From: Candidatus Desulfopertinax cowenii
GTDB lineage: Bacteria; Bacillota; Desulfotomaculia; Desulfotomaculales; Desulforudaceae
Direction: 5' to 3'
Length of the DNA: 64,000 nt
Assembly (NCBI GenBank): GCA_001899445.1
Contig: MPOA01000001.1
Location: 62,001-126,000 of the forward strand
Shown: positions 1-64,000 of the stretch, one piece after another
Position numbering within the stretch: the first letter of the stretch is position 1
Layout: the number at the start of each line of letters is the position of its first letter
Translations under genes and position numbers: made by a program
Notes under the pieces: generated by a model
What the model was told of the DNA's origin: nothing
Database searches by the model: none
What the model saw: only the letters and a program-made list of their open reading frames with translations

Positions 1-603
1 GGCAATGCCCTCCAGCCAGTTGGCATCGCCGTTTTTTTCGTCCGAAATCTGGTCCATTACAAAGATCGGATCGCCACCGTCGTGGTAGATCGGTTCAAAC
101 AACGAGATTGGTTCCTGGATGGAATCCAGCGCGAACACGATCTCCTCGCGGGGCATGTCCAGCTCTTTGGCGATCTCGTTTACCGAGGGTTCCCGTGAAT
201 AGCGGTTGGCCAGGTTGTCCCGAACTTGAAGCGCCTTATACGCCACATCCCGTAGGGAGCGCGAAACCCGGATCGGGTTATTGTCCCGCAAGTAACGCCT
301 GATCTCGCCGATGATCATCGGCACGGCGTAAGTGGAGAACTTGACGTTCTGGTTGAGGTCAAAGTTGTCAATCGCTTTGATCAGGCCGATGCAGCCGACC
401 TGGAACAGGTCGTCAACGTACTCACCCCGGTTGGTGAACCGCTGGATTACACTCAGAACTAGCCGGAGGTTGCCGTTGATGAGCTTGGCCCGGGCCGATG
501 GATCTCCCGCCTTGAGTTCCTGGAACAATTGCTTCATTTCGGCGGCAGTCAAAACGGGAAGCTCGGATGTATTGACCCCGCATATCTCCACCTTGTTGAC
601 CAC
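1..603 (-). CDS. sigG: RNA polymerase sporulation sigma factor SigG, partial (cut by left window edge)
   Basis: The visible part is the first 201 codons; the last roughly 55 residues lie outside the window. SigG directs late forespore transcription after engulfment. The reverse-strand reading starts with GTG at 603 and gives MVNKVEICGVNTSELPVL, the typical SigG N-terminus, followed by a sigma-70 region 2 core (NGNLRLVLSVIQRF, then DDLFQVGCIGLIKAIDNF and KFSTYAVPMIIGEIRR). It is a SigF/SigG-class factor by these motifs; position after sigE, as in Bacillus and Clostridia, favours SigG over SigF. A perfect sigma-F/G-type promoter lies just upstream (636-665), consistent with the known SigF start and SigG autoregulation. 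The start is weakly supported by a run of G residues upstream. Confidence 0.95.
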   Translation of the reverse strand, partial: MVNKVEICGVNTSELPVLTAAEMKQLFQELKAGDPSARAKLINGNLRLVLSVIQRFTNRGEYVDDLFQVGCIGLIKAIDNFDLNQNVKFSTYAVPMIIGEIRRYLRDNNPIRVSRSLRDVAYKALQVRDNLANRYSREPSVNEIAKELDMPREEIVFALDSIQEPISLFEPIYHDGGDPIFVMDQISDEKNGDANWLEGIA

Positions 604-635
604 AACCCGGCCCCCCCGCTTTATTTGGTTTTTCT

Positions 636-665
636 CATTATTGCCGCCCGTATTTCCGTTTATAC
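636..665 (-). promoter_or_regulatory. Sigma-F/sigma-G type promoter of sigG
   Basis: On the minus strand, GTATA (661-665) is followed by a 15-bp spacer and GGCAATAATG (636-645). This fits the forespore consensus GYATA / GGNNANAMTR at every fixed position. It lies about 33 bases before the GTG start of sigG, which in Bacillus is transcribed by SigF and then by SigG itself. Confidence 0.8.
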
Positions 666-724
666 GCGCGCCGCCGTCCGCGGCGCGGCATTGACACCAT
701 CTGCTGCCAAAGGAAAACAAGTGC

Positions 725-751
725 AAAAAAAAACACCCTCGATAGAGAGTG
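725..751 (-). terminator. Rho-independent terminator downstream of sigE
   Basis: On the minus strand CACTCTC-TATC-GAGGGTG forms a 7-bp stem (734-751) followed by nine T residues (725-733). It separates the spoIIGA-sigE transcript from sigG, so sigG relies on its own forespore promoter. Confidence 0.9.
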
Positions 752-934
752 CTGGTCGGTGCAGGACAAACAGACAACAGGCTCAAGCCTGATCACCAGT
801 ACGGCACCGCGGCACGAAAAATGCGCAGCGCTGCCAGAGTGGTCCGAACCGAGCCGCTCTGCCGTTCATAAGCGGAGCACCGGTTGCGGAGGGAACCACG
901 ACCGGCCAGCTCCCACCGACGCCGCCGCTTCCGG
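752..934. other. Gene-free stretch between sigE and its terminator
   Basis: About 180 bases separate the sigE stop from the terminator, unusually long for this compact region. I see no convincing ORF, no ribosome site and no known RNA motif in it. Confidence 0.5.
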
Positions 935-1678
935 TTAGCCGAACCGGTAGATTTCCTTTTTCAGCCGCTTGATGATCCGCTTTTCGAGCCGGGAAATGTA
1001 GGACTGGGAAATGCCAAGCAGGTCAGCCACTTCCTTCTGGGTCTTCTCCTCGCCGTTATGCAACCCGAAACGCAACTCCATGATTTTTCGTTCGCGCTGT
1101 GACAGCTTCTGCAACGCCAGGCGCAATAGCTTGCGGTCTACTTCCTCCTCCAGGTTCTTGTAGATGATGTCCCCGTCGGTGCCCAGCACATCCGAAAGCA
1201 GCAATTCGTTACCATCCCAATCGATGTTCAGCGGTTCCTCAAAAGAAATCTCCCCGCGGATCTTGCTGTTCCGGCGCAGGTACATCAGGATCTCGTTTTC
1301 AATGCATCGGGAGGCGTAGGTGGCCAGCTTGATCCGCTTTCGGGGATCGAAGGTGTTCACCGCCTTGATCAAGCCGATGGTGCCGATCGACACCAGGTCC
1401 TCGATGCCCACCCCGGTGTTTTCAAACTTGCGGGCGATGTACACCACCAGGCGCAAGTTGCGCTCGATGAGCGTGCTCTGCACCGCCTTGTCGCCAGCCT
1501 CCAGGCGGCTGATCAGCCCAGCCTCCTCGTCCACCGTGAGCGGGGGCGGCAGGGCTTCGCTGCTGCCCACGTAGTGGCCTTCGGGCCGGTACCCGAGATT
1601 TCGTAAAAGTTTAATCGCCAGTAAGCGCAGGTAAAGTCTGATTTGCCAAGCCTGACGCATTGTTAATTCCCCCTTCAA
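935..1678 (-). CDS. sigE: RNA polymerase sporulation sigma factor SigE (pro-form)
   Basis: Early mother-cell sigma factor, made as an inactive membrane-bound precursor and cleaved by SpoIIGA. At 247 residues it has the family length. The first ~30 residues form a hydrophobic/basic pro-sequence ([18 protein letters not shown]), followed by region 2 ([32 protein letters not shown]) and a C-terminal region 4 helix-turn-helix ([20 protein letters not shown], about residues 215-235). The ATG overlaps the spoIIGA stop by 4 bases, implying translational coupling with its processing protease. The operon probably starts from the Spo0A-type promoter at 2685-2718. Confidence 0.97.
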
Positions 1679-2601
1679 GAGAATCCGGCCGCCGTTTCCA
1701 GGAGCCGTGGGTTAACCAGCGCCCGATAACTTGACTCCGGGCACAACCGGCGCCGGTAGACCGCCACCACCACATCCTTTACCCGGACCACCTCCCAGCC
1801 GTACGTGACCTCCACCTGGTCCGGCCGGAAACCCAGTAACAGCCCGCTGGACCGTCCCAGGGACTGAAAGGGGATAAGCCGCAGCCGGGTCGCCCAGCGC
1901 CTGTCCGCCAGACCGGACAGCATCTTCTGGAAATCCGGCTCGGCTTCGGCTTCCAGCGCCGCCTGCAGTTCAGCGGGCAAGAGTTCTCGAACGGCGTCCA
2001 GTTCCACGACGAGCACCGGATGGTTGGTCAGCGGGTCCGACAACTGGTTCCCCGTGTCCACTAGCGCGTTCACGGCCAGCCGCCGGCCGTACAGGGAAAT
2101 GCGCACGGGAACGTGGAACAGACTTCTGATGAACCGTCGCCGCAAAAAGGTGCCTCCCGAACGCCCCACCAGCCAGGTCGACACCAGGGCGGCGACGATG
2201 ATCGGCCAGAAATGGTTCCGCGGCACCTCCACGAATCCTTGCCCACCGGGGGCGAACCCGCTGCCGCCCACGAAGAAGCTGAGGCCGAACACCAGCCCCC
2301 CCAATCCGAAGGAGGCCAGGTAGAATACCACCAGCGCCGCCCCCAGTTTCCGCGCCGGCTGCGGGACGAAGGCAGCCGCCAGCATCAACAGGGAAACGCC
2401 AACCTTGGTTGGTATTTCGGCCAGGACAGCGGGAACGGGAAAAAACAATACGACCGCGTAGACGGCGCCCAGCAGGGCCGCGGCCACCAGCCGCCACAAA
2501 GACCACGGCAACAGGCAAAACCGCGCGGTGAGCCAGAGAATGGCAAAGTTCATCAGCACGTTGCCGAGTAACACCTCGTCCAGGTAGACGGTGTACACCA
2601 C
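1675..2601 (-). CDS. spoIIGA: Sigma-E processing peptidase SpoIIGA
   Basis: Membrane aspartic protease that activates pro-SigE in response to the forespore signal SpoIIR. The N-terminal half holds about five hydrophobic segments. The C-terminal half has the catalytic motif LVDTGNQL (Asp about residue 182), characteristic of this family. It heads the two-gene spoIIG operon and overlaps sigE by 4 bases. I place the start at GTG 2601, 8 bases after AAGGGG; an in-frame GTG at 2610 gives a product 3 residues longer (311) but has a poorer ribosome site. Promoter: see 2685-2718. Confidence 0.95.
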
Positions 2602-2660
2602 GCAAGCCACCCCTTGCCCCCAATCCCTACCAGTTTATATGATCGGTGTCCGGGAATATT

Positions 2661-2705
2661 CCAAAAACAAAAACCCCGGTACCAATTATAACAACCGGGG
2701 TCTGG
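2661..2705 (-). terminator. Rho-independent terminator of ftsZ / dcw operon
   Basis: On the minus strand an ACCCCGG arm and a CCGGGGT arm flank a 15-base A/T-rich loop, followed by TTTTTGTTTTT. It lies between the ftsZ stop (2759) and spoIIGA. The loop contains the TATAAT of the spoIIG-type promoter. Confidence 0.8.
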
Positions 2706-2718
2706 AAAAAACTGTCAA
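2685..2718 (-). promoter_or_regulatory. spoIIG-type promoter with 22-bp spacer and possible Spo0A box
   Basis: On the minus strand TTGACA (2713-2718) and TATAAT (2685-2690) are perfect sigma-A hexamers separated by 22 bp rather than 17. The B. subtilis spoIIG promoter has the same over-long spacing and needs Spo0A. TTTGACA overlapping the -35 differs by one base from the 0A box TTCGACA. The architecture is seen; Spo0A control is inference. Confidence 0.65.
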
Positions 2719-2758
2719 AAACGAGAGATGTCCGATTATTTTTCCTCGGGCGTTTTCG

Positions 2759-3808
2759 TTAACGTCTTCTCAAAAAAGCGGGAATATCCAGGTCTTCATG
2801 ACTGTTAAAGGGCTTGAGGTCATCCTCGGCCGCCGCGACCGCCCGGCGCGCAGCATCCGTGTCAAAACCGGTGGCGATCACAGTCACCCGTACTTCCTCG
2901 TTCATACTCTCGTCAATCACCGCGCCGAAAATGATGTTCGCCTCCGGATCCACGGCCTGGGCGATGATCTCGGCGGCCTCGTTCACTTCGAAGAGCCCCA
3001 AGGTCGTCCCACCCGTGATGTTCAACAGTACTCCGCGGGCGCCGTCCACTGAAGTCTCCAGCAGCGGGCTGGAAACGGCCATTCGAGCCGCCTCGGCCGC
3101 CCGGTTGTCGCCGGACGCCGTGCCGATGCCCATCAACGCCGAACCCGTTTCCTTCATAATGGTCTTTACGTCCGCGAAGTCCAGGTTGATCAGGCCGGGT
3201 ACCGCGATCAGGTCGGAAATCCCCTGGACGCCCTGCCGCAGGACGTCGTCCGCGATTCTGAAAGCCTCCACGATGGAGGTGTTTCGATCAATGACCTGCA
3301 GCAGTTTGTCATTGGGAATGGTAATTAGGGTATCCACCCGGGCACGCAGATTCTCGATGCCCATGTCGGCCTGCTGAAAGCGTTTACGGCCCTCAAAAGT
3401 AAAGGGACGGGTAACCACGCCCACCGTCAGGGCGCCCAATTCCCGGGCTACCTCCGCAACAATGGGAGCCGCGCCCGTACCAGTACCGCCGCCCATCCCC
3501 GCCGTTACGAAAACCATGTCCGCACCCTGCAACCCGTGCACCAGTTCTTCCCGACTTTCCTCGGCCGCCTTCTGTCCGATTTCCGGGTTGCCGCCTGCGC
3601 CGAGACCCTTGGTGAGCTTGGCCCCAATCTGGATCTTATGGCTGCACAGCGACACGGCCAGCGCCTGGGCGTCGGTGTTAATCGCGATAAACTCAACCCC
3701 TTTGAGGTTGGCGCTAATCATCCGGTTAACAGCGTTATTGCCGCCTCCACCCACGCCCACGACCTTGATGATGGCAAAGTTGTTGGCTTCGAGTTCCAAG
3801 TCTATCAC
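2759..3808 (-). CDS. ftsZ: Cell division GTPase FtsZ
   Basis: Tubulin homologue that polymerises into the Z ring. At 349 residues it has the GTP-binding signature GGGTGTG (residues 106-112), the T7-loop region NLDFADVK near 210, a short linker, and the conserved C-terminal tail DIPAFLRRR (341-349) that binds FtsA, SepF, ZipA or MinC in other species. The start is GTG with AAAGGAGG 7 bases upstream. It is the last gene of the dcw operon and is followed by a terminator overlapping the spoIIG promoter. No ftsA precedes it; an sbp gene occupies that place. The membrane tether for FtsZ must therefore be encoded elsewhere (SepF is a candidate, not seen here). Confidence 0.99.
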
Positions 3809-3884
3809 GCGGCTCCTCCTTTCGCGTGTCCGGCAGCAATCGTTATTTCAACCTGATTAATTCAACGCTTCCAACTGATTCCCT

Positions 3885-4241
3885 TTAAGCGGTTTCACTT
3901 TTTCTGCCCACCAAATAGCGGCGGATAACGCCCAGGTTATGAAACAGGCGAACACCGAAGGCGACCACGGCGGCGATGTAAATCTCCACCCCGAGCCGGT
4001 CACCAATGAATACCAGGAGCGCCGCCATCATAGCGTTCCCGACAAATCCGGACAGGAAAACCAGGTTGTCAAACTTCTCTTCCATCGCCGCCCTAATGCC
4101 GCCGAAAACCGAGTCCAGGGCCGCCAGGATCGCAATCCCCAGGTACTTGGCGTACGCCGCCGGCAGAAACACGGGCAGGTTGAACCCGATCCCGATACCA
4201 ACCACCAGGCCAACCACTGCCAGCCAGATGCTAACCCACAC
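3885..4241 (-). CDS. sbp: Small basic protein Sbp (DUF1290 family membrane protein)
   Basis: A 118-residue integral membrane protein with about four hydrophobic helices and a basic C-terminus (RRYLVGRKSETA). It belongs to the Sbp/DUF1290 family (B. subtilis Sbp), commonly encoded between DUF881 genes and ftsA/ftsZ. The biochemical function is unknown; an association with division is inferred from genomic context. The GTG start at 4241 follows GGGGTG and the stop of the DUF881 gene upstream by 4 bases, so it is almost certainly cotranscribed with ftsZ. Confidence 0.9.
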   Translation of the reverse strand: MWVSIWLAVVGLVVGIGIGFNLPVFLPAAYAKYLGIAILAALDSVFGGIRAAMEEKFDNLVFLSGFVGNAMMAALLVFIGDRLGVEIYIAAVVAFGVRLFHNLGVIRRYLVGRKSETA

Positions 4242-4245
4242 GCGT

Positions 4246-4938
4246 CTACACCCCTTCCTTCAGCGGCCGGACGAATTCGAGGCGGGGACGCCCCTTGTAC
4301 CCCGGCAACACCAGTTCTTCCTTGACTTCGATCCTGACCTCCACCCCCAGGTACCGGGAAGTGTCGACCAGTCCTCCGGGACGCTCCAGCTCCCGCCTCA
4401 GCTTGTCCGGGTTGCCAATGGCCTGGATGCGGTAAGGCGGCGAAATGCGCTCCAGGTTCACGTTGATAAACGGTCCCGCCTGGCGAATCTCGCTGGATGC
4501 CACCAGGCGTTGATCGTTGATGGCGATGGCTTCCGCCTCCGCCGCCCGCAGTTCGTTCACCACCCGCAGCAGGTCCTCGTCTCGGATTGCAAAAATGTAA
4601 TCTCCCCCGGGCACGTTCTCCAGGGTCACTTCCACCCCGGGACCGATGAGTTTGGTCAGCCCCGCCACCACCATGTGCTTCTCGATCTCGGCGCGCAGGG
4701 CAGCCTCCGCTTGTTCGACACCCTGCTGGGCTATAGACACCTTTTCCTCCAGGTCAACAATCTCTTCCCGCAGACCTTTGTTTTCTTTAGTTAACTCGTT
4801 TAATTCGGCGCTCAGGGCGCTGATCCGGGCATCGGGAGACAGAGACGGCTGGGGCACTTCTAGGAGTCTCACCTGCAAGCCGATCAGCAATCCCAGGATC
4901 AGGGTCACGGCCGCGATGGAAAGATACTTGGTCTGCAA
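4246..4938 (-). CDS. DUF881 family protein, second copy (YlxW/YlxX-like)
   Basis: A 230-residue single-pass membrane protein: N-terminal transmembrane helix (about 5-22), coiled coil (about 40-95, many E/L/K), then the globular DUF881 domain with FAIRDEDLLRVVNELRAAEA. The family is widespread in Firmicutes and Actinobacteria next to ftsZ; its molecular role is not established. The TTG start lies 1 base after the previous DUF881 stop. The two adjacent DUF881 genes share the DEDLLRV-NELRAA motif and look like paralogues from an old duplication. Confidence 0.88.
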   Translation of the reverse strand: MQTKYLSIAAVTLILGLLIGLQVRLLEVPQPSLSPDARISALSAELNELTKENKGLREEIVDLEEKVSIAQQGVEQAEAALRAEIEKHMVVAGLTKLIGPGVEVTLENVPGGDYIFAIRDEDLLRVVNELRAAEAEAIAINDQRLVASSEIRQAGPFINVNLERISPPYRIQAIGNPDKLRRELERPGGLVDTSRYLGVEVRIEVKEELVLPGYKGRPRLEFVRPLKEGV

Positions 4939-4939
4939 C

Positions 4940-5656
4940 TCAGGAACCCCCTTCCCCGAAGAGCGGCCGGCCGTAATCGAGCATTGTTTTGCCGGTGTAG
5001 GCCGGCACCACCGCCTCCGGCACCCGCCGGACCGCCACCTGGATGCCCCAGAATTTCAGGGTCGCCATCACCCCGTCCCTCATCTCCAGGGAGGCGATCA
5101 AAGTGTCCGGGTCCCCAATGGCCGTGATCGTGTAGGGGGGCGCCAGCCGCTTGTCCTTGTTTACCACCACGGCCGGCCCAATGCAGCGTATCTCGCTGGT
5201 GGCTACTAAGCGCTCGCCGTTGATCGCCAGCGCCTCCGCCCCCGCCGCGCGCAGTTCATTAATAACCCTCAGCAGGTCTTCGTCGTGCAACACGTAGAGA
5301 TTAGGGTTCTGTCCGGGCTGGGTCGGGGTGCTGCTGTCGTTCAGTACCACCTCGACACCTGGGCCGGTCACCGAGAGCAAACCGGCCTGCATGCGGATAT
5401 TGTCCAGTTCGCGCCGCAGATTCCCATGCCGCGACTCTTCGGCCACCTTGTCCAGTTCGTCCCGGAGTTCCTGGATCCGGGCCCGCAAGGCCTCCCGTTC
5501 CTCCCGGGCCGTCTCCACGTCCTGGGCCAACTGCCGCACCCGCTCGATATTATAAGCGTAAATCTGTTCCTTTTGAACGCGAAACTGCGTCGAAAGCATC
5601 AGTCCCAACACCAGGCCGATCACGATAAGCACCCAGTGAAACTTATACTTCGCCAT
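4940..5656 (-). CDS. DUF881 family protein, first copy (YlxW/YlxX-like)
   Basis: A 238-residue paralogue of the next gene, with one N-terminal membrane helix, a charged coiled coil (REEREALRARIQELRDELDK) and a DUF881 domain containing YVLHDEDLLRVINELRAAGA. Predicted to face the outside of the membrane. The ATG at 5656 has GGAGGTGG 5-8 bases upstream and is preferred over an upstream in-frame start at 5674 that would overlap ftsQ more. It lies between ftsQ and sbp in the dcw cluster, suggesting a role in division or wall synthesis, by context only. Confidence 0.88.
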   Translation of the reverse strand: MAKYKFHWVLIVIGLVLGLMLSTQFRVQKEQIYAYNIERVRQLAQDVETAREEREALRARIQELRDELDKVAEESRHGNLRRELDNIRMQAGLLSVTGPGVEVVLNDSSTPTQPGQNPNLYVLHDEDLLRVINELRAAGAEALAINGERLVATSEIRCIGPAVVVNKDKRLAPPYTITAIGDPDTLIASLEMRDGVMATLKFWGIQVAVRRVPEAVVPAYTGKTMLDYGRPLFGEGGS

Positions 5657-6353
5657 CGTCGCCACCTCCGGCATATTTCACAACCGCTTTTTCAGGCTCT
5701 GAAAGGTCGATGTATTCGACCTTCCGACCCCCCTGCCGGACTAGGCTCAGGATTTCTAACAGCATTTCACCCTTCTGGTCTAACCGCTCCGCCATCCCCA
5801 GGCGCACCTCGATGCCTTCAAAAGTATACAGAGTGTAGCGGAGATCCGGCCCCACAAAGACCTCCGAAAGGTCTTGCACCACCTGGTCGGGGAGACTGAC
5901 GATCGTCTCCAGCACGCGGGTCAGGTTGGGATCACCCACACCCACACCAGTGATCACCGGCAGTCCGTCCCATCCCGTTCCCTTCTTGCGCACCGGAACC
6001 GCTTCCACGTCCACCTCCCACAGGTTTCCACCGATGTTCAGCAGGGCCACCGGTACCCTCTCTTCTATAACTATGCTCACGGTGGCCGGAAGCCGACGCT
6101 CCAGTTCCGCCTGGCGGACCAGCGGCAGCGCCTCCAGTTGTTCCCTGGCCTCCCCAAGCCGGACTCGGAAGATGTTGCTTCCGGGTACGAGCCCACTCGC
6201 GGCCCGAATCTCTTCATCAGTTAACAGGCAATTTCCCGTCACCGTAATGTTGTTAATCTCAAACAGGGGTGAATTGACCAGAATGAATCCGGCGACGAGG
6301 AGAAAGACCAAAAACAGGATGCTTTCCCACCAATTCAACCTTGGTCCCGGCAC
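5643..6353 (-). CDS. ftsQ: Cell division protein FtsQ/DivIB
   Basis: Single-pass divisome protein that links FtsL/FtsB with the FtsW-PBP synthase. It has a short cytoplasmic start, a membrane helix (WWESILFLVFLLVAGFILV), a POTRA domain (FEINNITVTGNCLLTDEEIR onward) and a beta domain (SIVIEERVPVALLNIGG). An open frame continues back to 6473, overlapping murA, but the extra residues look non-coding. I prefer GTG 6353 (about 236 residues), which follows a run of seven G residues. It overlaps the first DUF881 gene by about 14 bases, so the two are probably coupled. Confidence 0.88.
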   Translation of the reverse strand: MPGPRLNWWESILFLVFLLVAGFILVNSPLFEINNITVTGNCLLTDEEIRAASGLVPGSNIFRVRLGEAREQLEALPLVRQAELERRLPATVSIVIEERVPVALLNIGGNLWEVDVEAVPVRKKGTGWDGLPVITGVGVGDPNLTRVLETIVSLPDQVVQDLSEVFVGPDLRYTLYTFEGIEVRLGMAERLDQKGEMLLEILSLVRQGGRKVEYIDLSEPEKAVVKYAGGGDDGEV

Positions 6354-6430
6354 CGGCACCCCCCCTGAATATTTTATTATAACTCCCGATACCGGAACTT
6401 GTCCAAGCACAAACCAGAAAAGGGCGGGCT

Positions 6431-7684
6431 TTATACCCGCACCCTGGTTATATCTGCACCCAATATCTGGCACTTTTCTTCCAGTCTCTCGTAACCTCGA
6501 TCAATGTGTTGTGGTTGTTCCACCACGGTGGTGTTCTCGGCGGCGAGTCCGGCCAGTACCAGGGCAGCTCCCGCCCGGAGGTCGGACGCCTCCACGCTGG
6601 CTCCGCTTAAGGCGCCCCGCCCCTTGATGATCGCCGTGTTGCCCTCGATGCGGATGTCCGCGCCCAGGCGCTGGAGTTCCGGCACGTGTTTGAAGCGGTT
6701 TTCAAAGATGTTCTCGGTCACCGTGGAGGTTCCCTCGGCCAAGCTCAACAGCGCCATTATCTGGGGCTGCATGTCGGTGGGGAAACCGGGATAAGGCATG
6801 GTTTTTACGTTTACGGCCTTAAGCCTCCCCGAACAGTGAATCCGTACCGCCTCCCCGGCGATTTCCAACTCGGCCCCGGCCTCTCGCAGCTTGGCCAGCA
6901 CCGGTTCCACGTGCTCCGGAATCACGTTTTGGACCGTAACGTCGCCCCGGGTGATGGCGGCTGCCACCAGGTAGGTGCCAGCCTCGATCCGGTCCGGGAT
7001 AACGCTGTACCGGCAGGAATGTAGAGCATCCACGCCCCGGATCCGGATCACGTCCGTGCCGGCGCCGCTGATCCTGGCCCCCATCCCATTCAGGTAGTTC
7101 TGTAGATCGACGATCTCCGGTTCCCGGGCAGCGTTGCGCAGGATAGTGGTACCCCGGGCCACGCTGGCGGCCATCATGATGTTCTCAGTTGCCCCCACGC
7201 TGGGAACGTCCAGGTGGATGTCGGCCCCGGTGAGCCCGGCGGCCCGGGCCCGGATGTATCCAGCCTTTTCGTCGATCGCCGCACCGAGCGCCCGTATACC
7301 CCGGAGATGCAGGTCCATGGGCCGAGAACCGATGTTGCACCCCCCGGGCTGGGAGATCACCAGGCTGCCAAACCGTCCCAGGAGCGGACCCAGGACCAGG
7401 TTGGAGGCACGCATCCGCCGCATCAGATCTTCGCCGATCTCTCGGGGTTCAACGCGGGTGGTATCGATACGTAGTTGGTGATCTTCCCGGCAGATCCGGG
7501 CGCCGAGGTACGCGAGCAGTTCGACCATCACCTCCACGTCCTGCAACCTCGGCACGTTGTAAATCACCGACTCGCTACCACAGAGCAAACTCGCTCCCAG
7601 GATCGGAAGCACGGCGTTCTTGGCGCCGCTTACCTTAATCGTTCCCTTAAGGCGGTTTCCCCCCTTGATGATGATACGCTCCAT
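6431..7684 (-). CDS. murA: UDP-N-acetylglucosamine 1-carboxyvinyltransferase MurA
   Basis: First committed step of peptidoglycan synthesis: transfers enolpyruvate from PEP to UDP-GlcNAc in the cytoplasm. At 417 residues it is full length. K22 (SGAKNAVLP) and catalytic C116 in the loop PGGCNIGSRP are present; because Cys rather than Asp is found, fosfomycin sensitivity is expected. Two EPSP-synthase-like domains span the protein. The ATG follows GGGGTGAC. The gene lies between murB (14-base gap) and ftsQ in the dcw cluster. Confidence 0.98.
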   Translation of the reverse strand: MERIIIKGGNRLKGTIKVSGAKNAVLPILGASLLCGSESVIYNVPRLQDVEVMVELLAYLGARICREDHQLRIDTTRVEPREIGEDLMRRMRASNLVLGPLLGRFGSLVISQPGGCNIGSRPMDLHLRGIRALGAAIDEKAGYIRARAAGLTGADIHLDVPSVGATENIMMAASVARGTTILRNAAREPEIVDLQNYLNGMGARISGAGTDVIRIRGVDALHSCRYSVIPDRIEAGTYLVAAAITRGDVTVQNVIPEHVEPVLAKLREAGAELEIAGEAVRIHCSGRLKAVNVKTMPYPGFPTDMQPQIMALLSLAEGTSTVTENIFENRFKHVPELQRLGADIRIEGNTAIIKGRGALSGASVEASDLRAGAALVLAGLAAENTTVVEQPQHIDRGYERLEEKCQILGADITRVRV

Positions 7685-7697
7685 ATGTCACCCCGCC

Positions 7698-8600
7698 TTA
7701 GAAATCGCCCATCAAGTTCACCTCGAGTCCGAGTTCGATTCCGAACTTTTCACTCACCAACTGGCGGACCTGCCCGACCAAGGTGATGACGTCCCGCGCC
7801 GTGGCCCCGCCCAGGTTTAAAATGAAGTTCGCATGCTTACGAGAAACCTCGGCGTTGCCCACCCGCAGGCCTTTGCCGCCGGCGGCCTCAATCAGGCGCC
7901 CGGCCGAATCTCCCGCCGGGTTTTTAAAAACGCAGCCCGCACTGGGATGTTCCAGCGGCTGGGTTTCCCGGCGCCGACGCAGGAAGCGTTCCACCTCCCG
8001 CCCGATTTCGGTCCGGCTCCGGGGTACACACCGGAAAGCAACTTCGGTGACAATCGCCCCGTCGGTCTGCAGGTCGCTCCAGCGGTAACGGAAACCGAGC
8101 TCCGCGCCGGACCGCCGGCCGACCTCCCCCCGGCGGTCGACCAGCGTGACTTCCTCCACCCGGTCTCCCAGGCACACGCCGTTCGCCCCGGCGTTCATCA
8201 CCACGGCCCCACCGACCGAGGCCGGGATGCCGGCCATGAACTCCAGTCCGCCCAGGTCGGCTTCCGCGGCCGTCCTGATCACCCGGGACAGTTTAGCCCC
8301 GCCCTGGACCAATACAACGTCCCCGCTGATCAACACCCGTTCCATTCCCCGGCCCAGTTTGACCAAGACGCCCCGCACCCCAGTATCGCTGACCAACAGG
8401 TTGGACCCGTTGCCCATCACCGTGAGCGGCAACCCCCGCTCCGCGGCGAAACGGGTTACAAACTGCACGTCTTCCGGGCCGGCGGGTTCCACAAAGTAGT
8501 CCGCCGGGCCCCCGATGCGCCAAGTGGTATGTTCGGAAAGCGGTTCGTTGGCCCGCACCGTGCCCCGAATGCCCGCCCTTAATTCCAGGTAAACGCTCAT
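7698..8600 (-). CDS. murB: UDP-N-acetylenolpyruvoylglucosamine reductase MurB
   Basis: FAD enzyme reducing UDP-GlcNAc-enolpyruvate to UDP-MurNAc with NADPH. At 300 residues it is a type II (short) MurB. The FAD-binding stretch MGNGSNLLVSD (62-72), the RYRWS motif and the C-terminal KHANFILN are present. The position of the catalytic proton donor, Ser in the E. coli enzyme, is Cys here (PSAGCVFKNP, C223). The ATG overlaps the murC stop by 4 bases (ATGA), so it is translationally coupled. Confidence 0.97.
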   Translation of the reverse strand: MSVYLELRAGIRGTVRANEPLSEHTTWRIGGPADYFVEPAGPEDVQFVTRFAAERGLPLTVMGNGSNLLVSDTGVRGVLVKLGRGMERVLISGDVVLVQGGAKLSRVIRTAAEADLGGLEFMAGIPASVGGAVVMNAGANGVCLGDRVEEVTLVDRRGEVGRRSGAELGFRYRWSDLQTDGAIVTEVAFRCVPRSRTEIGREVERFLRRRRETQPLEHPSAGCVFKNPAGDSAGRLIEAAGGKGLRVGNAEVSRKHANFILNLGGATARDVITLVGQVRQLVSEKFGIELGLEVNLMGDF

Positions 8601-9970
8601 GAGTGACCCCCAAGGATCTGGAGCAGCGCGCGGCCGCTCCGCCAGATATCTCCCGCGCCCAGGGTAATCACCAGATCACCTTCCCGTACCACCGCCGCCA
8701 GGTGGGCGACCAAGTGCTCCTGGTCATCGAAGAGGAGCGGTTCCACATCCTGGTGTTTCCTGATCTCATCCCTGATGAGCTGCGCGGTCACGCCGTTGAT
8801 CGGTTTTTCCGCGGCGGGGTAAATCTTGTTCAGCAGCACCTGGTCGGCATTCACGAACGCCTTGCCGAACTCCTGGTACAGGTACTTGGTACGCGTGTAG
8901 CGATGCGGTTGAAAGACGGCGATCAGACGCTTAGAACCGATCTGGCGCGCCGCTTCCAGCGTCGCCCGGATTTCGGTCGGATGATGGGCGTAATCATCCA
9001 CGACCCTGACTCCGCGGGCCTCCCCCACAAGTTCGAAGCGCCGCCTGACCCCGCGGAAACTCCGCAACACCCCGGCGATTTCCGGAAACTCCAGCCCCAG
9101 GTGGCGGCCCAGGACCGCTACCGCTAGGGCGTTCAGCAGGTTGTGCCGCCCCGGGATCATCAGTTCCAACCGGCCTAGCCGCTCACATCTCCAGTATACG
9201 TCGGCACCGGAGACGGCGCTGTTCAGGCTGAAACCGGACAAACTGTACTCAGCGTCCGGAACAGAACCGTAGGTAATCACCGGTACCGGCAGTTCGGCCG
9301 CCATGCGCCGCAAAAAAGGGTCGTCGTAACACAGTATCGCTACCCCGCCCCGCGGCACCTTGGAAATGAATTCCCGGAAAGCTTTCTGAATCGCTTCGAT
9401 CGTCCGGTAGTGGTCTAGATGATCGTCCTCCACGTTGGTCACCACCACAACGGCCGGGTCCAGCAGGGAAAAGGAACCGTCGCTTTCATCGGCTTCCGCG
9501 ACCAGGTAGTTACCACCGCCCGCTTTGGCGTTCCCGAATTCGCTCGTTTCACCTCCGATGATAATGGTGGGATCAAATCCCGTCCGCTCCAGCAGGAGAG
9601 CCGCAAGCGCGGTGGTAGTGGTCTTGCCGTGCGCTCCGGCCACGGCGATTCCTTTCTGCTGTTTCATCAGCCGGCCAAGCATTTTCGCGCGGGGGATCAC
9701 CGGTAGGCCACGTCTACGAGCAGCTACCAGTTCCGGGTTGTCGGGCGGAACCGCCGAGGAGTAAACCACCAGCTCCGCTTCACCCAGGTTGGCCGGAGAG
9801 TGTCCGTAGTAAACCCTGGCACCCAGGATTTGCAGGTTGTCGGTAATGCCGGATTTCTTCAAGTCGGAGCCGGTCACGGTAAAGCCGTGGCTCAGGAGAA
9901 CCCTGGCGATGCCACTCATTCCCACCCCGCCGATACCTACAAAATGTACGTGCTGGGGTGTTAGAAGCAC
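8597..9970 (-). CDS. murC: UDP-N-acetylmuramate-L-alanine ligase MurC
   Basis: ATP-dependent ligase adding L-Ala to UDP-MurNAc. At 457 residues it has a Rossmann N-domain (GIGGVGMSGIA, 12-22), the ATP loop GAHGKTTT (112-119), the central-domain motif VEDDHLDHY and the C-terminal DDYAHHPTEI. The GTG start at 9970 lies 9 bases after AAGGAG. It is followed directly by murB. A 128-base gap without recognisable features separates it from murG upstream. Confidence 0.98.
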   Translation of the reverse strand: MLLTPQHVHFVGIGGVGMSGIARVLLSHGFTVTGSDLKKSGITDNLQILGARVYYGHSPANLGEAELVVYSSAVPPDNPELVAARRRGLPVIPRAKMLGRLMKQQKGIAVAGAHGKTTTTALAALLLERTGFDPTIIIGGETSEFGNAKAGGGNYLVAEADESDGSFSLLDPAVVVVTNVEDDHLDHYRTIEAIQKAFREFISKVPRGGVAILCYDDPFLRRMAAELPVPVITYGSVPDAEYSLSGFSLNSAVSGADVYWRCERLGRLELMIPGRHNLLNALAVAVLGRHLGLEFPEIAGVLRSFRGVRRRFELVGEARGVRVVDDYAHHPTEIRATLEAARQIGSKRLIAVFQPHRYTRTKYLYQEFGKAFVNADQVLLNKIYPAAEKPINGVTAQLIRDEIRKHQDVEPLLFDDQEHLVAHLAAVVREGDLVITLGAGDIWRSGRALLQILGGHS

Positions 9971-10098
9971 ATAAATTCGCTCCTTCCTCTGGGGCGCCCG
10001 TTCTTTGCATACTATGCCCCCGTGGTTATGAGTGTTACGTAGCTTGTCCGTCCAATAACGGTACCAAGCAGCACGTGTTTTCTGACATTATTCAATTA

Positions 10099-11232
10099 TT
10101 ATCTCCTGGTTCCTGCAAGCTTTTCGAGGTTGTCCAGAATGCTGTCAAGCGCCCGCGGCTTGGCCAGGACTTTGGCCGCCCGGCCCATCGCCGCCAGTTT
10201 CCGGGGATCCCTCCGCAGACCGGTGATGGTGGACAGCAGCCGTTCGCCGGTCAACTCCCGGTCACGGATCAGTACGGCCGCCCCTCGTTCGGCCAGGGCC
10301 CGGGCGTTAAATTCCTGGTGATTACCGGTGGCGTAAGGGTATGGGATCAGGATACTCGGCAGACCCAGCACCGTCAGTTCGGCAATGGTCGAAGCCCCGG
10401 CCCGGCAGACCACCAGGTCAGCCGCACCTAGCAGGGTGGCAATGTTGTAAAAGTACGGCTCAACGACGATATTCGTTTCCAGGGAGGCCGCTGGGCTTGC
10501 CCCACCCAGTTGTTCCCGGAACTCCTCGTAACCCGCCGTACCTGCGGCGTGGAACAGCCGCCACTCGGTGCGCCCGCGCAACGCTTGTACCACGGGCCCC
10601 AACGCCAGGTTCAGGCTGCGGGCGCCGCGGCTGCCCCCGAAGGAAACCACCACGAACTGGTCTTTGGATACCGCCAGCTGCTTTCGGGATTCCTCACGGT
10701 TCACCCTCAGGATCTCCGGGCGTACCGGCAGGCCGGTCAAAATCACCCGGGCCCGACGCGGAAAGTGCTTCAGGGCGTCCAGAAAGGTAATGGCGGTGCG
10801 GTCCACGTACCGGGAGAGAACCCGGTTGGTCAGCCCCGGAACGGCGTTTTGCTCGTGAATCAACGTCTTGAATCCCTGCAAGGCGGCGGCGAGCACCACC
10901 GGTCCGCAAACGTACCCGCCGGTGCCCACCACCACGTCGGGGCGAAAACGGCGCACCAGAATCCAGGAAGCGCCGAAACCCCGCCCGGCCCGCAGGAGCG
11001 CCAGCAAGTTTCCGGGGGTGGGGCTGCGCTTTAAGCCCGCGGCCGGAATGGCGTGAAAACTATAACCCACCCGGGGCACGATCCTCGCTTCCAGTCCCCG
11101 GTCGGTGCCCACGTAAAGGACTTCGGCGTCCGGGTGCCGCCGCTTGATTCCCTCGGCGATGGCCAGCGCCGGGTAAATGTGACCCCCGGTGCCGCCGCCG
11201 GCAACAATGACACGCAAGCGCTTCGACCTCAT
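10099..11232 (-). CDS. murG: UDP-GlcNAc:lipid I N-acetylglucosaminyltransferase MurG
   Basis: Peripheral membrane GT28 glycosyltransferase that makes lipid II from lipid I. At 377 residues it has the N-terminal GGGTGGHIYPALAIA loop (12-26), the second glycine loop VSFGGSRGARSLN, and the C-terminal UDP-GlcNAc site CRAGASTIAEL followed by PYPYATGNHQEFNA. It stands between ftsW (72-base gap) and murC. Confidence 0.98.
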   Translation of the reverse strand: MRSKRLRVIVAGGGTGGHIYPALAIAEGIKRRHPDAEVLYVGTDRGLEARIVPRVGYSFHAIPAAGLKRSPTPGNLLALLRAGRGFGASWILVRRFRPDVVVGTGGYVCGPVVLAAALQGFKTLIHEQNAVPGLTNRVLSRYVDRTAITFLDALKHFPRRARVILTGLPVRPEILRVNREESRKQLAVSKDQFVVVSFGGSRGARSLNLALGPVVQALRGRTEWRLFHAAGTAGYEEFREQLGGASPAASLETNIVVEPYFYNIATLLGAADLVVCRAGASTIAELTVLGLPSILIPYPYATGNHQEFNARALAERGAAVLIRDRELTGERLLSTITGLRRDPRKLAAMGRAAKVLAKPRALDSILDNLEKLAGTRR

Positions 11233-11304
11233 TTTGTCCTAGAATTGAAAAGGAAGACCTGTATATGGTTGCTTGGCCCGTATGCCTTCTGAATTTTTCC
11301 CCGC

Positions 11305-12411
11305 TCACTTCCCGGTAACATACTTTGAGATGTTCAATAAAATGCCCACGCTGATCAACGTGAAGATCAGTGAGGTGCCGCCGAAGCTGATAAGGGGCAA
11401 CGTGATGCCGGTGATCGGTAGGCTCCCGGTAACCACACCAATGTTGATGATCGCCTGCAGGGCGATGCCCACCGTGAGTCCAGCGGCCAGCAGGCTACCG
11501 AAGGAGTCGGGGGCGGCAACGGCCACCCGCAGCCCCCGCCAAACGAAGACAGCGAAAAGGCTGATCACCAGCGCGGCTCCCACAAACCCTAGTTCCTCGC
11601 CGATCACCGCGAAGATGAAGTCGGTATGCTGGGCGGGGAGGTAGAGAAACTTTTGTTTGCCCTGCCCCAGGCCCGTGCCGAACAGCCCGCCGGAACCCAG
11701 GGCGTACAGCGACTGGATGATGTGGAAACCGCTCCCCTGGGGGTCCTGCCACGGGTCCAGGAACGCTAGGAACCGCTGCATGCGGTACGGCTCGGCGGCA
11801 ATCACCAAACCCACGGCAACCACTCCCGTCCCAGCCAGCCCGGCTAACGCGCTCATCCGGGCTCCCGCCGCGAAAAACATGATCAGGATGGTCCCGGCCA
11901 GGGTTACCGCGGTGCCGAGGTCGGGCTGCAGCAGGATCAACCCCGCGGCCGCCCCGAGCATGACCAGGAACGGCAGAAGACCGTGGGTGAAGCTTTGCAC
12001 CAGTTCACCCTTCCGGGAGAGGCCATAAGCAGTGAACACGACTAGGCACAGCTTGATGAACTCGGACGGCTGGAACGTGAGCGGACCCAAACCGATCCAC
12101 CGGCTGGAACCGTATACTTCCCGACCAATGCCGGGAATCAATACCAGGATAAGCAACAGAAAAGCCAGCGCCACCGCCGGCACCGCCCAGCGCCGCCAGT
12201 TCCAGTAGTCCCAGTTCATCACCAAAAACATCAGGGTCAGGCCGATCAGGGCCCAGAGCAGTTGGCGTTTAAAATAATAGAAACTGTCGTTATAGTGGAC
12301 CAGGGTGCTGTATTCGCTGGCACTCAGGATCATCACCAGGCCAATGCTCAGGAGCATCAGCACGGTCAAGAAAAGCAGGAAATCCGGGGCCCTACCGATT
12401 CTTCGCCGCAA
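11305..12411 (-). CDS. ftsW: SEDS glycosyltransferase FtsW/SpoVE
   Basis: Ten-helix SEDS protein that polymerises lipid II at the septum with a partner class B PBP. At 368 residues it shows the SEDS motifs GSSRWIGLGPLTFQPSEFIK, LLQPDLGTAVT and the C-terminal GITLPLISFGGTS. The start is TTG directly after the murD stop, with GGAGG 8 bases upstream. Only one ftsW-like gene is in the dcw cluster, so it may serve both vegetative septation and spore cortex (SpoVE) functions; a rodA paralogue lies at 32321-33439. Confidence 0.97.
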   Translation of the reverse strand: MRRRIGRAPDFLLFLTVLMLLSIGLVMILSASEYSTLVHYNDSFYYFKRQLLWALIGLTLMFLVMNWDYWNWRRWAVPAVALAFLLLILVLIPGIGREVYGSSRWIGLGPLTFQPSEFIKLCLVVFTAYGLSRKGELVQSFTHGLLPFLVMLGAAAGLILLQPDLGTAVTLAGTILIMFFAAGARMSALAGLAGTGVVAVGLVIAAEPYRMQRFLAFLDPWQDPQGSGFHIIQSLYALGSGGLFGTGLGQGKQKFLYLPAQHTDFIFAVIGEELGFVGAALVISLFAVFVWRGLRVAVAAPDSFGSLLAAGLTVGIALQAIINIGVVTGSLPITGITLPLISFGGTSLIFTLISVGILLNISKYVTGK

Positions 12412-13794
12412 TCAACCCGCCTCCCTTGCCAGTTCCTGCACCACGCGCCGGAACAAGTCGCCCCGCTCCTCGTAGTTATTGAACATGTCCCAACTGGTAC
12501 AGGCTGGGGATAGCAGTACAACCTCCCCGGGAAGCGCCACGTTCCGGGCCAGCGCCACAGCCCCGGGCAGGTCGGCCGCTCGTAGCACCTGCCTTATACC
12601 TGCCCGCTCGGCCGCCCGCACTATTTCCTCGGCGCACTCCCCCAAGACAATCAATACCCGTACTTTCTCCCGTGCCTTCTCCATAAAAGCGTTGAAATCG
12701 TTGCCCTTGTTCCGTCCACCGGCAATAAGCACGATCGGCTCGGCATAGGCCTCAAGCGCCCGGCAAGCGGCCTCCGGGTTGGTGGCTTTAGAATCGTTCA
12801 CGTACCTAACCCCCCCGATTTGCCCGATCACTTCAAGCCGGTGTGGGACCCCTCGGAAACCGGCCAGCGCCCGGGCCAGGGGTGCCACCCCGACGTTAAG
12901 CGCCCAACCGGCTGCGACCGCGGCCAGTGCGTTTTCCAAATTGTGCGCACCCGGAAGAAAGATCGCCTGCGTCGCAGAGACGGGCGTTTCCACCCCATTG
13001 TCCCGGACCAGGATCTGGCCCTTATGGACAAACACGCCTTGTTCTAACCTATGTCGACGGCTGAAAAATATAACCGTGCCCGGAGTGCGCCGGGCTAAAG
13101 CAGCGGTACGTGGATTGTCGTAGTTCAAAACGGTCCAGTCCGACGGCCGCTGGTTGGCGAAAATAGCGGCCTTGGCGTTCACGTAGTTCTCCATGCTACC
13201 GTGCCGGTCCAGGTGATCGGGCGTCAGGTTCAGGATCACCGCCACCCGGGGCCGGAACTCACGGACACTCTCCAGCTGGAAGCTGGAAGCCTCCACCACG
13301 ATTATGTCGTCCGGACCGTATTTTTCGACTTCGCTGATCAGAGGTACCCCGATGTTTCCGGCGACCAGGGTACGGAAACCGGCCTGCCGGAACACCTCGC
13401 CCAGCAGCGCGGTGGTCGTCGTCTTGCCGTTGGTGCCGGTTACCGCCACCACCGGCGCCCGGACAAACCGCCACGCCAGCTCCAGTTCCCCGATAACCGG
13501 AATCCCCTCCCGCCTGGCCTGGACCAGCAGTGGCGCGCCGAAGGGCACCCCCGGACTGACCACGACCAGGTTCCAGCGGCCCGTAGTGACATCGGGATGC
13601 CCGCCCAGAACCAGGTTGACCCCCGGCAGCTCGCCCAACTGGAGATCATCCCGTCCCCGGGTGTCGGTCAACGTAACCGAAACGCCCCGGGCGGCTAGGA
13701 ACCGAGCGGCCGCCTGGCCGCTCCGGGCGGCGCCGACCACGAGGACGTTTTTACCCTGCAGATCCAAAAACCGCCACCCCCCTTTCTCCGACAA
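12412..13794 (-). CDS. murD: UDP-MurNAc-L-alanine-D-glutamate ligase MurD
   Basis: Adds D-Glu to UDP-MurNAc-L-Ala. At 460 residues it has an N-terminal Rossmann domain (VVGAARSGQAAA), the ATP loop TGTNGKTTT (119-127), the central motif NLTPDHLDRHGSM and the C-terminal NDSKATNPEA with LSPACTSWDMF. The stop abuts the TTG start of ftsW. Its substrate D-Glu would be made by MurI, encoded at the right end of the window. Confidence 0.98.
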   Translation of the reverse strand: MSEKGGWRFLDLQGKNVLVVGAARSGQAAARFLAARGVSVTLTDTRGRDDLQLGELPGVNLVLGGHPDVTTGRWNLVVVSPGVPFGAPLLVQARREGIPVIGELELAWRFVRAPVVAVTGTNGKTTTTALLGEVFRQAGFRTLVAGNIGVPLISEVEKYGPDDIIVVEASSFQLESVREFRPRVAVILNLTPDHLDRHGSMENYVNAKAAIFANQRPSDWTVLNYDNPRTAALARRTPGTVIFFSRRHRLEQGVFVHKGQILVRDNGVETPVSATQAIFLPGAHNLENALAAVAAGWALNVGVAPLARALAGFRGVPHRLEVIGQIGGVRYVNDSKATNPEAACRALEAYAEPIVLIAGGRNKGNDFNAFMEKAREKVRVLIVLGECAEEIVRAAERAGIRQVLRAADLPGAVALARNVALPGEVVLLSPACTSWDMFNNYEERGDLFRRVVQELAREAG

Positions 13795-13873
13795 CTCCAG
13801 GAACCGCCGCTTCCTTATTCTCCGAGCGATCCTGAAATCTCACCCGCTGCGCCGGGCGTGCTGTCCCCGGCCT

Positions 13874-14878
13874 TCAGCCCAAACTATATATGCCCGCTAG
13901 ACCAAGGAGCGCAAACACCAGCCCCACCGTCCAGAACACGTTCACCACCCGCGTTTCGGACCAGCCGACCAGTTCGAAGTGGTGGTGCAGGGGGCTCATC
14001 CGGAAGATGCGCCGGCCGATGAGTTGATAAGAAATCACCTGCAGGATCACCGACAAGGTCTCGATCACAAACACCCCGCCGATGATCAGCAGAAACAACT
14101 CGCTCTTCGTAACCACGGCGGCGGCTGCCAAACTGCCGCCCAGCGCCAGGGAGCCGGTGTCACCCATGAAGACCCGCGCCGGGTAGTAATTAAAATAGAG
14201 AAAACCTACGCAGCCCCCGGCCAGGGCGCCCAGGACCACGGCCACCCAGGTTTTACCCATTACCAGGGCAATCACGGCAAAGGATAAGGCCGCGATAACG
14301 AACAGCCCCGCCGCCAGCCCGTCCAGGCCATCGGTAAGGTTCACGGCGTTGGCCGTGCCGAGAAGCACCAACACGGTGAACCCCAGGAACAACCACCACC
14401 CCAGCTCCAGGGTATAGCCTCCGGGCACCAGTAGACCGGAAAAGGGCACGGGCAACTCGGTACCCCGCCCGAATACAAAAACGGCCAACGCCGCCAGAAC
14501 CACGGCGATCAGCGCCTGGCCCGCCAGCTTCTCCCGGGCCCGCAAGCCCAAGGGGCGCTTGTAGGCGATTTTCAGGAAGTCGTCCAAGAACCCGATCGCC
14601 CCGAAACCCAGGGCGACTAGAAGCACCGCCAGCCCCTCGGCCCAGCCGATCCTGCTCACTCCCGGCAGAACCGTGGCGACGGCCACCGCCACCATCGCGC
14701 CAAAAAGAAACATTACGCCCCCCATCGTGGGCGTCCCGATTTTTTGCAAGTGCCGGGCCGGACCGTCGGAACGCACCCGCTGGTCGAACTTCAGGCGGTG
14801 CAGGAGTGGAATCATAATAGAGCCCAGGGCCAGGGTCATCACCAGCGCCATCCCGGTGGTGACCAGAAACAGGCTCAC
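13874..14878 (-). CDS. mraY: Phospho-MurNAc-pentapeptide transferase MraY
   Basis: Polytopic membrane enzyme forming lipid I from UDP-MurNAc-pentapeptide and undecaprenyl phosphate. At 334 residues with ten helices, it carries the family motifs QKIGTPTMGG, FLDDFLKI (catalytic aspartates), NAVNLTDGLDGLA, FMGDTGSLALGG and the HHHFELVGWSE loop. The GTG start overlaps the murF stop (GTGA). Confidence 0.98.
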   Translation of the reverse strand: MSLFLVTTGMALVMTLALGSIMIPLLHRLKFDQRVRSDGPARHLQKIGTPTMGGVMFLFGAMVAVAVATVLPGVSRIGWAEGLAVLLVALGFGAIGFLDDFLKIAYKRPLGLRAREKLAGQALIAVVLAALAVFVFGRGTELPVPFSGLLVPGGYTLELGWWLFLGFTVLVLLGTANAVNLTDGLDGLAAGLFVIAALSFAVIALVMGKTWVAVVLGALAGGCVGFLYFNYYPARVFMGDTGSLALGGSLAAAAVVTKSELFLLIIGGVFVIETLSVILQVISYQLIGRRIFRMSPLHHHFELVGWSETRVVNVFWTVGLVFALLGLAGIYSLG

Positions 14879-16356
14879 GCTCTGTTCCCCCCCGCCCCCG
14901 AATCGTCTTCCAAACTGCCGGACACGCTACTGTTTCCGGTCTCCGACTTCCGGCTTCCGACCACCGACGACCGGCGATCGACCGCTGCTTCAGCCAAGCC
15001 GTCGACCACCCGTTCCATCCGGAAAGCCCGGGAACCTTTGACCAGGATCACCGCCCCCTCCGGCGCTAACCGCCGGACGGCGGCCACCGCATCGCCGGTG
15101 GTGTCACAGGACTGAATCCGCAAAGCCGGCAATCCGGCCGCACGCGCCCCGTCCGCGATCCCTGCGGCCAGTTCGCCTACGGTCACCAGGTAACCAACGC
15201 CGGCCCGCGCACAAGCCCGCCCGACCTCCCGGTGGGCAACCGCCGCGCGCGGGCCCAGCTCACACATGCCACCCAGCACCGCCACCGTGGGCCGTCCACC
15301 GGCCAGGTCCCGGAGCACGTCTAACGCCGCCTTAACCGAGGCGGGACTAGCGTTGTAAGTATCATTGATGATCGTCAGCCGGCCGGTTTCGACCACGGCC
15401 TGCCGCAAAGATGACAGGCGGGCGTTGACCAGACCGGCGCGGATATCGTCCTCCGTCAGGCCCAGTTCCAGGCCGACTCCGACCGCCGCCAGCGCGTTCA
15501 CCGCCATGTGGCGGCCCAAAAGGGGCAGTTGAAACTCGGCCTCCCGTTCCCAGAGCTGGACCCGGAAAACACAGCCGCCCGGAACCGCCCGGTAATCCAA
15601 AAGCCGGATCCGGGCGTGCTCCGCTTCCCCGAAAAATGTCACCCGGCCCCGGCACCGCCCGACCTGGGGCGCCAGTGCCGGGCTGTCCGCATGTAGCAAC
15701 GCAAAGCCGGATGCCGGGATGTGATCCAAGAGCTCCCCCTTGGCCCGGGCGATGTTTTCCACCGTACCCAGGAGTTCCAGGTGGGCCTCCCCGACGTTAC
15801 TGATCACGCCCCCGGTGGGCTGGCAGATTCGCGCCAGGACGTCGATTTCACCCAGGCCGCGCATCCCGAGTTCAACCACCGCCACCTGGTGAACGGGACC
15901 GATCTCCAACAAAGTCAGGGGCAGCCCGATCTCGTTGTTCAGATTCTCACGGGTGGCCAGCACCCGCAGGCGCGTGGCCAGCACGGCGGTCACCAGGTCC
16001 TTGGTGGTGGTCTTGCCGGTACTGCCGGTGACCGCCACAACCGGCAGGCCGCAGCGCCGGCGGTTGACTCGGGCCAGCTCCTGCAGGGCCCGCAACGTAT
16101 CTTCCACCCTCAGCACCGGGACGTCCGGTGGCACCGCCACCTCCCGGCTCACCACCAAACCGGCAGCACCGGCGGCGATCGCCTGGCGGACGAAGTCGTG
16201 CCCGTCAAAACGCGCCCCCCGGAGGGCAAAAAACAGTTCCCCGCCCACAAGCGTCCGGGTGTCGGTTGCCACCCGTTCCACCCGGACCCCGGGGTCACCC
16301 TGCACCAGTTCCGCCCCCATCGCTTCTTTGGCCTCACCGAGAGTTATCGCCTTCAT
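14875..16356 (-). CDS. murF: UDP-MurNAc-tripeptide-D-Ala-D-Ala ligase MurF
   Basis: Adds D-Ala-D-Ala to complete the pentapeptide. The ATP loop VTGSTGKTTTK (109-119), central motif NVGEAHLELLG and C-terminal NDTYNASPASVKAAL are all present. At 493 residues it is about 30 longer than typical: after the normal end (near VVDGLAEAA) a Ser/Gly/Arg-rich tail (about 460-493) follows, encoded by repeat-like GGTCGGAAGTCGGA sequence (roughly 14930-14990). The tail is probably an insertion tolerated at the C-terminus. It overlaps murE by 23 bases and mraY by 4. Confidence 0.97.
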   Translation of the reverse strand: MKAITLGEAKEAMGAELVQGDPGVRVERVATDTRTLVGGELFFALRGARFDGHDFVRQAIAAGAAGLVVSREVAVPPDVPVLRVEDTLRALQELARVNRRRCGLPVVAVTGSTGKTTTKDLVTAVLATRLRVLATRENLNNEIGLPLTLLEIGPVHQVAVVELGMRGLGEIDVLARICQPTGGVISNVGEAHLELLGTVENIARAKGELLDHIPASGFALLHADSPALAPQVGRCRGRVTFFGEAEHARIRLLDYRAVPGGCVFRVQLWEREAEFQLPLLGRHMAVNALAAVGVGLELGLTEDDIRAGLVNARLSSLRQAVVETGRLTIINDTYNASPASVKAALDVLRDLAGGRPTVAVLGGMCELGPRAAVAHREVGRACARAGVGYLVTVGELAAGIADGARAAGLPALRIQSCDTTGDAVAAVRRLAPEGAVILVKGSRAFRMERVVDGLAEAAVDRRSSVVGSRKSETGNSSVSGSLEDDSGAGGNRA

Positions 16357-17827
16357 ATGCGCCCCCGTAACCTATACTTTCCAGGATCGCCGCCGCTTCC
16401 CGGCGGTCGTCGAAATCCAGGCGCCTGTCACCGACTATCTGGTAATCCTCGTGGCCCTTGCCCGCAATCACCACCACGTCCCCCGGCCGGGCCTGCTCGA
16501 AGGCCCGACGCATGGCCTCCCGGCGGTCCGGTACCACAGTGTAGCCGTCCGGCCGGACCTCCCGGTAACCACGCTCGATGTCCGCAATAATCGCCAGCGG
16601 CTCCTCGCTGCGCGGGTTGTCGGAGGTCAGCACGGTATAGTCGGCGCCCCGGGCGCTGATCGCCCCCATCAGCGGACGTTTCTTCCGGTCCCGGTCACCG
16701 CCGCACCCAAACACGGCGATCACTTGTCCCCGGGCGATCTCCCGGGCCGCGCGCAGCACGTTCTCCAATCCGTCCGGGGTATGGGCGTAGTCCACGATTA
16801 CGGTATATTCTTGCCCCCGGTCCACGCGTTCAAACCGCCCCGGGATTCCCGGGACCCGGCCCAGCACGGCGGCGATTTCGTCCGGGGCGAACCCCCGGTC
16901 CAGCCCGACACATACCGCGGCCAAGGCGTTATAGACATTGAACAACCCGGCGATTCGAAGGGAAACCGGGAACGCCCCCCACGCGCTTTCAACCGTAAAG
17001 CGTACCCCACCGGGGGTCACCCGAACCTCCCCGGCCCGCACGTCCGCCGGCTCACGGATCCCGTAAGTGAGCACCCGACCGCGGCTCAGTTCCAGGAGGC
17101 GCAGGCCATATGGATCGTCACGGTTCACCACGGCTAGGGCTTCCTCGTCTAGTCTCTCGAACAACAGGGCCTTGCTGGCAAAGTAGTCTTCCATGTCGAC
17201 GTGAAAATCCAGGTGATCCTGGGACAGATTGGTAAAAACGGCGGTGTCGAAACGCAGGCCCGCGACCCGCCCCAGGCGCAGACCATGGGAGGACACCTCC
17301 ATCACCACCTCCCGCACTCCGGCGTCGGCCATGCGCCGCAGCAGGCGCTGCAAGTCCAGGGACTCGGGCGTGGTGTGCCGCATCGGCAAAATCTCGTCCC
17401 CGATGGCGCTGTGAATGGTACCTACGAGCCCCACCCCAGGGTGGCGCGCCCGGAAGAGGGCGGCAATCAGGTGCGTGGTAGTAGTCTTGCCGTTCGTTCC
17501 GGTCACTCCGACTAGATGGAGTCCCCGGGCCGGCTCACCGTAGAACTGGCTGGACACATACGCCAGCGCCTCCCTGGTGTCGGGTACCACCGCCCAGGCC
17601 ACTCCTTCCGGAACCGTTACCGGGCGGGCCAGCAAAACACCGGCGGCCCCGCGGGAGACGGCCTCGGGCACAAACCGGTGTCCGTCCGTCACCAAACCCT
17701 GGATGGCCACAAACAAAAAACCCGGCTGGACCTGCCGTGAATCATAGGCGATACCTGTAATTTCCACCTCCAGGTCCGGGCTGTGGGCTTGCAGGTACAG
17801 TCCCCTAATCAACTCCGCAAGATTCAC
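16334..17827 (-). CDS. murE: UDP-MurNAc-tripeptide synthetase MurE (meso-DAP adding)
   Basis: Adds the third stem-peptide residue. At 497 residues it has the ATP loop GVTGTNGKTTTT (107-118) and central motif TNLSQDHLDFH. The specificity motif DNPR (LTSDNPRSEEP, about residue 410) indicates meso-diaminopimelate rather than lysine, so the organism should have DAP-type peptidoglycan as most Clostridia do. GTG start. It lies between the PASTA-PBP gene and murF. Confidence 0.98.
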   Translation of the reverse strand: MNLAELIRGLYLQAHSPDLEVEITGIAYDSRQVQPGFLFVAIQGLVTDGHRFVPEAVSRGAAGVLLARPVTVPEGVAWAVVPDTREALAYVSSQFYGEPARGLHLVGVTGTNGKTTTTHLIAALFRARHPGVGLVGTIHSAIGDEILPMRHTTPESLDLQRLLRRMADAGVREVVMEVSSHGLRLGRVAGLRFDTAVFTNLSQDHLDFHVDMEDYFASKALLFERLDEEALAVVNRDDPYGLRLLELSRGRVLTYGIREPADVRAGEVRVTPGGVRFTVESAWGAFPVSLRIAGLFNVYNALAAVCVGLDRGFAPDEIAAVLGRVPGIPGRFERVDRGQEYTVIVDYAHTPDGLENVLRAAREIARGQVIAVFGCGGDRDRKKRPLMGAISARGADYTVLTSDNPRSEEPLAIIADIERGYREVRPDGYTVVPDRREAMRRAFEQARPGDVVVIAGKGHEDYQIVGDRRLDFDDRREAAAILESIGYGGAYEGDNSR

Positions 17828-17904
17828 GTTGAGTTTCCCCCGTCACGTCTATCCAGAAATAAGTTTGAAGACATGCACTCTTTAAGAGTATACATCAGGT
17901 GCGT

Positions 17905-20055
17905 TCATTCTTCACGTCCGGGTGGACTTCCTGCCGCCGGCGGTTCGAACTTCACGCGAATGGTGGTGCCCCGGTCAACCTTCTTCCCGGGTTGGACGGA
18001 TTGCTCCACGGCCACCCCACTTCCGGAAGGATCCAGCCACAGGTCCAGGCTTTCCAGGAGTGTGCCGGCCTGCTTGATGGTCAGCCCCGTAAGGTCCGGC
18101 ACGGTAACCTGTCGGCCCTTATCCACCTTTCCGGCCCGCAGGTCGAGGATGACGGTGGTCCCCTCCTTGACGGTGGCGCCGGCTTCGGGCACCTGTTCGT
18201 GAACCACGTTGCCCTCTCCCCGGGTGATAAAGTTCAAATTGTTCCCCCGGAGTTCACGGACCGCCTCGTCCAAGGGCAGGTTCGACACCTGGGGCACCTT
18301 AACGTTCTCCGGTTCCTCCGGTTCAACCCAGATCCACTGTTTTTCCGGCTTCGGCAGGTCGTCCCGGGCTGGCACTCCCAGGTAACGCAACACATCCTGC
18401 ATCACGTTCCGGAAAGCCGGGGCCGCCACCTGGCTGCCGTAGTAAATCCCACCCTGGGGTTCCACCACCATGATCAGCGTCACGGCCCGCGGGTTTTCAA
18501 CCGGGCCGAAGCCGACGAAAGAAGAGACGTAGCGGCCCGTCATATAGCCGCCACCCGGGCCGACCACCTGGGCGGTACCGGTCTTGCCGGCCACTCGGTA
18601 GCCGTCGACGTAAGCGTTGACGCCGGTGCCCTTAAGGACCACCGTCTCGAGCAACTCCTGCACCTCGCGCGCCGTCTCCTCGGAAATGACCCGACGCACC
18701 TCCCTTGGCTGCAACTCCCGGACCACCTTGCCGTTGTGGTCCACCACCTTCTTTACCAGTTGGGGCTGCATCAGCACCCCGCCGTTGGCCACCGCGGCCA
18801 CCGCCGCAGTGAGCTGGATTGGCGTGACCGCCACCGACTGACCGATGGACATGGTAGCCAGGTTCAGGTTGGTGGCCTGCTTCTGGGGAATCAGAATGCC
18901 GTGCGCCTCCCCAGGCAGCTTGATTCCGGTCGGCATTCCGAACCCGAACCCCCGCAGGTGCTTGAAAAAGTTGTCAATCCCTACCCCCAGGCCGATTTCA
19001 ACGAAACCGGAATTGCAGGAATGCTGGATCACTTCCTCGAAAGTCTGGCTGCCGTGCCCACCCGCCTTCCAACACCTGATGTTCCGGTCGGCGACCTTGA
19101 TGTAACCCGGATCATAGAAACGGCGGTTTCGGTCCACGGTGTTTTCCTCGATGGCCGCGCACAGGGTGATGATTTTGAAGGTCGATCCGGGTTCGTAGTT
19201 GTACCAGATCGCCGGATTGCGGTCCCAGGTGGACGGGGGATAATCCATCCACCGGTTGGGGTCGAAGGTGGGGCGGTTGCCCATGGCCAAGATTTCCCCG
19301 GTCTGCGGGTCCATCACGATGATTACCGCGTACTTGGGCTGGTAAGCGTCCACGAGTCTGTCTAGTTCACGTTCCACAAAATACTGAATGGTCTCGTCCA
19401 GCGTCAGGAACAGGCTGTGGCCCGGTACCGGCGGGTAGCGTTTGTGTACGGCGGAGGGGATCTGGCGCCCCACGGCGTCGTATTCCATGACAATCTGGCC
19501 GGGAATGCCGCACAAATCACTTTCGTACGTGTTTTCGATTCCCGTCAGTCCCTGGTTGTCGATCCCGACGAAGCCCACAACGTGGGCGGCTAGACCATCC
19601 TTGAGATAGTACCGCTTGCTTTCCTCAACAAACTCGATTCCCGGCAGCTTCAGGGACCGCAATTCCTGCACCACCTGGAAATCCTCCTTGCGCTTCAGCC
19701 AAACGAATGATTCCCGCCTGGTAATCAGTTCATAGATCCGGTCCGGATCCATGTCTAAAACAATAGCCACTTTTTGGGCGGTCTCGCTAGGGTTCTTGAT
19801 TTGCGAAGGAATAGCAAACACCGAGTCGGCACTGATACTGGTCACCAGTTCGTTTCCGTTGCGGTCGTAAATGGTGCCCCGCTTGGCTTCTACCGGAAAA
19901 TCCCGCATTCGGTTCTCCATGGCTTCTTTTCGCAGGTGTTCGCCCAGGAAGAACTGAATGTACGCCAGACGCAGCAACAAAAGAAAAAGGGTCAACGCGC
20001 CCAGGAGCAGAAGGGCGATGATTCGCTTGCGCATAATGATCCTGGTGGGCTGCAT
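17905..20055 (-). CDS. spoVD: Class B penicillin-binding protein with PASTA domains (SpoVD / division PBP)
   Basis: Septal transpeptidase partner of FtsW. Order: short cytoplasmic start, membrane helix (about 11-33), PBP dimerisation domain, transpeptidase with SXXK (S291, PGSTFK), SCN and KTG (AGKTGTAQV) motifs, then two PASTA domains (about 595-650 and 665-715). At 716 residues it matches SpoVD-like proteins. It is the only class B PBP in the dcw cluster, so it may do both vegetative division (PBP2B role) and spore cortex synthesis. The ATG at 20055 follows GGGGGAG. Naming it spoVD rather than pbpB is a judgement from PASTA content and the sporulating context. Confidence 0.93.
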   Translation of the reverse strand: MQPTRIIMRKRIIALLLLGALTLFLLLLRLAYIQFFLGEHLRKEAMENRMRDFPVEAKRGTIYDRNGNELVTSISADSVFAIPSQIKNPSETAQKVAIVLDMDPDRIYELITRRESFVWLKRKEDFQVVQELRSLKLPGIEFVEESKRYYLKDGLAAHVVGFVGIDNQGLTGIENTYESDLCGIPGQIVMEYDAVGRQIPSAVHKRYPPVPGHSLFLTLDETIQYFVERELDRLVDAYQPKYAVIIVMDPQTGEILAMGNRPTFDPNRWMDYPPSTWDRNPAIWYNYEPGSTFKIITLCAAIEENTVDRNRRFYDPGYIKVADRNIRCWKAGGHGSQTFEEVIQHSCNSGFVEIGLGVGIDNFFKHLRGFGFGMPTGIKLPGEAHGILIPQKQATNLNLATMSIGQSVAVTPIQLTAAVAAVANGGVLMQPQLVKKVVDHNGKVVRELQPREVRRVISEETAREVQELLETVVLKGTGVNAYVDGYRVAGKTGTAQVVGPGGGYMTGRYVSSFVGFGPVENPRAVTLIMVVEPQGGIYYGSQVAAPAFRNVMQDVLRYLGVPARDDLPKPEKQWIWVEPEEPENVKVPQVSNLPLDEAVRELRGNNLNFITRGEGNVVHEQVPEAGATVKEGTTVILDLRAGKVDKGRQVTVPDLTGLTIKQAGTLLESLDLWLDPSGSGVAVEQSVQPGKKVDRGTTIRVKFEPPAAGSPPGREE

Positions 20056-20170
20056 GCCACTCCCCCTGTCGGCTGGGCAGGACCCTTCCAGGACGCCATG
20101 GCCCGGTCCTGCCTTCCGTCAGCGCCAGGAGCGCCTTTTGCCGAAGTCTCCGGAACGCGGGTGGTTCTTT

Positions 20171-20686
20171 CTAGCGGGCGGCGAAATCGAGAAAAGCCTG
20201 GAGAATCCCCTGCTCGCGGGTTCTTGCCGGCCTTTCGGCCACATCCCTGCCCAGGTTCGGAACGGCGCCGGCGACCGCGGCCGGCTCCCCTACGGGGGCG
20301 GTGTCCGGATCCGCGAAGTTTGCCCCGTTGACGGCCACAAACATCACGTCGTCCGGCGTGGGCCGAACCATGCCCAACTGGGTGATGGCCACCACTTCCA
20401 CCCTGGAGAGTGAATCAAGCTTGTCGATCCTGGCCCTCAAGCTCTGCTTTTCCTGCTCCAATTTGGCGATCTCGGCCCGCAAGGACTCAGCCTGGTAACC
20501 CACGCTAACGGCCAGGGCGTTGACGTAGCTAAAAGCGGCTCCGAGTATGAAAGCCATCACCAATAGGGCCGTAAGGGGAAGACGTATTTGCTTCTCCCGA
20601 ACAGGCTGGACAACCGGCGGAGGCGCCTGTAACCGGCGCATCTCCTCGTAGTAGAAATAATCCGCCCTTTCGTGTACTGCTATCAA
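20171..20686 (-). CDS. ftsL: Cell division protein FtsL-like
   Basis: A 171-residue bitopic protein with a cytoplasmic N-terminus (about 1-48), one membrane helix (about 50-72) and a leucine-rich coiled coil (SLRAEIAKLEQEKQSLRARI), followed by a Pro/Ala-rich tail. Sequence conservation of FtsL is low; the assignment rests on topology and on the position between rsmH and the PBP gene, where ftsL always lies. TTG start 2 bases after the rsmH stop. It is longer than B. subtilis FtsL (117) because of the variable C-terminal tail. Confidence 0.85.
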   Translation of the reverse strand: MIAVHERADYFYYEEMRRLQAPPPVVQPVREKQIRLPLTALLVMAFILGAAFSYVNALAVSVGYQAESLRAEIAKLEQEKQSLRARIDKLDSLSRVEVVAITQLGMVRPTPDDVMFVAVNGANFADPDTAPVGEPAAVAGAVPNLGRDVAERPARTREQGILQAFLDFAAR

Positions 20687-20688
20687 GC

Positions 20689-21657
20689 CTATTCAACCTC
20701 CTGATCGTTTAGAACAACGGGCCGCTTCCGGGCCGCCCGCAGTTTGGCGCTCCGGGCGCGAGGATTGCGGGCGACCTCGTCCTCTCCCGGCACCCGCGGC
20801 CGCGAGGTCAGAATCTCCAGCCGGGGCACTACCCCGCAGCGGCAGACCGGCAAACCGGGCGGGCATTTGCAGTGCACCGCAAATTCCCGGAAAAGGTCCT
20901 TGACAATGCGGTCCTCCAGCGAATGATAGCTCAGCACCACCACCCGCCCCCCGGGCGCCAACACGTCCACCGCCTGTCTTAGGGAACTCTCCAAGGCATC
21001 CAGTTCGTCGTTGACGGCGATGCGCAGGGCCTGAAAGGTGCGGCGCGCCGGGTGTGGCCCGGTACGGCGCGCCCGCGCCGGCACGGCCTCCTTGACCACT
21101 GCGGCCAGCCTGCCGGTGGTGAGAATCGGGGCCTTGGCGCGTTCCCAGCCGATATGGCGCGCAATACGCAGCGCCCACCGTTCCTCTCCGTATTTCCTGA
21201 TCAGGTCCGCAAGTTCATTTTCGGGCAGTCCGTTCACCAGGTCAGCGGCGGTGATTTCGCCGTCCGGGTCCATCCGCATGTCCAGGGGCGCATCGTGCTG
21301 GTAGGCAAAACCGCGGGCCGGAGTGTCCAACTGGGGGGACGATACCCCGAGATCGTACAGCAGACCCTGCACGTTAACGATTCCCAACCGTTCCAAAACC
21401 CGGGCCAGTTCCCGGAAATTCGCCCGTACCAGCTGCACCCGGTCGCCATACGCGGCCAAACGGCGAGAGGCCGCCTCCAGAGCGTTCACATCCTGGTCCA
21501 TGCCCACCAGCCGGCACCGCCCCCCGGTTTTCTCCAGAATACCGGCACTGTGCCCGGCCCCGCCGAGGGTGCAATCCACGTAAGTGCCCCCGGGCACGGG
21601 ATCCAGGAACTCCAGGACCTCTGCTAGCATTACCGGTTCGTGGTGAAAGCCCGCCAT
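20689..21657 (-). CDS. rsmH: 16S rRNA (cytosine-1402-N4)-methyltransferase RsmH
   Basis: SAM-dependent methylation of C1402 in the ribosomal P site. The product (322 residues) starts [18 protein letters not shown] and shows the family motifs [47 protein letters not shown] and [11 protein letters not shown]. The frame stays open upstream to 21807, but the ATG at 21657 matches the conserved N-terminus and avoids overlap with mraZ. It lies 28 bases after mraZ. Confidence 0.97.
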
Positions 21658-21685
21658 GGCGCAAACCCCGCCCACGCTATAAATG

Positions 21686-22123
21686 CTATAAGTCCAGATC
21701 ATAGTCCACGATCTTTTCCGCAATTTCCTCGTAGGCCTCGCCCGCTTGGGCGCTGTAGCGTTCCCACTCGTCACGGGACCAGATCTCCACCCGGGACGAA
21801 ACCCCAAGGACCATCACTTCCCTTTCCAGCCGGGCATACTCGCGGAGATTGGCAGGCAACAGAACTCGGCCCTGCTTATCGGCCTCCACTTCCGCCGCAC
21901 CCGAAAAAAATAGCCGCGCGAAAGCCCGGGCCTCCGCCCTGGCAAACGGCAGCTTGCGCAGTTTCTGCTCCAACAACTCCCACTCGGCACGGGAGTAAAG
22001 GAAAAGGCAACGGTCAAGCCCCTTGGTGACCACAAAACTGGCCCCCAGACCCTCACGGAAACGGGCCGGAATAAACAGACGTCCCTTGGCATCCAGCGTA
22101 TGCTGGTATTCACCGATAAACAT
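21686..22123 (-). CDS. mraZ: Transcriptional regulator MraZ
   Basis: First gene of the dcw cluster; a ring-forming AbrB-fold DNA-binding protein that controls its own operon. At 145 residues, it has two MraZ/AbrB half-domains, each with the DxKGR signature (first: [20 protein letters not shown]; second: [20 protein letters not shown]). ATG at 22123 is preferred over GTG 22132: it gives the canonical MFIGEYQ start and lies 5 bases after GGGGTGA. Four AAGTGG boxes overlap its promoter (22154-22194), the expected MraZ operator. Confidence 0.96.
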
Positions 22124-22153
22124 TACGGTCACCCCGCCGGGAGGGCTTTTTCA

Positions 22154-22190
22154 CCACTTTACCCCACTTTAATCCACTTGTTCTCCACTT
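22154..22190 (-). promoter_or_regulatory. MraZ operator: four AAGTGG direct repeats
   Basis: On the minus strand AAGTGG occurs four times (plus-strand CCACTT at 22154, 22164, 22174 and 22185), with 10, 10 and 11 bp between starts, so all lie on one helical face. This matches MraZ operators in other phyla (GTGG/TGGG-type repeats at 10-bp period). They cover the predicted promoter, implying repression of the operon by its first product. Confidence 0.8.
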
Positions 22191-22194
22191 GCAA
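22166..22194 (-). promoter_or_regulatory. Sigma-A promoter of the mraZ/dcw operon
   Basis: TTGCAA (22189-22194) and TAAAGT (22166-22171) on the minus strand, separated by 17 bp. The core promoter is interleaved with the MraZ boxes and lies about 40 bases before the mraZ start. Confidence 0.6.
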
Positions 22195-22302
22195 GCGGAT
22201 TCCTGCAAAAAAATTCCTAACCGCAAAAAATAATTTGGAAGGTCCCAGACGAAATAGGACCCTACCAAACCGATTTGAGAAATGTCCCATCGGGGCGGCG
22301 TG

Positions 22303-22337
22303 CGAAAAAAAGCACTCTCCCGGGTTGCGGGAGAGGC
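22303..22337 (-). terminator. Rho-independent terminator after the lipoprotein gene
   Basis: On the minus strand CTCTCCC and GGGAGAG arms with a 7-base loop are followed by GTGC and eight T residues. It insulates the mraZ promoter from the upstream lipoprotein gene. Confidence 0.8.
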
Positions 22338-22405
22338 TTACTATCCCAATTACGGAATGTTTCGGGCGACCCTACGGGTCACCGCTTTATGCGGGTGTTT
22401 TCAGG

Positions 22406-23089
22406 TCATTCGGGCGGTTCACCTTCCCAGAAGTCCATCACCTGTACCCCGGCCGGCAGATCAAAGGTGTCCTCCGGCAAAAGCCCCACTTCCAGTTCCC
22501 GGAACTCGGTCACGGTGGTGCGGCCATCCACCGTGGTTTCCACCCGCAGTGGCAGGCCGTATTCCTCCCACAGGTACAACACCGTCTTCCCGCCGGGTTC
22601 TTCCCGGACAAACCGGCGGCACCGGAGCCCTTCAAAGAAGGCAGCCTCGCCGGGAACCCACTCCGCCGGGTCCAGGTTTTGGATGTAGTCCAGCGGCGAC
22701 TCGGGTGTCCCGGCGCAACCCTCGCCCAGGCTCATTCTGGTGGCCGTGCCCGCGGCGGCATCATAGGACAACAGTTCGCCCCGGGCCTTGTCGACCACCA
22801 GGATCAGCGTTTCCCCGTCCACAACCGTTTCGGTCTTTACCAGGTCTCCCTGCATCCATACCCGGGCCTCATGCGACCACATGGGATACTGGGTCACCAC
22901 CCGGTAACTGAGCCCCTCGACGCCAGCGCTCCGGCTTAAAAGTTCTTTCAGTTCGTTTCCCGGCTCCTCGGGAATCGGCTTTTCGGCGGCATTGCAACCC
23001 GCCAGGGCCAGCGCCAGCAAGCCCGCCAGCACCAAAACCACCAGCCGCCGGAACCGGAACCGTCCCGTTTTCCGGTCCTCACGCTTCAT
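22406..23089 (-). CDS. Lipoprotein, LolA-like / sporulation-type outer-surface protein of unknown function
   Basis: A 227-residue secreted lipoprotein: basic N-terminus (MKREDRKTGRFRFRR), hydrophobic signal segment and lipobox LALAGC, with the lipidated Cys near residue 33. The rest resembles the LolA/LppX-like fold (VWMQGDLVKTETVVDG, LPLRVETTVDGRTTVTEF), often annotated as an outer-membrane lipoprotein-sorting-like protein in Firmicutes that have no outer membrane. The ATG at 23089 is chosen because it gives a normal signal peptide; the frame remains open to 23179. A sigma-E-like promoter lies 34 bases upstream (23123-23152), suggesting mother-cell expression. Substrate and role unknown. Confidence 0.8.
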   Translation of the reverse strand: MKREDRKTGRFRFRRLVVLVLAGLLALALAGCNAAEKPIPEEPGNELKELLSRSAGVEGLSYRVVTQYPMWSHEARVWMQGDLVKTETVVDGETLILVVDKARGELLSYDAAAGTATRMSLGEGCAGTPESPLDYIQNLDPAEWVPGEAAFFEGLRCRRFVREEPGGKTVLYLWEEYGLPLRVETTVDGRTTVTEFRELEVGLLPEDTFDLPAGVQVMDFWEGEPPE

Positions 23090-23122
23090 TAACGCCCACC
23101 GCCCTTGCGCGCATTTGCAAAC

Positions 23123-23152
23123 AATATACGAGCCCCCGGGCAGTAATATGTG
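23123..23152 (-). promoter_or_regulatory. Possible sigma-E promoter of the lipoprotein gene
   Basis: On the minus strand CACATATT (23145-23152), a 14-bp spacer and CGTATATT (23123-23130). Compared with the sigma-E consensus GTCATATT-14-CATACAAT, 6 of 8 and 5 of 8 bases match, with exact spacing and an expected leader of about 25 bases. No sigma-A promoter of similar quality is visible. Confidence 0.4.
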
Positions 23153-23203
23153 TTCTAGCAAAAGTTTACGAATTAACAAACATGTGAAACCCGCCAGACG
23201 TTC

Positions 23204-23632
23204 CTAGTCTCTATGCTCCCCCACACTGATCAGAAACCGGATATTCACCACGGGAACACCGGCCTGCTGCCGGGCACACCGGGCACAATCGCCTTCTTCC
23301 TTCCACCCCTTAAACAGGCCGGCAGAACCGTACAGCCCGTCCATCCGCCTTCGGAGCGGGTCCGGCAGCACTTCCGAGCGCCGCCCCGCACCGTCCCCGG
23401 GAAAGCCGTCTACCAGGGCGGGTCCGTAAAGCGGGCCTTGGCGGCCGGCGCCCAATCCCGCCGGATCGTCTCCCTGCGCTTCCGTCTCCTGTTCAACCAC
23501 CACCCTGATCCTCGAAATGGTGGGTGGACGACCCGACGGCGCTCCCACTTGTTTCAGAATATAGGCTATGCTCAGTCCGATCAGGCCCAGTACCAGGAGC
23601 ATGGCTACCGCACCGGTTACGGGATCGCTCAA
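23204..23632 (-). CDS. Hypothetical single-pass membrane protein
   Basis: I do not recognise this 142-residue protein. It has an extracytoplasmic start, one membrane helix (about 8-27, AVAMLLVLGLIGLSIAYIL) and a charged, Gly-rich remainder with a CARCAR motif (two cysteines near residue 116-119) that could bind a metal or form a disulphide. TTG start with AAAGG 11 bases upstream. A CATATGGTA element at 23702-23710 resembles a sigma-K -10 box, but the -35 spacing is poor. No neighbour on either side is closely linked. Confidence 0.55.
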   Translation of the reverse strand: MSDPVTGAVAMLLVLGLIGLSIAYILKQVGAPSGRPPTISRIRVVVEQETEAQGDDPAGLGAGRQGPLYGPALVDGFPGDGAGRRSEVLPDPLRRRMDGLYGSAGLFKGWKEEGDCARCARQQAGVPVVNIRFLISVGEHRD

Positions 23633-23838
23633 AGGTTTCCCGTCCTTTCTCCAAAGCAGCTTGCAAATGCGCTTCCAGTAGGTTGTAGCATATACTTATT
23701 TTACCATATGGATTAACGATAATTTGTCACTTGTTGCTGCTCAGGCCCTCAAAGCAACTACAAAAGTGGCGAAAAAGCAACGAAAAACTAATGCTATGGC
23801 GCTGTCCAAACCCAGAATGAGAGTACGGAGATTGGGAG

Positions 23839-24645
23839 CTATTCCAGGGGGATCAAAGTGCGGCGGCGGCGCTGGAAGGTGGCGATTTCCCGGTAGCCTG
23901 CCTGTTTCAACAGCTGAATCGCCTCGGGCAAGCCGCTCCCCACCCGCTCGGGAGCGTGGGCGTCCGAACCGAGGGTGACCGGGACACCAAACCCGCAGCA
24001 AAACCGGAGGAAAATTGGATGGGGATAGATCTCTCCCACCGGCGCCCACAACCCGGCGGTATTGACTTCGATACAGATGCCGGCGGCGGCGATAACCGCG
24101 GCGGTTTTCCGGTAAAGCGGCGTGATATCGCTGCGTGGCCGGCAGCCGAACTTCTTCAGCAGGTCCGGGTGCGCCAGGCTGTCGAACAGGCCCGAGCGCG
24201 CCGCCGCCTGTAACAGCTCAAAATATCGGTGGTAGAGCACATCGGCGTCCCGTCCCCGGTAACCGTCCAGGAAGTCGGGGTTATCAAAGCCCCACCCATC
24301 GAGGTAGTGGATCGAACCCAGGACATAGTCGAAGGGGTGACGTTCCAAGAGCACGGCCAACTGCGGCTCCCGGCCCGGGATGTAATCGGCCTCGATGCCG
24401 AGCCTGATGGGCAGGTCGGGGTTATCCGCCCGCAGGGCCAGCACCTCGGCGACGTACTCCGGCAGTTCCTCATCAGCCATGGCCAGGCCGGAAGGCCTCT
24501 GTTCCGGCGCATGGAAATAAATGGGGATGTGGTCGGCGAAGCCGATCTCACGGAGCCCTCGCTCCCGGGCAATCCGAACGTAGTCGGCCATCCGGCCCCG
24601 GGCGTGCCCGCAGCGGTAAGTGTGCAGGTGGTAGTCTACCGCCAA
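23839..24645 (-). CDS. hisK: Histidinol-phosphatase, PHP family (HisJ/HisK type)
   Basis: Removes phosphate from histidinol phosphate in histidine synthesis. At 268 residues it shows PHP-domain metal motifs: YHLHTYRCGHA at the N-terminus, GFADHIP (about residues 34-40), GIEADY, GSIHYL and the C-terminal LGSDAHAPE. The TTG start follows GGAGGAGG. No other histidine genes are nearby, so it stands apart from any his operon; a role on another phosphorylated substrate is possible. Confidence 0.9.
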   Translation of the reverse strand: MAVDYHLHTYRCGHARGRMADYVRIARERGLREIGFADHIPIYFHAPEQRPSGLAMADEELPEYVAEVLALRADNPDLPIRLGIEADYIPGREPQLAVLLERHPFDYVLGSIHYLDGWGFDNPDFLDGYRGRDADVLYHRYFELLQAAARSGLFDSLAHPDLLKKFGCRPRSDITPLYRKTAAVIAAAGICIEVNTAGLWAPVGEIYPHPIFLRFCCGFGVPVTLGSDAHAPERVGSGLPEAIQLLKQAGYREIATFQRRRRTLIPLE

Positions 24646-24765
24646 CTTCCCTCCTCCTTGAACTTGAAAATGTAACGACCAACAACTATTTTCAGGGCAG
24701 ACCCCCTATGCCGCTCATGAGCAGCACCACAAAAGATCAAAATTAGGCGTTATTTTCCGGGCAGA

Positions 24766-25824
24766 TTACCCGGATCGCAGGGCGTCCGATACGCCGGCCG
24801 TCAGCGCGTAGATCCGCTCCGCCAGTTCCACGGTCAGCGTGCCGGCCCCGCAGCTCGGGGTGATGAGCGCTTGGCGCTGCAACTGTTCCCGGGTGATGCC
24901 CCGACCGGATAACTGCGCCCAGTACTGCTCCAGCCTTTCCACCAGGCTCTCCACGCTTTCCTCGAACGCCCGCTCCGAGGCGGGCACGATCCCCCAGGCC
25001 ACCACTCCGCCCCGGACCAGGAAATCGCCGAGTTCGGCCCGGAAGGGCAGCAGCGAATCGAAGTAACCGTAGGCGTCCAGACTGAGCACCTCGGTGCGGG
25101 TATCCATCAGGATACTCCAGTCCACCGCCGAGCAGGAGTGGATACCGGCCAGCGCGCCGGCCGCGTGGATCCCATCCACCACAGCGTCCAGGTCCTCGCG
25201 GATCATCTCGCGGGTCACCGTAATGTAGGTGGACTGCCCGTAGACGCTCACCCCAGGCTCGTCCACGAAGATCAGCGCCCGCAGGCCCAGGCCGCTCAGG
25301 GCCCGCGCCTGCCAGCGCCCCTGCAGCGCGACGCTTTTCACAACCACGTCACGGAGCTGCTCGTCGTAGTACGCCGGCCGGCCCTCGGCGTCAGTCAGCT
25401 GGAACGCCGCCGTCAGGGGCCCCACCACCTGGCCCTTCACGCCCCGGGCGTCGCCGGCCGTACGCTCCAGAAAGGCGTAGAACCCGGATGCGGCCTCCGG
25501 CGGGATCGCAAACTGCTGCAGCGCGTCCTCGTCCCCCTCCTCGACCGCCAGGTAAAGCATGTAAAACGCGGCCAATCGGTCGGGCCAGTCGGCGGCTCCC
25601 GTAGCGAAGCGGATCTTCTCCCCTTCCCGCTCCAGGAGCCCGGTCTGTAAAAGCGGGTTCAAAAACTGGAGTACTAACCCCTCCTGCGGTCCCCGCAGCG
25701 GCAACTGCGGCCAGTGCGGGATTGCACCCAACCACGTCTCGATCAAGTCCAACGCCGCCTGAGGCTCATGGTGCGGCAAACTGCCGATGGCGGTCGCCAG
25801 CCCTCCGGCTGCCCACATTTCCAT
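24766..25824 (-). CDS. MetE/UROD-like barrel protein (cobalamin-independent methionine synthase family)
   Basis: A 352-residue protein of the UROD/MetE superfamily, matching the C-terminal catalytic barrel of MetE alone. Putative zinc ligands are in IHSCSAVDW and in the C-terminal PSCGAGTLTVELA; FVDEPGVS matches the MetE DEP substrate motif. Such single-barrel proteins may use a corrinoid or other methyl donor rather than folate; the substrate cannot be named. The ATG at 25824 sits immediately after GGAGGGGG. A strong terminator for rpmA ends only about 10 bases before that site, so expression must come from read-through or from within rpmA. Confidence 0.8.
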   Translation of the reverse strand: MEMWAAGGLATAIGSLPHHEPQAALDLIETWLGAIPHWPQLPLRGPQEGLVLQFLNPLLQTGLLEREGEKIRFATGAADWPDRLAAFYMLYLAVEEGDEDALQQFAIPPEAASGFYAFLERTAGDARGVKGQVVGPLTAAFQLTDAEGRPAYYDEQLRDVVVKSVALQGRWQARALSGLGLRALIFVDEPGVSVYGQSTYITVTREMIREDLDAVVDGIHAAGALAGIHSCSAVDWSILMDTRTEVLSLDAYGYFDSLLPFRAELGDFLVRGGVVAWGIVPASERAFEESVESLVERLEQYWAQLSGRGITREQLQRQALITPSCGAGTLTVELAERIYALTAGVSDALRSG

Positions 25825-25834
25825 TCCCCCTCCG

Positions 25835-25864
25835 AAAAACAAAAACCAGCCTCCTAAAGGCTGG
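25835..25864 (-). terminator. Rho-independent terminator after rpmA
   Basis: On the minus strand CCAGCCT-TTAGG-AGGCTGG forms a 7-bp stem (25846-25864), followed by TTTTTGTTTTT. It sits in the 58-base gap between rpmA and the MetE-like gene and abuts the latter's ribosome site. Confidence 0.9.
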
Positions 25865-25882
25865 CCTGCAAACAAAACAGAA

Positions 25883-26146
25883 TTACAGGGTCGCGGCGGG
25901 AACCACGTTGACCACCTTGCGGTCCTTCCCCTTGCGCTGAAAGCTCACAAGGCCGTCCACCTTGGCGAACAGGGTGTCGTCGCCGCCGATACCCACGTTA
26001 CGCCCGGGGTGCATCCTGGTTCCCCGCTGTCTAACGATAATGCTTCCGGCCGTTACAAATTGCCCGTCGCCCCGCTTGATCCCGAGGCGCTTGGACCGGG
26101 AATCACGGCCGTTACGCGAACTGCCTACTCCCTTTTTGTGGGCCAT
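25883..26146 (-). CDS. rpmA: 50S ribosomal protein L27
   Basis: Large-subunit protein near the peptidyl-transferase centre. The 87-residue sequence begins [16 protein letters not shown], so mature L27 is made directly. Many Firmicutes instead encode an N-terminal extension removed by the protease Prp (YsxB), whose gene lies between rplU and rpmA. Here the gap is only 22 bases and no prp gene is present, which agrees with the absent extension. Operon with rplU; terminator follows. Confidence 0.99.
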
Positions 26147-26168
26147 AGAATATCACCTCCCGAACGGA

Positions 26169-26480
26169 CTAAACCTCGATCTTCTCGACCAATACCCGCG
26201 TGTAGGGCTGACGATGCCCCTGCTTACGCCGGTAATTTTTTTTCGGCTTGTACTTGAAGACAATAATCTTCTTGCCGCGACCCTGGTTCAATACCCGGGC
26301 GACCACTCTAACTCCGGGAACGACGGGCTGACCGACTTTCACGCCGCCCTCCGCCCCGATCAGGAGCACACGGTCGAACACGACCTCTTCACCCGCTTCG
26401 GCCGCCAGTTTCTCAACGCACAGGGTATCCCCCTCGCGGACGCAGTACTGCTTGCCACCGGTTTCGATGATCGCGTACAT
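26169..26480 (-). CDS. rplU: 50S ribosomal protein L21
   Basis: Large-subunit protein binding 23S rRNA. At 103 residues it starts [18 protein letters not shown] and ends with the rRNA-binding [17 protein letters not shown] region. The ATG is preceded by a GGGGGG stretch. It is the first gene of the rplU-rpmA operon, transcribed from a promoter overlapping the rng stop codon, with an ~84-base leader that can fold. Confidence 0.99.
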
Positions 26481-26563
26481 TGTTACCCCCCATTTGAACA
26501 GGACTCGCCGGAATCAGGTGGATTGCCGCGAATCGCTTGCAACCTGTTCCGCGCGGTTCGCAC
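26481..26563 (-). promoter_or_regulatory. Candidate structured leader of rplU
   Basis: In the transcript leader GAACAGG (26543-26549) can pair with CCTGTTC (26496-26502), close to the ribosome site; a second pairing (CAGGT with ACCTG) competes. L21 leaders with autoregulatory structure are known in Firmicutes (Rfam L21_leader); I cannot align it to that model here. Confidence 0.35.
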
Positions 26564-26570
26564 GAATTAG

Positions 26571-26599
26571 ATTGTACCATCCGCCAGGCCGATAATCAA
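26571..26599 (-). promoter_or_regulatory. Sigma-A promoter of rplU-rpmA
   Basis: TTGATT (26594-26599), 17-bp spacer, TACAAT (26571-26576) on the minus strand. The -35 overlaps the TGA stop codon of rng. Confidence 0.65.
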
Positions 26600-27852
26600 G
26601 CCCAATCTTTGAAACCGCCCCTGCCGGAGATCTTCCCGGTCCCCCCGCAGTGCGGGCAGGTAGTTAACAACAGTTCCGACAGGCTAGGGTGCACCTTCTT
26701 CCGGGTCAATTCCACCAGGCCCAATTTGGTCAACCCCATGATGTGGGTCCGCCGCCGGTCCTTCTTGATCTCCTCGGCCAATACTTCCAGCACCCGGTTA
26801 CGGTGATCGTCCCGGCTCATATCGATAAAGTCGATGATAATAATCCCGCCCAGGTTGCGCAACCGCAGCTGCCGGGCGATCTCCACCGCAGCTTCCAGGT
26901 TGGTCTTGAAAACGGTGTCCTCCAGGTCCACGCGCCCGGTGAACCGCCCCGTGTTCACGTCGATCACGGTCAGCGCCTCGGCCTGGTCGAAGATCAGGTA
27001 TCCGCCGCAATGCAACCAGGTCTTCCGCTGCAGGGCCTTGTTGACATCCTGGTTGACGTTGTAAAACTCGAAGATGTCCGGCTTGTCGTCCCAAAAAACC
27101 CGCTTTTTCAGTTGCGGGTTGACGGTGTCCAGAATGGTCAGCGCCCGGGCGTAGGCAGCAAAGGAATCGAGCACGAACCGTTCGATCTCCTCGGTTAATA
27201 AGTCGCGGATGATCCGGGGCAAAAGCCCGCACTCCCGGTAGAGCAGGGCCGGGGCCGCCACGTTCTCTTCCCGCTTCCTGATGTCCGCCCATAACTTGTA
27301 AAGCGTGTTCAGGTCTTCCCGCAAAGCCTCTTCGGACGCCCCGCGGGCGGCAGTGCGTACAATCACACCCATACCGCCGGGCCGGGTGCGCTGCACCAAT
27401 TCGCGCAGGCGTTCCCGCTCGGCTTCGTCCTCAATGCGCCGGGAGATCCCGATGTGATTGACCATGGGCATAAGCACCGTGTAGTGGCCGGGCAGATTAA
27501 CCCGCATGGTCACCCGCGGCCCCTTGTTCCCCAGCGGGTCCTTGGCTACCTGCACGATTACTTCCTGGCCCGGCCGCAAAAGGTCCCTGATTTCGGGGGA
27601 GTCCCGGTCCGACCTGGGAGACTGCGGCAGAACGTCGTTCACGTACAGGAAGGCGTTTCGCTCCAACCCCACGTTCACAAAAGCCGCCTCGATCCCGGGC
27701 AGCACGTTTTCCACCCGTCCCTTGAAAATGCTACCGACCAGGCAGATCTCCTCATCCGATTCCAGATAAACTTCCATCGGCACCCGGTTCTCCAACAGGG
27801 CCACCCGGGTGAGGTTATCCCGGGTGCTGACAATGATCTCTTTTTTTAGCAT
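26596..27852 (-). CDS. rng: Ribonuclease E/G family protein
   Basis: Endoribonuclease for rRNA/mRNA processing. At 418 residues it is a short RNase G-type protein: an S1-like domain at the N-terminus (IFKGRVENVLPGIEAAFVNVG, about 43-63), the DNase I-like catalytic region with ALTVIDVNTGRFTG and IIIIDFIDM (metal-binding Asp residues), and the C-terminal zinc-link CPHCGGTGK. It lacks the long scaffold tail of RNase E. The ATG follows AAAGGTGA; the start overlaps the end of the DUF2344 gene by 7 bases. Confidence 0.95.
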   Translation of the reverse strand: MLKKEIIVSTRDNLTRVALLENRVPMEVYLESDEEICLVGSIFKGRVENVLPGIEAAFVNVGLERNAFLYVNDVLPQSPRSDRDSPEIRDLLRPGQEVIVQVAKDPLGNKGPRVTMRVNLPGHYTVLMPMVNHIGISRRIEDEAERERLRELVQRTRPGGMGVIVRTAARGASEEALREDLNTLYKLWADIRKREENVAAPALLYRECGLLPRIIRDLLTEEIERFVLDSFAAYARALTILDTVNPQLKKRVFWDDKPDIFEFYNVNQDVNKALQRKTWLHCGGYLIFDQAEALTVIDVNTGRFTGRVDLEDTVFKTNLEAAVEIARQLRLRNLGGIIIIDFIDMSRDDHRNRVLEVLAEEIKKDRRRTHIMGLTKLGLVELTRKKVHPSLSELLLTTCPHCGGTGKISGRGGFKDWA

Positions 27853-28541
27853 ATACTGTCACCTTTCACGTCCCAGAGGAGCCGGCCCGCACGGGACAGC
27901 AATGCCGTGCGCCAGACGGCAAAACTTTCGGGCACCAGGGATAGGTCCTTCCCCAGAACCGCCAACACCTCGTCCGGCCGCACGTTACCCGCTGAACCGG
28001 CTTTCAATTCCATGGAAAAACATAGTTTGTCTCCATCCAGCCGGGCACTTAGGCTGTAGATTCCCGGCCGGATGTTCTTTCGCCGAACCCCTTTGGCCCG
28101 CTTTTGCTCCACCACGATTTCCCCGCGGCCCAGAAAACGCTTCAGCCCCACCTGTAAAGCCCCTGTGTCCAACCCCACCGGAACGTCCCCGACGGCGATG
28201 TACCGGGAACGGTGCACCAGACTCATCAGGGAGGGACCGGTCGCCACCGCCTGTACCTGGACCGGAACCAGCCCGTTTGGTAGGTTCTGCCGGAGCAGTT
28301 CGAACACCCCGGCCGGATCCGGTTCGGTCTCCAGTTCGAGGTCTACGTATTCCCGGCACCCACTCATTCCCACGGCGAGGGGCGCCGCAAAAGTCATTTT
28401 CGGCCGCGGGTTGAAACCCTGACTGTAGGCCAGGGGAAGTCCGGCCCTCCTCGCCGCCCGTTCGAACGCCCGCATCACGTCCAGGTGGGACACGTAACGG
28501 GCCGGTCCCTCCTGGCGGTAGGCAATCCTAACCCGCGGCAC
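27846..28541 (-). CDS. TIGR03936/DUF2344 family radical-SAM-linked protein
   Basis: A 231-residue protein beginning VPRVRIAYRQEGPARYVSHL, the conserved DUF2344 start, with RKNIRPGIYSL later. In many Clostridia, Actinobacteria and cyanobacteria it is encoded beside, or fused to, the TIGR03960 radical SAM protein and before rng; its function is unknown. The frame is open to 28793, but GTG 28541 follows GGAGG by 9 bases and gives the conserved N-terminus. It overlaps the radical SAM gene by 14 bases, implying coupling. Confidence 0.9.
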   Translation of the reverse strand: MPRVRIAYRQEGPARYVSHLDVMRAFERAARRAGLPLAYSQGFNPRPKMTFAAPLAVGMSGCREYVDLELETEPDPAGVFELLRQNLPNGLVPVQVQAVATGPSLMSLVHRSRYIAVGDVPVGLDTGALQVGLKRFLGRGEIVVEQKRAKGVRRKNIRPGIYSLSARLDGDKLCFSMELKAGSAGNVRPDEVLAVLGKDLSLVPESFAVWRTALLSRAGRLLWDVKGDSIC

Positions 28542-30381
28542 CGGTTCCAACCTCCGCCAGTTGGGGTTCAATCTCCAGGTTCGGGCACAGTCCACAGCCA
28601 GTGCACTGTTCGCCCCGGCAGTCCTTGGTGATCTCGCCCGCCAGCGCCCGGGCGTGCTCCTCGGCCAGGAAATCCCGGTCGATCCCGGTATCCAGGTGAT
28701 CCCAGGGGAGAATGTCGGTGTAACGGTAGGACCGGTAGGCGTACGCCCCGGGCTCGACACCAGTTTCGGCAAAGGCCTGCTGCCAGAGATCAAACCGGAA
28801 ACACTCCCGCCAGCCGTCCAGGCGGCAGCCCAGTTCTAGCGCCCGCCGTAGTGCCGGCGCCAGTCGGCGATCCCCGCGCGCAAAAACGGCCTCCAGAAAA
28901 CTGGCTTCTGGATCGTGCCAACGGTAAACCAGGTTTTTCCCCTTCAGGCGGCCCTGTAAAAAGGACTGTCGCTCCCGAAGCACGGCCAGCGGCGCCTGGG
29001 GTTCCCACTGGAAAGGGGTGTGCGGCTTGGGCACGAAAGAGGAGATGCTGACGGTAACGCTGAGCCGCCCCTTGGGCACTTCGCATTCCCGGCCCTTATC
29101 CAAAACCATCCGGGCCAGCCGGGCGATCCCGTCGACGTCCTCCAGGGTTTCGGTCGGCAGCCCCAGCATGAAGTAGAGCTTCACCCGCGACCAGCCCGCC
29201 CGGAAGGCAACCTCCACCGTCCGCAGCAGGTCATCCTCGGTCACCTGTTTGTTGATCACGTTCCGCAACCGTTGAGAGCCGGCCTCCGGGGCAAAAGTCA
29301 GGCTCGACTTGCGCACCTCCTGCACCGCCCGGGCGAGTTCCACCGCGAAAGCGTCCACCCGGAGCGACGGCAGCGATACGTTCACCCGTTCGCCCCGGTG
29401 GCGTTCCACCAGCGTTTGCACCAACTTCCGGATCTCCGAGTAGTCGGTGGTGCTGAGGGAGGTCAGCGAGAGTTCGTTGTACCCGGTATGGCGCAGGAGT
29501 TCTCCCGCCTGATCGAGCAGGGTCTTCAAGGTCCTTTCCCGGACCGGCCGGTAAATCGCCCCCGCCTGGCAGAACCGGCAGCCGCGCGTGCAACCCCGGA
29601 ATACCTCCAGCATCGCCCGGTCGTGCACCGCCTCCAGGTACGGCACGATGGGCCGGACCGGAAAGGGAGCCCGGTCCAAATCCCGGACCAGCCTTTTTAC
29701 CACCTTCCCCGGTACTCCGTCAATCAGCGGCACAACCTGTTTCACCCCGCCGTCCGCGGCGTACTCGACCCGGTAAAACCGGGGTACGTACACCCCGGGG
29801 AGCCGGGCGAGGGCGCACAGCAGTTCATCCCGGTTTCCGCGGCCGTATCGGCGCACCACCTCCACCAGGTCGTGTACAGCGTCCTCCCCCTCCCCCAGGA
29901 ACACGGCATCTAAAAAGGGGGCCAGGGGCTCGGGATTGAAGGCACACGGGCCGCCGGCCACCACCAGCGGCATCCGGTCGTCCCGGTCCCGGGATTCCAA
30001 GGGAATTCCGGCCAGATCAAGCATATTCAGCACGTTGGTATAGCTCAGTTCGTACTGCAGGCTGAAGGCGACCACGTCGAAATCCCGCAGGGGACGGTGC
30101 GACTCCAGGCTGAACAGGGGTAGGCCGCTCGTGCGCATTTCCGCCTCCATGTCGGTCCACGGGGCGAAAACGCGCTCCATCAGCGCGTCGTCACGGCTGT
30201 TCACCACGTGGTAAAGGATATGCATCCCCAGGTGGGACATGCCGACCTCGTAAACGTCGGGGAAGGCAAACGCAATACGGACCGGCACCCGGCGCCAGTC
30301 CTTGACAATCGCGTTCAATTCGCCTCCCACGTAACGGGCCGGTTTTTCCACCCGGGCCAAAATCCGCTCCAGATCCGTCAT
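28528..30381 (-). CDS. TIGR03960 family B12-binding radical SAM protein
   Basis: At 617 residues: an N-terminal B12-binding-like domain (about 20-190, DVYEVGMSHLGM), then a radical SAM core with the cluster motif CTRGCRFC (about 257-264), and a C-terminal family-specific region with a CxxCGLC-type cysteine group (GEQCTGCGLC near 600) that could hold a second Fe-S cluster. Substrate unknown. The neighbourhood with DUF2344, rng and rplU is widely conserved, which hints at RNA or ribosome modification, but that is inference only. Confidence 0.92.
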   Translation of the reverse strand: MTDLERILARVEKPARYVGGELNAIVKDWRRVPVRIAFAFPDVYEVGMSHLGMHILYHVVNSRDDALMERVFAPWTDMEAEMRTSGLPLFSLESHRPLRDFDVVAFSLQYELSYTNVLNMLDLAGIPLESRDRDDRMPLVVAGGPCAFNPEPLAPFLDAVFLGEGEDAVHDLVEVVRRYGRGNRDELLCALARLPGVYVPRFYRVEYAADGGVKQVVPLIDGVPGKVVKRLVRDLDRAPFPVRPIVPYLEAVHDRAMLEVFRGCTRGCRFCQAGAIYRPVRERTLKTLLDQAGELLRHTGYNELSLTSLSTTDYSEIRKLVQTLVERHRGERVNVSLPSLRVDAFAVELARAVQEVRKSSLTFAPEAGSQRLRNVINKQVTEDDLLRTVEVAFRAGWSRVKLYFMLGLPTETLEDVDGIARLARMVLDKGRECEVPKGRLSVTVSISSFVPKPHTPFQWEPQAPLAVLRERQSFLQGRLKGKNLVYRWHDPEASFLEAVFARGDRRLAPALRRALELGCRLDGWRECFRFDLWQQAFAETGVEPGAYAYRSYRYTDILPWDHLDTGIDRDFLAEEHARALAGEITKDCRGEQCTGCGLCPNLEIEPQLAEVGTGAAG

Positions 30382-30462
30382 AACGCCTCCAGCGGGCTAT
30401 AATCCTTCCAAAGAGTATATCCCAAATGCCAGGTACATTTTTCTTTGTTTCGCGATCGACGC

Positions 30463-31341
30463 TCAAAAACCCTTCCTGACCCGGTCCAGTGGCGTGCCGG
30501 CTCCTTCTTCGAGTAACGCCCTGATCACCTCGGCCTCCCCCACCATCCCGGTATAGCGGCCCTGCCCGTCCACCGTGTATACGAAGTGATACCGCTGGGG
30601 GACAAACTGTTGGGTAACACGCCAAACCGGCACGTCCCCGCGGGCCACCATGACCTGGCCGGGCAATACACCGTATTTCTGCAAATCCCGGTTCTTGGAG
30701 GCCAGGTGGTGGGCGTACAGATACGGTGCCTCCTGTTTCTGTCGGCGGGCGGCGTAAAACAGAAAAAGCCCCGTGGCGATAATGTCCAGTCCGGTTAGGT
30801 GTCCGAGCAAACCCACCGTGCCCAGAACAGTGATCACGATTCCCCAAAACTGTCCGCACGTGGCCATCCGGTAAGTGGCCGCCGGCAGATTCACGTACTG
30901 GGCCAGGTAAGCCCGGCAGACCCGGCCCCCGTCCAGGGGCAGGCCGGGCAGCAGGTTGAAAAGGAAGAGCAGCAGGTTGCACTGGATAAAATACGGGGCT
31001 AGCTCGTGGTGCCAGATACCGTAATGACCCAATCCCAACGCCAGCGCACAAAGCGCCAGGTTGGTCAGCGGACCGGCGGCGGCTACGGCCATCTCCTTCC
31101 GCGGCTCCACCACCAGTTCACCGCTCATCCTGGCCACGCCGCCAAAGGGCAGCAATTCGACGTCGCTCACTGGGATGCCCTTGCGGCGCGCCATCCAAAC
31201 GTGCGCCAACTCATGGAGAAAAACAACGGCAAAGGCCACGAGACCCTTGCCCAGTACCCCGGCCGCAAAATACACCCCCAGGAGCGCCAAAAACCAAATG
31301 TTGATCGAAAACTGAATCCCCCTGATCCGGCAGATCCGCAA
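30463..31341 (-). CDS. spoIVFB: Sporulation intramembrane metalloprotease SpoIVFB
   Basis: S2P-family (M50) membrane protease that cleaves pro-sigma-K in the mother cell. At 292 residues with about six helices, it has the zinc motif HELAH (about 44-48) and the second motif NLLPGLPLDGGR (about 136-147). A single CBS-like domain follows (about 215-285), the ATP-sensing regulatory domain of SpoIVFB. It lies 57 bases after spoIVFA, matching the spoIVF operon. Confidence 0.95.
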   Translation of the reverse strand: MRICRIRGIQFSINIWFLALLGVYFAAGVLGKGLVAFAVVFLHELAHVWMARRKGIPVSDVELLPFGGVARMSGELVVEPRKEMAVAAAGPLTNLALCALALGLGHYGIWHHELAPYFIQCNLLLFLFNLLPGLPLDGGRVCRAYLAQYVNLPAATYRMATCGQFWGIVITVLGTVGLLGHLTGLDIIATGLFLFYAARRQKQEAPYLYAHHLASKNRDLQKYGVLPGQVMVARGDVPVWRVTQQFVPQRYHFVYTVDGQGRYTGMVGEAEVIRALLEEGAGTPLDRVRKGF

Positions 31342-31398
31342 CTGATACCGCTCCCCTCACGGCGTTGGTTTGTGGCTCCGCAGCTTACGACCTACCGG

Positions 31399-32133
31399 TT
31401 ACGATCCGTTTTCAGGAAGGGTGAATCTGGTCAGGGGATCGACCAACGCTCCCTTTTCGCGGTATTCGAAATGCACTCCCGGCCCCGGGAAATCGCCTTT
31501 TGTTCCAACCTCGGCCAAGAGCTGGCCCTGCTCAACTTGGTCTTTCTTTTTCACGCGGATATTTTCCAGCTGGGCGTAAAGGGTGTAGGTTTCGTTGCCG
31601 TGCTCGACCAGGACGTAGCGTCCGTAGGTCAGGTTCTCCCCCACCCGGGCCACCACCCCGGACATTGCGGCCCGGACCGGTGTCCCCGCCGGAGCAGCGA
31701 TGTCCACCCCAGGGTGGAACCATTCCCGGTTGTTCACCGGATCCACTACCCAACCGAATTCACGCACCACGGTACCGGCCACGGGTAGGACCGGTTCATC
31801 TATCGGGCCTATCGCCATCTCCACGTCGCCATCTGAGCGGTGGGGTCGCGTATCCAAAAAGGGAATGTCTACATTAACGGTTTGCAAACCCAGTCGCACC
31901 ACCCGGTCCACCACCGGCTGGTAGTTCCACTCGGTGGTCAGCACGTACCGTAGTCCTTCCCGCACCTGCACCCCCCACGGCGCCTGGCTCTCCCGAATCA
32001 CCAGGAACGCCACGAACACCGCGGCGGCCACGGCCACTCTGAACAACCACCGTCCGGGGCCTGTCCTTCGGAGCCGCGGTGCCTGCTGCGGCAAGGGCCA
32101 GTCCAGCCTTTTCTCCCGCATGAACAATCTCAC
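31399..32133 (-). CDS. spoIVFA: Stage IV sporulation protein SpoIVFA (degenerate LytM/M23 domain)
   Basis: Regulator that holds SpoIVFB inactive in the outer forespore membrane until signalled. Layout: N-terminal cytoplasmic segment, one membrane helix (about 33-52), then an M23/LytM fold. It retains HPGVD, but the usual catalytic His residues are lost (YAQL for YAHL, PGVHFE for PHLHFE), so it should not be an active endopeptidase, as expected for SpoIVFA. GTG 32133 lies 8 bases after GGGGAGG and just downstream of a sigma-E-like promoter; the frame opens at 32169, upstream of the predicted transcript start. Confidence 0.88.
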   Translation of the reverse strand: MRLFMREKRLDWPLPQQAPRLRRTGPGRWLFRVAVAAAVFVAFLVIRESQAPWGVQVREGLRYVLTTEWNYQPVVDRVVRLGLQTVNVDIPFLDTRPHRSDGDVEMAIGPIDEPVLPVAGTVVREFGWVVDPVNNREWFHPGVDIAAPAGTPVRAAMSGVVARVGENLTYGRYVLVEHGNETYTLYAQLENIRVKKKDQVEQGQLLAEVGTKGDFPGPGVHFEYREKGALVDPLTRFTLPENGS

Positions 32134-32165
32134 CCCGTTTTCCTCCCCGTTAATAAGCTGATACA

Positions 32166-32195
32166 TCATTATGAATCAAGGGTGTCGATGATGAC
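32166..32195 (-). promoter_or_regulatory. Possible sigma-E promoter of spoIVFA-spoIVFB
   Basis: On the minus strand GTCATCAT (32188-32195), a 14-bp spacer, and CATAATGA (32166-32173). Against GTCATATT-14-CATACAAT, the -35 matches 6 of 8, the -10 only the CATA core. The B. subtilis spoIVF operon is read by sigma-E, which makes the location sensible. Confidence 0.45.
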
Positions 32196-32201
32196 AGGCT
32201 C

Positions 32202-32245
32202 TTTGACCGGCATTTGGTCAAACGCCGGAACTATCGAATGCCGGT
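32202..32245 (-). repeat. Two mutually exclusive inverted repeats upstream of spoIVFA
   Basis: TTTGACC (32202-32208) pairs with GGTCAAA (32216-32222). ACCGGCATT (32206-32214) pairs with AATGCCGGT (32237-32245). The two hairpins share bases and cannot form together. They lie between rodA and spoIVFA, upstream of the predicted sigma-E promoter, so they may be an operator or part of a longer transcript. Confidence 0.5.
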
Positions 32246-32320
32246 AACGCCAACGCAGACGGACCATCCTCGGCCCGCCTGTTCAGCAGGGTTATCATGG
32301 GGAACATAAACGGTGGACAA

Positions 32321-33439
32321 CTAAAACACAATCATTTGGCGCCGCAGCCATACGTTGCCTAAGAGGCCCAAAGCCGTTAAGGTGGCAACCATGGAACTGG
32401 GACCGTAGCTGAACAGGGGCAGCGGGAGGCCGGTGACCGGCATGATCCCGGTGGCCATGCCCACGTTGGTCAGCACGTGGAAGGTCAGCATGGACACAAT
32501 ACCGGTCGCCAGCAAGGTACCGAACTGATCCTTGGCCTGCGCGGCAATCCGGACACCGCGGTAAATCAGGATAAAGAACAGGCTCAGCAGAATCACTACC
32601 CCGATGAAGCCGAGTTCCTCGGCCAGCACCGAGAAGATGAAGTCGGTATGCTGTTCAGGAAGAAAATGCAGCTGGTTCTGACTGCCGCTGAAGAGGCCAC
32701 GGCCCCAGAGCCCGCCGGACCCGATGGCGATCTGGGACTGGATCATGTGGTAGCCGGCCCCCTGCCAATCGCTCCAGGGATCTAGGAAAATAGTCAGCCG
32801 GCCAATCTGATAATCCTTGAGCGGGATCCAGATACCGTGATTCAGGTGCGCCCAGATCCAGACCACCATCGAGCCCAGCCCGCCCAACGCCAGCGTCCCC
32901 AACCACAACGGGCGCGCCCCGGCAATGTAAAGCATGCCCACGGTGACGGCGATGAACACCACCGCAGTGCCCAGGTCGGGCTGCGCCAGGATTAGCAAGG
33001 CCGGAACCCCCACGTAAGCCAACGCGGGCAAGAGGTCCCGAAACCGGTCCAACCGGCCTTCACGCTGAGACAGGAAGAATGCCAGGCCAATGATCACCAC
33101 CAGCTTCGCGAACTCCGACGGCTGGAAGAGAAAAGGGCCGATCTGTACCCAGCGCTGGGCGCCGCCGGCCGAGTGGCCAACCAAAAGCACCGCCAGGAGC
33201 ACGGCCAGATTCGCCCCGTACAACACCTTGACGTACTTAGCCAGTTCCTCGTAACGCCAGAAAAGAAAAAAAACAAAGGCCGAGGTTCCTAGCGCAATCC
33301 CCAGAAGCTGTTTCCAGATAAACACGAAGTTGGCTTCGCCGGAAACGCTGGTGGCCTGGGTAGCGCTAGCAATGGTCACCAGCCCCAGCGCGATGATCGC
33401 TATCGCGGCCAGGATCAAGGTGTAGTCCAGGTTTTTCAA
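32321..33439 (-). CDS. rodA: SEDS glycosyltransferase RodA
   Basis: Lipid II polymerase for cell elongation, partner of PBP2 (mrdA at 35260-37257). At 372 residues and about ten helices, it has the SEDS motifs GAQRWVQIGPFLFQPSEFAK, LAQPDLGTAVVF and TGLPLPLFSYGPSS. The genomic neighbourhood (min, mre, mrdA) favours RodA over FtsW. TTG start after GGAG. The min terminator precedes it, so it has its own transcript. Confidence 0.96.
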   Translation of the reverse strand: MKNLDYTLILAAIAIIALGLVTIASATQATSVSGEANFVFIWKQLLGIALGTSAFVFFLFWRYEELAKYVKVLYGANLAVLLAVLLVGHSAGGAQRWVQIGPFLFQPSEFAKLVVIIGLAFFLSQREGRLDRFRDLLPALAYVGVPALLILAQPDLGTAVVFIAVTVGMLYIAGARPLWLGTLALGGLGSMVVWIWAHLNHGIWIPLKDYQIGRLTIFLDPWSDWQGAGYHMIQSQIAIGSGGLWGRGLFSGSQNQLHFLPEQHTDFIFSVLAEELGFIGVVILLSLFFILIYRGVRIAAQAKDQFGTLLATGIVSMLTFHVLTNVGMATGIMPVTGLPLPLFSYGPSSMVATLTALGLLGNVWLRRQMIVF

Positions 33440-33525
33440 TATTCTCCGGCTGCGGATAATTTCTAAAACACCCCGGTTCGACCTTATCTACTTTTTATTT
33501 TATTATTATAAAAGTAATCAGAGCA

Positions 33526-33552
33526 CAAAAAAAGGGGGCGCAAAACCCCCCT
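33526..33552 (-). terminator. Rho-independent terminator after minE
   Basis: On the minus strand GGGGG-TTTTGCG-CCCCC is followed by seven T residues (33527-33533). It ends the mre-mrd-min transcript before rodA. Confidence 0.9.
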
Positions 33553-33557
33553 CGTTC

Positions 33558-33836
33558 TCAAGCCGGATTACCGGCCACCCTCTTCATCTTCTTAACCGGG
33601 ATACTGGCTACCAGGGCCACTTGGTTATCTGCCCGCTCGAGGTTTACGCTTAATCCTTTCTCGTCTATTTCCATGTATTTTGAAATCACTTCCACCATGT
33701 CATTCTTCAGCAGCTGCAGCAGCTGCGGAGAAACGCCAGCCCGGTCGTGGACAAGCACCAGGCGCAACCTCTCCTTGGCCACGTTCTTGCTGCCCGGACT
33801 TTCCCTGCCGAGAAGGCGGGCCAGGAAATCAAGCAC
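33558..33836 (-). CDS. minE: Cell division topological specificity factor MinE
   Basis: Displaces MinC from MinD and stimulates MinD ATPase, driving pole-to-pole oscillation. The 92-residue product begins MLDFLARLLGRESPGS (membrane-binding start), then has the MinD-binding stretch AKERLRLVLVHDRAGVS and the C-terminal dimerisation domain. GTG start after GGAGGAACG. Its presence means an oscillating Min system rather than the DivIVA/MinJ type of Bacillus; no divIVA is seen here. Confidence 0.97.
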   Translation of the reverse strand: MLDFLARLLGRESPGSKNVAKERLRLVLVHDRAGVSPQLLQLLKNDMVEVISKYMEIDEKGLSVNLERADNQVALVASIPVKKMKRVAGNPA

Positions 33837-33857
33837 ACACGTTCCTCCTTCCTTACC

Positions 33858-34655
33858 CTATCCCAGACCTATGATTCTTCTTAACCGATTGAAAAATCCT
33901 TCCCCGTTTTCCAAATTCATCAACGGCACCGGCTCGCCCAGCATGCGCCGGACGATGTCTTTGAAGGCGCGACCGCTGAGGGAATTCTCGTTAATCACTA
34001 TCGGATCGCCCCGGTTGGTGGCGATTACGACCTGCTCATCGTCCGGAATGACGCCCAGCAGTTCCAACCCCAGGATATCGTGCATGTCTTCCAGGGTCAT
34101 CATGTCCCCGCGCTGTACCATCTGCATCCGGAGCCGGTTTATGATCAGCTTCGGATCTCGGATTTCGGCCTTGGCTTCCAGTAATCCCACCACCCGGTCG
34201 GCGTCCCGCACCGCCGCCACCTCGGGCACCGTCACCACGATCGCTTTTTCGACGCCCGCCACCGCGCTTTGGAAGCCCTGTTCGATGCCCGCCGGGCTAT
34301 CGACGATCACGTAGTCGAAGTGTTCCCGCAACTGGCTACAGATATTTTGCATATCCTTGGGCGTTACCGCGGACTTGTCCTTGGTCTGCGCGGTGGGCAG
34401 GAGGAATAATTCTTCGAACCGGCGGTCTTTTATCAGGGCTTGCCGGAGGCGACACTTCTCCTCGATCACGTCGGTCAGGTCAAAAACGATTCGGTTCTCC
34501 ATCCCCAGCACTACGTCCAGATTGCGCAAACCCGTGTCGGCATCGACCAGTACCACTTTATAGCCCAGCATGGCCAGCCCGCAACCGATGTTGGCTGTTA
34601 CCGTCGTCTTGCCAACCCCTCCCTTGCCCGAAGTCACTACAATAACTTCGCTCAT
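33858..34655 (-). CDS. minD: Septum site-determining ATPase MinD
   Basis: ParA/MinD-type ATPase that recruits MinC to the membrane. At 265 residues it has the deviant Walker A SGKGGVGKTT (9-18), the DADTGLRNLDVVLG switch, the Walker B-like VIVDSPAGIE, and the C-terminal amphipathic membrane-targeting helix (GEGFFNRLRRIIGLG). ATG with GGGAGGAA upstream. It lies 23 bases after minC and 21 before minE. Confidence 0.98.
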   Translation of the reverse strand: MSEVIVVTSGKGGVGKTTVTANIGCGLAMLGYKVVLVDADTGLRNLDVVLGMENRIVFDLTDVIEEKCRLRQALIKDRRFEELFLLPTAQTKDKSAVTPKDMQNICSQLREHFDYVIVDSPAGIEQGFQSAVAGVEKAIVVTVPEVAAVRDADRVVGLLEAKAEIRDPKLIINRLRMQMVQRGDMMTLEDMHDILGLELLGVIPDDEQVVIATNRGDPIVINENSLSGRAFKDIVRRMLGEPVPLMNLENGEGFFNRLRRIIGLG

Positions 34656-34678
34656 TTGTCAAGTTCCTCCCTTGGCCT

Positions 34679-35068
34679 CTATTTTTTGCCCTGACGCTCC
34701 CCGCTAGGCGGAAAGGCTTCGATAACCACGATACCGTCTCTTACCCTGGCAATTTCCGGTTGGTTGGGGTTGAATACTTCCCCATCAGGCGACCGGGCGA
34801 TGTAATTGGCGATCCGCAACTGCGTGGGCCGCAACCGGAAAGCCACGATCACCGCCTGTTCGTTGCCGGCAGCGCCCGCGTGCACCGTCCCCCGCAGCAC
34901 CCCCATCACCACCACGTTGCCCCCGGCAGTTACCTGAGCGCCCGGGTTAACGTCACCCAGAATCACCACGTTGCCCTCGAAACTGACACTCTGACCGGAA
35001 CGCAGGATACCCTCGACCAGCACGGTCGGGGAATCGTTAAGGCCGTTAAGCGCGTGTTGCACAGCCAT
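34679..35068 (-). CDS. minC: Septum site-determining protein MinC, C-terminal domain only
   Basis: The 129 residues cover only the MinC C-terminal beta-helix domain: RSGQSVSFEGNVVILGDVNPGAQV, then GVLRGTVHAGAAG and LRPTQLRIANYIARS. Typical MinC is about 220 residues, with an N-terminal domain (about 100 residues) that breaks FtsZ polymers; that part is missing. ATG 35068 has AGGTGGAAGA in front, and the 191 bases up to mrdA encode no remnant of it. The remaining domain dimerises, binds MinD and, in other species, the FtsZ tail (retained here). So it may still target division sites, with reduced or different inhibitory action. Confidence 0.9.
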   Translation of the reverse strand: MAVQHALNGLNDSPTVLVEGILRSGQSVSFEGNVVILGDVNPGAQVTAGGNVVVMGVLRGTVHAGAAGNEQAVIVAFRLRPTQLRIANYIARSPDGEVFNPNQPEIARVRDGIVVIEAFPPSGERQGKK

Positions 35069-35210
35069 TCTTCCACCTCACCATACTACTTAACCAATTG
35101 TTCTACGGGTAAAAACCAAATCCTGCTAAATTCCTGTGGGTGTTTACCTGTTATTTTGCCGAACTTTTCATCCGAAGCAGACATACTCCGGAGCCAAGCA
35201 ACCATTTTTC

Positions 35211-35244
35211 GGCACAAGCCCCCTTCCCAACGGCGGCTTGTGCC
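35211..35244. repeat. Perfect 10-bp inverted repeat between mrdA and minC
   Basis: GGCACAAGCC (35211-35220) and GGCTTGTGCC (35235-35244) with a 14-base loop. Neither strand has a T-run after the stem, so it is not a standard terminator; it could be a processing or mRNA-stability hairpin or a protein site. Confidence 0.6.
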
Positions 35245-35259
35245 TCCAATAATTCCCGG

Positions 35260-37257
35260 TTATCCGTTTCGGATAGCGGCGCTGGCGCCCCGGCTTACAA
35301 AACCGAAGTATGCGTCCATAATTTTCCGGGCCACCGGGGCCGCCAGCTTACTGCCCTTTCCACCGTGTTCCACAACCACGGACACCGCGATCTCGGGCTC
35401 CTCGTAGGGCGCAAAACCTACGTACAGGGCGTGATCGTTCTTGTTCAGCACTTCGGCGGTACCCGTCTTGCCAGCCGTGGGCAACGGGAAGTCAAAAAAG
35501 GACCCGTACGCCGTGCCCCCGGGCTGGGTTGCACGGTACATACCTTCCCGGATCAAATCCAGGTGGGCCGCGGAAACAGAGACCCGCTGCCGCAGTTGGG
35601 GACCAAACTCACTGATGATCCGGCCGTCCGGGGCGGTGACCCGCTGCACCAGGTAGGGCTGGTAAATGTACCCACCGTTGGCGATGGCCGCTACGTAGTT
35701 GGCCAACTGGAGGGGCGAATAGCTGTTAATTCCCTGGCCGATTGCCATGTTAAGGGTGTCGTAATCCCGCCAGACCAGGTCCCAGGCATAACGGTCGTAC
35801 CGGGCCTGGATCCGCGCTATCTCCCGTTCTTTTTCCCGCCGCAGCTGCTCCCGCCGCTCCCCGCTGGCCGCGGCGGCAATCTTGACCCGGTATTTTTCTT
35901 CCACCGCCTCGAACTGGGGGCCAAACCGCCGGTCCAATTCGGCTTGGACCATCCGGCGCTTGTATTCGGGGGTGGGCACCACCCCGGCGGCCTCGCCCGC
36001 CAGCTCAATGCCGGTCTTCCGGCCAAGGCCGAACTCCCGGGCGAACCAGGCTATGGTTTCGGCGCCGGTCCTCAGCCCCACCTCCCAGAAAAAGGTATTG
36101 CACGAAACCTGGAGCCCCTTGATCACATTTACCGTACCGTGTCCGGCCGGGTTCCAGCAGGTGTAACGCCGCTCGTGATAAAAGTAGCCCGGATCGAACA
36201 CGGTAAACTGGTGATTAATCTTGCCGGTTTCGAGCGCAGCGACGGCGGTCACCATCTTGAAGGTGGAACCAGGCGGATAGGTGCTCTGGATCGCCCGGTT
36301 GTAAAAGGGCCGACCGGGGGCAGTCATCAGCGCCTGGGCCTGTTCCGCGCTCAGATCGCCGGCGAAAATCCCCGGATCGTAGGCCGGGTAACTGGCCAAC
36401 GCCAGGACTTCGCCGGTGCGCACGTCAAGCACTACCGCCGAAGCGGCCTGGCAGTCGTCGTGTCCCTCTTTCTGCGCCTGTTCCACGGCCCAGGTCAGCG
36501 CCGCCTCGGCAGCCTGCTGTACCTTCAGGTCGATGGTCAAAACCAGGTCGTTTCCCGGCACCGGGTTCTTGACTCCCAGGCTGCGCACCGGCCGGCCGTA
36601 AGCGTCCACTTCCACCTGCCGGGCGCCCTTCGTTCCCCGCAATATCTTTTCCATGGCGTTCTCCAGCCCGGCCTGTCCGAAAACGTCGCCCATGCGGTAG
36701 CCGTCCGCCTTGTGTCTCTTCAACTGGTCGGGTTGAATCTCCCGGATGTACCCCAGCACATGCGCCAGGGAATTGCCGTAGGGATATTCCCGCATAGGCT
36801 CCAGTTCGATCACTACTCCGCGTAAGCAATCATCGATCTGTTCTTCCTCGATGCGGGAAACAATCTCCAGGGACACGTCCTTGACCAAGCGGATCGGTTC
36901 GTATCGGCGTGGAGACTGGTTCTCGATGGCTTCCCAGAGTTCTTCCGGCGTCCGGTCCAGGATGCCGGCCAGTCTTTCCACCACCGGCTCCAGTTCCTCG
37001 CGGGTTTGACCGAGGTTGATCAGGGAAACGGTGTAAAGGGGGCGGTTTCCCACCAGCTTGACCCCATGGCGGTCAAAGATCTCGCCCCGGGGCGCGGGAA
37101 TGGTAATCAGCCGCAGCGTGTTCTCGCGCGCCAGCGTCCGGTAGTGTTCGGTCTCCATGAGCTGCAGGTAGGATACGCGGGCGATCAGCACCAGAAAAAT
37201 AAAAACGATCACCCCAAGAAAAACATTGATTCTTTTTAAGGCCGCTTTCTTATCCAA
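35260..37257 (-). CDS. mrdA: Penicillin-binding protein 2 (elongasome transpeptidase MrdA/PbpA)
   Basis: Class B transpeptidase working with RodA in side-wall synthesis. At 665 residues: membrane helix (about 10-30), pedestal/dimer domain, then a transpeptidase with STFK (PGSTFKMVTAV), SCN (VSCNTFFWEVG) and KTG (AGKTGTAEV). A charged insertion of about 55 residues (roughly 440-495, rich in R/E/K, for example GERREQLRREKEREIARIQA) lies between the SCN and KTG regions, a feature seen in some Clostridial PBP2 proteins. It lies between mreD and minC. Confidence 0.96.
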   Translation of the reverse strand: MDKKAALKRINVFLGVIVFIFLVLIARVSYLQLMETEHYRTLARENTLRLITIPAPRGEIFDRHGVKLVGNRPLYTVSLINLGQTREELEPVVERLAGILDRTPEELWEAIENQSPRRYEPIRLVKDVSLEIVSRIEEEQIDDCLRGVVIELEPMREYPYGNSLAHVLGYIREIQPDQLKRHKADGYRMGDVFGQAGLENAMEKILRGTKGARQVEVDAYGRPVRSLGVKNPVPGNDLVLTIDLKVQQAAEAALTWAVEQAQKEGHDDCQAASAVVLDVRTGEVLALASYPAYDPGIFAGDLSAEQAQALMTAPGRPFYNRAIQSTYPPGSTFKMVTAVAALETGKINHQFTVFDPGYFYHERRYTCWNPAGHGTVNVIKGLQVSCNTFFWEVGLRTGAETIAWFAREFGLGRKTGIELAGEAAGVVPTPEYKRRMVQAELDRRFGPQFEAVEEKYRVKIAAAASGERREQLRREKEREIARIQARYDRYAWDLVWRDYDTLNMAIGQGINSYSPLQLANYVAAIANGGYIYQPYLVQRVTAPDGRIISEFGPQLRQRVSVSAAHLDLIREGMYRATQPGGTAYGSFFDFPLPTAGKTGTAEVLNKNDHALYVGFAPYEEPEIAVSVVVEHGGKGSKLAAPVARKIMDAYFGFVSRGASAAIRNG

Positions 37258-37272
37258 GAGCCTTCCCCGTTT

Positions 37273-37767
37273 CTACGGAATCCTGAGTATTCCCTCGGTG
37301 GCGGACAGATAAAACCGGCGGTAAAATAACAGCGCAACCGCCGCGTTGTACACGCCCAGGGGCAGGATCAGACCCCAAAGCGCCTCCCCCGGGAGAACGG
37401 TAATGCCTAGACTCAGGATGAGCAGGTACCTGATGGCCTCCACCGCCAAGGTAGCCAGAAAAGCAATGCCGGCCAAAACGAACTGGTTTTCTCTGAACAG
37501 CCGGGTGTGTCCCAGGCCGACCAGGTAACCGATGACGGTAAGGCTGAGCGTGTTCATTCCCAGGTAGTACCCGGAAAGAAAATCCTGGGCGAGCCCCCCC
37601 ATGAAACCCCAAAAGGCCCCCTCCCTGGAGCCGTTGATGATCGCGTAAAACACCACCAGAACCAGCACGAGGTCCGGCTTTACACCGGCCACCCTTACAA
37701 ACTGGAGTACCGTGGACTCCAGGACCAGAGCCAGTCCCAGCAGTAGCGCGAAGATGAGCATGTGCAA
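37273..37767 (-). CDS. mreD: Rod shape-determining protein MreD
   Basis: Small integral membrane protein of the elongasome; 164 residues, about five helices. It carries the MreD pattern GVKPDLVLVLVVFYAIINGSREG with GLAQDFLSG, and it lies between mreC (4-base gap) and mrdA (15-base gap). The role is structural, linking MreC with the cytoplasmic MreB filaments. Confidence 0.95.
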   Translation of the reverse strand: MHMLIFALLLGLALVLESTVLQFVRVAGVKPDLVLVLVVFYAIINGSREGAFWGFMGGLAQDFLSGYYLGMNTLSLTVIGYLVGLGHTRLFRENQFVLAGIAFLATLAVEAIRYLLILSLGITVLPGEALWGLILPLGVYNAAVALLFYRRFYLSATEGILRIP

Positions 37768-37771
37768 GGTG

Positions 37772-38596
37772 CTACCCTCCCGGGAGGGAATTAAGGATGA
37801 TCAACACCTCTTCTAGATGAGTAAAGTCCACCAGCGGCTCAATATCGGCCGTCAGGGTCAGTCCGGCCGCATCCTTCTGCACCGCCACCACCCGGCCCAC
37901 CGGGATCCCCTTGGGGTAAATGCCCAGTCCGGACGTCACCACCAACTGCCCCCGCTCCGCCTCGGCTTCCCGGGTCAGGTAGAACATTCCGAGCGGGTGC
38001 GACCGGTTAAGGGTGCCCCGGACCACCCCGGGAGTGCGGCTGTCCTGCAGCATGGCGCCCACCCCGCTTCGGGGGTCGGTGATCAGCAGCACGTCGGCCG
38101 TATTCGGCGCCACCGCAATCACCCGGCCTACCAAACCGGCCGGCAGAACCACCGCCTGATCGCAGCGAACACCGTGGTTCGCACCGCGGTTCACCTTGAC
38201 CACGCCGAACCAGTTCCCAGGATCACGGCCGATCACGTCGGCCACCAGGGTTTCGGCCCCAGCGTTGTTGTCCCGGTAATCAAGTAACTGGCGGAGACGT
38301 TCATTTTGCAGCTGATACTCCCGGAGAGTGGCAATCTCCCCTTCCAGCTCCCGGATGCGCTGCCGCAGTTCCTCGATCTCCGCGGGCCTGCCGAAGAAAA
38401 ACAGGTGCTGGAACCCCTCGCGAAGCTGATAGCCGAGCTGCATAATCCCGCCCTGAACGAAACCCGCGCCGTCCCGGAGCCCCGCCTCCAGGGCGGTTAA
38501 TTCATCCCGTTCGTAACCGGTCACGTGCATTATCGCCAGCAGCAATACGGCGAATGCCACCGCCGCCAACGCTTTCCTAATCCGGGGGCGCCTCAC
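37772..38596 (-). CDS. mreC: Rod shape-determining protein MreC
   Basis: Bitopic protein that activates the RodA-PBP2 synthase. At 274 residues: N-terminal membrane helix (about 9-25), coiled coil (about 70-105, EELRQRIRELEGEIATLREY), then the paired beta-barrel domain with GRDPGNWFGVVKVNRGANHGV and GVGAMLQDSRTPGVVRG. GTG start. It follows mreB by 2 bases. Confidence 0.97.
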   Translation of the reverse strand: MRRPRIRKALAAVAFAVLLLAIMHVTGYERDELTALEAGLRDGAGFVQGGIMQLGYQLREGFQHLFFFGRPAEIEELRQRIRELEGEIATLREYQLQNERLRQLLDYRDNNAGAETLVADVIGRDPGNWFGVVKVNRGANHGVRCDQAVVLPAGLVGRVIAVAPNTADVLLITDPRSGVGAMLQDSRTPGVVRGTLNRSHPLGMFYLTREAEAERGQLVVTSGLGIYPKGIPVGRVVAVQKDAAGLTLTADIEPLVDFTHLEEVLIILNSLPGG

Positions 38597-38598
38597 AA

Positions 38599-39630
38599 TC
38601 AGACCACCTTCTTGGGTTGGATAAGCACCTTGCGCAGGATATCAATATTCTCCAGTACCCGCCCCGAACCGTAGGCCACCACCAGTAGGGGGTCCTCCGC
38701 CAGGTGCACAGGCATGTGGGTTTCCTCGCTGACCAGCCGGTCCAGTCCGCGCAGGAGCGCGCCGCCACCGGCCATCATTATTCCCCGGTCCATAATGTCC
38801 GCCGCCAGTTCCGGTGGCGTCCGCTCTAGGGTCTGCCGGATGGCGTCCAGGATCGCGCTCACCGGCTCGGAGAGCGCCTGGTATATCTCCGTCGAAGTCA
38901 CAGTCACCGTCTTGGGCAAGCCCGACACCAGGTCCCGGCCGCGGATCTCTTCGGTCTCCTCGTTATTCAGCGGGTAAGCCGTGCCAATCTTGATCTTCAG
39001 TTCCTCGGCCGTCCGCTCGCCGATCATCAGGTTGTAACTGCGCTTGACGTGTTGGATGATCGCCTCATCCATCTCGTCTCCCGCAACCCGGATCGAACGG
39101 CTGGCGACGATGCCCCCCAGGGAGATCACGGCCACCTCGGTGGTGCCCCCGCCAACGTCTACGATCATCGTCCCGGTCGGCTCGTGCACCGGCAGACCGG
39201 CCCCGATCGCCGCCGCCATCGGTTCCTCAATCAGGTAGGCTTCCCGCGCCCCGGCCTGCAGTGCCGCTTCCCGGACGGCCCGTTCCTCCACGGCCGTAAC
39301 CCCGGACGGCACACCGATCACCATGCGGGGGCGGACCAGGAAAGTCCGGCCGCGCAGCGCCTTGTTGATGAAGTACTTGATCATGCTCTGGGTGGTGTCA
39401 AAGTCAGCGATCACCCCGTCCTTCATCGGGCGGATGGCCACGATGTTTCCCGGCGTACGGCCGATCATCTGCTTGGCTTCCTCGCCCACCGCCAGCACCT
39501 GGCCGCTGTCGCGTTCGATCGCGACCACGGACGGCTCACGCATCACAATACCCTTTCCTTTTACGTATACCAGAGTATTGGCGGTACCTAAGTCGATACC
39601 CATGTCCCTAGAGAGAAACCCGATCGACAT
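38599..39630 (-). CDS. mreB: Rod shape-determining actin homologue MreB
   Basis: Bacterial actin that directs side-wall synthesis. At 343 residues, it shows the phosphate-1 motif [13 protein letters not shown] (11-23), the phosphate-2 motif [19 protein letters not shown] and the adenosine motif [17 protein letters not shown] after AAGGAGTCAGAT. It heads the mreBCD-mrdA-minCDE series, 25 bases after radC. Confidence 0.98.
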
Positions 39631-39655
39631 ATCTGACTCCTTTCTCGGTTAGTAA

Positions 39656-40348
39656 CTAAACCAGTCCCTGCGCTCTCAGGCTGGTGAATCTATTATCCCC
39701 GATGATGATGTGATCTAGGACCTTAATCCCGATTAATTCCCCGGCCGCGGCAAGTCTCCGGGTCAGCTCCAGGTCCTGCTGGCTGGGCATCGGGTCCCCG
39801 CTCGGGTGATTATGGGCCAGGATCAGAGCCGCCGCGCTTTTTCGAATCGCGTTCTTAAACAGCTCGCGGGGATGTACGGACGACGAATTCAGGGTGCCGA
39901 TCGACACCTTCTCCACGGCCAGCACCCGGTTCTTAGTGTTTAATAGCAGCGTCCAGAAGTGCTCACGGTCCAGGTGGCGCATCTCCTCCATCACCAGCCC
40001 GGCCGCTTCCTCCGGGGTACGGACCACCGGCCGCCGCTCCGCCGGCCGAGACGCAATGCGCCGGCCCAGTTCCAACGCCGCCTTGACCTGGGCAGCCTTG
40101 GCCAGACCGACCCCCTTGACGGCCTGCAATTCCTCCAGGGTGGTATCCACCAGTCCCCGCAGACCCCCGAAGCAGGTCAGAAGCTGGTTGGCCAGGTCGA
40201 TGGCCGTGGTCGCGGCCGCCCCGCTCCGGAGCAATATCGCCAGTAACTCGGCATCTGACAGGGACTGGGCGCCGTATGCCGACAGGCGCTCCCGTGGCCG
40301 CGTTTCCAAGGCCATTTCCTTGATTGTCAGGTGGTATTCGACGGCCAA
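39656..40348 (-). CDS. radC: RadC/JAB-domain protein (DUF2466)
   Basis: A 230-residue protein: N-terminal helix-hairpin-helix-like segment (about 70-100) and a JAB1/MPN metal domain with HNHPSGDPMPSQQD. The name RadC is historic; a DNA-repair role has been disproved for the E. coli gene and the true function is not known. Its place directly before mreB is conserved in Clostridia and Bacillus. TTG start 6 bases after GGAGGTGG. Confidence 0.95.
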   Translation of the reverse strand: MAVEYHLTIKEMALETRPRERLSAYGAQSLSDAELLAILLRSGAAATTAIDLANQLLTCFGGLRGLVDTTLEELQAVKGVGLAKAAQVKAALELGRRIASRPAERRPVVRTPEEAAGLVMEEMRHLDREHFWTLLLNTKNRVLAVEKVSIGTLNSSSVHPRELFKNAIRKSAAALILAHNHPSGDPMPSQQDLELTRRLAAAGELIGIKVLDHIIIGDNRFTSLRAQGLV

Positions 40349-40429
40349 GAATCACCACCTCCGGTTGACGCTTTACAGGTACCGGCAGTGTTCCCCCTCG
40401 CGGCTGGCACTGTCAATAAGGCCCTGGTT

Positions 40430-41020
40430 TCAGGACTTGTCGAGCAAACCCAGCAAGTCCACGTCCAGGCGGCGGAACAGCAGCGCCAGTTTCGCCAGCG
40501 GAAGGCCGACCACGTTGAAGTAACAGCCCTCGATGCCCCGGACGAAGAGTCCGCCGCGGCCCTGAATTCCGTAGGCCCCGGCCTTGTCCAGCGGTTCCCC
40601 ACTGTTAACATACCAGGCAATCTCATCCGTGGTCAGCACCCGAAAGCGCACCCGCGTACACTCGTGATCCACCACGGTATGCAGATCCCCGGCCCGGACC
40701 AGGGCCACACCGGTGTAAACCTCGTGGGCGTCACCGGAAAGACCGGCCAGCATCGTAGCGGCCTGCTCCGGTCCGGCCGGTTTTCCCAGAACCGTTCCCC
40801 GCCAAAAAACCACCGTGTCGGCACCAATCACAAGGCTGTCTCGAACCCGGACGGCCACCGCCCGAGCCTTCCGTTCGGCCAGGGCCTCCACCATGGCCGA
40901 GGGATTTCGTCCCGGAAACCCCTCGTCGACATCCTCTACCATAATATCAAACTTTAGGCCCAGGTTCTTTAACAGTTCTCGCCTGCGGGGAGAAGCCGAG
41001 GCCAGGATGATACGCGGCAA
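40430..41020 (-). CDS. maf: Maf-family nucleotide pyrophosphatase
   Basis: House-cleaning nucleotide hydrolase (dTTP/UTP pyrophosphatase class), linked to septum formation in B. subtilis. At 196 residues it has the nucleotide-binding [10 protein letters not shown] (8-17), the conserved KARAVA and the catalytic-region [12 protein letters not shown] start with GGAGGATATA 7-10 bases upstream. It lies upstream of radC-mreB, the usual position in this group. Confidence 0.95.
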
Positions 41021-41024
41021 CGGG

Positions 41025-41270
41025 CTATATCCTCCGGTAGACGAGATATCCCAGCAGGAAACCCAGCAGGGTCAGCGGTCCGATGGTGATGGAAAACCCG
41101 AAGGTGATGGTCATGAACCGCAGGTCCAGGACTCCGGGCGCTAGACCGGCGGAGGTGATTGGATCCAGAAACGGGAAGGTGGGTGACAGCGCCTGGCCCA
41201 CGGCGCTACCGGCCAGCCCACCGAAAACCAGCAGAATAATCAGAATCCAGGGATTTCTGGTCCGCGCCAA
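41025..41270 (-). CDS. DUF4321 family small membrane protein
   Basis: An 81-residue protein with two to three hydrophobic segments ([20 protein letters not shown] and [20 protein letters not shown]), matching DUF4321, a family found before maf in Clostridia. Function unknown. I start at TTG 41270, which follows AAGGAGG by 8 bases; the open frame reaches 41330 but without a ribosome site. It ends 4 bases before maf. Confidence 0.85.
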
Positions 41271-41353
41271 GAAAAACCCCTCCTTGCGCACTGCTATCCA
41301 CAGTTTAGCACTCTCCGCCAACCCTGACAAGCTGCCGGGGCGATCGCAAAAAA

Positions 41354-41818
41354 TCAGATTTTCTTTAGCTTCACAATCATTTCAAGTTCAACCGGAGCAC
41401 CCAGGGGTAGTTCAGAAACCCCCATCACCGCCCGGGCGTGGCGTCCGGCCTCCCCGAAGACTTCTAGCACCAGCTCGGATGCGCCGTTCACCACCGCGGG
41501 CTGCCCCCCGAACCCGGGCGCGCTCCGCACGTAGCCGGCGAGGCGGACCACCCGTTCCACGCGATCCAGGCTCCCGGCCAAGCTCCGAATCACCCCCAGG
41601 CAGTTTAACGCGCACAGCCGTGCCGCCTTGTACCCGTCCTCGGGAGACACCTCGGCACCCACGCGTCCCCGGAAACGCAGGTCACCATCGGCCACGGGCA
41701 GCTGGCCCGAGGTGAATACCAGCCCGTCCACCTCCACCCCGGGCACATAGGCCGCCACCGGCCGCGGCGCCGGCGGCACCGCGAGTCCCAGGACCTTAAT
41801 CCTCTCTTCCGCCGACAT
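41354..41818 (-). CDS. RidA/YjgF-family protein
   Basis: Members deaminate reactive enamine/imine intermediates or act as chaperones. At 154 residues it is a longer RidA variant (YjgF/TdcF are about 128), beginning with a KVLGLAVPPAPRPVAAYVPG extension. The C-terminal ARAVMGVSELPLGAPVELEMI keeps the Arg at the substrate site. ATG follows AAGGAGGACAAGCT, a strong ribosome site. No neighbouring amino-acid pathway gene points to a particular substrate. Confidence 0.9.
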   Translation of the reverse strand: MSAEERIKVLGLAVPPAPRPVAAYVPGVEVDGLVFTSGQLPVADGDLRFRGRVGAEVSPEDGYKAARLCALNCLGVIRSLAGSLDRVERVVRLAGYVRSAPGFGGQPAVVNGASELVLEVFGEAGRHARAVMGVSELPLGAPVELEMIVKLKKI

Positions 41819-41864
41819 AGCTTGTCCTCCTTAAACAAACACCGTTTATATCGAACCTGAGCAC

Positions 41865-42860
41865 TTAAGCCAGGCTACTAAGGACCATCACCACAAAGAG
41901 CAGGTAAAACCCGCCACCCATTAAGGTCAACAGCCACCCGCCCAGGTAACCCAAACGCCGGGCGTACAGGAAGGCCGTCCAGGCCGAGGCCACGGCCAGA
42001 CCCGCGCTTAAAAAAGCGGCGGGCGTAAGCTGCCAGGAGGTAAAGGAAATTCCGATGGCTGGAACCACCGAACTCTGAAACACCATCGCCCCGGTAATGT
42101 TCCCCAGGGCCAGGGTGTCCTTTTTCTCCCGCAGCCAGATGAGGCTGTTGAACAGCTCCGGCATTTCGGTGGCCACCGGGGCCACCAGGAGGGCGAAAAT
42201 CAGGGGCGCCACCCCGAACTCATGCGCCAGCGTCCCGATGCCCTGTACGAACACCTTGGCCCCTCCGAGAATCAACAGGAAGGCGCAGGCTACCTGCCCC
42301 AGCACCAAAACCAGGTGGGGGTCCAGGGACCGGGGGGCCACCAGCAGGGGACCGGTATCATCCCCGGCCCCGCAGCGCTCGCCCTGGGTCAGCGCCCGTA
42401 CCAGGAAGGCCAGGTAGCCGCCGATTAACAGCACCGCCACCACCGGTCGCAAAGACGCGGGCAAAAACGCGGCCGTGATGGCCAGCGTGTACGCTCCCAG
42501 GAAGAAGCCCAGGTCGCGGCGCAGCATCTCCGGCTGGGGCCGCAGGAGGACCGATCCCCGGCGCCGGACCAGCACCAGGGCGGCCAGCCCGGCCAGGAAA
42601 AAACCGACGGTGGCCAGCATGAACGGGGCGCCTAGGATCGCCCCGATCCCGACCTCGTGGGAAGCCGTCCCGTGTCCCAGCAGGATGGCCACCACCGGGA
42701 TCATGGTTTCAGGCAGCGCTGTCCCGATGGCGGCCAGCACGCTCCCCACTGCACCCCGGGCCAGTCCCAGCTTGACGCCCAGCCACTCCACCCCGTTCGT
42801 GAAAAACTTGGCGCCCAGCAGGATCACGACCAAAGCGGTCGCCAGGTACAGGTAAACCAA
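41865..42860 (-). CDS. Sodium/calcium exchanger family membrane protein (CaCA)
   Basis: A 331-residue protein with about ten helices in two inverted halves. Each half holds an alpha-repeat: GSVLAAIGTALPETMIPVV (about 40-58) and VAPVATEMPELFNSLIW (about 225-241), the ion-binding signatures of the Ca/cation antiporter superfamily. Ion specificity cannot be told from sequence. TTG start; no partner genes nearby. Confidence 0.9.
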   Translation of the reverse strand: MVYLYLATALVVILLGAKFFTNGVEWLGVKLGLARGAVGSVLAAIGTALPETMIPVVAILLGHGTASHEVGIGAILGAPFMLATVGFFLAGLAALVLVRRRGSVLLRPQPEMLRRDLGFFLGAYTLAITAAFLPASLRPVVAVLLIGGYLAFLVRALTQGERCGAGDDTGPLLVAPRSLDPHLVLVLGQVACAFLLILGGAKVFVQGIGTLAHEFGVAPLIFALLVAPVATEMPELFNSLIWLREKKDTLALGNITGAMVFQSSVVPAIGISFTSWQLTPAAFLSAGLAVASAWTAFLYARRLGYLGGWLLTLMGGGFYLLFVVMVLSSLA

Positions 42861-42959
42861 CCCGACCCCTCCCGCAAGACTAGTTCAAGACATGCTAAGT
42901 CTATGAACCGGTCTGCGGGAAAATCACCCGGCCGCACCCGACCTAGCGCAGGCCCGCTT

Positions 42960-43100
42960 TGCCCCGCCGCGATTGAAGCGTAAAGGCCGCCGCCCGCAAG
43001 CGCTCAAGTAGGCGGTTGGAAAGCCGCCCAGCACGCAAACCAAAAACGTAGGAATCCCTGTCCTCGGTGGAACGCTTCAACCGAGGAGTAAGGGCTTAAG
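42960..43100 (+). ncRNA. Candidate omega-RNA-like scaffold, remnant of an IS200/IS605 (TnpB) element
   Basis: The 252-base gap between the exchanger and folC holds sequence resembling TnpB-element right ends: GTAGGAATCCC (43048-43058) followed by a hairpin CCTCGGT (43062-43068) / ACCGAGG (43080-43086) and an outer pairing CCCT/AGGG (43056-43059 with 43091-43094). A second hairpin GGCGG/CCGCC lies at 43011-43028. TTGAAGCG (42973-42980) is complementary over 8 bases to CGCTTCAA (43073-43080) in the hairpin loop, a possible pseudoknot as in omega RNAs. No tnpB or tnpA is present. Resemblance is from memory of such ends, not an alignment. Confidence 0.4.
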
Positions 43101-43112
43101 CGGTTATAAGGT

Positions 43113-44432
43113 TCACGGTTTTTCAAGGCGCAAGGACTGGACCAGGTGCGGTCGAACGGCACCAATAAGGTAGATGGAGCCGGTGATCACCACCACGCCT
43201 TCTGCTCCGGCCAGGTTCCGGGCGTGGTCCACTGCCACCCGGTTGCCGGCCTCGGTATATACTTCGGCACAGTACTTGCGGACTTCCACCGCCACCCTCT
43301 CCCAGTCCCCGGCCCGGTTTGCGGGCGGACGGGTGACCACCACCGCGTCGACCACGGGCGCCAGCGCGGCGGTCACTCCCGCCCAGTCCTTGTCCGTCAG
43401 GATTCCGAAGACTAGGACAATCCTACGTTCGGGGAAGTGCGCAACCAGCGTGTCCCGGAGGGCCGCGGCGGCCGCCGGGTTGTGGGCGGCGTCCAGCACC
43501 ACTGCGGGTTGTCCGGCAAACACCTCGAACCGGCCGGGCCAAGCTGTCGCGGCCAGTCCGTCCCGGATGGCCCGGGGGCCCAGCGCGGGCTCCCGTTCGG
43601 CGAGCACTTCGGCCGCGGCCACGGCGCAGGCCGCGTTCACCTGCTGGTGCCACCCGGCCAGCGGCAGGGTTACCTCCGGGTAATGAGCTTTCAGGCCGTA
43701 AATGTTCAATACCTGCCCCCGAAGAGAGGAGGTTAGCGGCTCCCAGCGGACGTCGGCCCCGACCCGGATAAGCGGTGCGCCCCGCTCGCGGCAGGCGGCG
43801 GAGATTACTTCCAGTGCCTCTCCGCCCGCCGCGGTCACCAGCGGCACTCCCGGCTTTACGATTCCCGCCTTTTCCCGGGCGATCTCGGCCACCGTTTCTC
43901 CCAGGATGTCCTGGTGATCCAGACTCACGTTGGTGATCACGGCCACTGCGGGCCGGACCACGTTGGTGGCGTCCAGACGTCCGCCCAGGCCCACCTCCAG
44001 GACGGCCACGTCGACCTGCTCCTCCCGGAAAAGGGTCAGGGCCAGGGCGGTGTGGAGCTCGAACTCGGTAGGGCGAACGGACCGGGCAGCCGCCGCTAGT
44101 TGATCCCAGTAGGTCGTGATGAGGTCGGCGAGCCGCTCCGGGGCGACCGGCTGGCCGTCAAGCAGGAACCGCTCCGTGTAGGAAGTGAGATGGGGCGAGG
44201 TAAAGGTACCCACCCTTAAGCCCGCCGCGCGGGTGACGGCGGTGAGCATGGCGGCCACCGACCCCTTGCCGTTGGTGCCGCCGACGTGCGCGGCCAAGAG
44301 CCCTTCGTGCGGATCGCCGAGGCTGGCCAGCAGGTATCGCACCCGCTCTAAGCCAAACTCCATTCCTGTCGCCGCCAGTTTACGGACCGCGTCCAGCGTT
44401 TCTTCGTAACCCATCTTCGCACCATCACTCAC
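43113..44432 (-). CDS. folC: Bifunctional folylpolyglutamate/dihydrofolate synthase FolC
   Basis: Mur-ligase-family enzyme adding glutamate to folates. At 439 residues: P-loop HVGGTNGKGSV (about 48-58), the central motif VSLDHQDILG with the carbamylated-Lys region EKAGIVKPG, and C-terminal VVLDAAHNPAA. GTG 44432 is the longest start; an ATG at 44414 (MGYEETLDAV) is equally plausible, neither having a strong ribosome site. It follows valS by 64 bases, the usual valS-folC pair of Firmicutes. Confidence 0.97.
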   Translation of the reverse strand: MSDGAKMGYEETLDAVRKLAATGMEFGLERVRYLLASLGDPHEGLLAAHVGGTNGKGSVAAMLTAVTRAAGLRVGTFTSPHLTSYTERFLLDGQPVAPERLADLITTYWDQLAAAARSVRPTEFELHTALALTLFREEQVDVAVLEVGLGGRLDATNVVRPAVAVITNVSLDHQDILGETVAEIAREKAGIVKPGVPLVTAAGGEALEVISAACRERGAPLIRVGADVRWEPLTSSLRGQVLNIYGLKAHYPEVTLPLAGWHQQVNAACAVAAAEVLAEREPALGPRAIRDGLAATAWPGRFEVFAGQPAVVLDAAHNPAAAAALRDTLVAHFPERRIVLVFGILTDKDWAGVTAALAPVVDAVVVTRPPANRAGDWERVAVEVRKYCAEVYTEAGNRVAVDHARNLAGAEGVVVITGSIYLIGAVRPHLVQSLRLEKP

Positions 44433-44496
44433 AGCAAAAATGGGCGCCCTCCAGGGATGCCCGCCTCAATCTCAAAACAAGAAGTAAAGAAGTTAC

Positions 44497-47148
44497 CTAA
44501 TTACTACGGAGCACCTGCAGCCAGGAGGCCAGCGCCTGCCGCTTTTCAGCCAACTCGGCCTGTTTGCCCCGTTCCTTTTCCACGACCTCGGGCGGAGCCT
44601 TCGCCACGAAAGCGGGGTTAGCCAGTTTGCCGTTTACCCGAGACAGGTCTTTTTCGACCTGCGCCAGCTCCCGGGCTAACCGTTCGGCCTCGCGGTCGAT
44701 GTCGATCAGTCCGGCCAGCGGCACGAAAATTTCCATTCCCCGCTCCACTGCGTGGGCGGTCAGCTCCGGCCTGGTCTCCAACACCCGTGCCACCCGGACG
44801 CTGGTATTGGCCAGGTTCTCAATGTATCCCCGCCACCGTTCAACGAGCGCTCGGATTCTGTCGTCGGGAATCACCACCACTGCTTCGGCCCGGCGGGTAG
44901 GCGGCACGTTCATCTCGCTGCGCAGATGGCGTATCGCCCGGGTGGCTTCGATCAGGTACGCAATCTCACGTTCCGCGTCCTCGTCGCGCAAAACGGGCTG
45001 TGCCGCCGGCCAGGGCGCGTGCATAATGGTTTCGCCCTCGTGAGGCAGATGCTGCCAAATCTCCTCGGTGATAAAGGGCATAAACGGATGCAGGAGTTCC
45101 AGGGTACCGCGGAGCACCCGCACCAAAACGTCCTGCGCCACCGCCCGTTCTATCGGTGTTCCCTGGTAAAGCCGCGGTTTGACCAGCTCAATGTACCAGT
45201 CGCAAAACTCGCTCCAGATGAATTCGTACAGCGCCCGCGCCGCCTCGCCCAGTTCGAAGGCCTCCAGGCCGGTTGACACCCGCTCGCGGGTATACTCGAA
45301 GCGGCTCAGGATCCAGCGGTCGGCCAGCTCCATATTCTCCGGTGCCGCCGCCCCCGGACGGTAGCCGTCGAGGTTCATCAGCACGAACCGGGAGGCGTTC
45401 CACAGTTTGTTCGCAAAGTTCCGGGCGCCTTCCAGCTTCTCGAAGTGGAAACGAAGGTCGTTCCCCGGGGTATTCCCAATGGTGAGCATGAACCGCAGGC
45501 TGTCGGCGCCGTACTTTTCAATCACCTCGATCGGGTCGACCCCGTTGCCCAGGGACTTGCTCATCTTCCGGCCCAGGGCATCCAACACCAGGCCGTGGAT
45601 GAACACCTCGCGAAACGGCTCGCGGTCCATGAATTTCAAACCGCTGAAGATCATCCGGGCCACCCAGAAGAAGATGATGTCCCGGCCGGTGACCAGCACC
45701 GAGGTCGGGTAAAAGCGCTCCAGGTCGGGGGTTTCATCCGGCCAGCCCCAGCCCAGGGTCGAAAACGGCCACAGGGCCGAGGAGAACCAGGTGTCTAGAA
45801 CGTCCGGGTCCTGCTCCAGCTGCGTTCCCGCACAGGCCGGGCAGGCGGCCGGGTCGGTCCGGGAAGCCACGACCTTCTCGCAATCACGGCAGTACCAGAC
45901 CGGGATGCGGTGTCCCCACCACAGCTGGCGGGATATGCACCAATCGCGGATATTCTCAAGCCAGTTCAGGTAGATCTTAGTAAACCGTGCCGGGATAAAT
46001 TGGATCCGGCCATCCCGTACAGCCTCCATCGCCGGCTCGGCCAGCGGTTTCATTCGTACGAACCACTGCTTGGACAGCATCGGCTCAACCACTGTCTGGC
46101 AGCGGTAGCAATGCCCGACCGCGTGCTCCAGATCTTCGATCCGCACCAGCAGACCTTGTCGCTTCAGGTCGGTTAGCACCTGCTGCCGGCACTCCCAGCG
46201 GTCCAAGCCCCGGTACCGGCCCGCTTCCGCGGTCATCCGGCCCTTGGCATCGATCACCTGCACCTGGGGCAGACCGTGGCGTTGGCCGATCTCAAAGTCG
46301 TTCGGGTCGTGCGCCGGCGTGATCTTCAGCGCCCCTGTGCCAAATTCGGGGTCGACGTGCTCGTCGGTGATGATCGGGATTTCGCGTCCGATCAGGGGGA
46401 GGATCACCGTGCGACCCACTAGGTGCCGGTAACGATCGTCCCGGGGATGAACCGCCACCGCGGTGTCGCCCAGCATAGTTTCAGGTCGGGTGGTGGCGAT
46501 AACAATGCTTTCCGTACTGTCCTTAATCGGGTATCGCAAATGGTAAAGTTGGGACGGGACGTCCTGGTGTTCCACCTCGATGTCCGAGATCACCGTATTG
46601 CAGCGCGGACACCAGTTCACGATGTAGTCGTCCCGGTAAATCAGCCCGTCTTCGTAAAGGCGGACGAACACCTCCCGCACCGCCGCCGAACAACCATCGT
46701 CCATGGTGAAACGTTCCCGGGACCAGTCGCAGGACGCACCGAGGCGGCGGAGTTGGGTGGTGATCCGGTGACCGTAGTTGTGTTTCCATTCCCAGACCCG
46801 CTCCAGGAATTTCTCCCGGCCGAGGTCGTATTTGCTCAAACCCTCCCGGGCCAACTGCTCCTCCACCCGCGCCTGGGTAGCGATCCCGGCGTGGTCGGTG
46901 CCGGGCACCCACAGGGTCTCGTAACCCTGCATCCGGCGCCACCGGATCAGAATATCCTGCAGGGTGTTGTTTAAGGCGTGGCCCATGTGTAACTCCCCGG
47001 TCACGTTGGGGGGTGGCATCACGATTGCGTACGCCGCCTGCCGGTCATTCTTCACTGGGCGAAACAGGCCTTCCTCTTCCCAACGCCGGTAAAGCTTCTC
47101 TTCCACTTTCTGGGGATCGTATACTGAAGGAATATTGCTCCGGCCCAT
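44497..47148 (-). CDS. valS: Valyl-tRNA synthetase
   Basis: Class I aminoacyl-tRNA synthetase charging tRNA-Val, with editing of mischarged threonine. At 883 residues it is full length: HIGH motif as HMGH ([12 protein letters not shown]), the CP1 editing domain ([17 protein letters not shown]), KMSKS ([10 protein letters not shown]), the anticodon domain and a C-terminal coiled-coil arm (about 815-880). A near-perfect sigma-A promoter precedes it (47181-47209) with a short leader; no T-box is present, in contrast to many Firmicutes valS genes. Confidence 0.99.
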
Positions 47149-47180
47149 TCTTCTAGTTCCCTCCCAGCTTCTCTCAGTAA

Positions 47181-47209
47181 ATCTTATTTAGTTTCCCCCG
47201 GCATGTCAA
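47181..47209 (-). promoter_or_regulatory. Sigma-A promoter of valS-folC
   Basis: Perfect -35 TTGACA (47204-47209), 17-bp spacer and TAAGAT (47181-47186) on the minus strand; predicted leader about 25 bases. Confidence 0.8.
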
Positions 47210-47336
47210 CAATCCCCGCCCTGGGCAACCACACCGGCAATTTATCGCCCCCGCACGTCACCACAAAAGCATAATCGCCCCCCCCGCCGCCGTATTTATT
47301 CATGAACCAAAACCCGCCTGAAGCGGAGGTCAACTG

Positions 47337-48332
47337 ATGCGCAAACACCTGGTGCTTGTGGCCACCTTATTTATCCTGGCTAGCGCGGGCGCCGCTTTAT
47401 GGTTCTTCACCCAGCCCAAGCCGCAGGTGGAAGTTCACCAGCTGGAGGTCCGCGAAACCGCGCGTGAAGTCGGCTACCTGCCCCACTACGTGGCGGCCGC
47501 CCTGGGATATTTCGAGGCCTACGACCTGCATCTAACCCTCTCCACGGCACCCCGCGGCGTGCTGGACCCGAAAAACGAGACCGCCGACATGTTCCTGGTA
47601 CCCCTCGATCGGCTGATGGTCATCGGTCCGGTCGCCTTTGCCGGGTTCACGCAGCGCGACCCCAATTTCCTGCTGGGCCGGGAGGCGATGCCGGATTTTA
47701 CCTGGGAGGGCCTGAAAGGCGGGATGATTATCGGTGACCCACCCGATACCGCCGGGGAGGTGGCCCTGGAAGAGATCCTGCGCCGGTACGAACTGATCCC
47801 CCAGACCCACGTCACCATTGTACAGCACCTGCCGGTCCACCTCCGGGTGGGCACCTTTCTGGCCGGCTCCGGGGACTACATCATTGTGCCCGACCCGATG
47901 GCCGCCTACCTGGAAAAAAGCGGGTCCGCCCATGTCCTGGCCGCCTTGGCCGAAAGCGGCCAGATCCCCGCCCGGGTGTGCGCCGCGACTCCGGAGTTCT
48001 TGCAAAACCATCCCGACGCGGCCCTGAGTTACACCCTGGCCGTCTTCCAGGCCCAGGACTGGATCGAAAAACACAGTCCCCAGGAGATCGCGGTGGTGTC
48101 CGCCCCGTTCTTCCCCTACCTCGACCTGGAAACCCTGACCCGAGTGATCGCCAGGAACAAGGAAGCCGGGCTCTGGGCGAAGAACCCACTCATCGACGAA
48201 AAACACTACCGGAACCTGCAGGACTGGCTGATCCGCTCGGGAGAACTGCTTCAGGCTGTCCCCTACAACGAAGCCGTCGAGCCGTCTTTCGCCCGGGAAG
48301 CGGTGGAACAGGGCGTTTTGTCTTTCGAATGA
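47337..48332 (+). CDS. Orphan solute-binding protein, NMT1/SsuA-like (ABC transporter family)
   Basis: A 331-residue membrane-anchored protein: an N-terminal helix (about 5-26) without a lipobox Cys, then a periplasmic-binding fold of the NMT1/THI5/SsuA type, with EVGYLPHYVAAALGYFEAYDL (split: EVGYLPHYVAAALGYF) and GGMIIGDPPDTAGEVALEEI. Members bind thiamine precursors, aliphatic sulphonates, nitrate or similar. No permease or ATPase gene is adjacent, so the ligand and partner are unknown; the anchor could let it act as a sensor or a transporter subunit. It is the only plus-strand protein gene before 56.8 kb. ATG with GCGGAGGTCAACTG upstream. Confidence 0.82.
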   Translation: MRKHLVLVATLFILASAGAALWFFTQPKPQVEVHQLEVRETAREVGYLPHYVAAALGYFEAYDLHLTLSTAPRGVLDPKNETADMFLVPLDRLMVIGPVAFAGFTQRDPNFLLGREAMPDFTWEGLKGGMIIGDPPDTAGEVALEEILRRYELIPQTHVTIVQHLPVHLRVGTFLAGSGDYIIVPDPMAAYLEKSGSAHVLAALAESGQIPARVCAATPEFLQNHPDAALSYTLAVFQAQDWIEKHSPQEIAVVSAPFFPYLDLETLTRVIARNKEAGLWAKNPLIDEKHYRNLQDWLIRSGELLQAVPYNEAVEPSFAREAVEQGVLSFE

Positions 48333-48336
48333 AAGG

Positions 48337-48360
48337 CCCCCGGCGAAATACCGGGGGCAA
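48337..48360. terminator. Terminator-like hairpin between converging genes
   Basis: GCCCCCGG-cgaaata-CCGGGGGC, an 8-bp stem directly after the solute-binding gene and 35 bases from the end of the converging hypothetical gene. Tails are weak in T on both sides (CTTTG / CTTTC), but the position suits a two-way terminator. Confidence 0.55.
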
Positions 48361-48394
48361 CCCTTTGTCCTGATCCGAACCGCTGATTAAAACG

Positions 48395-48733
48395 CTAGGA
48401 AGCGGTGACAATGACCGCTCGGGGATCCAAGGTGGTGTTGGAGACCTTCATCACAGTCTCCTCCGGGCTCCACCCCAGGACGATTCTGATCCCGTCATGG
48501 TGGTCGACCTGGTGGAGATCAACCGCCAGCTTTCTCTCTCCGAAAGGTCCCGCATGCTCGAAAACAAATTCAAAGTTCTCATTACGGTAAATCTTGAAGT
48601 GTGATTTCCCCACCGTCTTGTCTACCAGAACGACATCCCTAATGTTCTTATCAAAAAGTGATCGCTTCTTGGTTTCCCAGACCACTCCGCCCTTGACTTC
48701 GTTGAATTCATCAATCAGATCGCTCAAGGCCAT
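48395..48733 (-). CDS. Hypothetical protein (unrecognised, 112 residues)
   Basis: I do not recognise this protein. It is soluble, 112 residues, acidic in the middle, with no membrane segment and no cysteine. Alternating hydrophobic residues (HFKIYRNENFEFVFEH, GIRIVLGW) suggest a beta-rich fold. ATG 48733 (MALSDLIDEF) is preferred over the longer frame to 48790: GAGGAAGTGA lies before it, and the upstream residues include low-quality sequence. It stands alone between the lon terminator and the converging solute-binding gene. Confidence 0.65.
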   Translation of the reverse strand: MALSDLIDEFNEVKGGVVWETKKRSLFDKNIRDVVLVDKTVGKSHFKIYRNENFEFVFEHAGPFGERKLAVDLHQVDHHDGIRIVLGWSPEETVMKVSNTTLDPRAVIVTAS

Positions 48734-48780
48734 TTGAATCACTTCCTCAATCCAGGTTCCGCAGCAGATTTTCCAGCTAA

Positions 48781-48815
48781 AATAAAGCATGAGGGCGCAT
48801 TTTTACTTCGCCCTC
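48781..48815 (-). terminator. Rho-independent terminator after lon
   Basis: On the minus strand GAGGGCG (48809-48815) and CGCCCTC (48791-48797) with an 11-base loop, followed by ATGCTTTATTTT. Confidence 0.7.
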
Positions 48816-48873
48816 TACGATCATCTTTCCTGCCTCAAACTGCTTTTTTCGACACTTAATGTACATTTGCTAG

Positions 48874-51276
48874 TTAAGGAACATTGTGAACCACGGTCTG
48901 GTAACTGACCTCCGGCTGGGTGGTTGTTGGCAGCCGGGTCTCCGACTTGTAGTTGTCTAAACGCAGGGCCGCCTCCAGGACCTCATCCATGTGTTCCACC
49001 AGGATAAATTCCAGCTTCGATTTCACGTTCTGCGGAATGTCCTCCAGGTCCTTCTTGTTCTCCAGCGGCATAATAATGGTCTTGATCCCGGCCCGGTGGG
49101 CCGCCAGGATTTTCTCCTTGAGGCCCCCGACCGGAAGCACCCGGCCGCGGAGCGTAATCTCACCGGTCATGGCCACATCGTGCCGCACCTTGCGGCCGGT
49201 CAGCGCCGAGGCCAGGGCAGTAGCCATGGTGATGCCCGCCGAGGGGCCATCCTTCGAGATCGCTCCTTCGGGAATGTGAATATGGATGTCCACCTTTTCG
49301 TAAAACTGTTCGTCAATGCCCAGTGTAGCCGCCCGGCTCCGGACGTAGCTGTACCCGGCCTGTGCCGACTCCCGCATCACGTCTCCCAGTTTGCCGGTCA
49401 GGGTCAACGCCCCTTTGCCCTTGCAGGCGGTAACCTCGATGAACAGGGTGTCGCCGCCCACTTCGGTCCAGGCCAGCCCGGTAGCAACCCCGACCTGGTC
49501 ACTCTTTTCGGCCGTGCCGTACCGGTACTGGGGAATGCCCAGAAACTGCTCAATGTTTTTGATGGTCATCCGGATCCGCTTGCGCTTATTATTGTTGTCA
49601 GCCACGATTTCCTTGGCCGTTTTCCGGCACAGACTGGCGATCTGCCGCTCCAGGTTCCGCACCCCGGACTCGCGGGTGTACTCCCGGATCAGCCTCCGCA
49701 CCGCATTCTCTGAGATGGTCAAGTTTTCCCGGGACAGGCCGTGTTCCTTCAGCTGTTTAGGAATCAGGTGCCGGAGCGCGATCTGCAGCTTTTCCTCCTC
49801 CGTATAACCTGAGATGTAAATGACCTCCATCCGGTCCATCAACGGCCGCGGGATGTTATACGCCAGGTTGGCCGTGGTGATAAACATCACGTTGGACAGG
49901 TCAAAGGGTATCTCGATATAGTGATCGCTGAACGCGTTATTCTGCTCCGGATCCAGCACCTCCAACAGGGCAGCTGACGGGTCGCCCCGGAAGTCCATGC
50001 TCATCTTGTCGACTTCGTCCAGCAGGAACACCGGGTTCTTGGAGCCGGCCGTCCGCATACCCTGGATGATCCGGCCCGGCAGAGCGCCCACGTAGGTCCG
50101 GCGGTGCCCGCGGATCTCGGCCTCGTCACGCACGCCGCCTAGCGAAATACGCACGAACTTGCGTTCCAGGGCGCGGGCGATGGACTTGCCCAGCGAGGTC
50201 TTACCCACGCCGGGGGGACCGACAAAGCACAGAATCGGGCCCTTCATCTTTTTCGCCAGTTTGCGAATGGCTAAGTACTCGATAATCCGTTCCTTAACCT
50301 TGTGCAACCCGTAGTGATCTTCGTCCAGGATCTGCTGAACCATGTTGATATCCAGGCGGTCCCGGGTGCTCTTGGTCCAGGGCAGCGCTAGGAGCCAGTC
50401 CAGGTAGTTGCGCACCACCGTGGCCTCGGCGGCCATAGGCGGCATTTTCTCCAGGCGCTCCACCTCTTTTAGGGCCTTTTCCTCGACATCCTTGGGCAGC
50501 TTGGCCTCGGCGATCTTTTCCCGGTACTCCTCGCCCTCCGCGACCCGTTCGTCCTTTTCCCCGAGTTCGCGCTGGATGGCCTTTATCTGCTCGCGCAAGT
50601 AGTATTCCTTTTGCGTTTTCTCCATCTGCTTCCGGACGCGCACGTTGATCCGGCGCTCCAGCTCCACGATTTCTAGTTCTTTGGAGAGGATGGCACAGAG
50701 GTTCTCCAGCCGGTCCGTGATCTCGACGGACTCCAGGATCCGCTGTTTATCTTCAATTCGCAGCGGCAGGTGGGAAACCACGATGTCGCTTAAGCGGCCC
50801 GGGTCGTCGATGTTCACCACCGAAACCACCGTTTCCGGAGGAATCCGCTTGGACAGCTTCACGTACTGTTCAAACTGATGGACCAGGTTGCGCATGAGCG
50901 CTTCCAGCTGAGCCGATTTTTCGTACTGCTCAATGTACTGTTCGATCTCGACCAGGAAGTAGGGCTCGGACGCGTTGTAATTCAGAATCCGGGCCCGGGC
51001 TAGACCCTCAACCAGCACCCGAATAGTGCCGCCCGGCAACTTCAGGAGCTGCTTTACCTCGGCAACCGTACCCACCTGATAGATATCGTCTACGCCCGGA
51101 TCATCAGTTTGGGCCTCTTTCTGCGTGGCCAAGAAAATGTACCGGTCCTGAATCATGGCTTCCTCTATGGCTTTAACTGATTTCTCGCGGCCCACGTCCA
51201 GGTGAATCACCATATACGGGAAAACCAGGATTCCACGCAACGGCAAGAGCGGCAATACCCTTCTGACCGAATCCAT
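48874..51276 (-). CDS. lon: ATP-dependent protease Lon (LonA)
   Basis: Cytoplasmic AAA+ serine protease for damaged and regulatory proteins. From ATG 51276 it is 800 residues: N-terminal substrate domain ([20 protein letters not shown]), coiled coil, AAA+ module with Walker [10 protein letters not shown], and a protease domain with the Ser-Lys dyad (Ser in DGPSAGIT, Lys in [15 protein letters not shown]). The start is fixed by AAGGAGGTGCGCCT immediately upstream; the frame opens at 51306. It has its own promoter candidate at 51308-51337. Confidence 0.98.
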
Positions 51277-51307
51277 AGGCGCACCTCCTTTACTACCTCT
51301 ACTCAAG

Positions 51308-51337
51308 ACTTTACTGCTTATCCTGAGACATGGTCAA
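51308..51337 (-). promoter_or_regulatory. Candidate sigma-A promoter of lon
   Basis: TTGACC (51332-51337), 18-bp spacer, TAAAGT (51308-51313) on the minus strand. No CtsR or CIRCE operator is visible around it. Confidence 0.4.
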
Positions 51338-51364
51338 TCATCAAGCTTCATTGTAACACAACGC

Positions 51365-51408
51365 GGGAGCGCCGGGCCATAGCAATGATTGTAAAGGGCC
51401 ACGCTCCC
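51365..51408. repeat. Long imperfect inverted repeat between lonB and lon
   Basis: GGGAGCG near 51365 and CGCTCCC near 51402 enclose nested GGGCC/GGCCC arms (GCCGGGCC ... GGGCCAC). There is no T-run, so it may be a weak terminator for lonB or a processing structure. Confidence 0.4.
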
Positions 51409-51517
51409 ACCCATATCTTCCGGCAAGACAACTAACAGTATAGCAGATCAACCGAAGTGCGTCCAATCAACAAAAATCGCCCCGGTAGGGCGTTGAGTGG
51501 GGGTTCCAGGCAGATTC

Positions 51518-53221
51518 TCAGGAGATGCTTGAGACCGGCCGGGCCGACAATGCTCCGGTCCGAAACAAACCGCTGCCGGATATAGCCTCCGGAAACTGCA
51601 ACAGAGCGCCTTCCAAGACCTGGGTCAGGTGTTCCACCGGAATCACCTCCATGCCCTGGTAGCCGCGGAAGATTTCTTGGTAGTTTTCCGCGGGGATGAA
51701 CACCCGCTTGGCTCCCGCCTTGGCTGCGGCCTCCACCTTGGCGACGATCCCGCCCACCGGCTTGATCAAGCCGCGGATGGAAACCTCGCCGGTCATGGCC
51801 ACTTCGTTGGAAACCGGCACTCGGAAGATCGCCGAGCATAGCGCCGTAGCCACGGCCACTCCGGCGGAAGACCCGTCGATCGGGGTTCCCCCCGGAAAGT
51901 TGACGTGCAGGTTGTAGTCCTCGGGATTGAAACGGCAAACCTCTTTCAGGGCGGTAAGCACGTTTTCCACCGCGCCGCGGGCCAAGCTTTTGCGGCGCAC
52001 CACGCGCCCGGCGCCGCCCAGTTCCTCTTCGTCCACCACTCCGGTGACGATCAGCTTGCCGGCACCCTTCTTCACCGGCGTGGCCGTGGCCTCGATCTCC
52101 AACATCACTCCGGCATTCGGACCGTACACGGCCAGTCCGTTGACCAGCCCGACGGCGGGCACCGCCGGAATACTCCGCTCGGGCCTGGGCGAGTACTGCC
52201 CGCTGTGAATCACCCACTCCACATCCGCCAACGTGATCCGGTCCCGGGACTCGGTAAGCACTAGGCCGGCCGCCAGCTGCACGATGTTCACCGCCTCGCG
52301 GCCGTTTTGCGCGTACTTCTTGATCACCCCGAGCACCCGGTCGTTCAGCTGAAAGTCCATCCGGGCAGCGGCGTTGGCCGCGATTTGTCCCACCTGGTCG
52401 GGAGTCAGCGGCCGGAAGAAGATCTCCATGCAGCGCGAACGCAGGGCGGGCGGGAGCTGGTCGGGCATGCGGGTGGTAGCGCCCACCAAGCGGAAATCAG
52501 CCGGCAGGCCGTTCTGGAACATATCGTGAATGTGCTGGGGCACCTGGTGATCGTCGGGGTTGTAATAGGAACTTTCCAGGAAGACCTTCCGGTCCTCTAG
52601 CACCTTGAGAAGCTTGTTCATCTGCACCGGGTGCAGTTCGCCGATCTCATCGATGAACAGAATTCCGCCGTGCGCCTTGGTTACCGCCCCGGGCTTCGGC
52701 TGGGGAATGCCCGCCATACCCATGGGGCCAGCACCCTGGTAAATGGGGTCGTGCACGGAGCCGATCAACGGGTCGGCGATGCCGCGCTCGTCAAACCGGG
52801 CGGTGGTGGCATCGATCTCCACGAACCGGGCTTCCTTTCCGAAAGGGGACTGGGGATTGTTGCGGGCCGACTCCAGCACCAGGCGTGCCACCGCGGTCTT
52901 GCCGATCCCCGGCGGACCATAGATGATCACGTGCTGGGGATTGGGGCCGCAGAGCGCGGCCCGGAGGGCCTTGACGCCCTCCTCCTGGCCGATAATCTCA
53001 TCGAAACTGGTCGGCCGGGTCTTCTCGGCCAAGGGCACGGTAAGGGAAATTGAGCGCAGTTTCCGGAGCTTCTCGATTTCGGAGCGTGAACCCTTTTCCA
53101 TGGCCACTTTACTGCCCTGCTGGGCCTTCAGCAGGTTCCAAAAGTAAAGACCGATGATCACGCCGAAGAAGACTTGCAGTAACAAAATCAGGCTGGAGAA
53201 TCCCGGTCCGAATTCGTCCAA
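51518..53221 (-). CDS. lonB: Lon-like ATP-dependent protease LonB (sporulation type)
   Basis: Membrane-anchored relative of Lon, produced in the forespore in B. subtilis under SigF. At 567 residues: N-terminal membrane helix (about 10-31, SLILLLQVFFGVIIGLYFW), AAA+ domain with Walker A YGPPGIGKT (101-109), Walker B-like GGILFIDEIGEL, and protease domain with Ser in IDGSSAGVAVA and Lys in GIVAKVEAAAKAGAK. It lacks the long N-terminal Lon domain. ATG after GGGAGGTA. I could not find a convincing sigma-F promoter in front. Confidence 0.95.
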   Translation of the reverse strand: MDEFGPGFSSLILLLQVFFGVIIGLYFWNLLKAQQGSKVAMEKGSRSEIEKLRKLRSISLTVPLAEKTRPTSFDEIIGQEEGVKALRAALCGPNPQHVIIYGPPGIGKTAVARLVLESARNNPQSPFGKEARFVEIDATTARFDERGIADPLIGSVHDPIYQGAGPMGMAGIPQPKPGAVTKAHGGILFIDEIGELHPVQMNKLLKVLEDRKVFLESSYYNPDDHQVPQHIHDMFQNGLPADFRLVGATTRMPDQLPPALRSRCMEIFFRPLTPDQVGQIAANAAARMDFQLNDRVLGVIKKYAQNGREAVNIVQLAAGLVLTESRDRITLADVEWVIHSGQYSPRPERSIPAVPAVGLVNGLAVYGPNAGVMLEIEATATPVKKGAGKLIVTGVVDEEELGGAGRVVRRKSLARGAVENVLTALKEVCRFNPEDYNLHVNFPGGTPIDGSSAGVAVATALCSAIFRVPVSNEVAMTGEVSIRGLIKPVGGIVAKVEAAAKAGAKRVFIPAENYQEIFRGYQGMEVIPVEHLTQVLEGALLQFPEAISGSGLFRTGALSARPVSSIS

Positions 53222-53315
53222 GACATTACCTCCCGCTTCTTGGTTTAATTCTAGTATTACATCTTGCGAGGGGTTTATAATCGCAAATGCGGCATTCTCT
53301 GCCCTTTTCTGGCAT

Positions 53316-53340
53316 GAAAAAGCCGCCCTTTCGGGCGGCG
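53316..53340 (-). terminator. Rho-independent terminator after clpX
   Basis: On the minus strand GCCGCCC-gaaa-GGGCGGC (53322-53339) followed by TTTTTC. It ends the tig-clpP-clpX transcript before lonB. Confidence 0.9.
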
Positions 53341-53362
53341 CTCCGTTCCGTTAAGGCCCGGA

Positions 53363-54619
53363 TTACATAACACCTTCTTTAATCTTCTTGTTGCTGCGCT
53401 CGATGGTGATGATCATCGGCGATTCGCGTTTGACCACCGTGTCCCTGGAAATGGTGCACTTGGCCACGTCGCCCCGCGAGGGGATCTCGTACATCACGTT
53501 GAGCATGATGTCTTCGAGAATCGCCCGTAACCCGCGAGCGCCGGTGTTGCGCCGGATGGTCTCATCCGCGATGGCCTGGAGCGCTTCCTCCTGGAATTCG
53601 AGGGTTACGCCGTCAATCTCGAAAAGCTTCTCGTACTGCTTCACCAGGGCGTTGCGCGGCTCGGTCAGAATCCGAACCAGATCCTCCTGGCTCAGCGGGT
53701 CCAGGGTAACGATCACGGGCAGGCGTCCGACAAACTCGGGAATCAAGCCATACCTCAGCAGGTCCTGGGGCAGGATGTGCCGCAGGATCTCGCCCAGCTT
53801 GCGGTCCCGCTTCAAGGTCAGCTCAGCCCCGAAGCCCATCGTCTTCTGGGCCACCCGATTCTGGATGATCTTGTCGATACCCTCAAAAGCTCCGCCGCAG
53901 ATGAACAAGATGTTGGTGGTGTCCAGCTGAATGAACTCCTGGTGCGGATGCTTGCGTCCGCCCTGCGGCGGCACGCTGGCCACCGTTCCCTCCAGGATCT
54001 TCAGCAAGGCCTGCTGGACGCCTTCACCGGAAACGTCCCGCGTGATGGACGGGTTCTCCGACTTGCGCGCGATCTTGTCGACCTCGTCGATGTAGACGAT
54101 GCCCTTCTCGGCTTTCTCCACGTCGTAGTCGGCGGCCTGGATCAGCTTGAGCAGGATGTTCTCCACGTCTTCGCCCACGTATCCGGCCTCGGTGAGAGAG
54201 GTGGCATCCGCGATGGCGAAGGGCACGTTCAGAAACCGGGCCAGGGTCTGCGCAAGCAACGTCTTGCCGGAACCAGTCGGTCCCAGCATCACAATGTTGC
54301 TCTTCTGCAGCTCGACGTCCTCCAGCTTGCCGCCCAGGTTGATACGCTTGTAATGGTTATAAACGGCCACCGACAAAATCTTCTTGGCGTGTTCCTGGCC
54401 GATGACGTACTGGTCCAGATAATCTTTGATCTCCACCGGCTTGGGAATGTCGCGCAATTCCAAACCGAGGTCTTCGCTGAGTTCCTCCTCGATGATCTCG
54501 TTGCAAAGCTCAATGCACTCGTCACAGATATAAACCCCGGGGCCGGCCACCAGCTTCTTGACCTGGTCCTGAAGTTTACCGCAGAAGGAACACTTTAGCT
54601 GACCCTTTTCATTAAACAT
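53363..54619 (-). CDS. clpX: ATP-dependent Clp protease ATPase subunit ClpX
   Basis: AAA+ unfoldase feeding ClpP. At 418 residues: N-terminal C4 zinc-binding domain (C10, C13 in [15 protein letters not shown]), Walker [12 protein letters not shown], Walker [12 protein letters not shown], the pore-loop region, and the IGF-class tripeptide loop needed to dock on ClpP (likely [11 protein letters not shown] region, GFG). It lies 15 bases after clpP; the tig-clpP-clpX order is classic. Confidence 0.99.
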
Positions 54620-54634
54620 ATAATAACACCTCTT

Positions 54635-55231
54635 CTACTTGGCCTTCTTGCGGACCGTGATTACCTCATCAATTATACCATATTCCCGAGCCTGTTCTGC
54701 GGACATGAAGAAATCACGTTCCGTGTCTCGTTCGATCTTTTCGATGGGCTGGCCGGTGTGCTTGGACAACAATTCGTTTATCACTTGCCTGGTTCTCAAA
54801 ATCTCCCGGGCGTGGATATCAATCTCGGTGGCCTGCCCCTGCACCCCGCCAAGCGGCTGGTGGATCAGAATCCGGGCGTAAGGAAGCGCGTACCGCTTTC
54901 CGGGCATGCCGGCCGCCAGTAGAAACGCGCCCATGCTGGACGCCTGGCCCAAGCAGATGGTCGATACGCCCGGCCGGATGTACTGCATGGTGTCGTAAAT
55001 GGCCATGCCCGCGGTCACCTGGCCACCGGGAGAGTTGATGTATAGGTGAATGTCCTTGTCCGGGTCCTCCGCTTCAAGAAACAGGAGCTGAGCAATGACC
55101 AGGTTTGCCAAGTGGTCCTCGATCGCCCCGCCGATGAACACGATCCGATCCTTGAGCAGGCGGGAATATATATCGTAGGCCCTTTCCCCCCGGGCAGTTT
55201 GCTCAACTACGATCGGTACCAGAATACTCAT
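54635..55231 (-). CDS. clpP: ATP-dependent Clp protease proteolytic subunit ClpP
   Basis: Serine protease forming the 14-subunit chamber used by ClpX. At 198 residues the catalytic triad is visible: Ser in [11 protein letters not shown] (about 98), His in [11 protein letters not shown] (about 123) and Asp in [11 protein letters not shown] (about 172). ATG 55231 begins [20 protein letters not shown]. No CtsR box is visible in the 65 bases upstream, so expression probably depends on the tig promoter. Confidence 0.99.
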
Positions 55232-55296
55232 TGCAAGCCCTCCTCCAAGACTATGTTAAACGAAATATGTCCATTTACATCCAAATGAGGAAAACT

Positions 55297-56631
55297 TTAT
55301 TCGCCCTGTTCTTCGGCCTCAGGCGTATCTTTTCCCGTTTTTTCTACTGTTTCGGCATTGCTGACTAATAGGTCGACCGCCTTGTCGCGGCGAATGACCG
55401 CCCGGACCGACTCCAGGCCGTCGTTCTGCTCCAGAATCTCACGCAACCGCGCGGGTTCCAGACGGTAAAACGCAGCCATTTTTTCCAGCTCAGCCTCGAC
55501 CTCCTCCTCGCTGACCTCCACTCCCTCGACCTCGGCGATACGGTCGATGACCAGTTCCTTTCTCAAGTCCTCCTCCGCCCGGGGATACATTTCGGCCCGC
55601 AGCGATTCCTCGGTCCGGTTGGTGAGGCGCAAGAATTCCTCTTTGCTCATACCCTGCTGGGCTACCGGGCGCATGACCTCCTCCACCATCGCGTCCAGCC
55701 GGGTTTTGATCATACTCTCCGGAATCTCGACCTGGGCGTTGGCCACCGCCTGTTGGATCAGCGCATTGCGTAGGTCGCTTTCCGCTTTCTTTTCCGCAGC
55801 TTCCAGTAGTTTATTCCTGGTTTCTTCCCGCAATGCCTGCAGGGAATCATGCTCACTGACGTCCTTGGCGAACTCGTCGTCCAGCGGCACCAATTCCTTG
55901 CGCCGGATCGCCTTTAAGGTGACCTTGATCAGGGCCTCCTTGCCGGCGATCTCCTTTTTCGGGAAATCCTCGGGAATGGTAAGCGGGATTTCGCGGGTTT
56001 CACCAACGGTTAACCCCACCAGCTTTTCGTCAAAATCCCGGGCCACGAAGCCCTTGCCCACTTCTACCGACCGGTCGGTGCCCGAACCGCCCTCAAACGG
56101 TTCCCCTTCGATGGTGCCTTCGTAGTCAATGGTAATGATGTCGCCCATCTGCACGGCGCCGTCATCGATGGTCACCAGCTTGGCGTAGCGGTTGCGGAGG
56201 TTTTCCAGCTCCCGGTCGACGTCCGCTTCGCTGACCTCGACCACTCCTTTTTCAACCTTGAGACCCCGGTAATCCCCCAGGGTCACCTCCGGTTTCACGT
56301 CCACCTTGGCTTTGAAGATAACCGGCTTCCCCTCCTCCAGCTGCACCACGTCCACTTCGGGCTGAGAAACCGGCTGGATACCGGTGTCCTTGACGGCTTC
56401 CAAGTAAGCTTCCGGAATCAGTCTTTCCAGTGCGTCCTCGTACAAGAGCTGTTTACCGTAATAGTTTTCGAAAACCTTGCGCGGCGCTTTGCCGGGGCGG
56501 AAACCGGGGATGCTAGCCTTCTTGACCAACCGGCGGTAAGCCTGGTCCATAACCCGGCTCAACCGCTCCGGTTCCAGTTCTACTTCGAGTTCTACTCTGT
56601 TGGTGTCGATTTTCTCAGCCGTTGCCTTCAT
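55297..56631 (-). CDS. tig: Trigger factor
   Basis: Ribosome-bound chaperone and prolyl isomerase. At 444 residues: ribosome-binding N-domain with the signature GFRPGKAPRKVFENYYG (about 43-59), FKBP-type PPIase domain (about 160-245, GDIITIDYEGTIEGEPFEGG) and the C-terminal arm domain, ending in an acidic TPEAEEQGE tail. ATG 56631 (MKATAEKIDT) gives the conserved start; AGGAGG lies 13 bases upstream, slightly far. The open frame extends to 56685. Confidence 0.98.
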   Translation of the reverse strand: MKATAEKIDTNRVELEVELEPERLSRVMDQAYRRLVKKASIPGFRPGKAPRKVFENYYGKQLLYEDALERLIPEAYLEAVKDTGIQPVSQPEVDVVQLEEGKPVIFKAKVDVKPEVTLGDYRGLKVEKGVVEVSEADVDRELENLRNRYAKLVTIDDGAVQMGDIITIDYEGTIEGEPFEGGSGTDRSVEVGKGFVARDFDEKLVGLTVGETREIPLTIPEDFPKKEIAGKEALIKVTLKAIRRKELVPLDDEFAKDVSEHDSLQALREETRNKLLEAAEKKAESDLRNALIQQAVANAQVEIPESMIKTRLDAMVEEVMRPVAQQGMSKEEFLRLTNRTEESLRAEMYPRAEEDLRKELVIDRIAEVEGVEVSEEEVEAELEKMAAFYRLEPARLREILEQNDGLESVRAVIRRDKAVDLLVSNAETVEKTGKDTPEAEEQGE

Positions 56632-56887
56632 TATAGCCAAACTTCCTCCTAAAGAAATATATTTACAAGCTTTTACCACCTGCATGCCACTCCATACTAA
56701 AATATACTATAACTCAGGCAAAAGTAAAGTTTACATCGGCGCGCACCAGGCAGAAAAAACGCCAGGGGTAAATTCCCTGACCTTGGTAGGTAAAAGCAAT
56801 AGGCTTTGGGGAAAAGCAAAACAAAGGAATTGCCCTGTCGGCCGGCGAAACTAAAGACTGAACAAGACAACTAGGTGGTGTCTGAAC

Positions 56888-57742
56888 TTGGAATTTGGTG
56901 CAGGAGAACTAGTGATCTTTCTCGACCACCAGGAACGGAGTTACCTGCAGCGCCTGCACCCGGAAGGCAGGCTGCAGACCCACCACGGATACGTTCCCCA
57001 CGCCGAAGTAATCGGGCGCGAACCGGGGGTGGCGCTAATCACCTCCAAGGGCAAGGAGCTGTTTGTCTTCCGGCCGACCCTGGTTGATTTCACTATGAAC
57101 ATGCCCCGCAAAAGCGGGATCATCTACCCCAAGGATACGGCCTATATCCTCCTGTGGGCCGACGTCCGCCCCGGCAGCCGGGTGGTCGCCGGTGGAGTAG
57201 GTAGCGGCGCGCTGCTGCTGGCTCTGGCCCGCCAGGTGGGGCCATCCGGATTTGTCTGGGGCTACGACGTGCGGCAGGACATGCTCGACTTCGCCGCCAG
57301 AAACCTGCGGGAGTTCCTGGGCGAAACCGGTAACCTCGCGCTCAGTCTCAGGGACGTTTACGAAAGGATCGACGAACGGCAGGTGGACAGCGTGATCCTG
57401 GACGTTCCCGAACCCTGGCGTGCCGTGGACCAGGCTGCCCTTGCCCTGCGGCCGGGCGGCGTTTTCGTGGCCTACGTCCCCACCATCAGGCAGGCGGAAA
57501 GCCTGACCGCCGCCCTCAGGGGTTCGAACCGTTTCGGCCTGGTGGAAACGGTGGAGATCCTGGTGCGCAACTGGCACATCCGTAACCGGAGCGTCCGGCC
57601 CAACCACCGGATGGTGGGGCACACCGGTTTTCTCACCATCGCCCGCCAGATCATACGGCCGGAAGGTCAAGCCCCAACAGAAGCTCTGGAAACGGACCCG
57701 GAATCGGTCACGGAGACCAGTCCGCCCAACGATCAAATTTAG
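56888..57742 (+). CDS. trmI: tRNA (adenine-58-N1)-methyltransferase TrmI
   Basis: SAM-dependent methylation of A58 in the T-loop of tRNAs. At 284 residues it has the N-terminal beta domain, TMNMPRKSGIIYPKDTAYI (the RxxxxIYPKD signature), SAM site AGGVGSGALLLALA, the acceptor motif ILDVPEPWRAVDQA and the C-terminal RPNHRMVGHTGFLTIAR. TTG start 7 bases after AGGTGGTG. Common in actinobacteria, archaea and Thermus, patchy in Firmicutes. It is plus-strand and lies beside a tRNA cluster, a fitting neighbourhood. The two-way terminator at 57813-57835 follows. Confidence 0.93.
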   Translation: MEFGAGELVIFLDHQERSYLQRLHPEGRLQTHHGYVPHAEVIGREPGVALITSKGKELFVFRPTLVDFTMNMPRKSGIIYPKDTAYILLWADVRPGSRVVAGGVGSGALLLALARQVGPSGFVWGYDVRQDMLDFAARNLREFLGETGNLALSLRDVYERIDERQVDSVILDVPEPWRAVDQAALALRPGGVFVAYVPTIRQAESLTAALRGSNRFGLVETVEILVRNWHIRNRSVRPNHRMVGHTGFLTIARQIIRPEGQAPTEALETDPESVTETSPPNDQI

Positions 57743-57812
57743 CGAGCGGGGACGTTTTATTAGTAGAATCAAATGCGTAAAATGTAAAATGGCTGTAAAC
57801 CAGCAAATAGAA

Positions 57813-57835
57813 AAGGTTCCCATCCCGGGAACCTT
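57813..57835. terminator. Bidirectional rho-independent terminator (trmI / tRNA-Lys)
   Basis: AAGGTTCCC-atccc-GGGAACCTT, a perfect 9-bp stem. Plus-strand tail GATTTCTT serves trmI; minus-strand tail TTCTATTTG serves the tRNA His-Gln-Lys transcript. Confidence 0.85.
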
Positions 57836-57845
57836 GATTTCTTAA

Positions 57846-57921
57846 TGGTGAGCCATGCTGGACTCGAACCAGCGACACCCTGATTAAAAGTCAGGTGCTC
57901 TACCAACTGAGCTAATGGCTC
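57846..57921 (-). tRNA. tRNA-Lys (TTT)
   Basis: A 76-base cloverleaf on the minus strand: acceptor GAGCCAT pairs with ATGGCTC, anticodon loop CTTTTAA gives TTT, T-arm GGTTCGAGTCC, and CCA is encoded. Last of the His-Gln-Lys series. Confidence 0.98.
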
Positions 57922-57980
57922 ACGTTAAAAAGTGGGTGCGAGAAAACATTCGCGCTTTTTCACTTCTTATTTGACTGGTT

Positions 57981-58056
57981 TGGCTGGGGCGGCTGGATTC
58001 GAACCAACGAATGGCGGATCCAAAGTCCGCTGCCTTACCAGCTTGGCTACGCCCCA
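57981..58056 (-). tRNA. tRNA-Gln (TTG)
   Basis: A 76-base cloverleaf on the minus strand: acceptor TGGGGCG pairs with CGCCCCA, anticodon loop CTTTGGA gives TTG, T-arm GGTTCGAATCC, encoded CCA. Middle of the His-Gln-Lys series. Confidence 0.97.
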
Positions 58057-58061
58057 ACACT

Positions 58062-58139
58062 TGGGGTGGGCGATGGGCTTCGAACCCACGACCTCCAGAT
58101 CCACAGTCTGGCGCTCTGACCGGCTGAGCTACGCCCACC
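58062..58139 (-). tRNA. tRNA-His (GTG)
   Basis: Minus-strand cloverleaf: acceptor GTGGGCG pairs with CGCCCAC, anticodon loop CTGTGGA gives GTG. The base before the acceptor is G, opposite C73, so the G(-1) identity element required for histidine tRNA is encoded in the gene. CCA is encoded. Confidence 0.97.
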
Positions 58140-58169
58140 ACGCGCGGGTCTGCAACATCCGCAAGCCTT

Positions 58170-58198
58170 AGTATAACAAAACGCCCATTGTTCGTCAA
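58170..58198 (-). promoter_or_regulatory. Sigma-A promoter of the tRNA His-Gln-Lys operon
   Basis: TTGACG (58193-58198), 17-bp spacer, TATACT (58170-58175) on the minus strand, about 30 bases before tRNA-His. Confidence 0.8.
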
Positions 58199-58224
58199 TG
58201 CAAACAGGCAGGCAATTAGATTCA

Positions 58225-58253
58225 TTGACAGGCCGGCCTATCCGTGCTACGAT
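58225..58253 (+). promoter_or_regulatory. Sigma-A promoter of tRNA-Leu
   Basis: TTGACA (58225-58230), 17-bp spacer, TACGAT (58248-58253), about 33 bases before tRNA-Leu and divergent from the His-Gln-Lys promoter. Confidence 0.75.
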
Positions 58254-58286
58254 AATTCCCGCGGATGTGCCTTATAGACGGGATAT

Positions 58287-58370
58287 GCGGGCGTGGCGGA
58301 ATGGCAGACGCGCCAGACTTAGGATCTGGTGGGGTCACCCGTGGAGGTTCAAGTCCTCTCGCCCGCACCA
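58287..58370 (+). tRNA. tRNA-Leu (TAG)
   Basis: An 84-base class II tRNA on the plus strand with a long variable arm: acceptor GCGGGCG pairs with CGCCCGC, anticodon loop ACTTAGGA gives TAG, T-arm GGTTCAAGTCC, encoded CCA. A short CGGG-GTAA-CCCG hairpin and a TAGTTTTG tail downstream (about 58391-58420) may terminate it. Confidence 0.97.
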
Positions 58371-58530
58371 GGCTAAGGTTGGCAGAGGCCTCGGGGTAAC
58401 CCGGACCCTTTAGTTTTGTATCAGTGTATTTCGGCTTCTAGGGCACGCATGACCGGACTCCAGGTGGAATCGTTAACCATGCTGCTTTTCGAGTAAGACG
58501 CATTGGGTCAGATCAAGGGGCCTGTAGAGA

Positions 58531-58773
58531 TTATTCTTGTCTGTAAGCTTTGAGTATCTCCCGACCCAAAGTAGCGCATCTGCCCCCGGAACCTGCCACA
58601 TCATGCCAGTACACAAGGATATCTTCGACGCCCTCAAAACCATCATCCCTCGCCTTTTGGGCTTCATTCCATTGCCACCGGGGCCGAAAACTATCGGCCA
58701 ACTCTGCTGTGCCCAGCTTTCGGATCCCCGGATAGCATCTCGAATCATATCGGTTGTTCTCATATATCATCAC
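58531..58773 (-). CDS. Possible small hypothetical protein (80 residues)
   Basis: I do not recognise this. In the 508 bases between tRNA-Leu and tRNA-Arg this frame gives a plausible soluble protein (MMIYENNRYDSRCYPGIRK at the start, then a Trp/Asp-rich middle with VYWHDVAG). The ribosome site is weak and no promoter is evident. It could be the tail of a decayed gene inserted near the tRNAs. The overlapping frame at 58473-58763 looks worse. Confidence 0.3.
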   Translation of the reverse strand: MMIYENNRYDSRCYPGIRKLGTAELADSFRPRWQWNEAQKARDDGFEGVEDILVYWHDVAGSGGRCATLGREILKAYRQE

Positions 58774-58835
58774 GCCCTATGGCCCACTTTAGAAAAACGC
58801 GAATTCTTTACGCCTTATTGTTTAACTCCCAAAAG

Positions 58836-58861
58836 TAAAAAAGGAACGTGACCCACGCTCC
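58836..58861 (-). terminator. Rho-independent terminator after tRNA-Arg
   Basis: On the minus strand GGAGCGTG-GGT-CACGTTCC (58843-58861) followed by TTTTTTACTTTT. Confidence 0.85.
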
Positions 58862-58878
58862 TGTCGGTGTTTCCTAAC

Positions 58879-58954
58879 TGGCGTCCCAGGAGGGATTCGA
58901 ACCCCCGGCCCACGGCTTAGAAGGCCGTTGCTCTATCCGCTGAGCTACTGGGAC
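58879..58954 (-). tRNA. tRNA-Arg (TCT)
   Basis: A 76-base cloverleaf on the minus strand: acceptor GTCCCAG pairs with CTGGGAC, anticodon loop CTTCTAA gives TCT (AGA codons), T-arm GGTTCGAATCC, encoded CCA. Its own promoter and terminator flank it. Confidence 0.97.
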
Positions 58955-58983
58955 AACTCTTTGGATTATTATACAACATGGTT

Positions 58984-59012
58984 ATTATACAACGTTATTT
59001 CCACGCATTCAA
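58984..59012 (-). promoter_or_regulatory. Sigma-A promoter of tRNA-Arg with duplicated -10 box
   Basis: TTGAAT (59007-59012), 17-bp spacer, TATAAT (58984-58989). A 12-base repeat GTTGTATAATAA occurs twice with a 16-bp period (58966-58977 and 58982-58993 on the opposite strand), so a second perfect TATAAT lies downstream without a matching -35. Confidence 0.75.
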
Positions 59013-59374
59013 GATTAGCCTGCCTTCAGCGCGGTTCAGCAATAATTCTCTAAAAATTCAAAGTTATTAGAAGGTATTGATAAATACACGTCGAAAGTGA
59101 TAGATAGAGTTATTGGCGAGGTCCCCGGGTTGGTTGCTCCGTTGAAGCCAAGGCTCATCCCGGGCCGCGCTGCCAGTCAATCGTCACAGCCCCAGGCAAA
59201 GATGTCGCAAAGATGTCGTCATACATGGCACTTTGCCGCCGTAATTATCAATTAAGACTGTCCAGCATTCTGGCAACGTCCTTCACCGACGCGCAGTCGG
59301 CCTAAGAGGCTAGGACAGATACGGACACCACCCTCTGCGCTTTTCCGGTTTCTATTTCCAAGTGAGAGGAGGGT
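59013..59374. other. Gene-free stretch between tRNA-Arg promoter and a small gene
   Basis: About 360 bases with no credible ORF. It contains a tandem GCAAAGATGTC repeat near 59196-59218 and several short GC inverted repeats (for example CCGGGTTGG...). It is presumably the promoter and leader of the small plus-strand gene at 59381, but I find no convincing sigma-factor or riboswitch match. Confidence 0.4.
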
Positions 59375-59380
59375 ATGCTG

Positions 59381-59572
59381 ATGTCCGCAAACTACAAAGA
59401 GATAATTGACAACAACGTGGCCGACATGATCCGTAGGTACTCACCCCAGAAAGCCGAGCCCGCCTCCGCCCAAACAGCCGCACCACCGGCAGCCAAACCC
59501 GCAGACTCACCAGCCGTCGGTGCAGCCAAAGAATCATTCTTTACTCGTTTGTGGAAATCCATTTTCAAGTGA
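59381..59572 (+). CDS. Small unrecognised protein with C-terminal amphipathic helix
   Basis: A 63-residue protein, not recognised. Layout: N-terminal helix (MSANYKEIIDNNVADMIRRY), an Ala/Pro-rich linker of about 30 residues (PASAQTAAPPAAKPADSP), and a short aromatic-basic amphipathic end (SFFTRLWKSIFK) that resembles membrane-targeting tails of proteins such as MinD. ATG 59381 lies 8 bases after GAGGAGG; ATG 59375 is an alternative. A good terminator follows directly. The strong ribosome site, terminator and ordered layout argue that it is real and expressed. Confidence 0.65.
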   Translation: MSANYKEIIDNNVADMIRRYSPQKAEPASAQTAAPPAAKPADSPAVGAAKESFFTRLWKSIFK

Positions 59573-59601
59573 AAAACGGTGGCCCCCCTCAAAAATTTCG
59601 A

Positions 59602-59630
59602 AACCGCCCAATTCGGGCGGTTCTACTTTC
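59602..59630. terminator. Bidirectional rho-independent terminator
   Basis: AACCGCCC-aattc-GGGCGGTT, a perfect 8-bp stem (59602-59622). Plus-strand tail CTACTTTCC ends the small gene; minus-strand tail TCGAAATTTTTG ends tRNA-Gly. Confidence 0.85.
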
Positions 59631-59643
59631 CATTACTGAATTA

Positions 59644-59717
59644 TGGAGCGGGTGATGGGAATCGAACCCACGTACCCGGCTTGGAAGGCCGGTGCTCTAC
59701 CATTGAGCTACACCCGC
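59644..59717 (-). tRNA. tRNA-Gly (TCC)
   Basis: A 74-base cloverleaf on the minus strand: acceptor GCGGGTG pairs with the 3' arm, anticodon loop CTTCCAA gives TCC, T-arm GGTTCGATTCC, encoded CCA. Confidence 0.97.
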
Positions 59718-59738
59718 GCATGCACAACGCATGCACAA
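59717..59738. repeat. 11-bp tandem repeat at the 5' edge of tRNA-Gly
   Basis: CGCATGCACAA occurs twice head to tail (59717-59727 and 59728-59738), between the promoter and the tRNA start, the first unit touching the tRNA's first base. It probably reflects slippage duplication in the tRNA leader. Confidence 0.7.
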
Positions 59739-59741
59739 AAT

Positions 59742-59770
59742 ATTATACCCTAAGCCCCGGCCCACGTCAA
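59742..59770 (-). promoter_or_regulatory. Sigma-A promoter of tRNA-Gly
   Basis: TTGACG (59765-59770), 17-bp spacer, perfect TATAAT (59742-59747) on the minus strand, lying just after the rdgB stop. Confidence 0.85.
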
Positions 59771-59776
59771 AGTGTT

Positions 59777-60376
59777 TTAGCAGCCGAGCATTTTAGCCAC
59801 CAGTTTCTGCACCGCCATCAACGCCCGCCCGCGGTGGCTGATCCGGTTCTTGGTATCCAGATCCAGTTCCGCAAAGGTCCGGTCGAATTCCGGTACGTAG
59901 AACAGCGGATCATAACCGAACCCCCCGGTTCCCCGCGGCTCGTAACCGATGAATCCTTCGCAGACCCCTTCGGCGACCCGTTCCATTCCGCCTGGAGTCA
60001 CCAGGGCAATCACGCAGCGGAAACGGGCGCTCCGCTGCTCCCATGGCACCCCTTCCAAGAGACGCAGTAGTTTCTGGTTATTGCGGGCGTCGTCCCGCGG
60101 TTCCCCCGCAAACCGGGCCGAGTGCACCCCCGGCGCCCCGTTCAGAGCGTCCACTTCCAACCCTGAGTCATCAGCCATAACCAACTGGCCGGTGCGCGCC
60201 GCCACCGCCCGGGCCTTGGCCAGGGCGTTTTCCACGAAGGTATCACCGTCCTCGGGGATCTCGGGGATCTCGGGAAAGGCCGCCAGTGAAACCACCTCGA
60301 TCCCCAACGGTGCAAGCAGCGCCGCGATCTCCTTTACCTTACCCTCGTTTCTGGTCGCCAGGACCAACTGGGCCAT
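59777..60376 (-). CDS. rdgB: XTP/dITP diphosphatase (RdgB/HAM1 family)
   Basis: Removes non-canonical purine nucleotides (XTP, dITP) from the pool. From ATG 60376 it is 199 residues: starts MAQLVLATRNEGKVKEIAAL (conserved TRNxxK), catalytic region ADDSGLEVDAL, PGVHSARFAGE and the C-terminal SHRGRALMA. ATG is preceded by GGGGTGAGAAG; the frame opens at 60397. It follows rph with a small overlap, a pair conserved in many bacteria. Confidence 0.97.
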   Translation of the reverse strand: MAQLVLATRNEGKVKEIAALLAPLGIEVVSLAAFPEIPEIPEDGDTFVENALAKARAVAARTGQLVMADDSGLEVDALNGAPGVHSARFAGEPRDDARNNQKLLRLLEGVPWEQRSARFRCVIALVTPGGMERVAEGVCEGFIGYEPRGTGGFGYDPLFYVPEFDRTFAELDLDTKNRISHRGRALMAVQKLVAKMLGC

Positions 60377-60386
60377 CTTCTCACCC

Positions 60387-61127
60387 CTATTCTCCAATCT
60401 GTTCGCCCAAAGTGCCCAGCACCGCCCGCTGCTCCGCCACTAATCCCCTGATGCCCTCAACAGCCAGCTCGAGTAACCGGTCTACCCCGGCGCGGTCAAA
60501 AGTGGCATGCTCGCCGGTGCCCTGTATTTCCACGAACCGTCCGGCTCCGGTCATTACCACGTTGAAGTCCACGTCGGCCGCTGAGTCCTCCGCGAAGCAC
60601 AGGTCGAGCACCACCTCCCCCTCGAAGATTCCCACGCTGACCGCGGCCACGTAGTCCCGTACCGGTAACCGAGGTAGCATTCCCTCGGTCACCAGAGTCT
60701 GCAAGGCATCCACCAGGGCCACAAACGCACCGGTGATCGCCGCCGTCCGCGTCCCCCCGTCCGCCTGGATCACGTCACAATCTAGAATCACCGTACGCTC
60801 GCCCAGGGCTTCCAGGTCAACCACGGCACGAAGCGAACGGCCGATCAACCGCTGAATCTCGAAGGTCCGGCCCCCAGGGTGTCCCTTGACCGCTTCCCGG
60901 ACTACCCGTACCCCGGTGGCCCGGGGCAACATGCCATACTCCGCCGTCACCCAACCCTTGCCCGCTCCTTTCAGAAAGGCGGGCACTCGGTCCTCAATGG
61001 TCGCCGTGCAGATTACCCGGGTGTCGCCCACCTCAATCAGCACGGAGCCTTCGGCGTGCTTGTTGTAATGCCGGACAATCCGTACCGGACGCATCTCTGC
61101 CGGTTCTCGTCCGTCTACGCGCACCAT
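60387..61127 (-). CDS. rph: Ribonuclease PH
   Basis: Phosphorolytic 3'-5' exonuclease trimming tRNA 3' ends. At 246 residues: [20 protein letters not shown] start, [40 protein letters not shown] and [19 protein letters not shown], the latter holding the phosphate/active-site residues. Operon with rdgB, and near six tRNA genes. Confidence 0.98.
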
Positions 61128-61166
61128 ATCCTTGCCCTCCAGTCCATATAGATTCGCCCCCTGTAC

Positions 61167-61925
61167 TCAACAGGTATAGGTTTCGCCCTCGCGGGCTGGC
61201 AGCACCGGGCATCGGCAGACCTGGGCCGCCTCGGCGCAGAGCGCTTCCACATCATATTCCGGACAGAAATGGGTCAGCAGCAGGCGGGCTGCTCCGCTTT
61301 CTCGAGCCAGCTCCCCGGCCTGGCGGGCGGTGAGGTGCACCTGCCCGATTTGCCACGCATCCCGGGCAAAACCACTGGCTTCACAGAGCAAGAGCCGAGC
61401 CCCCGCCCAGAAACGGGCGAGTTCCGGAAAATAGGCGGTGTCTCCGGAATAGACCAGCCGCCGGTCCCCACCAGTGATGGCCAACCCGTAGCCGGGCAGG
61501 GAATGATGGGTAGGCAAGAATTCAAGCTTCAGCCGCCCGACGCTCACCCTCCGCGTCCCATTCGCGGCGGGCAGACTCTCAATGGGCCGGGCCAGGAAAG
61601 CATCGCTGTCCCCGGCCAGGCGCTGGAAATCATTCCCGGGCTCTCCGGGGGCGAAGAGCGCCAGGGGTTCGGACCGGCTACCGTCCCGGCGGGCACCTTT
61701 TAACGCGTGGCGCAGACAGAACAGATCGGCACAATGATCGGCGTGAAAGTGGGAAACAATCACCGCCGAAAGCTTCCTGAAATCCATTATTTCTAATAGC
61801 CGGCTGAGGCTACCGTTTCCAGCTTCCAGCAGAATCACGGTTTCCGCGTCCCGAACCAGGTAACCCGAACAGGCACCCCCGGCCCGCGGGTAGGGCGCCC
61901 AGCACCCAAGCACGGTAAGCTCCAC
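61167..61925 (-). CDS. MBL-fold metallo-hydrolase (RNase Z-like)
   Basis: A 252-residue metallo-beta-lactamase protein with the metal motif HFHADH (about 59-64), LPTHHSLPGYGLAI, VYSGDT (Asp ligand) and a C-terminal LLTHFCPEY. It is shorter than RNase Z (about 305) and lacks the exosite arm, so it is more likely a YhfI-like phosphodiesterase or unspecified hydrolase than a tRNA 3' processing enzyme. ATG start MELTVLGCWAPYPRAGG. Lies 39 bases before rph. Confidence 0.88.
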   Translation of the reverse strand: MELTVLGCWAPYPRAGGACSGYLVRDAETVILLEAGNGSLSRLLEIMDFRKLSAVIVSHFHADHCADLFCLRHALKGARRDGSRSEPLALFAPGEPGNDFQRLAGDSDAFLARPIESLPAANGTRRVSVGRLKLEFLPTHHSLPGYGLAITGGDRRLVYSGDTAYFPELARFWAGARLLLCEASGFARDAWQIGQVHLTARQAGELARESGAARLLLTHFCPEYDVEALCAEAAQVCRCPVLPAREGETYTC

Positions 61926-61937
61926 GAATTGTCCCTC

Positions 61938-62984
61938 CTACTTCCAGGCGAGCATCTCCAAAAAGGCTTCCAGGCGGATCCGAGTCCGGGCGTCCAGCTG
62001 GCCCGGCTTGTCCCCCTCCATGGTAAGGATCGGCACCTTCAGTTCGTGCCGGACAATCAGGTCTTCAATCTGCCGAAAACAAAAACTCTGGGCATAATGA
62101 ATCACGCCGTGAATCGCCCGCCTTTCGATTTCACGCTGGATATCCTGGAGCCGGTAGAATATGCCGTAAGGATAGCTGTACAGCCGGTACTGCTCCACCA
62201 GGTCGTCGGTGTCAAACGGCATGGCAAACTGGCGCTGCGTTTCGTTGTACACAACCCGTGCCCCGCGTTTCTCCAGGAATTCATAGATATCAACATTGAT
62301 CGGGGGTACTCCGATATAGCCCAGGCGGATAGCCTCTTTCCGGGGCGGCGAGTTCTTTGCCCGTGCCAGGAAATCCCGCACCCGGGCCTCGAACTTTTCC
62401 GGATCCCCCCCAAAATCGCTGCAGGAAACCTGGAAAAAGTGGTTATCCCAACCCCCAACCCGGTTTTCTTCCCAGGTCAGCCGGTCCAGTTCCCGTATCG
62501 CGCGTCGCACCAGGTCCAGCCGCTGCTTAACCTTTTGCACCTCCGGCCAGTCCACGCCGAAAAACCCCATTAACTTCTCGACCTGCAGTTTCAACAGGTC
62601 GTAATCCCGGTCAAACGGATAGGCAAACGGAATGGTGTGGATGCCGGCCAGCTGCAGGGTCTCCATCAAGGCATGGGTATTGCTGCAGTCTCCCTGGGTT
62701 ACCGCGATTACAGTGCGGAGCTCCCTGTCCCGGAGCACCGTGGCATAGATTCCTTTGATCCAGGCGCACACGTTACGCGGGTAACCTGCCGTTTCGGCCT
62801 CCTCGACCAACAGCCGCGGGTCGGCACTGGAGATGAAAAGGTTATTCAGATCCACCGGCACCCACCCGGCCGCAAATACCACTTCCACCGGGATCGTCGT
62901 GGTGATGCCTACCCTCTTAGACACGCATTCCCTGAAGACAGAAGTCCCATTTTCCTCCTTACGTGGTGCCGCACACCGCGGCAT
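61938..62984 (-). CDS. 2-hydroxyacyl-CoA dehydratase family protein (single subunit)
   Basis: A protein of up to 348 residues of the HgdB/BcrC/BadD-type family, which holds a [4Fe-4S] cluster and dehydrates 2-hydroxyacyl-CoAs or reduces aromatic-ring CoAs. Features: GITTTIPVEVVFAAGWVPVD, TQGDCSNTHALMETL and GVIHYAQSFCFRQIEDLIV, with cysteines for the cluster. No partner subunit or ATP-driven activator gene is adjacent, which is normal for orphan family members of unknown substrate. The start is uncertain: ATG 62984, or GTG 62921 (VSKRVGI) near AGGGA. Confidence 0.82.
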   Translation of the reverse strand: MPRCAAPRKEENGTSVFRECVSKRVGITTTIPVEVVFAAGWVPVDLNNLFISSADPRLLVEEAETAGYPRNVCAWIKGIYATVLRDRELRTVIAVTQGDCSNTHALMETLQLAGIHTIPFAYPFDRDYDLLKLQVEKLMGFFGVDWPEVQKVKQRLDLVRRAIRELDRLTWEENRVGGWDNHFFQVSCSDFGGDPEKFEARVRDFLARAKNSPPRKEAIRLGYIGVPPINVDIYEFLEKRGARVVYNETQRQFAMPFDTDDLVEQYRLYSYPYGIFYRLQDIQREIERRAIHGVIHYAQSFCFRQIEDLIVRHELKVPILTMEGDKPGQLDARTRIRLEAFLEMLAWK

Positions 62985-63040
62985 TGGTGGTCCCCCCGGT
63001 TAGCTTTTTGCTTCATGATCTCTCCGGAACAACGGCTCAT

Positions 63041-63865
63041 TCACGCCGGAAGGCGGATTTCGGTAACCGGCTCCGGCGCTCGGCCCAGGAACTTGCGGGC
63101 CACTGCCATGAACCTCACAGCCTCCCCACTTACGAAATAACGGTGCCCGGCAAGCGGCTCCGCGTTGTGTCTGGGGTTGGGGTTGCTAGGCAGCAAGCCC
63201 CGCCGGTACATATCCAGCTTCGCGGCACGTACGGTGGCCGCCGCCGGGTCCACCACGCAAATCTCAGGGCCCAGTACCCGCGTAATCACTTTCCGCAAAA
63301 ACGGGTAATGAGTACAACCCAGGATCAGGGTATCGATGCCGCTATGCTGCAGGGGTGCCAGGTATTCGCGCACCACCTGTTCCGCCCTTGGCGAGTCCAG
63401 TTCCCCGGCCTCCACCAGCGGCACCAGGCGCGGCGTCGCCCGGCTGAACACCCGGCAGTGCGGATTGATTCTGTTAATCGCCGCCTGGTAGGCACCAGCG
63501 CCCACGGTCGCCTCGGTAGCAATCAGGCCGATGCTCCCGGTGGTCGAAAGCCGTACCGCCTCCGCGGCTCCCGGTTCGATCAAACCCATCATGGGCACGT
63601 CGAAGCGCGCGCGCATCACCTGGAGAGAAACGGCGGAACTGGTGTTGCAGGCAAAAATGATATAGCGCGCTCCCTGGTCGCAGAGAAAGGAAATGATCCG
63701 GTCGGCAAAGGATATCAGCTCCGCCACGGGGCGTCCCCCGTAGGGAACATTCACCGTGTCGCCGAAGTAGATCACCCGCTCCCCCGGGAGGATTCGGAAA
63801 ACCTCCTCGGCCACCGTAAGGCCGCCCACGCCGGAATCAAAAAGACCGATCGCTCCTTGCGCCAA
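63041..63865 (-). CDS. murI: Glutamate racemase
   Basis: Supplies D-glutamate for MurD. At 274 residues it has the N-terminal IGLFDSGVGGLTV with catalytic-region Asp, C73-type motif FACNTSS, and the second catalytic Cys in LGCTHYPFL. TTG start after GAGGGGGAAAAG. It lies just downstream of a sigma-A promoter candidate near the right edge. Confidence 0.98.
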   Translation of the reverse strand: MAQGAIGLFDSGVGGLTVAEEVFRILPGERVIYFGDTVNVPYGGRPVAELISFADRIISFLCDQGARYIIFACNTSSAVSLQVMRARFDVPMMGLIEPGAAEAVRLSTTGSIGLIATEATVGAGAYQAAINRINPHCRVFSRATPRLVPLVEAGELDSPRAEQVVREYLAPLQHSGIDTLILGCTHYPFLRKVITRVLGPEICVVDPAAATVRAAKLDMYRRGLLPSNPNPRHNAEPLAGHRYFVSGEAVRFMAVARKFLGRAPEPVTEIRLPA

Positions 63866-63904
63866 ATCTTTTCCCCCTCGCGGTTTTAGCGCCCATCCCC
63901 CTGT

Positions 63905-63932
63905 ATTCTAACATCAATCCTTCCCAATACAA
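63905..63932 (-). promoter_or_regulatory. Candidate sigma-A promoter of murI
   Basis: TTGTAT (63927-63932), 16-bp spacer, TAGAAT (63905-63910) on the minus strand, about 33 bases before the murI start. Confidence 0.5.
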
Positions 63933-64000
63933 TATCCGAATTCACGCCGGAAAGAGTTCCAGGCCAGGAACAAAAACCCCCCGGCCTTCCTCGCAAGTAC

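Follow-up and report, generated by a model that had tools for sequence, protein, structure and literature searches.

A spoIIG-type promoter with its -10 box in the loop of a terminator-like hairpin upstream of spoIIGA-sigE

The ftsZ-spoIIGA intergenic region

The window, i.e., the whole 64,000-nt stretch of Candidatus Desulfopertinax cowenii DNA that was analysed, carries on its minus strand ftsZ (2759..3808, an ORF), spoIIGA (1675..2610) and sigE (935..1678) in this order, with a gap of 148 nt between ftsZ and spoIIGA. The identities of FtsZ (TIGR00065), SpoIIGA (TIGR02854) and SigE (TIGR02835 and NF006158) were confirmed with NCBIfam equivalog models; the sigE coordinates are those of the ORF as listed, and the true start may lie further in. 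The nearest named relatives of SpoIIGA are found in Desulforudis metagenome-assembled genomes, with up to 76% identity. Further along the same strand, a terminator-like hairpin with seven T lies between sigE and sigG (753-732), and past it, at ~661-630, there is a GTATA-N15-GGCAATAATG element that resembles a sigma-F promoter for sigG.

All the elements described below also lie on the minus strand. A TTGACA hexamer (2713..2718), placed 40 nt from the stop of the co-directional ftsZ gene, and a TATAAT hexamer (2685..2690), 22 bp from the former, make up a promoter (P1) directly upstream of the spoIIGA-sigE operon, as expected of a spoIIG-type promoter. The exact pattern TTGACA-N20..23-TATAAT occurs only once in the 1.78-Mb genome, and the reversed pattern, used as a control, does not occur.

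The -35 box of P1 overlaps the sequence TTTTGACA (TTGACA with the two preceding T), the complement of which, TGTCAAAA, is a putative 0A box with one mismatch; the near-match over the -35 that the earlier note had pointed out is thus real. The mismatch is at the fifth base (TGTCAAA versus the core TGTCGAA; PMC3485338). In Clostridioides difficile, alteration of the consensus box at the fifth base lowers the affinity of Spo0A about tenfold, and the spoIIGA region is bound by Spo0A with low affinity (PMC3485338). Spo0A is encoded in the genome analysed here (PF08769, E = 1.9e-46), and an intact CGACA core was observed in 25 of 98 genomes of the order. Weak 0A boxes are reportedly to be expected at spoIIG, going by the title of a 1994 study by Baldus (cited in PMC3485338), and the degenerate box of P1 would therefore be compatible with Spo0A control, without being a proof of it.

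The -10 box of P1 lies within a predicted hairpin. A left arm, ACCCCGGT (2694..2701), and a right arm, ACCGGGGT (2673..2680), form an 8-bp stem that encloses the 13-nt loop TGTTATAATTGGT, which contains the TATAAT hexamer, and the stem is followed by the T tract TTTTTGTTTTT (2663..2673). The stem score was never equalled when the flanks were shuffled (0 of 200), and among the 63 -10-like sites of the window the TATAAT of P1 is the only one enclosed by a strong stem that a T tract follows. Taken by itself, the folding energy of the full 73 nt would not single the element out (z -1.4; 24 of 200 shuffled sequences were equally good). A generic scan for promoters and terminators detected neither P1 nor the hairpin, owing to the long spacer and to a loop of more than 8 nt; an Rfam scan gave four matches, all far under the gathering scores, which we regard as chance. 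The proposal of the earlier note that the TATAAT hexamer lies in the A/T-rich loop of a terminator is borne out: the same bases are shared, and the overlap is real and beyond chance.

Conservation of the promoter and of the hairpin

We looked for SpoIIGA in 113 genomes of the order; the upstream sequence was read from 105 of them. With up to two mismatches, 77 of the 105 genomes have the TTGACA-TATAAT pair at 21 bp and 27 have it at 22 bp; at the remaining spacings from 13 to 30 bp it occurs in 2 to 25 genomes, whereas shuffled controls gave 2-6 per spacing. The peak became cleaner when only one mismatch was allowed: 39 genomes have the pair at 21 bp and 16 have it at 22 bp, against 0-3 at other spacings. 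Locus-by-locus reading revealed the pair in nearly every genome of the order, with the -35 conserved as NYGACA and the TATAAT box also conserved. In the rest of the phylum, 46 of 68 genomes carry the pair at 21 bp when no more than one mismatch is allowed, and in C. difficile a sigma-A promoter of spoIIGA with the boxes GTGACA and TATAAT has been mapped by RNA-seq (PMC3789822).

The earlier note had named non-conservation of the pair as an outcome that would speak against a spoIIG-type promoter. Since the pair is kept at 21-22 bp in ~100 members of the order, i.e., in nearly all of the 105 relatives, and in most of the phylum sampled, that outcome did not occur. The 22-bp spacing that it had also stressed is present in the window but belongs to a minority among the relatives; 21 bp is usual, and a strict 22-bp spacing was discarded as a conserved feature.

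The hairpin has a narrower distribution. A stem with a score of at least 16 was found around the P1 -10 in 77 of 99 genomes of the order, versus 3 of 99 when one flank was shuffled. Three genomes (G022, G057 and G068) were left out of this count because the scan was anchored on the wrong site; in these the usual hairpin is visible further downstream. Altogether, the hairpin is present in 14 of the 17 families with data. Outside the order a stem surrounds the -10 in 4 of 62 genomes (1 after shuffling), and among these four a clear T tract is seen only in G129. Judged from these sequences, the hairpin around the -10 is specific to the order of the window, unlike the phylum-wide -35/-10 pair.

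Two arrangements outside the order should be mentioned. At locus L156 of G129 the same promoter-in-terminator layout is observed (TCCGGGC-TATAATTAAAGCTG-GCCCGGA followed by a T tract), perhaps reflecting a sister lineage or an independent origin. In G188 (locus L128) the loop of a second hairpin, 145-194 nt upstream of spoIIGA and distinct from the P1 promoter of that genome, likewise contains TATAAT; this hairpin has a T7 tract (GCCAGCGAG...CTCGGCTGG).

The arms of the stem change together among the relatives, as in CCCCGGTT/AACCGGGG, GCCCTGGC/GCCAGGGC, AGTCTGGT/ACCAGACT and others. In the MAFFT alignment (A1) the arms were out of register in some families, and column-based counting of pairs was replaced by a swap test: when the right flanks were swapped between genera, the mean stem score fell from the observed 19.8 to 14.3, with a maximum of 16.2 in 200 trials. 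At least five T in the eight positions after the stem were found in 81 of 103 genomes, and the T-rich columns lie on the downstream side. By its stem, its paired changes and its sense-side T tract, the predicted hairpin has the features of a one-directional intrinsic terminator, and its overlap with the promoter is conserved in the relatives. The palindrome could otherwise be a DNA site, either an operator or a control of melting at the -10, with a bound protein or the GC-rich arms setting the opening of P1. The arms flank the -10 exactly and accompany the promoter, and the T tract is poor in some genomes of family f7, as this explanation would have it. The paired arm changes, however, are more readily explained by RNA pairing than by a fixed protein site, and the T tract lies on the sense side in most genomes, so that we consider a DNA site very improbable.

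Relation of the hairpin to ftsZ and a putative insulating role

Across genomes the ftsZ stop lies 27 to ~640 nt from the -35, and the -10 keeps its hairpin throughout this range. Families f7 and f3 have an entire gene interposed between ftsZ and P1 (coding for ~320 aa in f7 and ~220 aa in f3, e.g., at loci L224 and L234), and in part of f14 other genes are the neighbours; in all these cases the hairpin is kept. The earlier note had called the hairpin the ftsZ terminator. That a predicted intrinsic terminator lies downstream of ftsZ stands, but the hairpin accompanies P1 even at loci with a remote ftsZ or with intervening genes, and the idea of a terminator defined by ftsZ was rejected. Because it remains on the -10 despite a distant or separated ftsZ, the hairpin, as read from these comparisons, is to be assigned to the promoter and not to ftsZ.

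The same observations bear on the regulatory competition that the earlier note had proposed, in which polymerases terminating after ftsZ occlude the spoIIG -10 and a complex at P1 blocks the polymerases coming from ftsZ, so that the transcription of division and that of sporulation are antagonistic through the bases they share. The overlap is exact and conserved order-wide, and from what is generally known of polymerase footprints a polymerase halted on the T tract would sit over the -10. Yet the hairpin is also kept with P1 where ftsZ is distant, separated or replaced, so that a specific ftsZ-spoIIG link is not conserved. Furthermore, the polar septum of sporulation requires FtsZ as well, and what the cell would gain from such an antagonism is not evident. 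That stopped polymerases would occlude P1, and that P1 would act as a roadblock, follows from the geometry and may have a regulatory role, but the competition as proposed is unlikely to account for the overlap.

We consider it probable, from the sequence comparisons, that P1 of spoIIGA-sigE is a Spo0A-type sigma-A promoter whose -10 lies in the loop of a one-directional terminator that insulates it against read-through. Polymerases arriving from upstream (from ftsZ in the window) would transcribe both arms, the hairpin would form and transcription would stop on the T tract. Termination would then take place at the P1 start region, and no read-through into sigE would be expected during growth. 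From standard promoter geometry, transcription from P1 should start ~7 nt past the TATAAT box, at about position 2678 within the right arm. Since this start lies past the left arm, the P1 transcripts would lack that arm, could not fold the hairpin and would escape termination. By the geometry of the overlap, the promoter would thus carry its own insulator.

The distribution of other terminators is partly in agreement with insulation. In 64 of the 79 genomes with the hairpin no other terminator was found within 320 nt upstream, and among the hairpin-less genomes 8 of 20 have a separate upstream terminator (e.g., G010 at -6, G038 at -49 and G037 at -133). The remaining 15 of the 79 hairpin genomes have another upstream terminator as well, and the blocking of read-through alone would not fully explain why the hairpin is kept; the contrast (8 of 20 versus 15 of 79) is a modest one. 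In two hairpin-less genomes, G077 and G015, the upstream ORF, a putative gene, is on the opposite strand; in G018, where the three nearest upstream ORFs are on the opposite strand, the hairpin is kept, which counts against a pure insulator.

The overlap might instead be a matter of historical packing: a single overlap, dating from the ancestor of the order, in which each part is kept for its own function and is hard to move, the overlap itself being idle. There is one layout across the order with few cases outside it, and in some lineages the hairpin has been lost and a separate terminator takes its place, as such a history would predict. The upstream gap, however, has been repeatedly enlarged or rebuilt and new genes have been inserted with the hairpin still on the -10, and the 15 genomes that retain it beside another upstream terminator also speak against packing. 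We therefore hold packing to be possible but rather doubtful, and insulation of P1 by its own hairpin remains the preferred reading.

A sigma-E-like element downstream of P1 and comparison with known systems

Downstream of the hairpin we observed a second element (P2) that was absent from the account given in the earlier note. Its -35-like sequence, GGAATATT (2655..2662), abuts the T tract, and its -10-like sequence, CATATAAA (2634..2641), follows 13 nt after; both are of the sigma-E type. Of 103 genomes of the order, 62 have the pattern ATA[AT]-N13..15-CATA on the downstream side of P1; none of 47 control stretches inside spoIIGA contains it. After base shuffling of the regions downstream of P1, a stricter scan found 0-2 chance pairs whatever the distance. 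Outside the order P2 was found in only a few genomes. Ahead of spoIVA, the same type of motif is present in 23 of 30 genomes, that of the window included, and ahead of spoIIIAA in 8 of 28. P2 and the spoIVA element of its own genome (AATAT-N14-CATATAAA and TATAT-N14-CATATATA, respectively) agree in the type of -35, the CATA of the -10 and the distance. In C. difficile, an ATA -35 distinguishes sigma-E from sigma-K promoters (PMC3789822).

The -10 of P2 lacks the last T of the full CATANNNT motif, and for this reason we name it sigma-E-like, a resemblance rather than a proven sigma-E promoter. The form CATATAAT is common among the relatives, and the -10 of spoIVA in the window's own genome likewise has A as its last base. 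In many genomes the P2 -10 runs into a conserved GGTA (CATATAATGGTA; 2641-2630 in the window); this feature occurs likewise in some lineages outside the order, for which no clear -35 partner was found.

From its resemblance to the sigma-E-type promoter of spoIVA, P2 predicts that sigma-E of these bacteria feeds back positively on the operon that encodes it: once active, sigma-E would reinforce spoIIGA-sigE from a site just beyond the terminator. The degenerate 0A box and the P2 -10 without its last T count against the overall explanation, which comprises both the insulated P1 and the reinforcement from P2. In an extended form, upstream transcription and Spo0A-driven initiation would be mutually exclusive on the shared bases and sigma-E would then take over from P2, making ~85 bp a one-way hand-over, order-wide, from growth to mother-cell transcription; we offer this as a speculation with a low probability of being right.

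In an old group of spore formers the start switch of the mother-cell programme would lie within the loop of a transcriptional stop. As a rule, promoters and terminators are regarded as separate; here one block of bases resembles both. This dual block is kept with compensatory changes in 14 families of the order, before the commitment sigma factor of sporulation, and offers a natural, testable case in which the hairpin around the -10 would insulate the promoter. In the open-licence literature we found no description of such a promoter/terminator overlap or of sigma-E autoregulation of spoIIGA-sigE. The spoIIG promoter, the intrinsic terminator and the sigma-E promoter are known kinds; their order-wide fusion before the commitment sigma factor appears to be new.

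The spoIIG promoter of Bacillus subtilis is used by sigma-A with phosphorylated Spo0A and has weak 0A boxes and a long spacer. The locus described here is alike in its operon, the long -35/-10 spacing, the putative degenerate 0A box over the -35 and the presence of Spo0A in the genome; B. subtilis spoIIG is not known to have a terminator hairpin around the -10 or a downstream sigma-E promoter. With intrinsic (Rho-independent) terminators the hairpin shares a GC-rich stem, a T tract and a position downstream of a gene, but differs in its 13-nt loop, which holds the promoter -10 of the next operon. The spoIIGA promoter of C. difficile has the same boxes ahead of the same operon, but in that work only a sigma-A promoter is described (PMC3789822), and the hairpin is mostly absent outside the order of the window. 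Finally, P2 is like sigma-E promoters such as that of spoIVA in its ATA-type -35 and CATA-type -10, 14-15 nt apart as scanned, and differs from typical ones in that the last base of its -10 is A in the window and that it stands before sigE itself.
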